From a virus: a stretch of DNA of 25,021 nt. The first letter of the stretch is position 1; every line of letters begins with the position of its first letter. Location of the stretch: the IMG/VR virus record IMGVR_UViG_3300008117_000352, positions 1 to 25,021 of that record; one strand, 5' to 3'. Of this stretch, positions 1-25,021 are shown piece by piece. The position numbers were made by a program, and so were the translations under genes. The notes under the pieces are model-generated. The model searched no databases and was not told where the DNA came from. It saw only the letters and a list, made by a program, of their open reading frames with translations.

Positions 1-1
1 A

Positions 2-373
2 ATGCCATATAAGCCCAGAAAAATAGCCGACGCTTTGCGGAACTACCGCGCAGAAGATATGGCGATGTTTAACCTGACTGAACCGGGGAACATCAACCTT
101 AACGAGCGGCTTGGCGTAAAGAACGAAATCCCCGGCGAAGGCGGTATCAGCACGATACGCAGCATGGGCGTTAACATCGACGGCGAAGAAGTCCTTATCC
201 CTACGGTCGTCAACGGGCGCATCGTAAGTGAAGATGAAGCCATCAAGCACTATCGTCGAACCGGCGAACACCTCGGCAAATTCAAAACACCGGACGAAAG
301 CACACGCTACGCCGAACGCTTACACGAAGAAGAAGCGCGTCGAGTTAACCCAAGGCAACAGCGGCAAAGATAG
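2..373 (+). CDS. Small virion-associated domain protein (standalone)
   Basis: A 123-residue protein. Residues about 28-112 have the pattern GNINLNERLGVKNE, then ISTIRSMGVNIDGEEVLIPT, then EAIKHYRRTGEHLGKF and a YAERLHEEEA helix. This module occurs widely in tailed phages, often inside large internal virion or transglycosylase proteins; here it stands alone. Its biochemical role is not known to me. It sits 38 bases upstream of the terminase small subunit in the same direction, so it is probably part of the late operon. The ATG at position 2 is the first visible start; the window edge hides anything upstream, so the true N-terminus may be longer. Confidence 0.75.
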   Translation: MPYKPRKIADALRNYRAEDMAMFNLTEPGNINLNERLGVKNEIPGEGGISTIRSMGVNIDGEEVLIPTVVNGRIVSEDEAIKHYRRTGEHLGKFKTPDESTRYAERLHEEEARRVNPRQQRQR

Positions 374-411
374 TTTCATTAGATAAACAATCGAGATATA
401 TTAACCCCGGT

Positions 412-672
412 ATGCCAGCAGGAAGACCCAAAGGAAGCCCGAACAAGTCAACCGCCGCCGCACGGGAGGCGATAGCCGCTTTTGTGGACAACAACGCAGA
501 GCGACTACAGGGCTGGCTTGACGAGATACACGCAGACAAGGGCGCAGAGGCAGCGTTCAAGTGCTTCAGCGACCTACTCGAATACCATGTGCCTAAACTT
601 GCACGCCACGAACACAGCGGCCCAGAGGGCGGCAAGATTCAAATCGAAGCGACATGGGGCAAGCCCGAGTGA
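412..672 (+). CDS. terS: Terminase small subunit (DNA packaging)
   Basis: An 86-residue basic-to-acidic protein starting MPAGRPKGSPNKST, the typical N-terminus of short phage small terminase subunits (a GRPKGSPNK basic head, then a helical domain). The small subunit recognises the packaging site and loads the large subunit on DNA. The stop TGA at 670-672 overlaps a GTG (669-671) that would be the natural GTGA start of the large subunit, but a 29-bp tandem duplication has moved the working start downstream. Upstream, 374-411 is AT-rich with no clear promoter. The call rests on the N-terminal signature and on the gene directly preceding terL. Confidence 0.8.
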   Translation: MPAGRPKGSPNKSTAAAREAIAAFVDNNAERLQGWLDEIHADKGAEAAFKCFSDLLEYHVPKLARHEHSGPEGGKIQIEATWGKPE

Positions 673-719
673 AGCAGCGCGTCCTGCTGCAGCCCGAGTG
701 AAGCAGCGCGTCCTGCTGC
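662..719 (+). repeat. 29-bp perfect tandem duplication at the terS/terL junction
   Basis: Positions 662-690 and 691-719 are identical 29-base units lying head to tail, starting AGCCCGAGTG and ending CGTCCTGCTGC. The unit carries the end of terS (codons for P-E and the stop) and the GTGAAGCAGCGC start of terL. Because 29 is not a multiple of three, the first GTG (669) runs into a stop at 699-701 and only the second GTG (698) opens the terL frame. It is either a real small duplication or an assembly error. Confidence 0.95.
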
Positions 720-2038
720 CGTATACGCCCCGCAAAGCCTTCCTGCCGTTCCATGAGCGCACCAAACGCTGGGGGTGCCTCGTCGCGCACAGAAGAGCAG
801 GAAAAACTGTCGCAGCGGTTAACGACATCATCCGCGCAGCCTTCATGTACTCCGGGCCGAACGGCCTGTTTGGCTATGTTGCCCCGTACCAGAATCAGGC
901 GCGGCGCATTGCATGGGACTACTTCAAATACTTCGCCGAACCGCTCATCAAGGACGCAAACGAAGCGCAGATGACCCTGACGCTGGTTAACGGCGCGAAG
1001 GTTAGCCTGTTCGGAGCCGACAACGCAGATGCTATGCGCGGCCTCGGGTTCAGCGGTATCTACCTAGACGAGTACGGCGACTTCAAGCCCAGCGTGTTCG
1101 GCAATGTCATACGCCCAGCCCTATCGGATAAGCAGGGGTGGGCTGTGTTTGCCGGTACGCCGAAGGGCAAGAACCAGTTCTGGGACATCTACGAGACTGC
1201 CCAACGCCTGCCCGATGAGTGGTTCCTGCTACGCCTGCCTGCTAGCCAATCAGGGCTGCTACCGCAGGGCGAACTCAACGCAGCAAAGGCGCAGTTGTCG
1301 GAAGACCAGTATCTCCAAGAGTACGAGTGCAGTTTCGAGGCGGCTATCCTCGGCGCGTTCTACGGCACAGAGATGCGACAGGCAGATAGTCAGGGGCGCA
1401 TCAACCCAGATGTGCGGCACGACTCCGGTCACCCCGTATACACGGCGTGGGACTTGGGGTATCGAGACGATACGGCGATTTTTTGGTATCAGGTCATCAG
1501 CGGCGAGGTGCGCGTCATCGACTTCTTCGCCATCTCGGGTGCAGACATCCGCGCTATCGCAGAGGTAGTCGTTAACAAAGGTTATCGGTATGCCAAGCAT
1601 TACCTCCCGCATGACGCTCGGGCAAAGAGCCTGCAGACGGGTCGCAGCATCGTCGAGCAGTTGGCTGACCACCTCGGGATAGCCAATCTGTCGGTCGTTC
1701 CTAACATTGGCTTACAAGACGGAATCCAAGCAGTTCGCCAAATGTTGCCCCGAACTTGGTTCAATTCCGTAAAATGTGGCGACGGGATAGAGGCTTTACG
1801 CCAATATCAACGAGAGTATGATGAGGACAAGAAAGCGTTCAGGGCATCACCCCGACATGATTGGACATCACACCCTGCCGACGCTTTCCGTATGTTGGCA
1901 GTTGCGTGGAGGCAAGAGCCTGCCGCGCAAAAGCCGTTAGAGGGCAAGGTGCTTATCGTTGGGCCGCAGAACGAAGTCACCCTTAACGATATGTGGCAAG
2001 TGCATGAGCGCAGCGTCTCAAGGAGGGCGCGAATATGA
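698..2038 (+). CDS. terL: Terminase large subunit (ATPase-nuclease packaging motor)
   Basis: A 446-residue protein from GTG 698. It powers DNA translocation into the capsid and cuts the concatemer. N-terminal ATPase: Walker A-like AHRRAGKT near residue 30, and Walker B IYLDEYGDF near residue 125, with the DE pair. C-terminal RNase H-like nuclease: TAWDLGYRDDTAIF (first acidic residue) near residue 245, YLPHDARAKS, and a final HPADAFR. The frame is open back to 482, but that stretch overlaps terS and is not protein-like, while M-K-Q-R-V-L-L-P-Y-T-P-R is a typical TerL opening; GTG 698 is therefore chosen. The length suits podovirus or siphovirus TerLs. The stop overlaps the next ATG (ATGA at 2035). 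Confidence 0.95.
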   Translation: MKQRVLLPYTPRKAFLPFHERTKRWGCLVAHRRAGKTVAAVNDIIRAAFMYSGPNGLFGYVAPYQNQARRIAWDYFKYFAEPLIKDANEAQMTLTLVNGAKVSLFGADNADAMRGLGFSGIYLDEYGDFKPSVFGNVIRPALSDKQGWAVFAGTPKGKNQFWDIYETAQRLPDEWFLLRLPASQSGLLPQGELNAAKAQLSEDQYLQEYECSFEAAILGAFYGTEMRQADSQGRINPDVRHDSGHPVYTAWDLGYRDDTAIFWYQVISGEVRVIDFFAISGADIRAIAEVVVNKGYRYAKHYLPHDARAKSLQTGRSIVEQLADHLGIANLSVVPNIGLQDGIQAVRQMLPRTWFNSVKCGDGIEALRQYQREYDEDKKAFRASPRHDWTSHPADAFRMLAVAWRQEPAAQKPLEGKVLIVGPQNEVTLNDMWQVHERSVSRRARI

Positions 2039-2340
2039 GTGGCGTTAACATCGCGTATCAATACCCCTACGAGACGGTCGCCGCCTCGCAGACCGCGCAG
2101 GTGCTTGGCACCAATGGCGCAGCAAACGACTACCTGCATCGCATCGTGGTGACGGTATCCACGGCTGTGAGTTCGACCGTCAGCATCATCGACGGCAGCA
2201 CGACCGTGCTTGCCATCCCTGCCAACACGCCCATCGGTGTGTATAGCCTCGAACTTGGCCTCAACGCGGCTACCGGCCCGTGGAAGGTCACGACGGGTGC
2301 AGGCGCTGCTGTTCTCGCAGTTGGGTTGTTCAGCAAATGA
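2035..2340 (+). CDS. Hypothetical small beta-rich protein
   Basis: A 101-residue protein, rich in Thr, Val, Ala and Ser, with alternating hydrophobic strands (HRIVVTVSTAVSSTVSIIDG, then PWKVTTGAGAAVLAVGLFSK). No signal peptide or catalytic motif is visible. It starts in an ATGA overlap with terL and has a strong AGGAGGG ribosome site just upstream (about 2021-2027). The composition suits a small virion protein such as a head-surface or fibre component, but that is an inference from composition and from its place between terminase and portal. Confidence 0.7.
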   Translation: MSGVNIAYQYPYETVAASQTAQVLGTNGAANDYLHRIVVTVSTAVSSTVSIIDGSTTVLAIPANTPIGVYSLELGLNAATGPWKVTTGAGAAVLAVGLFSK

Positions 2341-2501
2341 ACCGCAAGCCCGGACTCTACGCCAACATCCTAGCCAAACAGGAGCGCATCAAGGCTGGCT
2401 CCGGCGAAAGGATGCGTAAGCCCGGAGAGGCTGGTGCGCCGACCGCAAAGGCGTTCCGCGAAAGCGCCAAGACCGCTAAACCAGAGAAAAAGGGTTACTG
2501 A
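2337..2501 (+). CDS. Small conserved phage protein (54 aa)
   Basis: A 54-residue Lys/Arg-rich protein: MNRKPGLYANILAKQERI, then GSGERMRKPGEAGAPTAKAF and a basic tail ending KKGY. The GLYANI-AKQ-RI-AGSGE-MRKPG pattern is familiar from many tailed phages just upstream of the portal gene. Its function is not established to my knowledge. It is joined by ATGA overlaps to the genes on both sides (2337 and 2501), so it is probably translationally coupled. A longer open frame exists upstream from 2280, but it lies inside the previous gene; ATG 2337 is the coupled start. Confidence 0.75.
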   Translation: MNRKPGLYANILAKQERIKAGSGERMRKPGEAGAPTAKAFRESAKTAKPEKKGY

Positions 2502-2794
2502 TGAGCGCAGCGTGGCAGCGTAAGGAAGGCAAGAACCCGAAGGGTGGCCTCAACGCCGCTGGTCGCGCATCGTACAAGCGTGAGACGGGCGGCACCCTCA
2601 AGCCTCCGGTGAAGGGCGGCGATAATCCTCGCCGCGCCTCGTTCCTCGCACGCATGGGCAACATGGCAGGCCCGATGGAGAAGAACGGCAAGCCTACCCG
2701 CCTCGCTCTCGCGCTGCGTGCGTGGGGTGCGTCGAGCAAAGAGGATGCGCGTGCGAAGGCTAGTGCCATCTCTGCGCGAAACAAGAAGGACTGA
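2501..2794 (+). CDS. Small basic conserved phage protein (97 aa)
   Basis: A strongly basic 97-residue protein starting MSAAWQRKEGKNPKGGLNAA, with internal FLARMGNMAGPMEKNGKPTR and a C-terminal ALRAWG segment. The AWQRKEGKNP-GGLN opening and the ARM-GM-GPM--NGKPTR block define a widespread phage family of unknown function (I believe DUF6321, from memory). The charge suggests binding to DNA or RNA, but nothing catalytic is visible. It lies between two other small proteins and the portal gene. ATG 2501 overlaps the preceding TGA. Confidence 0.8.
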   Translation: MSAAWQRKEGKNPKGGLNAAGRASYKRETGGTLKPPVKGGDNPRRASFLARMGNMAGPMEKNGKPTRLALALRAWGASSKEDARAKASAISARNKKD

Positions 2795-2796
2795 AC

Positions 2797-5049
2797 ATGG
2801 ACGAGCGCGTTAGCCAAGAACTAGAGAAGTACCTGCGTGCTGTGGGTACTTACGAGAACGAGTTCGCCAAGTGGCAGGCGCGTGTCAAGAAACTGGTCAA
2901 GCGTTACCGCGACGACACCCGTGGCTCTGGCGGCAACGAGACGGCGAAGTTCAACATCCTGTGGTCAAATGTCCAGACGCTGATTCCTGCCGTCTACGCC
3001 AAACTTCCGAAGGCTGATGTACAGCGCCGCTTCGGTGATAACGACCCCGTGGGCCGCGTGGCATCACGCCTCATCGAACGCGCCGTAGACTTTGAGATTG
3101 AGCATTACCCGGACTTCCGCTCGACCATGAAATACGATGTCGAGGATAGATTCCTCGGCGGTCGCGGAACCTCATGGGTGCGGTACGAACCCCATGTGGC
3201 CCCCATCGGGGTTGAGGATGACGGTCTATCTATCACCTCGGACATCGAAGCCGGTGAAGGTGCGCCGCCGCCGCTGGAGCAGGTCGAGTACGAACGCGCC
3301 CCGGTTGACTATGTGCATTGGAAAGACTTTGGACACTCTCAAGGGCGCACTTGGGAAGAGGTAGGACAGGTATGGCGCTGGGTCTACATGACCCGTGAGG
3401 CCATCGTAGAGCGGTTTGGCGAGGAAATGGCACGCACCATCCCGACCGACCAAGGCCCGGAGACGCTCAACGCCTACCGCGACAGCAAGCGTCAGTACAA
3501 CCTCGCCAAAATATGCGAGTTGTGGGACAAGGAGACGCTAAAGGTTTATTGGTTCTGCAAGGGTATGCCGCACTTCATTGATGTGCGCGAAGACCCGCTC
3601 GGCGTGGAAGGGTTCTTTCCTTGTCCGAAACCGTTGTACGCCACGACGACCTCGGACAACCTCGTACCCGTCCCGGACTTTGTGCTGTACCAAGACCAAG
3701 CGATGGAGTTGGACATCCTGTCTGACCGTATCGACGGATTGGTGAAGGCTCTGCGGGTGCGCGGCGTGTACGACGCAAGCCAACCTGCGCTCCAACGCCT
3801 GATGACCGAGGGCGACAACAACGCCCTCATCCCGGTAGACAAATGGGCAGCGTTTGGCGAAAAGGGTGGACTCAAGGGCAGCATCGACCTTCTGCCGCTC
3901 GACACCATCGCGCAGGCGCTTCTGCAATGCTACCAAGCGCGTGCCGACATCAAGGGTCAGATATACGAAATCACGGGCATCGCTGACATCATCCGTGGTC
4001 AGTCTGCCGCCTCGGAGACTGCAACCGCGCAGCAGATTAAGGGTCAGTACGCTGGCCTGCGTCTGCGGTCGATGCAGGAGGATGTGGCGCTCTACGCTAC
4101 CGAGGTCATTCGGCTGAAGGCGCAGGTGATGTGCCTGCACTACCAGCCGCAGACCATCCTCGCCTACGCCGCCGCCGAGCAGATGTCAGACGCTGACAAG
4201 GCGCTCATCCCGCAGGCGTTGCAACTCATCCGCGACAAGCCGTTGCGTAATTTCCGCATTGACATCGCCGCTGACAGCCTTGTGCAGATTGACGAGGCGC
4301 AAGAGAAGCAGGACAGGATGCAGTTCCTGCAAGCCTTCGGTGGCTTCTTGCAACAGGCGCTCCCAGTTGGGCAAGCATCGCCCGAACTCATCCCGGTGAT
4401 GATGGACTTGCTCAAGTACGGCGTGCAGGCGTTCAAGGCCGCTCGACCGCTTGAGGGCAGCATTGACGCAGCGGTGGAACAATTAAAGATGGCTGCACAG
4501 CAACCGCGTGAGAACCCGGAAGCGCAACGCGCACAGATGGTCGCGCAGGCCGAGCAGGCGAAGGCGCAGATGATGATGCAAGTTGAGCAGGCAAAGTTGC
4601 AGCAGGCTTCGCAGGTCGAGGCGATGAAGGCGCAGAACGACCAGCAACTTGAATCGCTGAAACAGCAGTTTGAGGCGCAACTTGCACAACAGAAAATCGC
4701 CGCCGAACAGCAGATGGCGAAGTACAAGGCAGACTTGGACGCTGCAACCAAAATCATGGTGGCACGCATCTCGGCTAACCCCGGCCTCGACATCCCCGCT
4801 CTGGAGCAGCAGCAAGCCGTCACCGAGCGCGTCATGCAGGACATGGGCGGTGAGGTGAGGCAGGCCATGCAAAACCTCGTGGCGCTCTACGGTCAGATGG
4901 CATCGTCCAACGACGAGAACATGAAGGGCGTGCGCTCTGCCCTTTCGACGCTGACCGCCCCGAAGCGCATCATCCGTGGCCCTGACGGTCGGGCTGTGGG
5001 CGTGGAGGCGGTGCAGCAGACCCTCGAACTGGAGCCGCGACTGCAATGA
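2797..5049 (+). CDS. Portal protein (head-tail connector)
   Basis: A 750-residue protein expected to form the dodecameric ring at the capsid vertex through which DNA enters and leaves. Sequence support: an N-terminal helical part with NILWSNVQTLIPAVYAKLPK (residues about 50-70), RLIERAVDFEIEHYPDF, the YVHWKDFGHSQGRTWEEV block near residue 170, and the ITGIADIIRGQSAASETATA portal motif near residue 390-410. Residues about 575-660 form a long Gln/Ala/Met-rich coiled coil. The size matches P22-like podovirus portals, which carry an extended C-terminal barrel. ATG 2797 follows AAGGA. It precedes the scaffold and capsid genes in the usual phage order, and its stop overlaps the next ATG. Confidence 0.9.
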   Translation: MDERVSQELEKYLRAVGTYENEFAKWQARVKKLVKRYRDDTRGSGGNETAKFNILWSNVQTLIPAVYAKLPKADVQRRFGDNDPVGRVASRLIERAVDFEIEHYPDFRSTMKYDVEDRFLGGRGTSWVRYEPHVAPIGVEDDGLSITSDIEAGEGAPPPLEQVEYERAPVDYVHWKDFGHSQGRTWEEVGQVWRWVYMTREAIVERFGEEMARTIPTDQGPETLNAYRDSKRQYNLAKICELWDKETLKVYWFCKGMPHFIDVREDPLGVEGFFPCPKPLYATTTSDNLVPVPDFVLYQDQAMELDILSDRIDGLVKALRVRGVYDASQPALQRLMTEGDNNALIPVDKWAAFGEKGGLKGSIDLLPLDTIAQALLQCYQARADIKGQIYEITGIADIIRGQSAASETATAQQIKGQYAGLRLRSMQEDVALYATEVIRLKAQVMCLHYQPQTILAYAAAEQMSDADKALIPQALQLIRDKPLRNFRIDIAADSLVQIDEAQEKQDRMQFLQAFGGFLQQALPVGQASPELIPVMMDLLKYGVQAFKAARPLEGSIDAAVEQLKMAAQQPRENPEAQRAQMVAQAEQAKAQMMMQVEQAKLQQASQVEAMKAQNDQQLESLKQQFEAQLAQQKIAAEQQMAKYKADLDAATKIMVARISANPGLDIPALEQQQAVTERVMQDMGGEVRQAMQNLVALYGQMASSNDENMKGVRSALSTLTAPKRIIRGPDGRAVGVEAVQQTLELEPRLQ

Positions 5050-5231
5050 TTACGACGACCAAAGGGATGATGGATGAAGCCCTGCTGGAGAAGCGCGAGG
5101 GCGAGGTTAACAACGACCACGAACATACGCGCTGGGTCGAGTATTGGCACGAGGGTGAACTTGTCCATCGGTCTGTCCATGTCCACCTCAAGGAAGCCCC
5201 GGCGCTGTTCCCCGAACTGGAGAAATTTTGA
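5046..5231 (+). CDS. Hypothetical small acidic protein (61 aa)
   Basis: A 61-residue protein, MITTTKGMMDEALLEKREGE at the start, then a His/Trp-rich middle (HEHTRWVEYWHEGELVHRSV) that reads like a small beta hairpin, and ending LFPELEKF. It is coupled to the portal by an ATGA overlap at 5046, and its stop TGA (5229-5231) overlaps the next start by one base. No motif identifies a function. The tight overlaps on both sides and the portal-like base composition support it as a real gene. Confidence 0.65.
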   Translation: MITTTKGMMDEALLEKREGEVNNDHEHTRWVEYWHEGELVHRSVHVHLKEAPALFPELEKF

Positions 5232-5686
5232 TGGCTAACACACAAGCCCTGTGTACTTCGTTCAAGGTCGAGATTCTGGGCGGTGTACACGCCATCGGCA
5301 CGCCCCCGACTCGCGGCACGACTGCAAAGGACACCTTCAAGGCTGCGCTCTACGAAGCCACCGCCACGGTTAACGCTGCCACGACCGCCTATAACGCCTC
5401 TGGGGAGGTGTCGGGCGCAGGGTACAGCGCAGGTGGCATCACGGTAACGAACGCCACAGCGCCCACCTCAACGGGAACCACGGCGTATTGGACTCCCTCT
5501 GCCTCGCTGACCTACACCGGGGTGACGCTGACTACGCCGTTTGACGCGGTGTTGATGTACAACAGCACGCAGGCTGACAAGGCGGTAGCGGTTTACACCT
5601 TCGGGTCGCAGACGGTCACGGCGGGTAACTTCATCCTGACCATGCCGACCAACGATGCCTCAACCGCGCTCCTGCGGATTGTGTGA
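5231..5686 (+). CDS. Putative minor structural protein
   Basis: A 151-residue Thr/Ala/Ser-rich protein with beta-rich repeats such as TATVNAATTAYNASGEVSGA and a C-terminal YTFGSQTVTAGNFILTMP. Similar low-complexity proteins are common between portal and scaffold genes in podoviruses and are usually called virion proteins; the exact role is unknown. A TTG three bases upstream is in frame, but ATG 5231 lies at normal spacing from GGAGA (5219-5223), so ATG is preferred. Only a few bases separate it from the next gene. Confidence 0.7.
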   Translation: MANTQALCTSFKVEILGGVHAIGTPPTRGTTAKDTFKAALYEATATVNAATTAYNASGEVSGAGYSAGGITVTNATAPTSTGTTAYWTPSASLTYTGVTLTTPFDAVLMYNSTQADKAVAVYTFGSQTVTAGNFILTMPTNDASTALLRIV

Positions 5687-5692
5687 TGAGTC

Positions 5693-6337
5693 GTGGCGAA
5701 GGGGCCGTGGGACACAGGTACATGGGATGACGCGCAATGGGACAGCCTCCCGGTCACAAGCGTCACCGGAACCGGCGGCGTTGGTAGCCTTGGCACCTCG
5801 CAAAGCGTCACGCTCTCGGGCAATTCTGCTACAGGCGAGACGGGAAGCCTCGGAGCAAGCATTACGGCGGGCCTTACGGGTGTCAGCGCCGTTGGAGTCG
5901 TTGGAGATGAAACCGATTCGGTCGAGGTTGCCCTTTCCGGTGTGGGAGCATCTGGTCAAACAGGTTCTCTCGACCTTCAAGGAGAGGCTGCGCTTATCGG
6001 TGTGGAAGCGACCGGAGCAACCGGAACCCTCACCGCCTCTGTCCAGCCAATCATCGTCCTCGACGACTCGCATGAAGGCGACAAAAAGCGTAAGAAAAAT
6101 TGGGACGAAGACCAAGCGAAGCGCGAAAGGCGCAAGCAAGAGTTAATCTCGGTTTACGAACAACTGCATGAGACACGACCAGAAGTTGCAGAGAGGATTG
6201 TTGAACCGCATTTAACTGTTAACATTGAGCAACCCACGGTTAACTGGGATGCCTTGTTGGGCGACCTTGACCGAGTGGAAAGGTTGATGCGAGAGCATCA
6301 AGAGATGGACGACGAAGAAGTATTGTTGTTTTTATGA
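5693..6337 (+). CDS. Putative structural protein with Gly/Thr repeats and acidic C-terminus
   Basis: A 214-residue protein from GTG 5693. Residues 1-18 have a repeated Trp-Asp pattern (WDTGTWDDAQWDS), like a motif near the end of the nozzle candidate (about 14161-14205). Residues about 20-120 hold several imperfect copies of a G-x-T/S-A-T-G-x-T-G-S-L type beta repeat. From about residue 125 it turns charged and helical (KKRKKNWDEDQAKRERRK) and ends in an acidic coil. This is a beta-repeat head with a helical tail. No enzyme motif is present. No strong ribosome site precedes the GTG; an ATG at 5686 lies in another frame and stops quickly. The stop overlaps the next gene (ATGA). Confidence 0.65.
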   Translation: MAKGPWDTGTWDDAQWDSLPVTSVTGTGGVGSLGTSQSVTLSGNSATGETGSLGASITAGLTGVSAVGVVGDETDSVEVALSGVGASGQTGSLDLQGEAALIGVEATGATGTLTASVQPIIVLDDSHEGDKKRKKNWDEDQAKRERRKQELISVYEQLHETRPEVAERIVEPHLTVNIEQPTVNWDALLGDLDRVERLMREHQEMDDEEVLLFL

Positions 6338-6681
6338 AACGAACTTATGTGATGGTCGATGGCGAGTTTGTAGAGCGCAAGCGCGATGAGCGTGGGCGAC
6401 ACCACTACATCCTTCCCGACATTGCGCCGTACAAGTCCATGATTGACGGACGCATGATTACCTCGCGTTCGCAGCACCGTCGGCACCTCAAGGCCAACGG
6501 TTGCATTGAGGTCGGTAACGAAGACCCGACCAAGTTTGTCAATAAAGAGAAGCCGAAAGGCAATCGAGTGGATGTGTTGCGTCACCAGTTGGCGAACATG
6601 ACCCATTCGGATGCCAATCGGTTGTTGTCGCGGTTGCGCGATGAAGTCCGATTTACCCACGACCCCCACAGGAGACGGTAA
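6334..6681 (+). CDS. Conserved phage protein, basic (115 aa)
   Basis: A 115-residue basic protein: MKRTYVMVDGEFVERKR at the start, then YKSMIDGRMITSRSQHRRHL and ANGCIEVGNEDP. The YKSM-DG-MITSRS-HR-HLK-NGCIEVGNE pattern recurs in many podoviruses and siphoviruses between the portal and scaffold or capsid genes; I know of no proven function. The conserved His and Cys could bind metal, but the residues are too few to claim a zinc finger. The start is an ATGA overlap with the previous gene, and its stop TAA shares one base with the scaffold ATG. Confidence 0.75.
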   Translation: MKRTYVMVDGEFVERKRDERGRHHYILPDIAPYKSMIDGRMITSRSQHRRHLKANGCIEVGNEDPTKFVNKEKPKGNRVDVLRHQLANMTHSDANRLLSRLRDEVRFTHDPHRRR

Positions 6682-7637
6682 TGGAACAAGCCCCACAGGC
6701 AGAAACGCTCGACCGCAAGGAATTGCTGGAGCAGCAGTTTGAGCAGAGCGCCGAAGCGCAGCCGAGAGACGAGGTAGGCCGGTACGCCGAGAAGCAGGCC
6801 GAGCAGCAAGCCGCTGAACCCGCCGACGAACCCGTATGGCGCAAGCCCCCGTCTTCGTGGAAGAAGGAATACCACGAATATTGGTCAAAGGCCGACCCCA
6901 AGATTCAAGAATACGCTTGGCAGCGCGAAGAGCAGATGAAGCGCGGCGTAGAGCCGCTGCTTTCCAAGGCGCAGTTTGCCGATGCGATGAATCAGGCGTT
7001 GGAGCCGTACCTGCCGACCATCCAAGGTCTAGGGATGAAGCCCGAGCAGGCGGTTGCCGCTCTCGCGCAGGCCGACTACACGCTGCGTAACAGCCCCCCA
7101 CAACAGAAGATGGCGTACCTGACGCAGTTGGCTGCGTCTTACGGCATCAACCTTAACCAAGCCATGCAGGGCGGTCAGCAGGTCGCCCAACCCTCGGTTG
7201 ACCCGATGGTGTACCAGTTGCAGAACGAACTGAACACCGTTCGCGGCGAGGTCATGGGATGGAAACAGCAGCAGGAAATGGCAGAGAACCAGACCCTGCT
7301 GAACGAAATCAACAGTTTTTCGATGACAGCCGAACACTTCGAGGAGGCGCGTCCGACGATGATTCAGTTGCTCCAATCTGGGGTGGCTGAGACGCTGGAC
7401 GATGCTTACGAGAAGGCCATTCGGTTGGATTCGGATTTGTTTGACAAAGTTCAATCGGCCCGACAGGCAGAGGTTGTGCAGCGTCAAGCGCAAGTGAAAG
7501 ACCGAGCGGCAAAGGCTGCTCGGGCTGCTGCGGTAAGCGTCAGAGGTTCCACACCCGGAATCAACACGGCTCCCAAGGCGCATAGTCGCCGCGCAATGCT
7601 GGAGGAAGCGTTTGATGAATCCAGTTCGCGGTTGTAA
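6681..7637 (+). CDS. Scaffold-like capsid assembly protein
   Basis: A 318-residue, highly charged, Gln/Glu/Ala-rich and largely helical protein directly upstream of the capsid gene, the standard position for an internal scaffold. An N-terminal acidic coiled coil (residues about 8-55) is followed by WRKPPSSWKKEYHEYW near residue 53-68, a segment typical of podovirus scaffold proteins. The middle is helical, and a basic C-terminal region (KDRAAKAARAAAVSVRG, then AHSRRAMLEEAF) would suit capsid-protein binding. The start ATG 6681 follows AGGAGACGGTA, a good ribosome site. No protease motif is visible. The function is inferred from composition and place. Confidence 0.8.
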   Translation: MEQAPQAETLDRKELLEQQFEQSAEAQPRDEVGRYAEKQAEQQAAEPADEPVWRKPPSSWKKEYHEYWSKADPKIQEYAWQREEQMKRGVEPLLSKAQFADAMNQALEPYLPTIQGLGMKPEQAVAALAQADYTLRNSPPQQKMAYLTQLAASYGINLNQAMQGGQQVAQPSVDPMVYQLQNELNTVRGEVMGWKQQQEMAENQTLLNEINSFSMTAEHFEEARPTMIQLLQSGVAETLDDAYEKAIRLDSDLFDKVQSARQAEVVQRQAQVKDRAAKAARAAAVSVRGSTPGINTAPKAHSRRAMLEEAFDESSSRL

Positions 7638-7660
7638 TTAACTGATATAGGAGTATTGAA

Positions 7661-9182
7661 ATGGCTTATGCCAATTCCAGTATCAGCGATATCATCGCCA
7701 CTAACATCCAATCCCGTAGCGGTGAACTCGCGGATAATGTCACGAACAACAATGCGTTGCTTCGTCGACTGAAAGAGCGCGGGAATGTCAAAACATTCTC
7801 GGGCGGTAATGTGATTTTGCAAGAAATCATGTACAACGACACCACCACCAACAACACGAATTCCTATTCGGGTTACGAGGTGCTGAATGTCGGTCAGAAT
7901 AGTCCCATTGACATACTAGTGGCCTTGCAAAGCAATTTGCATTGAATGAACTTTGTGAATTCGGTGGAACCCTGACCATTTAGTTGAAGGCAACACCGAG
8001 CCAAGCCCGAAAGGGAAGGCGTAACGACTAGAGGGTGACTCCTCGTAGGGCCAAGTGGCTCGAAGTGCAAAGAACCCGAAAGGGTTGTGAGATAGTCTGC
8101 TCTGCATAGAAATATGCAGCAGTCCGAAAGGGCGGCAAGGAAGTAACGAAACCTTGTGAACATTTGGTAGTGCGGCGCAGTTCAGCATCACGCAGTATGC
8201 GTCTGCTGTGTCCATCTCGGGTCTTGAAATGATTCAAAACTCGGGTAAGGAAGCCATCATCGACCTGCTCGACGGTCGTATGGAGGTTGCCGAGGCGCAA
8301 CTGGCGAACCGTATCAGCGGTGACCTCTACGGTGACGGCACCGGCAACGCGGGTAAGAACCTCACGGGTCTTGCTGCCGCTGTGCCTGACAGCCCGTCCA
8401 CCGGCACCTACGGCGGCATCAACCGTCAGGTGTGGCAGTTCTGGCGTTCGGTTGCCTTCTCGGCGACTGGCGACGGCACGGGCGCTGTGACCAGCAGCAA
8501 CATCCAAGGTTACATGGATGCGGTTGCGGTTCAGTTGATTCGCGGTACCGACAAGCCTGACCTCATCGTTGCCGACAACAACTACTACAAGTTCTACTTG
8601 CAGTCGTTGCAGGCTATCCAGCGCATCACGGACTCCGGTTCGGGCATGGCTGGTGCTGGCTTTGCTTCGCTGAAGTATTTCGGCGCTGGCATGGCTTCGG
8701 ATGTGGTGCTTGACGGTGGTATCGGCTCGTCGTCGTATAACGGCGGTGTCGGTAACGCGAACCATATGTGGTTCCTCAACACCAAGTACCTGATGTTCCG
8801 CCCCCACAAGGACAGAAACTTTGTCCCGATTGGCGGCGACCGTCAGGCTGTCAACCAAGACGCTAAACCTACGATTCACTAATGGCGTCTATAAACCCTC
8901 TCTGATTGACTTGGAAGCCCGGAAGCGGGTAACAGGGGCCAAGCGAAAGCAGGCTGAACGACTAAGTGAGAGGGGACAAGCGAAAAAGGCTTGTCATGCG
9001 ATAGTCTGAACTGCGGTATAACCAAAGAAGCCGCAGAGGGTGACCCGAAGAGGTTGCCCCGCCATCCGAAAGGGTGGTCAGTAGCCGAAAGGCGAAGTAA
9101 CAGAATGATTGTGAAACTGATTGGCTGGGCGGGTAACCTTACCTCCTCCGGCCCGCAGTTCTGCGGCGTGTTGATTAACTGA
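7661..9182 (+). CDS. Major capsid protein, split by two group I introns
   Basis: Spliced coding sequence join(7661..7908, 8159..8864, 9108..9182), 1029 nt, 342 residues. It is the shell-forming HK97-fold-type capsid protein. Exon 1 gives MAYANSSISDIIATNIQSRS through VGQNSP. Exon 2 carries AVSISGLEMIQNSGKEAIID, DLYGDGTGNAGK and LIVADNNYYKFYLQSLQAIQ and ends VNQDA. Exon 3 gives IVKLIGWAGN through CGVLIN. This order and the joins VGQNSPITFGSAAQF and VNQDAIVKLIGWAGN match what I recall of podovirus capsid proteins with no extra residues. Intron 1 splits codon 83 after its second base; intron 2 falls between codons 318 and 319. Unspliced mRNA would give only a 94-residue N-terminal peptide. ATG 7661 follows TAGGAG. 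Confidence 0.9.
7909..8158 (+). ncRNA. Group I intron 1 in the capsid gene (250 nt, no ORF)
   Basis: Self-splicing-type intron with a readable core. P1: CCAUUG (7905-7910) with UAGUGG (7917-7922), placing the required U-G wobble at U7908, the last exon base. P2: 7926-7931 with 7936-7941, GCAA loop. P3: 7951-7957 with 8066-8072. P4: UCGGUG (7961-7966) with CACCGA (7994-7999). P7: GACUA (8026-8030) with UAGUC (8093-8097). P7.1 (8031-8034/8041-8044) and P7.2 (8048-8052/8057-8061) lie between them, as in subgroup IA introns. P8: 8073-8077/8082-8086, GAAA loop. A P9-type hairpin is 8102-8108/8113-8119, GAAA loop. The terminal G is 8158. There is no endonuclease ORF. Alternative U/G site pairs 7917/8167 and 7920/8170 keep frame and length but have no convincing P1. 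Confidence 0.9.
8865..9107 (+). ncRNA. Group I intron 2 in the capsid gene (243 nt, no ORF)
   Basis: P1 is six pairs: exon GACGCU (8859-8864) with guide GGCGUC (8884-8889), giving the canonical U-G wobble at the 5' splice site. The first bases of exon 3 (AUUG, 9108-9111) can pair with UAAU just 5' of the guide, a P10. P3: CCCUCUC (8896-8902) with GAGAGGG (8968-8974). P4: 8910-8914/8939-8943. P5: CCCG/CGGG (8918-8921/8926-8929). P6: GC-GAAA-GC (8943-8950). P7: GACUA (8960-8964) with UAGUC (9002-9006). P8: 8975-8981/8989-8995. A P9-type hairpin is 9011-9016/9031-9036, followed by more hairpins with GAAA loops. The terminal G is 9107. No P7.1/P7.2 and no ORF. An in-frame stop lies at 8880-8882 in unspliced RNA. 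Confidence 0.93.
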
Positions 9183-9196
9183 TAGGGGATACAAAA

Positions 9197-9679
9197 ATGG
9201 CTGTTATCGTAAATGGTTTTGCGTATCCCGCCCTCGGCTCGACCGACTCAACTGCTGCCATCAATCCCGGCACGGTTGTGACGCTCGACGACGGTGGCAT
9301 GGCTGTGTATGTGCAGGCGGCTTCGGCCATCGCGCAGTACAACGCCGTCGCTATCCCCAACACCAACATCGCTCTGAACGCCACCACCGCCCGTGTTGCT
9401 GACACCAAGCGTGTCGGCTTCGCGCAGGTGTCGATTGCCTCCGGCTACTACGGCTGGGTGCATCTCGGCGGCAAGGTGCGGGTGAATGTGTCGGCTTCCT
9501 GCCTCCCGGCAGTTGCCCTCTACACCACCAGCACCGAAGGGCGGTTGGACGATGCCACCGTGTCGGGCGCTCTGGTCGCTGGCGTGGTCACGGAAGTGAC
9601 TGCCTCGGCTACCTCGGCCATGACGGCTGTGGCGGCGTACAGCATGGTTATCCCGGTTCCGTCTAACGCAACCCCGTAA
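9197..9679 (+). CDS. Putative head decoration / minor capsid protein
   Basis: A 160-residue beta-rich Ala/Val/Thr protein immediately after the capsid gene. The segment INPGTVVTLDDGGMAVYVQA near residues 23-42 and GYYGWVHLGGKVRVNVSASC near residues 82-102 resemble the small beta-barrel proteins that many phages encode just after the capsid protein to stabilise or decorate the head. There is no enzymatic motif. ATG 9197 follows AGGGGAT at good spacing. The same ten bases, TTAACTGATA, precede both this ribosome site and that of the capsid gene. The role is inferred from fold-like composition and position. Confidence 0.65.
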   Translation: MAVIVNGFAYPALGSTDSTAAINPGTVVTLDDGGMAVYVQAASAIAQYNAVAIPNTNIALNATTARVADTKRVGFAQVSIASGYYGWVHLGGKVRVNVSASCLPAVALYTTSTEGRLDDATVSGALVAGVVTEVTASATSAMTAVAAYSMVIPVPSNATP

Positions 9680-9681
9680 TC

Positions 9682-10455
9682 ATGCGAAAACTGGAACTCA
9701 CGGTGCAGGCGGCTGGCGAACCGGAGGAACTCTGTTCCAACATTCGTTCGTCGCTTGCCCGTGGGTTGCCAGAGTTGGCCCCCGCTCTCTTCACCCACGA
9801 TGGAACATTCGTGTGTGTAGCGAGTGGGTGGTCAATGCCCGACTATGTTGAAGAAATCAGGGCGCACCAGAAGGCTGGTCGCCCCATCGTCGCTGTAAAG
9901 GCCGCACACGACTTCCTGTGCGAGAACGGCATCGAGCCTGACCTGTGGGTTAACCTCGACCCGCGTGACCGTACAAGCGGTATACAGCGCCATAACGCGC
10001 ACACGACCTATCTCGTTGCCTCCCGCTGCCCTCCCGCCACCTTTGACACGCTGAAAGAGCGCAAGGTTGTGCTGTGGCACTCATGGACGGAAGGCCCGGA
10101 GTTCAAGGCGCTTGGCGCAGGCAAACTTGCAGTCGGCGGCGGCACGACCTCGGGTATGCGTGCCATCAACATCGGATACCTTTTCGGGTTCCGCAAGTTT
10201 GTGTTGTACGGTTACGACAGTTGCAACCGTGCCGATGGCATCAAGCGGTTTACGGGCGAAATGACCGGCCCGACGATGGATGTGTATGTAGGCGTTGAGA
10301 AACGCAAGTTCACCTGCAATGCTGCGATGGCGCAGCAGGCTAACGAATTCCAGATGATTTACAGCGTGATGCCTGACATCACCGTGGAGGCGGTCGGCCC
10401 CGGCCTCATTGCCGCCATCATCAAGGAGCGCCACGCGCTCGACATGGTGGCCTGA
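9682..10455 (+). CDS. DUF115 / MAF-like (glycosyltransferase-like) protein
   Basis: A 257-residue protein with a Rossmann-like pattern. FVCVASGWSMPDYVEEI (residues about 46-62) resembles the nucleotide-binding beta-Gly-Ser-alpha opening. GIEPDLWVNLDPRD follows near residue 86-100. The key block GGGTTSGMRAINIGYLFGFR then KFVLYGYDS (about residues 152-181) matches the GG-T-G--A---A---G---I-L-G-D signature of DUF115 proteins, a family that includes motility-associated sugar transfer proteins and the archaeal MptE pyrophosphokinase. The substrate cannot be read from sequence; sugar transfer is a guess. It lies between the decoration-like and fibre-like genes and overlaps the next gene by one base. 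ATG 9682 follows the previous stop by two bases. Confidence 0.75.
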   Translation: MRKLELTVQAAGEPEELCSNIRSSLARGLPELAPALFTHDGTFVCVASGWSMPDYVEEIRAHQKAGRPIVAVKAAHDFLCENGIEPDLWVNLDPRDRTSGIQRHNAHTTYLVASRCPPATFDTLKERKVVLWHSWTEGPEFKALGAGKLAVGGGTTSGMRAINIGYLFGFRKFVLYGYDSCNRADGIKRFTGEMTGPTMDVYVGVEKRKFTCNAAMAQQANEFQMIYSVMPDITVEAVGPGLIAAIIKERHALDMVA

Positions 10456-11282
10456 TGGCTATCCCGAGCAGGGTGCTAGGAGCCGGTGTTAACTCGCTGG
10501 CTACCGTGTCCATCTGCGGCGATGGTGTCTCTACGGCAACCGCAGCCGGAACATCTGCGGGTAACGCTACGCAGATAACCTATGTTTACACCAATGTGAA
10601 CAGCGCAGCGGTTGGCACGGGCGTAAGGCTGCCGCAGACCGAGGCGGGTGCAACCGTCATCGTCAAGAACAGCACGGCTAACCCCATCACGGTTTACCCG
10701 TATGACGCAAACAGCAGCATCAACAATGCAGGCTTCGGCACGATTAGCCCCGATTGCTCTGGGATGTTCTTTGCCGTAAGCAACTCGCTGTGGGAAGAAC
10801 TGCAAGGCTTCGGTCGCGCTGTCCCCATCCTGCACTTTGGGGCTTTTTCAGACACCACCACGCAAACAGCAGCGTCGATTGATACCGCCTACGGCATGGT
10901 GTTTAACACCACCGACAGCAGCAACGGCGTGTCTATCGGTTCGCCTACCTCGCGCCTCGTTGCAGACTTCCAAGGTGTCTACAATGTGCAATTCTCGGCG
11001 CAATTGGACAAGACTTCTGGCGGCGCTGGGAACATCTACATCTGGCTTCGGAAGAACGGAACCAATGTCCCGAACACAGCCACCACGATAGCCATTCAAG
11101 GAACCGCTGCCAGAACGGTTGCGGCGTGGAACTTCATCATCCAGTTAGAACCCACCCAATATGTAGAATTGATGTGGGCAACAGACGATACCAGCGTTAG
11201 AATCCTTGCGGCCAGCGCCACAAGCGTCTGGCCTGCGATTCCGTCAGTTATTGCTACCTTAACGCAAGTAAACAACTTGTGA
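10455..11282 (+). CDS. Virion fibre/decoration protein with C1q/TNF-like C-terminus
   Basis: A 275-residue, beta-rich protein. The N-terminal half (residues 1-125) has Thr/Asn/Val-rich strands. The C-terminal half starts near LHFGAFSDTTTQTAA (about residue 127) and runs through FQGVYNVQFSAQLDKTSGG, IYIWLRKNGTNVPNTATTI, a hydrophobic AAWNFIIQLEPTQYVELMW strand and a closing ATLTQV. That strand order is characteristic of trimeric jelly-roll (C1q/TNF-like) tips on phage fibres and head decorations. It follows the DUF115 gene with a one-base overlap. Which virion surface it occupies is not shown by the sequence. Confidence 0.7.
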   Translation: MAIPSRVLGAGVNSLATVSICGDGVSTATAAGTSAGNATQITYVYTNVNSAAVGTGVRLPQTEAGATVIVKNSTANPITVYPYDANSSINNAGFGTISPDCSGMFFAVSNSLWEELQGFGRAVPILHFGAFSDTTTQTAASIDTAYGMVFNTTDSSNGVSIGSPTSRLVADFQGVYNVQFSAQLDKTSGGAGNIYIWLRKNGTNVPNTATTIAIQGTAARTVAAWNFIIQLEPTQYVELMWATDDTSVRILAASATSVWPAIPSVIATLTQVNNL

Positions 11283-11314
11283 TTTTCCCACCCTCCCCAC
11301 AGGAGTAAACGACG

Positions 11315-11866
11315 ATGCCTTTAGACAGCGACATCTACAACGCCGATGAGCAACTTCAGGTTGAGTTCTACCTTGCAAAAGAAGTAGACCCGAAGTGGGA
11401 CGGTAAGCCGTTCGTTCGCATCAACATCCCCGGCGACAAGACGACCATCATCGAGCAGCCGATGACGGAAGACCACAAGAAGCGGTTTCCGCGTCAGTAT
11501 CTGTACTTCCAGATGAAACAGAACGAGCAAGACGCACCCGCAGTTGGAACCTCGCTTGACATCTGGTTTGCTGAAGGCAACGGCGACATCACCCGTGGAC
11601 ACATCGAGGAACTTCGCATCCTCAAGTTCCAGACCGTAGAGCAGATTGCAGCCGCATCTGACGCGCAGTTGCAGCGCATCGGCATGGGCGGCCCCGGTCT
11701 GCGTGAAAAGGCAAAGGCGTTCCTTAATCGGCGCAATCGCTCCGAGACAGAGAACCAGTTGGACGAAACCAAAAAGCAATTGGCTGAACTTCAGGCACAA
11801 ATGGCTTCGCTCTTGGCGCGTAAGCCTGCTGGTCGCCCGAAGAAGGAAGCCATCGTGGAGAGTTAA
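11315..11866 (+). CDS. Structural protein with HhH-like motif and coiled coil
   Basis: A 183-residue protein. The N-terminal ~100 residues are beta-rich with the phrase KPFVRINIPGDKTTIIEQP, followed by RFPRQYLYFQM. Residues about 108-140 (FQTVEQIAAASDAQLQRIG, then MGGPGLREKAKAFL) look like a helix-hairpin-helix fold. Residues about 143-170 form a coiled coil, and the end is basic (KPAGRPKKE), similar to a DNA-binding tail. ATG 11315 follows CAGGAG at good spacing; the 32-base gap upstream holds only this ribosome site. It lies directly before the adaptor gene. Its function is unknown; DNA or connector binding is inferred from the HhH-like segment. Confidence 0.7.
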   Translation: MPLDSDIYNADEQLQVEFYLAKEVDPKWDGKPFVRINIPGDKTTIIEQPMTEDHKKRFPRQYLYFQMKQNEQDAPAVGTSLDIWFAEGNGDITRGHIEELRILKFQTVEQIAAASDAQLQRIGMGGPGLREKAKAFLNRRNRSETENQLDETKKQLAELQAQMASLLARKPAGRPKKEAIVES

Positions 11867-11869
11867 CGC

Positions 11870-12784
11870 ATGGGTACTACAACTATGTTGGCGCTGGTTC
11901 AGCAGGTGACGGCTGAACTTGGCTTGCCCATCCCCTCAACGGTGGCGGGTAATCCCAACCAAGATGTAGTGCAAATCCTCGCGTTGATGAACGCCTCGGG
12001 GTATGAGTTGATGCGTCGCGCTGATTGGCGCGAACTCACCAAACAGCACACCTTCTACACCGAGGCGATTTCTACGACCGGCACATGGTCTACCTCGTCG
12101 TACACCATCACCGGCATCCCCTCGACTGCCGCGCTTGACACGACCTATCAGGTGCAGGGCGTTGGCATCCCTAACGCCACCTATGTCACGGGCGTGCCGT
12201 CTGCAACCACGGTCAGCATCAACTACGAGCCAACCGAGGCGCAGGTAGACGGTGGCCTGACCTTCCAGAAGGTCAAGTACGGGCTTCCCGCTGACTACTA
12301 CAGCAGCGTCAACCGTACACATTGGGACAAGTCAAAGCGTTGGGAGATGCTTGGCCCCGAGAGCGCACAGCAATGGGAGTGGCTGCTGTCGGGCTACATC
12401 TCGACCGGCCCCCGTATCCGTTATCGCTTGCTCGGCAAGTATTTCCAGATTTGGCCCGGAATGAACGCCGGGGAGTTGCTCGGCTTTGAGTACCGCAGCA
12501 ACGCATGGGCCGAAAGCGCAACAGGTGTCGCAAAGACTTCGCTGACTGCCGACAATGACACCTGCATTTATCCCGACCGCGTGATGGTGCTGTCCACCAA
12601 ACTCAAGTATTTTGAGTCGAAGGGCTTTGATACGACCGCCATCTTTCGCGACTACATCGCTGAACTTGAGACGGCTATCGCGCAAGACACGGGCGCTGCC
12701 AACCTCTCGTTTGCCCCGCGTCCGGGTACGGTTCTCATCGGCTACGACAACATTCCTGACAGCGGCTACGGGTACGAGAACTAA
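11870..12784 (+). CDS. Head-tail adaptor / tail tubular protein A-like
   Basis: A 304-residue protein. The helical N-terminus (LVQQVTAELGLPIPSTVAG, then ALMNASGYELMRRADW) leads into a beta domain and the block YGLPADYYSSVNRTHWDKSK near residue 137-157, followed by a WEWLLSG...RIRYRLLGKYFQIWPG section and FEYRSNAWA. This is the layout of podovirus adaptor proteins (T7 gp11 / P22 gp4-like), which dock under the portal ring. Residues about 65-130 look like an Ig-like or immunoglobulin-type insertion. ATG 11870 follows the preceding stop by three bases; the stop region overlaps the next ATG. Its position before the nozzle candidate supports the call. Confidence 0.8.
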   Translation: MGTTTMLALVQQVTAELGLPIPSTVAGNPNQDVVQILALMNASGYELMRRADWRELTKQHTFYTEAISTTGTWSTSSYTITGIPSTAALDTTYQVQGVGIPNATYVTGVPSATTVSINYEPTEAQVDGGLTFQKVKYGLPADYYSSVNRTHWDKSKRWEMLGPESAQQWEWLLSGYISTGPRIRYRLLGKYFQIWPGMNAGELLGFEYRSNAWAESATGVAKTSLTADNDTCIYPDRVMVLSTKLKYFESKGFDTTAIFRDYIAELETAIAQDTGAANLSFAPRPGTVLIGYDNIPDSGYGYEN

Positions 12785-14346
12785 TGCCTGTATCCCGTCG
12801 CCTTGTTCAACGCGCTGCGGCAAATGTCGCAAGTCTCCCCTCGCCCGTGGGCGGGTGGAACGCACGGGACTCTCTCGCCAACATGGCTCCTACGGATGCC
12901 GTGCAGTTGGAGAACTACTTTCCGGGCGTGTCAAATGTCGTGCTGCGTGGTGGCTATGTAAAGCACGCCACGGGGTTTCCTGACGATGTAGAAACCCTGA
13001 TGACCTACAGCGGCGGCACCTCTGACCAACTGTGGGCGGTGTCGGACGGCAAGTTCTACAACGCTACGAGCGCGGGTGCTATCGGCGCTGCGGCGGTCAG
13101 CGGTCTGTCGAACAGCAAGTGGGAATATACAAATGTTACTACCGCAGGCGGTAACTATTTGTACGCCGCCAACGGAACCAACACGCCGTACCTTTACAAC
13201 GGTACGACTTGGACAAGCATTACGAGCATATCCACGCCTGCCATTACGGGCGTAACAACGACAACCCTTAACTCGCCTACGCTCTTTAAGAACCGCGTGT
13301 GGTTCATCGAAAAGAACACCCTTAAGGCGTGGTACCTGCCGACCTCAAGCGTTGGCGGCGCGGCAAATGTTCTTGACCTGTCATCCATTGCGCGACTTGG
13401 CGGCGTGCTGGTGTCAATGGCATCGTGGACGATTGACGCGGGTTACGGCGTGGATGACAACCTTGTGTTTGTCACCGACAAGGGCGAGGTCATCGTCTAT
13501 CGCGGCACAGACCCGTCCTCCGCCTCAACTTGGGCGCTCATCGGCGTGTGGATTGTCGGTTCCCCTATCGGCAATCGCTGCCTGATGAAGTACGGTGGCG
13601 ACCTTCTGGTGCTGACGCTCGACGGGCTTATCCCGATGGCCTCGGCGCTGCAATCGTCGCGGCTCGACCCCAACATTGCCTTGTCGGACAAGATACAGGG
13701 CGCGTTTGCAGCGTCTGCTGCGGCGTATAGGGACAACTTCGGTTGGTGCATGTTGTACAACCCGAAGAACAACGCCCTAATCGTCAATGTCCCGGTGCGC
13801 GAGGGCGGTCAAGAACAGTTTGTGATGAACAACATCACGAAGGCGTGGTGCAAGTTCACCGGCTGGAACGCCTTTCACTTTGGGTTGCTTGACGACACGC
13901 CGTACTTTGGCGCGGCTACCTTTGTCGCAAAGGCTTGGACGGTTGATAGCACGGGCTACATCGACGACACAAACAACATCAACGGCAGGATACTGCAAGC
14001 CTTTAACTACTTTGAGACTCGCGGCGTAAAGAAGATTTTCACACGCGCCCGTCCCGGTATCTTCAGCAACGGCACCCCTGCTGTAACGGTCGGCATCAAT
14101 GTTGATTTCAACATCTCCGACAATGTGGCTCCCATCTCGTTTACCCCGCCTGTCACCGCGTTTTGGGACTCGGCTGTATGGGATACGGGCATCTGGGGTT
14201 CTGACCTAGAGATTCAGAACAACTGGCAGGGCGTTACAGGGGTCGGGTATTGCGGTGCTGTGCAGTTCCAGAGCAGCAGCAAGAAACTGGCTATCCAATG
14301 GGCTTCAACCGATGTGGTGTATCAACTCGGATGGGCTGGCATATAA
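12784..14346 (+). CDS. Tail nozzle-like protein (tail tubular protein B candidate)
   Basis: A 520-residue, strongly beta-rich protein. It opens with SLPSPVGGWNARDSLANM and an acidic-aromatic QLENYFPG segment typical of podovirus tail proteins that form the nozzle beneath the adaptor. Repeated four-strand blocks (LWAVSDGKFYN, NYLYAANGTNTPYLYNG, RVWFIEKNTLKAWYL, NLVFVTDKGEVIVYRG, DLLVLTLDGLIPM) suggest a beta-propeller. A Trp-Asp repeat, FWDSAVWDTGIWGSD, lies near residue 460-475. It follows the adaptor by an overlap (TAATG) and would take the place of T7 gp12 or the P22 tail stopper; which is not resolved. The end overlaps the next gene by 16 bases. Confidence 0.75.
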   Translation: MPVSRRLVQRAAANVASLPSPVGGWNARDSLANMAPTDAVQLENYFPGVSNVVLRGGYVKHATGFPDDVETLMTYSGGTSDQLWAVSDGKFYNATSAGAIGAAAVSGLSNSKWEYTNVTTAGGNYLYAANGTNTPYLYNGTTWTSITSISTPAITGVTTTTLNSPTLFKNRVWFIEKNTLKAWYLPTSSVGGAANVLDLSSIARLGGVLVSMASWTIDAGYGVDDNLVFVTDKGEVIVYRGTDPSSASTWALIGVWIVGSPIGNRCLMKYGGDLLVLTLDGLIPMASALQSSRLDPNIALSDKIQGAFAASAAAYRDNFGWCMLYNPKNNALIVNVPVREGGQEQFVMNNITKAWCKFTGWNAFHFGLLDDTPYFGAATFVAKAWTVDSTGYIDDTNNINGRILQAFNYFETRGVKKIFTRARPGIFSNGTPAVTVGINVDFNISDNVAPISFTPPVTAFWDSAVWDTGIWGSDLEIQNNWQGVTGVGYCGAVQFQSSSKKLAIQWASTDVVYQLGWAGI

Positions 14347-14771
14347 CAAGCGGCCCCGAGGTGGGCAAATGGGTGTGCGACAAGACGGGCGGCGGGTATC
14401 ACGCCGAACGGTCGAACGCCATCGGGTTGCGTAAGGGCGATGAGATTGTCGGCGGCGTGGTCTATGAGAACTGGAACGGGCGCAGCATCGTCTGCCATAT
14501 CGCTTTGGCACGCTTAACCCCGGCTTACCTTGCCGCCATGTTTGACTATCCTTTCAACATCTGCGGGGTTGACAAAATCATCGCCCCCGTAGGTAGCAAA
14601 AACGCGAAAGCCATAAGGCTTGTGCGTAAAATGGGTTTCACCGAGGAAGCGCGAATCAAAAACGCCGACACCGACGGTGATATTGTTTTCCTAACCATGA
14701 CACGCGATGCGTGCCGTTTTTTGGGACACCGTTATGGGCAAAAAATCACCAACACCACCGCCAGCGCCTGA
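14331..14771 (+). CDS. GNAT-like acyltransferase
   Basis: A 146-residue protein from ATG 14331, MGWHITSGPEVGKWVCDKT. The chain continues AIGLRKGDEIVGGVVYENWN, then SIVCHIALARLTPAYLAAMF, and a C-terminal KAIRLVRKMGFTEEARI, the classical end of GNAT acyl-CoA N-acyltransferases (a helix followed by beta-strand GF-EE). The family uses acyl-CoA to acylate amines; the target here is unknown. ATG 14298 in the same frame is an alternative start; 14331 is favoured because it gives the usual short N-terminus and less overlap with the nozzle gene, but neither has a strong ribosome site. The gene sits inside the tail module, overlapping both neighbours. Confidence 0.75.
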   Translation: MGWHITSGPEVGKWVCDKTGGGYHAERSNAIGLRKGDEIVGGVVYENWNGRSIVCHIALARLTPAYLAAMFDYPFNICGVDKIIAPVGSKNAKAIRLVRKMGFTEEARIKNADTDGDIVFLTMTRDACRFLGHRYGQKITNTTASA

Positions 14772-16974
14772 CTACGCGGGTGCGGCACAGCAGCAAGGGC
14801 AAGCCAACCTAGATGCGGCGCGGCTTACTGCGCGACTTGGTAACCCCAACATCCAGACCCCGCTTGGCGGTCAGCGTGTGACCTTCGGGCGCAAGCAGTT
14901 TGATAAGGCTGGATACGATGCCGCAATGGCGCAATATCGTGCGCGTCAGGCGCAGACTACCGGCGCACCGGCTGCTGGCAACGCGCCCCCGACCGCCCCT
15001 GTAAACATTGGCGGCGGCGCTGCACAGCCCACCACGGGCGGCGGTGGCGTGCAGATGGGCGGTGGCATAGGCGGTGCCGGTATGTATGGCAGCGGCGGCA
15101 TGGGAACTGACCTTGGCGTTTCGCCCGAACCCACTGCAATGCAATTTGACGGAATGAAGCGTGAAGGGATGCCTGCTGCAAACCGAGCGCAACAGCAGGG
15201 CATGGACTACACGCAAAGTTACGGCGGCGATATGCCGTTAGGCGGTGGTCGTTTCGATGCTTCTGGCATGGGGCCGGGGGCGGCTACGAGGGCAGGACAG
15301 GGCTATCGCAGCAATCAGTACATGGGCGATGTAGAGCCAACAGAAGAGATGTTCACCTCCATGGTGGACTTGGACACGCCCAACATTGAGCAGTACCTGA
15401 CCCCCGAGGCACAGGCGACCCTAGAGGCGCAGCAGCGGGTGGAGCGTGCGTTGTCCGGCCTTGGCGAACAGGCCATCGGGCGCGTGCGAAATGTTTACGG
15501 CACGGATTTCACCCCGCAGGGTTTGCCGGAACAACAATTCAACTTTGGCGGTTATGGCAACCTGCCGACCCTTCCCGAGTTGCAGGGTCGCGCACGCTCT
15601 GATGTGTCGGCGCTGCCGGTTAACTTCGGCCCCACGGCAGGACAGTACGGAATGGCTGCGGGTGGCCCACAAGGGCTGAACTTGCAGGGCTTGGACACAA
15701 GCGGCATTAGCGGCGTGCAGACCGGCGCAGGCCAGTTTGGTACGGCGCAGGGTGGCCCCGCTGCCCCGACCCTTCAAGGGCAGTTGGATACCTCGAACCT
15801 TGCAGCAATGCCGGTTGGCGCTGGTATGACGGCGCAGCAGGCCATCATGTCGCGCCTCGACCCGCAGTTGCAGCGACAACGGGCGCAGTTGGAAACCCAA
15901 CTTGCCAATCAGGGTCTGGTGCGTGGTGGCGAGGCGTTTAACGCCGCCATCACCGAGCAGCAACAACAGGAAAACGACCTCCGAACGCAGGCCGCGTTAC
16001 AGGGCATTAGCCTTGATATGGCGGCTCGTCAACAGGGGCTAGGCGAGGCACAGGCTCTAGGCGGCTTTGCCAACCAAGCGGCTCTGGCGGGGTTTGGCGC
16101 GGGTCAGCAGGCCACGGGCGCACAAAACGCTGCAATCGCCCAAAACGCTCAACTGGCGCTCCAATCGGGTCAGTTTGCCAACCAAGCGCAGGCGCAGCAG
16201 TTCGCGCAGCGGCTTGCGGCGGGTGAGTTTGGTCGAGACGCGCAGATGGCATCCTTCCAGACGGGACAGGCTGCACAGGAAGCCGTTAACCGTGCCATCG
16301 CGCAGAACTTCCAACAGGGCTTGGGCGCGGCGGGTGCGTACAACGCTGCTGCCGGTCAGCAGTTTGGGCAGGAGATGGACATTGCTGGGCTGTATAACGC
16401 CTCGCTTGCCCAGAACCAACAGGCGGCATTGCAGCAAGCGCAGGCTCAAGCGGCGCTCCAAGCACAGGGCTTCAACCAAGCGCAGGCGGCGGCAAACTTC
16501 CAGAACGCCCAGCGTCAGGCGGCGTTGCAAGAGCAGTTGGCGCTTCGGGCGCTCCCGCTTAACGAGGTTGCAGCCATTATGGGCGGCGCACAAGTGCAGA
16601 TGCCGCAGTTCCAAGCCTATCAGGGCGCAGAGGTGGGAGCGGCTCCCATATTCGGAGCGCAACAAGCGGCGGGTAACGCAGCGCAACAGAACTACGCTAA
16701 CCAAGTTGCCGCGTACAACGCCAAATTGGGTATGTACGGCTCAATTCTGGGCGGCGCTGCTACCGGCTTTGCTATGAAATCTGACCGCCGATTGAAGTCG
16801 AACATCGTGCGCGTTGGCACTCACCCGCTCGGCATCGGCATCTACGAATACGACATCGACAACCGTAGGGAAATAGGTGTGATGGCTGACGAGGTTGAGC
16901 AGGTAAAGCCGGAAGCGGTCACTACGCACCCGACTGAAGGCTATAAGATGGTCTACTACGGGATGTTGCAATGA
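14734..16974 (+). CDS. Large virion protein with C-terminal S74 chaperone
   Basis: A 746-residue protein from ATG 14734. It opens KKSPTPPPAPDYAGAAQQQG and becomes a long Ala/Gln/Gly-rich, mostly helical body (roughly residues 200-640) with repeated blocks such as NQAALAGFGAGQQATGAQNA, like internal or ejection proteins of podoviruses. The final ~65 residues are a peptidase S74 intramolecular chaperone: MKSDRRLKSNIVRVG with the Ser-Asp of the self-cleavage site, then GIYEYDIDNRREIGVMADEV. The chaperone normally trimerises a fibre and then cuts itself off, so this protein may be an assembled trimeric rod. The region from residue 90 to 170 is Gly/Pro-rich and disordered-looking. It overlaps the GNAT gene by 38 bases and the next gene by ATGA. 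Confidence 0.75.
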   Translation: MGKKSPTPPPAPDYAGAAQQQGQANLDAARLTARLGNPNIQTPLGGQRVTFGRKQFDKAGYDAAMAQYRARQAQTTGAPAAGNAPPTAPVNIGGGAAQPTTGGGGVQMGGGIGGAGMYGSGGMGTDLGVSPEPTAMQFDGMKREGMPAANRAQQQGMDYTQSYGGDMPLGGGRFDASGMGPGAATRAGQGYRSNQYMGDVEPTEEMFTSMVDLDTPNIEQYLTPEAQATLEAQQRVERALSGLGEQAIGRVRNVYGTDFTPQGLPEQQFNFGGYGNLPTLPELQGRARSDVSALPVNFGPTAGQYGMAAGGPQGLNLQGLDTSGISGVQTGAGQFGTAQGGPAAPTLQGQLDTSNLAAMPVGAGMTAQQAIMSRLDPQLQRQRAQLETQLANQGLVRGGEAFNAAITEQQQQENDLRTQAALQGISLDMAARQQGLGEAQALGGFANQAALAGFGAGQQATGAQNAAIAQNAQLALQSGQFANQAQAQQFAQRLAAGEFGRDAQMASFQTGQAAQEAVNRAIAQNFQQGLGAAGAYNAAAGQQFGQEMDIAGLYNASLAQNQQAALQQAQAQAALQAQGFNQAQAAANFQNAQRQAALQEQLALRALPLNEVAAIMGGAQVQMPQFQAYQGAEVGAAPIFGAQQAAGNAAQQNYANQVAAYNAKLGMYGSILGGAATGFAMKSDRRLKSNIVRVGTHPLGIGIYEYDIDNRREIGVMADEVEQVKPEAVTTHPTEGYKMVYYGMLQ

Positions 16975-17246
16975 GAACCCCTTACCAAACCTTTAACGCT
17001 CCCCCCATGATGAACGGCGGTCGCGGTCAGCGCATGGCGCGTATGCTCCAGATGCAGGGCCAGAGCCAGCAGGTGAGCAACAACGCAGGGGCGCAGACCG
17101 ATATGCAGTATTCGCCCCCGCAGAACGCTGCGGACATCAACCGTGCGCCGCGTCAGTTTTTGCGGCAGTACCCGAAGATGCAGAAATCGCCGGGGATGAC
17201 CAACCCGCAGGGTAGCCCCGACCGGGGAGGATTTGAGAATGGCTGA
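16971..17246 (+). CDS. Small Met/Gln-rich phage protein
   Basis: A 91-residue protein: MRTPYQTFNAPPMMNGG, then a Met/Gln-rich stretch and a Pro-rich tail with PKMQKSPGMTNPQGSPDRGG. No motif or membrane segment is visible; the composition resembles the neighbouring internal virion proteins and suggests a disordered virion component. The start is an ATGA overlap with the S74-tailed protein; the end overlaps the next gene by eight bases. It is called real because of this coupling and its codon use. Confidence 0.65.
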   Translation: MRTPYQTFNAPPMMNGGRGQRMARMLQMQGQSQQVSNNAGAQTDMQYSPPQNAADINRAPRQFLRQYPKMQKSPGMTNPQGSPDRGGFENG

Positions 17247-18645
17247 CGAACGCTACAAAACAGTCTCAACCTTTGCGCTTCCAGACGAGTATCAACGGCA
17301 AGCCTCCGAGGCACGCCGTCGTCGCCGTATGGCAGAGATGCTTGCCCAACAGGAATATGTGCCAAATACAACTTCAGCAGCCCCGTTGCCAAAATTTGCC
17401 CCTTTAGCGCAGGCCATTTCAGCGTTTACTAAAGCGTACTTTTCAAGAAAGGCAGATGAGGCTGAAGAAGGCGCAATGAAAGCGCAAACCCGTGAGGCAC
17501 GGGATTTCCTTCGTGCGTTAACCGAGCCTGCCAAAACGATGACGATTGGCGAAGCCGCAATGCAAGACATTGCACAAGCGGGAACGCCGGAACTGGTAGA
17601 CGGTCGGTTGGAATACCGCAAGACCGCTATGCCTGCCCCAACTCCCAAAATGGTTCCGCAAGCAGGCCCACAAGTGCGCTTGGGGCGCAGACCGGAAGAT
17701 GACCAAGTGTATATGCCAACCGCAACGGGTCGAGAAACTGACCCGCAACGCATGGCTGCAATGCTTGCCAATCCTCAATACAAGGCTGAATTTACGCCTG
17801 AACAAAAGCGTGCGCTTGCCCTTGAGGGCGTGTTGACCAGTCAAAACCCGCTTGTGCAGAAAATTGGGCAGATGCAATACGGGGCAATGCAGCCGAAGCA
17901 ACCGGAGATTGGCGCAGTTAGCCCTGCTGATTTTACGCCGGAAAGCCTTGCGGAGTATCAACGCACGGGAAACTTTGGCGTGCTAAAGATGCGCGACCAG
18001 CCTGATAAACCCCCAACCACAAGTGGCGGGATGCAATGGGATGCAACGCAAAAAAGGTTTGTTGCAATTCCCGGTTACGAAGAACAACAAGGGCGTATTG
18101 CTGCCGCTAGGCGTCCTGATGTGGTTGTGCGCGATACGGCTAATAAAGGCCCAAGTGAAGCGTCTATTTGGAGAGCCGAAGATAAATTGCGCGGCGATTT
18201 TGAAACAATTACCGCTCCGTTGCGTGGAGAATTGTCAGCAATCAATAAAATTAATGAAATTATGGTTTTTGCAAGAAACGACCCCCGCGCTATTGACGCT
18301 ATGTCTCAACAATCAATTGTAATTTTGCTTAACAAATTTCTTGACCCCACTTCGGTTGTTCGAGAAGGCGAGTTTGACCGCGTAATCAAAGCGCAAGGTC
18401 TTGAGGCTCGCGCTCGAAACTTTATTGATAGGATTGCTCAAGGCAAGCCTCTTGATGTTAGTGCAATTAATCAAATTGCAGACCTTTCCAAATTGTATGA
18501 GCGGGCTGCCAATTCAAAAATTCGTCAATACGCTAACGAATACGCCACAATTGCTGAAAATCGCAAATTAGATGTTGGTTCTGTCATTACCAACCCCAAT
18601 TATCGTCCGCGTAAAATTGATGATGAAGATGTTGAGGTGCAATAA
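17239..18645 (+). CDS. Internal virion/ejection-type protein
   Basis: A 468-residue helical protein. The Arg/Ala-rich N-terminus (residues 15-30, EARRRRRMAEML) is followed by a Pro/Gln-rich linker, then a charged C-terminal helical domain with GPSEASIWRAEDKLRGDFET near residue 310-330 and IVILLNKFLDPTSVVREGEF near residue 360. The latter is a segment I associate with phage internal or ejection proteins in this position. No lytic or nuclease motif is visible. ATG 17239 follows GGGGAGG; a TTG at 17233 in the same frame is less likely. From about 18100 the DNA becomes clearly AT-richer within the same reading frame. It precedes another internal protein. Confidence 0.7.
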   Translation: MADERYKTVSTFALPDEYQRQASEARRRRRMAEMLAQQEYVPNTTSAAPLPKFAPLAQAISAFTKAYFSRKADEAEEGAMKAQTREARDFLRALTEPAKTMTIGEAAMQDIAQAGTPELVDGRLEYRKTAMPAPTPKMVPQAGPQVRLGRRPEDDQVYMPTATGRETDPQRMAAMLANPQYKAEFTPEQKRALALEGVLTSQNPLVQKIGQMQYGAMQPKQPEIGAVSPADFTPESLAEYQRTGNFGVLKMRDQPDKPPTTSGGMQWDATQKRFVAIPGYEEQQGRIAAARRPDVVVRDTANKGPSEASIWRAEDKLRGDFETITAPLRGELSAINKINEIMVFARNDPRAIDAMSQQSIVILLNKFLDPTSVVREGEFDRVIKAQGLEARARNFIDRIAQGKPLDVSAINQIADLSKLYERAANSKIRQYANEYATIAENRKLDVGSVITNPNYRPRKIDDEDVEVQ

Positions 18646-20354
18646 TGGCTGAAATCAAAGAAGGCACCATTGGTCGGCATAAAAAAACCGGAGAACAACT
18701 TATCCGGCGCGACGGCAAGTGGGTGCCGGTAGAGGTTGCGCCACCCCAAGCGCCTGTTGCGCCGCCTGTAACGCAACCCGAAGAATCCGGCATCATGCGC
18801 GGGCTTGGCCTTGTTGGTCGCGCTATTGCTCCGTATGCCGCCGCTGCCGGTACTGGCGCTGCCGTAGGTGCGCCTTTTGCCGGAGTTGGTGCAATTCCCG
18901 GTGCAGCCGCAGGCGTAACTGCTTACGGGTTGTCAGAACTTGCAGATGCCTTGCTAATGGGTGGCAGAGGTCGCCAAGCAGTAGAGCGTGGATTGACGGC
19001 TATTGGTTTACCGGAGCCGCAAACGGCTGCCGAGCGTGTTGGATACGAAGCAACCCGCGCAATGACTGGAGCATCGGGTATTCCGCGAACCGCACAAACC
19101 ATTGCAACCAATATTGCTAATCAGCGCGGGGCAACTCAAGGCCAGCGAATTGCGTCCTTAATGGCGCAAAACCCTAGTGGTCAAATTATGGGCGCAGGAA
19201 CTAGCGCGGCAAGCGCCCAAACCGCAACAGAAATGGGAGCGCCTGCGCCTTTAGCAATAGCAGCAGGCATTGCAGGCGGTACTTTGCCATACGGAAAAAT
19301 TGCTTCACCACGCAAAACGGTTGCGGAAAAAGAATTTGCAGCCGCACGCCCAGAGGGATATGTCGTGCCTCCTGCTTCGGTTCGTCCAACCGTTGGTAAT
19401 ATTGCTCTCGAAAGCATCAGCGGCAAAGCAGCGTTGCAACAGATTGCTTCCGGCAAAAACCAAGAGGTTACCAATCGCCTTGCTGCCGAAGCCGTTGGTT
19501 TGCCTGTTGGTGAACAAATCACCAAAACCGCATTAGAGCGAGTTCGTGCCGAGTCTGGAAAAGTTTACGAAAAACTTAAATCATTTGGTGCTTTTTCTGC
19601 GGACAATGATTTTTATTCTGACATCGCTACAATAAATGCGGAATCGCAAGAATTGTTACGCGCTTTTCCAGATTTGCCTTTGGCTGGTGCAGAAAAAATT
19701 AACAACCTTGTTAATGCTATAAATCAACCAAACTTTGATTCTAAAACCGCAGTTACTTTAGTAAAGACTTTGCGCCAACAAGCGACAAAGCATTTTTCTG
19801 GTGCGCCAACTGCGGAAGAACAAGCGTTGGGAGCGGCTAAACGCAAAGCAGCAGATGCAATGGAGGCGTTAATTAGTCGCCGTCTCGCGCAGTCTGGCGA
19901 TACGCAGTTAATAAACGAATTTAATGATGCGCGAACAAGAATTGCTAAAACTTACAGCATTGAAAACGCACTTGAGTTGTCTGGCAATGTTAACGCTAAA
20001 AAACTTGCAGCACAGTTGAAAGCAGACAAGCCCTTGACTGGAGGCTTGCGGACTGCTGCTCAATTTGCTGGCAATTTTCCTAAAGCAAGTGTTACGCCAG
20101 AAACTTATGGAAGCCCCGGCGTGAGCGCACTTGATGCCGCGATGGCGGCAGGCGGAACATCAATGCTTCCGATTGTTGGCGCTCCCGGCATATTGGCTGC
20201 TGGATTGCCGCTTGCTCGGCCAGTAACTCGCTCGGTTGCATTAAGTCGTATGCTTCAAAACAGGCTTGAACGCCCCCCGAGCATTCGCCGTCGTGGCATG
20301 ACGGGCGCAACATACGGCGCGTTGACCGCGCCTAATAGTCAAGAACAGGAGTAA
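18645..20354 (+). CDS. Internal virion/ejection-type protein with hydrophobic Gly/Ala segment
   Basis: A 569-residue protein. Residues 1-25 include GRHKKTGEQLIRRDGKWVPV, a small beta module. Residues about 55-105 are a Gly/Ala-rich hydrophobic segment (IAPYAAAAGTGAAVGAPFAG and on) that could enter a membrane, as expected of proteins that form a DNA-ejection channel. The remainder is helical, with a second Gly/Ala/Pro hydrophobic stretch near residue 495-530. No enzyme motif. The start shares a base with the previous stop (TAATG). The whole gene is AT-rich relative to the neighbours at 14-17 kb and 20.4-22 kb. The function is inferred from composition and location between the S74 protein and the tail fibre. 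Confidence 0.7.
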   Translation: MAEIKEGTIGRHKKTGEQLIRRDGKWVPVEVAPPQAPVAPPVTQPEESGIMRGLGLVGRAIAPYAAAAGTGAAVGAPFAGVGAIPGAAAGVTAYGLSELADALLMGGRGRQAVERGLTAIGLPEPQTAAERVGYEATRAMTGASGIPRTAQTIATNIANQRGATQGQRIASLMAQNPSGQIMGAGTSAASAQTATEMGAPAPLAIAAGIAGGTLPYGKIASPRKTVAEKEFAAARPEGYVVPPASVRPTVGNIALESISGKAALQQIASGKNQEVTNRLAAEAVGLPVGEQITKTALERVRAESGKVYEKLKSFGAFSADNDFYSDIATINAESQELLRAFPDLPLAGAEKINNLVNAINQPNFDSKTAVTLVKTLRQQATKHFSGAPTAEEQALGAAKRKAADAMEALISRRLAQSGDTQLINEFNDARTRIAKTYSIENALELSGNVNAKKLAAQLKADKPLTGGLRTAAQFAGNFPKASVTPETYGSPGVSALDAAMAAGGTSMLPIVGAPGILAAGLPLARPVTRSVALSRMLQNRLERPPSIRRRGMTGATYGALTAPNSQEQE

Positions 20355-20360
20355 TCACAG

Positions 20361-21965
20361 ATGTCTTTCAATGGCTCGGGTACATTCCTTATCAACACGG
20401 CAGGCCAGCCTGTCGTCTCTGGTACCGTCATCTCGTCCACGGCGTTTAACGCCCTGACGGCTGACCTTGCCACCGGCCTCTCGACCGCCATTACGAAGGA
20501 CGGTCAGACGACGGTTACGGCTAACATCCCGATGTCCACCTACAAGTTCACGGGGCTTGGGGTAGGCTCTGCCGCCACGGACTCTGCGAACTTGTCGCAG
20601 GTACAGTCTACGGTCACCAAACTGCTTACGAGCGTCTCTGGGACGGACACCATCACGGCTGTGGGTGCGCCTGTGGTTGCCGCCTACGCTGCCGGACAGA
20701 TGTTCTACTTCGTCGCTACAGGCGATAACACGGGCGCGGTGACGCTTAACATCGACTCGCTGGGTGCAAAGGCTGTGACCCGTGACGGGTCTGTGGCGCT
20801 TGCTGCGGGTGACATCAAGAGCGGTGAGGTGGTGGTAGTCGTCTATGACGGCACGCGCTTCCAAGTCGTCTCGCAGTTGAACAGCGCCGGTAACGCGACC
20901 TTTGCCAATGTGTCCATCACCTCGGCGCTCAATGTCGGCGGCGTGGCTACCTTTACGGCAAACCCTGTTCTCTCCGGCGGCACCGCCAACGGCGTGTTGT
21001 ACTTGAACGGCAGCAAGGTGGCGACGAGTGGAAGTGCGCTGACCTTCAACGGCACGGTGTTGGAAACGACTGGAAGATTTCAAGCCGGGGCAAATCTTGG
21101 GTTGTTGCTCAACAATGCGACGGGCGCGTATGCGGCGTGGCAACACAACGGAACAAATGTTGGTGAGATTGGCATAGCCAATCAGTTAATCGGCGGTGGC
21201 GGTACGGACGATTTTGCCATCAACACGCGGCAGTCAGCGGGTGATATTGTCTTCGGAATCAACACTACCGAACAAATGCGCCTCACCTCGACGGGCCTCG
21301 GCATCGGGACGAGTTCGCCGGGTCAGAAGTTGGAAGTAACCGGGAACATCCTCCAGACTTGGGCAACAAGCCATAACCGTTTTATTGGTACGCAGTTTTC
21401 CACCACTTACGAAAACGGCCTGCGGTTTTTAGAGGCGACCCGCGAAACTCAAGTTATTGCCAAGGCAGCAGATACGGGTGGACTGATTACTTTTTTCACC
21501 GGTATTACCCCGTCGGAGCGCATGCGCCTCGACGCCTCCGGCAGCCTCGGTCTGGGCGTAACGCCTCGCGCATGGGCGGGTGGGTACAAGTCATTTGACA
21601 TTACTGGCCCCGGAGCAATTGCGTCTACCGCATCGGGGGATACTTTCACGCAGGTTGCAAACGGTGCTTGGTTCAACGGGACAAACTGGATTTATCAGTA
21701 CACCGGGATTGGCGCTGCTCGGTATCAGATGACCGGCCCTTCGGGGGGAGGTAATCATTCTTGGCACACCGCCCCCTCCGGCACCGCAGGCAACGCCATC
21801 TCGTTCACGCAGGCGATGACGCTGGATGCGAGTGGGAATTTGCTGGTGGGGACGACATCAGCACTGACTTCTGCATCTGGGCGAGGCAATGTAACCATCA
21901 ATGGAACGGATGCGGTTCTTGCTTTTGGTAATAGACCAACAACACCGAACGCGCCAGAATTTTGA
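20361..21965 (+). CDS. Tail fibre, N-terminal part (frameshifted)
   Basis: 534 residues before a stop. The N-terminal ~170 residues (MSFNGSGTFLINTAGQPVVS, then STYKFTGLGVGSAATDSANL and VVVVYDGTRFQVVSQL) form the virion-attachment domain common to podovirus fibres. The shaft follows with several -LGIGTSSPGQKLEVTGN- and -MRLDASGSLGLGVTPRAW- type repeats, as in trimeric fibres that end in an S74 chaperone. The fibre binds the host surface. Translation stops at 21963-21965 after TTPNAPEF, whereas the neighbouring frame continues NNTERARILSSGEVLAGA, the expected next repeat. A single missing base near 21933-21937 would join them. ATG 20361 follows AGGAG. Confidence 0.85.
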   Translation: MSFNGSGTFLINTAGQPVVSGTVISSTAFNALTADLATGLSTAITKDGQTTVTANIPMSTYKFTGLGVGSAATDSANLSQVQSTVTKLLTSVSGTDTITAVGAPVVAAYAAGQMFYFVATGDNTGAVTLNIDSLGAKAVTRDGSVALAAGDIKSGEVVVVVYDGTRFQVVSQLNSAGNATFANVSITSALNVGGVATFTANPVLSGGTANGVLYLNGSKVATSGSALTFNGTVLETTGRFQAGANLGLLLNNATGAYAAWQHNGTNVGEIGIANQLIGGGGTDDFAINTRQSAGDIVFGINTTEQMRLTSTGLGIGTSSPGQKLEVTGNILQTWATSHNRFIGTQFSTTYENGLRFLEATRETQVIAKAADTGGLITFFTGITPSERMRLDASGSLGLGVTPRAWAGGYKSFDITGPGAIASTASGDTFTQVANGAWFNGTNWIYQYTGIGAARYQMTGPSGGGNHSWHTAPSGTAGNAISFTQAMTLDASGNLLVGTTSALTSASGRGNVTINGTDAVLAFGNRPTTPNAPEF

Positions 21966-22558
21966 GCAGCGGCGAGGTTTTGGCTGGGGCCACGGCTGCG
22001 GTCGCGGTTGCTGGAGTTACTGGCTTTCATGCGCTGTCTGCGGATGCTAACAACAAGTGGGCCGCTGTTGTCCGCAACACTACTAGCAGCACCCCCTTTG
22101 GTTTGGCGGTTAATTATTCTGCGGCTGCTCCAAACAACACTTCTAGCAACTTTGTTTATTGCTACGACAGCGGCGCTCTTCGCGCATCTATCCGTGCTAA
22201 CGGTGGCTTGGCTAACTACCAAGCAAACAATGTTGACTTGTCCGACGCACGCACGAAAAAAGACATCATTCCGGCCGCGTCCATGTGGGGCAAGGTTTCT
22301 GCTCTTGAGATTGTCACCTACAAATACAATGACCAAACTCACGACGATGTAAACCTTGGCGTTATCGCGCAGCAGGTTGAAACCGTTGAGCCTGTCTGGG
22401 TTGACGCTGACGGGTTTGGTGACACCCCGGAAGATGGTGTTCCGCTAAAGACTGTTTATACAAAGGACATCACCTTCGCCGCTATCAAAGCCCTGCAAGA
22501 AGCAATGGCGCGTATTGAAACCCTTGAAGCAAAGGTCACCGCTCTGGAGTCCAAGTAA
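21962..22558 (+). CDS. Tail fibre C-terminal part with S74 chaperone (frameshifted)
   Basis: This frame is open from 21935, with a TTG at 21962, and encodes about 198 residues. It starts in the fibre repeat TERARILSSGEVLAGAT and ends in a peptidase S74 domain: VDLSDARTKKDIIPAASM with the Ser-Asp cleavage site and KKDI lysines, then ALEIVTYKYND and VNLGVIAQQVETVEPVWVDA, and a C-terminal coiled coil (EAMARIETLEAKVTALES). The domain trimerises the fibre and is then released. It is read here as the C-terminus of the preceding fibre gene, in another frame after an apparent one-base deletion. With the frame restored, the whole fibre would be about 730 residues. The next small gene overlaps its stop. 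Confidence 0.85.
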   Translation: MSSGEVLAGATAAVAVAGVTGFHALSADANNKWAAVVRNTTSSTPFGLAVNYSAAAPNNTSSNFVYCYDSGALRASIRANGGLANYQANNVDLSDARTKKDIIPAASMWGKVSALEIVTYKYNDQTHDDVNLGVIAQQVETVEPVWVDADGFGDTPEDGVPLKTVYTKDITFAAIKALQEAMARIETLEAKVTALESK

Positions 22559-22716
22559 TGCAAGACATCACCCTGACCCTCACCCTCGAAGAAGCCGTCG
22601 CATTGACGAACCTCGTCGGCTCACTCCCGACCAGTCAGGGTGCGTATCCCCTGTTCCAGAAACTTAAATCGCAGGTCGAGCCGTGCCTGCCCAACGAGAA
22701 GGAAGTAAAACAATGA
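22558..22716 (+). CDS. Small hypothetical protein (52 aa)
   Basis: A 52-residue ORF, starting MQDITLTLTLEEAVALTNLV and ending NEKEVKQ. It is one amphipathic beta strand followed by a helix. The ATG lies in a TAATG overlap with the tail fibre stop, and the TGA overlaps the next ATG, so the gene is coupled on both sides. Short proteins of this layout (a strand, an L-EEA-AL-NL helix, then PLF-KLKSQV) are common after phage fibre genes; the role is unknown. Confidence 0.7.
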   Translation: MQDITLTLTLEEAVALTNLVGSLPTSQGAYPLFQKLKSQVEPCLPNEKEVKQ

Positions 22717-23033
22717 GCACAGTATTCACTTGGACTGTTACCGCGATGAACTGCTACACGCAGGAAGGCGGTCACAACGATGTCGTTTTCACCGTGCATT
22801 GGACTTGCTCTGGGGTCTTTGCAGACACCTACGGCAGCGTCTACAGCACTTGCAGCGTACCGGCTCCAGAGGGGTCATTCACCCCGTATGCTGACCTCAC
22901 GCAAGACCAAGTGCTTGGCTGGATTTATGCCAACGGCGTGGACAAGGACGCGACACAGGCTGCGGTCGAAGCGCAGATTCAAGAGCAGATTGCGCCGACG
23001 GTGCAAACGCCTCCGCTTCCGTGGGCTGTGTGA
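22713..23033 (+). CDS. Conserved phage protein (106 aa)
   Basis: A 106-residue protein from ATG 22713: STVFTWTVTAMNCYTQEGGH, then DVVFTVHWTCSG, TYGSVYSTC, FTPYADLTQDQVLGWIYANG and a C-terminal PPLPWAV. This pattern is widespread in phage fibre-lysis regions and has no assigned function that I know of. It is a single beta domain with a helical end. A frame start at 22683 lies inside the upstream gene and lacks a ribosome site; ATG 22713 is the coupled start (ATGA). The stop overlaps the next ATG by one base. Confidence 0.8.
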   Translation: MSTVFTWTVTAMNCYTQEGGHNDVVFTVHWTCSGVFADTYGSVYSTCSVPAPEGSFTPYADLTQDQVLGWIYANGVDKDATQAAVEAQIQEQIAPTVQTPPLPWAV

Positions 23034-23224
23034 TGTCCACCATTGATGCCACCGATGCTCGACTGTCTACGCACGAGGAAGTGTGCGCGGTCAGGTACGA
23101 GGCCATCCATGCGCGTCTGAAGCGGATGGAGAACCTGTTGGTCAAGGTTGGTGGAACCATCATCCTTATCCTGCTGACTGCGTTTGGCACGGTGACCATG
23201 ATGTTCTTGGAGACGGTCAAGTGA
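23033..23224 (+). CDS. Small membrane protein, lysis-associated (63 aa)
   Basis: A 63-residue protein: MSTIDATDARLSTHEEVCAV, then a charged helix (YEAIHARLKRMENLL) and one transmembrane segment (GGTIILILLTAFGTVTMMFL, residues about 39-58). The arrangement, a soluble coiled helix followed by a C-terminal membrane anchor, is like the small XhlA-type proteins and anti-holin-like proteins that accompany phage lysis genes. It is the first of three membrane proteins before the endolysin. ATG 23033 overlaps the previous TGA. Its role in lysis is inferred from topology and neighbours. Confidence 0.75.
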   Translation: MSTIDATDARLSTHEEVCAVRYEAIHARLKRMENLLVKVGGTIILILLTAFGTVTMMFLETVK

Positions 23225-23628
23225 GCGAAGATATCCAACTGCTCAAGGTACAAATCAAGGCTGAACTTCAGCGTCTTGAAGCCAACAGCAGCGCAAAGGA
23301 TGTAGCCGGTAAGGCTATCGGTAAGCATGGCTTGTCCTACATCACGGTCATCGTGGTGATTGGCGTACTGTCCAGCCTCGCCCTTGACAGCGAAAAGATT
23401 GCAGCCGTTATGGGATTGCTCGGTGCCTCGCTGACCGCGCTCATCTCCATGCTCAACGGCATTGCCGGTGCTACGGTGAAGGAAGAAAAGCCAGAGTTCG
23501 GAGTCATAAAGGAACTCATCGGCAAACTGGATAAACTTGACCGAAAGGAGCAGCCCATGCGTGTCGATGTCGAAGGCGACCATGTGACCGTGACCAAGGG
23601 TGACGATACTGTGAGGGCGAAGAAATGA
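23221..23628 (+). CDS. Membrane protein with two TM segments, holin candidate
   Basis: A 135-residue protein from GTG 23221. It has an N-terminal amphipathic helix (residues 1-35), then two hydrophobic segments (YITVIVVIGVLSSLALDS about 40-57, and IAAVMGLLGASLTALISMLN about 61-80), followed by a charged, Lys-rich cytoplasmic tail. The tail contains KELIGKLDKLDRKE and MRVDVEGDHVTVTKGDD. Two membrane spans plus a basic tail would suit a class II-like holin or an accessory protein, but no family is recognised. The GTGA overlap couples it to the gene before; the stop overlaps the next ATG. Confidence 0.7.
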   Translation: MSEDIQLLKVQIKAELQRLEANSSAKDVAGKAIGKHGLSYITVIVVIGVLSSLALDSEKIAAVMGLLGASLTALISMLNGIAGATVKEEKPEFGVIKELIGKLDKLDRKEQPMRVDVEGDHVTVTKGDDTVRAKK

Positions 23629-23954
23629 TTCCCGCAGCCTTGTTGCCCATCATCCAACCGTTGCTCTCCAACGGCCTCAACCTCGTTGCCAACGCCGTCA
23701 TGGCAAAGGGCAAGAAGGTGGTCGAGGAAAAGTTGGGCGTAGAACTGAAGCCGGATATGTCCAGCGAGGACTTGGCGAAGATTCAAATCGCCCAGATGGA
23801 GCATGAGGAAGAACTGCTGAAGTTGCGTCTGGAGGAAGACAAACTTGACCTCGCAGAACTGCAAGCGCGGCTGAAGGATACAAACGATGCTCGGGAGCGT
23901 GAGGTGCAGATTGCAAACTCCGACAAGGCTCCGCTCATCAACAAGATTGTTTGA
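23625..23954 (+). CDS. Holin-like protein, N-terminal part, broken by tandem duplication
   Basis: 109 residues before a premature stop: MIPAALLPIIQPLLSNGLNL (hydrophobic), then KKVVEEKLGVEL and a long charged coiled coil (HEEELLKLRLEEDKLDLAEL and on). The chain stops at 23952-23954 after APLINKIV because of a 106-bp tandem duplication. If one copy is removed, the frame runs on to 24273 and gives a 180-residue protein whose C-terminus carries two membrane segments, a layout often annotated as a phage holin. As given, this product lacks both. ATG 23625 overlaps the previous stop. Confidence 0.75.
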   Translation: MIPAALLPIIQPLLSNGLNLVANAVMAKGKKVVEEKLGVELKPDMSSEDLAKIQIAQMEHEEELLKLRLEEDKLDLAELQARLKDTNDAREREVQIANSDKAPLINKIV

Positions 23955-24057
23955 CCTCGCAGAACTGCAAGCGCGGCTGAAGGATACAAACGATGCTCGG
24001 GAGCGTGAGGTGCAGATTGCAAACTCCGACAAGGCTCCGCTCATCAACAAGATTGTT
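23845..24057 (+). repeat. 106-bp tandem duplication inside the holin-like gene
   Basis: Positions 23845-23950 and 23951-24056 are identical (the match extends one more base, to 24057). The unit starts TTGACCTCGC and ends AACAAGATTGT. It codes for the coiled-coil part DLAELQARLKDTNDAREREV and following residues. Period 106 is one more than a multiple of three, so the duplication shifts the frame, producing a stop at 23952-23954. No differences between copies are visible, so it is either very recent or an assembly artefact. Confidence 0.95.
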
Positions 24058-24273
24058 ACCCCCGTTCTCGCGTTGTCTATTCTGCTGTTGACCTTTGTCC
24101 TCTTCGGCGTGGTCATGTTCGACGATACCCCGGTCGAGGCAAGCCGCAAGGACATCCTCATCTATGTCCTCGGCGTGCTGTCTGCCATTGCCAGTCAAAT
24201 CGTCAGTTACTACTTTGGTTCTAGCCAGAGCAGCAAGGACAAGACCGACGCACTCAAGGAGGCCATCAAGTGA
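23887..24273 (+). CDS. Holin-like protein, C-terminal part, displaced by duplication
   Basis: The frame is open from 23887, but its true protein content begins in the second repeat copy (LAELQARLKDTNDARERE and on, from 23951). It then adds two transmembrane segments, PVLALSILLLTFVLFGVVMF and DILIYVLGVLSAIASQIVSY, and a YYFGSSQSSKDKTDALKE tail. This tail, with SYYFGSS-SSKDKTD, is typical of phage membrane proteins called holins. ATG 23887 lies in the out-of-frame first copy and is a doubtful start, so the fragment may not be made alone. Joined to the N-terminal part after removal of one copy, it is a complete gene. Confidence 0.7.
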   Translation: MLGSVRCRLQTPTRLRSSTRLFDLAELQARLKDTNDAREREVQIANSDKAPLINKIVTPVLALSILLLTFVLFGVVMFDDTPVEASRKDILIYVLGVLSAIASQIVSYYFGSSQSSKDKTDALKEAIK

Positions 24274-24608
24274 GCCTAGTAGCAGAACAGGCGGCGTTCC
24301 TGCTGGATGTCGCCAAACTCATCAACAAGGCTACCGAGTTGGGCTTTGTCGTCACGGGCGGCGAACTTGCACGCACCCCGGAGCAGCAGGCCATCTATGT
24401 GAAGACGGGTCGCTCCAAGACGATGAACAGCATCCACCTCAAGCGATGCGCCATCGACCTCAATTTCTTCCGCGACGGCAAACTTACTTACGACATCCCT
24501 GCGCTCACCCCGGTCGGTGAGTATTGGCAGAGTCTGAACCCGAAGAACCAATGGGGTGGATTTTGGAAGTCGTTCAAGGATGTGCCGCACTTCGAGCGCA
24601 AGGTGTGA
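24270..24608 (+). CDS. Endolysin, M15-type peptidoglycan peptidase
   Basis: A 112-residue single-domain enzyme that would cut peptidoglycan stem peptides at lysis. M15/VanY-type metal ligands are readable: SIHLKRCAIDLNFF (His and Asp of the S-H-x5-D zinc motif, residues about 51-64) and the final VPHFERK (His, with the preceding Asp in KDVPHFE, residues about 103-109). The N-terminal helices (LLDVAKLINKATELGF, then VVTGGELARTPEQQ) are typical of short phage L-Ala-D-Glu or D-Ala-D-Ala peptidases. There is no signal peptide, so it depends on a holin. GTG 24270 has a strong AAGGAGG site and overlaps the previous stop (GTGA). The final stop overlaps the 3' end of a minus-strand tRNA gene. Confidence 0.9.
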   Translation: MSLVAEQAAFLLDVAKLINKATELGFVVTGGELARTPEQQAIYVKTGRSKTMNSIHLKRCAIDLNFFRDGKLTYDIPALTPVGEYWQSLNPKNQWGGFWKSFKDVPHFERKV

Positions 24609-24678
24609 TGGCGAGGAAGGAATCGAACCTTCATTCACGGAGTCAAAGTCCGTTGTCCGACCTTTAGACGACTCGCCA
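24608..24678 (-). tRNA. tRNA-Gln (anticodon UUG)
   Basis: Read on the minus strand, the 71-base gene folds as a complete cloverleaf. Acceptor: TGGCGAG with CTCGCCA (24672-24678/24609-24615). D arm: GTCT with GGAC. Anticodon stem: ACGGA with TCCGT around loop CTTTGAC, giving anticodon TTG after T33. T arm: GAAGG with CCTTC around loop TTCGATT. The discriminator is T (24608) and CCA is not encoded. It overlaps the endolysin stop codon by one base on the opposite strand. It reads codon CAA (and by wobble CAG), Gln codons that the many Gln-rich virion proteins here use heavily. Confidence 0.93.
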
Positions 24679-24683
24679 ATCGT

Positions 24684-24800
24684 TTACCAAGTGTCGCGGT
24701 AGCCCCGGCTGCATCGCCAGTTAGGGGGCGGTACGCGGCTCCATTCGTACTGCCGTCGCGTGTTTATTTTGTTGAACCATTCGACAAGCCATCTGACCAT
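24684..24800 (-). CDS. Small Trp/Arg-rich ORF (38 aa), minus strand
   Basis: A 38-residue ORF: MVRWLVEWFNKINTRRQYEW, then SRVPPPNWRC and SRGYRDTW. It is preceded by a GGAGG ribosome site four bases before the ATG and ends five bases before the tRNA-Gln 5' end, so it may share a transcript with the tRNA. Its N-terminus could be a short amphipathic or membrane-associated helix. The 37-base overlap with the partial gene upstream is in another frame. No family is recognised; small size makes it tentative. Confidence 0.5.
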   Translation of the reverse strand: MVRWLVEWFNKINTRRQYEWSRVPPPNWRCSRGYRDTW

Positions 24801-25021
24801 AGTGCCTCCACCGAGTAAGACTGTGAGGGAGATTGCCAGTCCCTTGGCGGGTTACCCGAAAGATGGCTCGGGTCAACCCAATGCAGTTTGTTGTTGGGGT
24901 ACGCAATCAGCGGCCCCGACTCCAGCCGGATGATGTGGTGGTCTTTGCTCTGGTCGCTGACCTCCGACCATCCACCCTGATGCCAAAACACGCTGAACAC
25001 ATACACGCCCGGTCGCCATAC
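24764..25021 (-). CDS. Partial ORF at window edge, minus strand
   Basis: 85 residues of the C-terminal part of a protein whose start lies beyond position 25021. The visible frame includes PGVYVFSVFWHQGGWSEVSD, then DHHIIRLESGPLIAYPNNKL and HWVDPSHLSG, and ends SDGLSNGSTK. It is an aromatic, beta-rich sequence with no motif I can assign. The frame is open to the window edge, and the conserved-looking aromatic pattern supports a real gene. It runs against the lysis genes and toward the tRNA. Confidence 0.55.
   Translation of the reverse strand, partial: VWRPGVYVFSVFWHQGGWSEVSDQSKDHHIIRLESGPLIAYPNNKLHWVDPSHLSGNPPRDWQSPSQSYSVEALWSDGLSNGSTK

Follow-up and report, generated by a model that had tools for sequence, protein, structure and literature searches.

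A spliced intron in a phage capsid gene has been described in the Cluster J mycobacteriophage LittleE, where RT-PCR and protein sequencing documented a single intron, considered by the authors most likely group I, and the same paper cites a further capsid intron in the lactococcal phage Tuc2009 (PMC3706429). As in the locus analysed here, the LittleE intron interrupts the major capsid gene after an exon-final U and ends with an intron-final G; however, it is a single intron of 819 bp with an endonuclease ORF on the reverse strand, whereas our locus carries two short ORF-less introns in a different head gene (PMC3706429). For a crAss-like phage, an MCP split into five fragments has been reported, and the introns of these gut phages were found mainly through their endonuclease domains, in contrast to the present ORF-less introns, which are resolved to the base; the available text of that paper gives neither splice sites nor an empty-site comparison for the MCP introns (PMC7886860).

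Short group I introns are numerous in the Jug phages, with a mean of 18.5 per genome and metatranscriptome read support for 37 of 76, but they differ from the ones described here in that terL, nrdD and DNA polymerase, not the capsid gene, are named as their locations, and in that they were found with known subtype models (PMC12363816). In the Bastillevirinae, introns are reported mostly from DNA polymerase genes (PMC11878797); the IA2-type subgroup is named both in that paper and in one on a database of 42,459 introns whose starting point was the Rfam model at a permissive cutoff (PMC11835236), and the MCP genes of mirusviruses contain spliceosomal rather than group I introns (PMC12768974). 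The excerpts of PMC9610469 contain nothing on capsid introns, and the portions covered of the open-licence literature on capsid and phage group I introns describe neither the class of the second of our introns nor ORF-less intron pairs in this head gene. Capsid introns as such are already known from LittleE and the crAss-like phages, and the value of the present locus is a wider class of introns that is missed by the Rfam model RF00028.

The window, as we call the whole stretch of DNA analysed, is a virus record of 25,021 bases in which the capsid gene (7661-9182, plus strand) is accompanied by terminase (phrog_2), portal (phrog_12082) and further head and tail genes. A profile search assigns it to the major head protein family phrog_9953 (E 1.3e-102, over residues 5-341 of a 342-aa version of the product), the match spanning the spliced length of the protein; its best matches in the phage collection are Stenotrophomonas phage BUCT555 and Myxococcus phage Mx8, at about 50% identity, and the same protein is encoded by its relatives, of which the best 80 were kept. 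A scan of genome_contigs yielded nine relatives in MAGs, and since the groups assigned to these are scattered, no host is called. Elsewhere in the window, the start of the terminase region contains a perfect 29-bp tandem duplication (662-719) with two reading frames overlapping; a perfect 106-bp tandem duplication (23845-24056), 106 not being a multiple of 3, covers two ORFs sharing one peptide and is either an assembly artefact or a recent event; and a tRNA-Gln (TTG) is encoded near the record end, at 24607-24678 on the minus strand.

Without splicing, translation from 7661 ends after 94 codons, and taking out two segments fuses three fragments into a single capsid frame, whose product, according to tblastn and the best splice pairs, has 339 aa. 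Exon 1 (7661-7908) covers residues 1-82 plus two bases of codon 83, its fragment matching phrog_9953 at E 3.6e-16 and the tblastn relatives beginning at residue 1; exon 2 (8168-8864) is defined by tblastn and a PHROG match; and exon 3 (9108-9182) corresponds in tblastn to residues 316-339, with the stop codon at 9180-9182. Between them lie intron 1 (7909-8167, 259 nt, IA-like) and intron 2 (8865-9107, 243 nt), all on the plus strand and neither with an ORF of known family. That two ORF-less group I introns cut one major head gene, the core claim of the earlier note, is borne out by exact empty sites in relatives, a U.G pair marking the 5' splice site, a terminal G, P1 and P10 pairings and a covarying fold, and from this comparison the splicing of both is inferred.

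Within the phrog_9953 genes, the resolved insertion sites follow bases 39, about 81, 158, 214, 248 and 945 of the 339-codon frame, and two further places are approximate, near base 203 (L148) and near residue 60 (L385, L478 and L482). The automatic splice search returned no T..G pair at 15 places, namely L148 near base 203, L084 and 13 site-81 loci, and the ends at the last two were set by eye or by string match. Relatives of a GIY-YIG protein (PF01541; E 7.6e-6 in the case of L159) occur in all 27 site-81 loci, and the site-39 intron of L077 has a reverse-strand ORF that is HNH-like by reading but lacks a Pfam match at E<=0.01. Introns at both 248 and 945 are present in the window, L084 and L086, the last being identical to the window across all five segments; the capsid gene of L178 contains three introns (81, 214 and 945), and that of L147 and of the partial L196 contains two (81 and 214). 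The view that two introns in one capsid gene are unusual agrees with the papers covered here but not with environmental contigs, where other capsid genes have two or three.

Most full-length relatives lack introns. Among the 80 displayed rows of a capsid-motif scan, an intron was found in 10 of 57 loci with a full-length capsid gene and in 2 of 23 with a partial one, tblastn detection needing a gap of more than 90 nt, such that introns beside very short exons can be missed; in the best 80 relatives, a set ranked so that split genes fall behind, intron 2 occurred at 14 loci (one cut by the contig end) and intron 1 at none. This distribution bears on the idea that the introns regulate the dose or timing of capsid production, for example through splicing that senses guanosine or folding conditions, instead of being near-neutral passengers. 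Even though such a role would suit their recurrence in major head genes from several head families, their absence from the other 47 of those 57 full-length relatives and their variable presence between close relatives make it improbable.

The boundaries of the two introns were set by a donor/acceptor search that gave a single best pair for each, 7909-8167 and 8865-9107, with T ending the upstream exon and G ending the intron. The boundaries of intron 2 had already been given exactly in the earlier note, and intronless relatives join at that very base. For intron 1, that note had placed the 3' end at 8158 and had described the joining as neither gaining nor losing residues; the end is wrong by 9 nt, the best pair being T7908 / 7909-8167 / T8168, and the count is off by three, the product having 339 and not 342 aa. 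All of the best 80 relatives show at least three gap positions against the 342-aa product, and in the six shown in full the gap is exactly TFG at junction 1 (NSPI---SAAQFS). This surplus TFG places the corrected junction, which reads NSPISAAQFS, at 7908/8168 rather than 7908/8159, and the 3' site at 8158 was therefore rejected. An occasional use of 8158 as an additional 3' site, giving some capsid subunits an extra Thr-Phe-Gly, would be compatible with the G at that position and with a product that stays in frame; however, none of the 80 relatives has residues there and P10, by inspection, fits an exon that starts at 8168 rather than at 8159, and we consider such alternative splicing very unlikely. 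With the window included in both counts and some contigs present under two locus ids, 45 loci share the intron at site 945, with exon-final T and intron-final G (the T..G pair scoring highest in 44 and one point lower in L178), and 15 loci have an intron with the same kind of splice at site 248.

RF00028, proposed in the earlier note as a check on both introns, recognises intron 1 (56.2 bits, gathering threshold 50, E 5.4e-12) and not intron 2, which has no match even at E<=10. In intron 1, the predicted P1 (7905-7908/7919-7922) places a U7908.G7919 pair at the 5' splice site, P3 (7951-7956/8067-8072) and P7 (8026-8030/8093-8097) would form the crossing core, P10 (7914-7918/8168-8172) would reach the downstream exon, and the putative terminal G is G8167, all on the plus strand and all marks of group I. 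Over nine distinct copies, the named structure from P1 to P10, with P7.1 and P7.2, comprises 69 pairs, and 99.5% of its 621 cells hold standard pairs; seven of the 69 pairs changed on both sides, and none of 500 shuffles reached that number or that pairing percentage. Further pair types were no more frequent than in shuffles (498 of 500 as high) because the nine copies are closely related; P1, P3 and P7 do not vary among them and are thus present but not themselves covarying. Four of the five P10 pairs, with the exon starting at 8168, form in all nine copies, and 93.3% of the P10 cells pair.

Hairpins P7.1 and P7.2 between P7 and P3 are a mark of subgroup IA. Both pair in all nine copies of intron 1, which places it in that subgroup, with two pairs changed on both sides in P7.1 and one pair changed on one side in P7.2. 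We take intron 1 to resemble the phage IA2-type introns, with which it shares these hairpins and similar DNA in phage records, whereas it differs from them in its capsid site and in having no endonuclease gene; DNA similar to it was found at E<=0.001 in 121 of 50,697 deposited phage genome records, none of which covers 80% of the intron.

Intron 2 belongs to a compact class. Its predicted elements, again on the plus strand, are P1 (8859-8864/8884-8889, with the U8864.G8884 pair at the 5' splice site), P3 (8896-8902/8968-8974), P7 (8960-8964/9002-9006), P10 (8880-8883/9108-9111) and the terminal G9107, within a core running from P3 to P9 in which P3 and P7 cross. In 12 distinct copies, 99.5% of 740 cells of its 64 named pairs are standard, 21 of the 64 pairs changed on both sides, and 0 of 500 shuffles reached either figure, with further pair types equalled in 13 of 500; when partners were slid by one to three columns, only 31.8-45.3% of the cells paired. 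P4 and P7 are invariant in these copies, and P4 covaries in a wider alignment of 111 cores. A Rfam TPP-riboswitch match at 8387-8489 on the minus strand was discarded as chance (15.2 bits, gathering threshold 54.3, E 7.8).

Lacking an RF00028 match, intron 2 is not filed under that model, even though its group I core is present, and the pairing and covariation of the structure led us to reject its dismissal on that ground. A related proposal would be that it is a structured RNA that is excised but is not a group I ribozyme. The silence of RF00028, at E<=10 in the window and likewise at the class cores of 21 further sources, could be read in that sense; against it, helices P3, P4, P5, P6, P7, P8 and P9 follow the group I order with P3 and P7 crossing, the U.G in P1, the P10 pairing and the terminal G are in place, and seven core helices covary across 111 distinct cores (P7 lying outside that model). 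The proposal thus retains very little likelihood.

The RF00028 comparison found matches at these cores in 0 of 22 sources, comprising the window (E<=10) and L296, L148, L249, L178 at site 945, L388, L478, L385, L406, L458 and 12 more (E<=0.5 or 1). A covariance model of the intron 2 core, R1, scores the window's intron 2 at 177.7 bits (8896-9035), the window's own copy being among the sequences from which it was built. Run over 100 sources, namely the window, L249, L148 and 97 of 107 loci newly fetched by a core-motif scan, R1 had 125 matches at E<=0.01, of which the poorest reached 0.0046. In 111 distinct rows, in an alignment that was fitted to the structure and whose loci were fetched by the P7/P3 motif, 96.8% of cells pair, 31 of 32 pairs changed on both sides, and 0 of 500 shuffles did as well on any of the five measures. 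At least two R1 core matches occur in 20 of the 100 sources (counted from the table); in L391, L431 and L390 two cores flank one short capsid exon, which in L387 is joined to the preceding one. Separately, L404, L408, L384 and L474 show three or four class cores, some of them weak, in about 2 kb, with apparent head-gene exon fragments between them.

The genes that host relatives of the two introns were surveyed by motif scans with at least 120 matches each, such that the counts below are samples; the downstream frame was the longest open frame after the motif, with duplicates removed, instances dropped as too short (5 for intron 1, 30 for intron 2), and a few kept frames that look wrong. Among the matches listed, the intron 2 core motif lay in this capsid gene in 13 of the 107 newly fetched loci, and elsewhere its 64 distinct downstream frames included 21 of the phrog_1357 and 15 of the phrog_283 major head families, five of tape-measure families, three of portal, and single matches to ribonucleotide reductase and homing endonucleases. 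The intron 1 motif (P7 to P9), also among the matches listed, lay in this capsid gene in 55 of 123 loci, and 46 of 56 distinct downstream frames elsewhere were phrog_283 major head, with a few DNA polymerase or HNH frames. Relatives of intron 1 lie upstream of, or near the start of, the phrog_283 P22-like major head gene in L085 (3380-3690) and 45 other loci, and some of those linked to phrog_283 consist of two matching parts with several hundred bases between them, which may hold an endonuclease ORF.

Deposited phage genomes with DNA similar to intron 2 number 4 of 50,697 at E<=0.001. Two of these four are the podovirus record MW202674.1 (2187-3702), where a P22-type coat gene is annotated as two genes around an intron-2-class core, and the cultured Roseobacter phage CRP-118 (OR420741.1, 2998-3397), where a ribonucleotide reductase is annotated in two pieces around such a core; R1 matches both, and also Desulfovibrio phage 7757. 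Intron 2 may represent a large, compact group I class unrecognised by RF00028 and specialised for late virion genes, most of all for the major capsid genes of several head families, inserting repeatedly (two, three or more per gene) and spreading in this gene without a carried endonuclease, a reading that we offer as tentative and as not quite reaching even likelihood.

Regarding mobility, the identity of introns and of their flanking exons can be compared across loci, keeping in mind that structured RNA and codons are different yardsticks. In diverged phages, the introns resemble one another far more closely than do the adjacent exons. Intron 1 is 100% identical between L084 and the window while the flanking exons are at 78.4%, and the corresponding values are 100 vs 87.4 for L088 and 97.3 vs 80.1 for L082; the site-945 copies of L090, L096, L097, L098, L100, L108 and L114 have introns at 94.2-96.3 vs exons at 83.3-86.2. 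Between close relatives, however, the similarity of intron 2 does not exceed that of the exons (L022, 96.7 vs 98.8), and in the most diverged loci, L178, L296 and L324, intron 2 has diverged too, to 71.0-74.1 with exons at 58.0-68.9 (71.0 vs 68.9 in L178 and 74.1 vs 58.0 in L296). As the earlier note had it, neither intron comes with a homing endonuclease: the two antisense ORFs of intron 1 have no Pfam match, no endonuclease family appears among 22 window ORFs, and the window has no match better than E 0.08 to the endonucleases of two relatives. Among the 57 loci with introns at 248 or 945, a relative of these two query endonucleases occurs only in L178, which also has the site-81 intron. The comparison is strong evidence for horizontal movement of the introns, at fixed sites, between related phages.

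The exon bases beside the insertion sites are coupled to intron presence. At site 248, the flank with AGTCCCAT before and TAGTG after the insertion point is found in 13 of 13 distinct intron-containing alleles and 0 of 145 intronless ones (Fisher 2.7e-19), and at site 945 the flank GACGCT and ATTGTG is found in 12 of 13 and 2 of 132, respectively (Fisher 1.0e-14), the exception, L178, retaining GACGCT; GACGCT by itself occurs in 13 of 13 and 19 of 132 (Fisher 3.0e-10), and all these values overstate independence because the alleles are related. The coupled bases are those pairing in P1 and P10, at synonymous positions. In the most diverged bin of site 248 (8 intron-containing and 41 intronless alleles), the 12 bases nearest the insertion point show elevated identity (0.83 and 0.89 vs 0.67 and 0.62) and those farther out are near background, while at site 945 the excess extends for about 60 bases on the upstream side and over all 75 bases read on the downstream side (8 and 43 alleles, some of them close relatives). 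The ligated junction AGTCCCATTAGTGNNGC, that is, the coupled flank without an intron, had 38 matches in viral_contigs, none of them in this gene. Selection for splicing and exon sequence carried along with the intron would both contribute to the coupling. Co-conversion and trans homing have been described (PMC2988022). That the gene is instead a decaying pseudogene or an assembly error with unspliced inserts is very unlikely, since, despite the two tandem duplications elsewhere in the window as possible assembly or decay events, these introns are shared by many separate contigs, the exon frames are intact, synonymous exon bases still match the intron guide and the intron structure covaries.

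The head transcript thus very probably carries two catalytic group I introns, mobile at fixed sites, whose removal would yield the 339-aa head protein. In the mechanism that we propose from their architecture and the known action of group I introns, the internal guide would base-pair with the last bases of the upstream exon (CCAU/GUGG in intron 1, GACGCU/GGCGUC in intron 2), setting the U.G pair at the 5' splice site, which would be attacked by a guanosine held in P7. The terminal G would next enter P7 while P10 (UAGUG in intron 1, AUUG in intron 2) aligns the downstream exon for ligation, and two such reactions would give the head protein, although the copies in the window may splice slowly or not at all. 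For the spread of ORF-less copies, the likeliest routes would be ordinary recombination during co-infection or an endonuclease provided in trans by another phage in the same cell.

With exon bases coupled to the introns and near-identical introns lying in diverged exons, both the spread of the introns and their cost to a highly expressed gene can be tested directly, and a relative of intron 2 is present in a cultured phage, CRP-118. Environmental virology uses capsid genes as markers. If such genes contain several short introns missed by RF00028, capsids are being overlooked or annotated as fragments, as in MW202674.1, and, should the reading of intron 2 as a large class specialised on virion genes be true, this would apply to the capsid genes of many uncultured phages, annotated as fragments.
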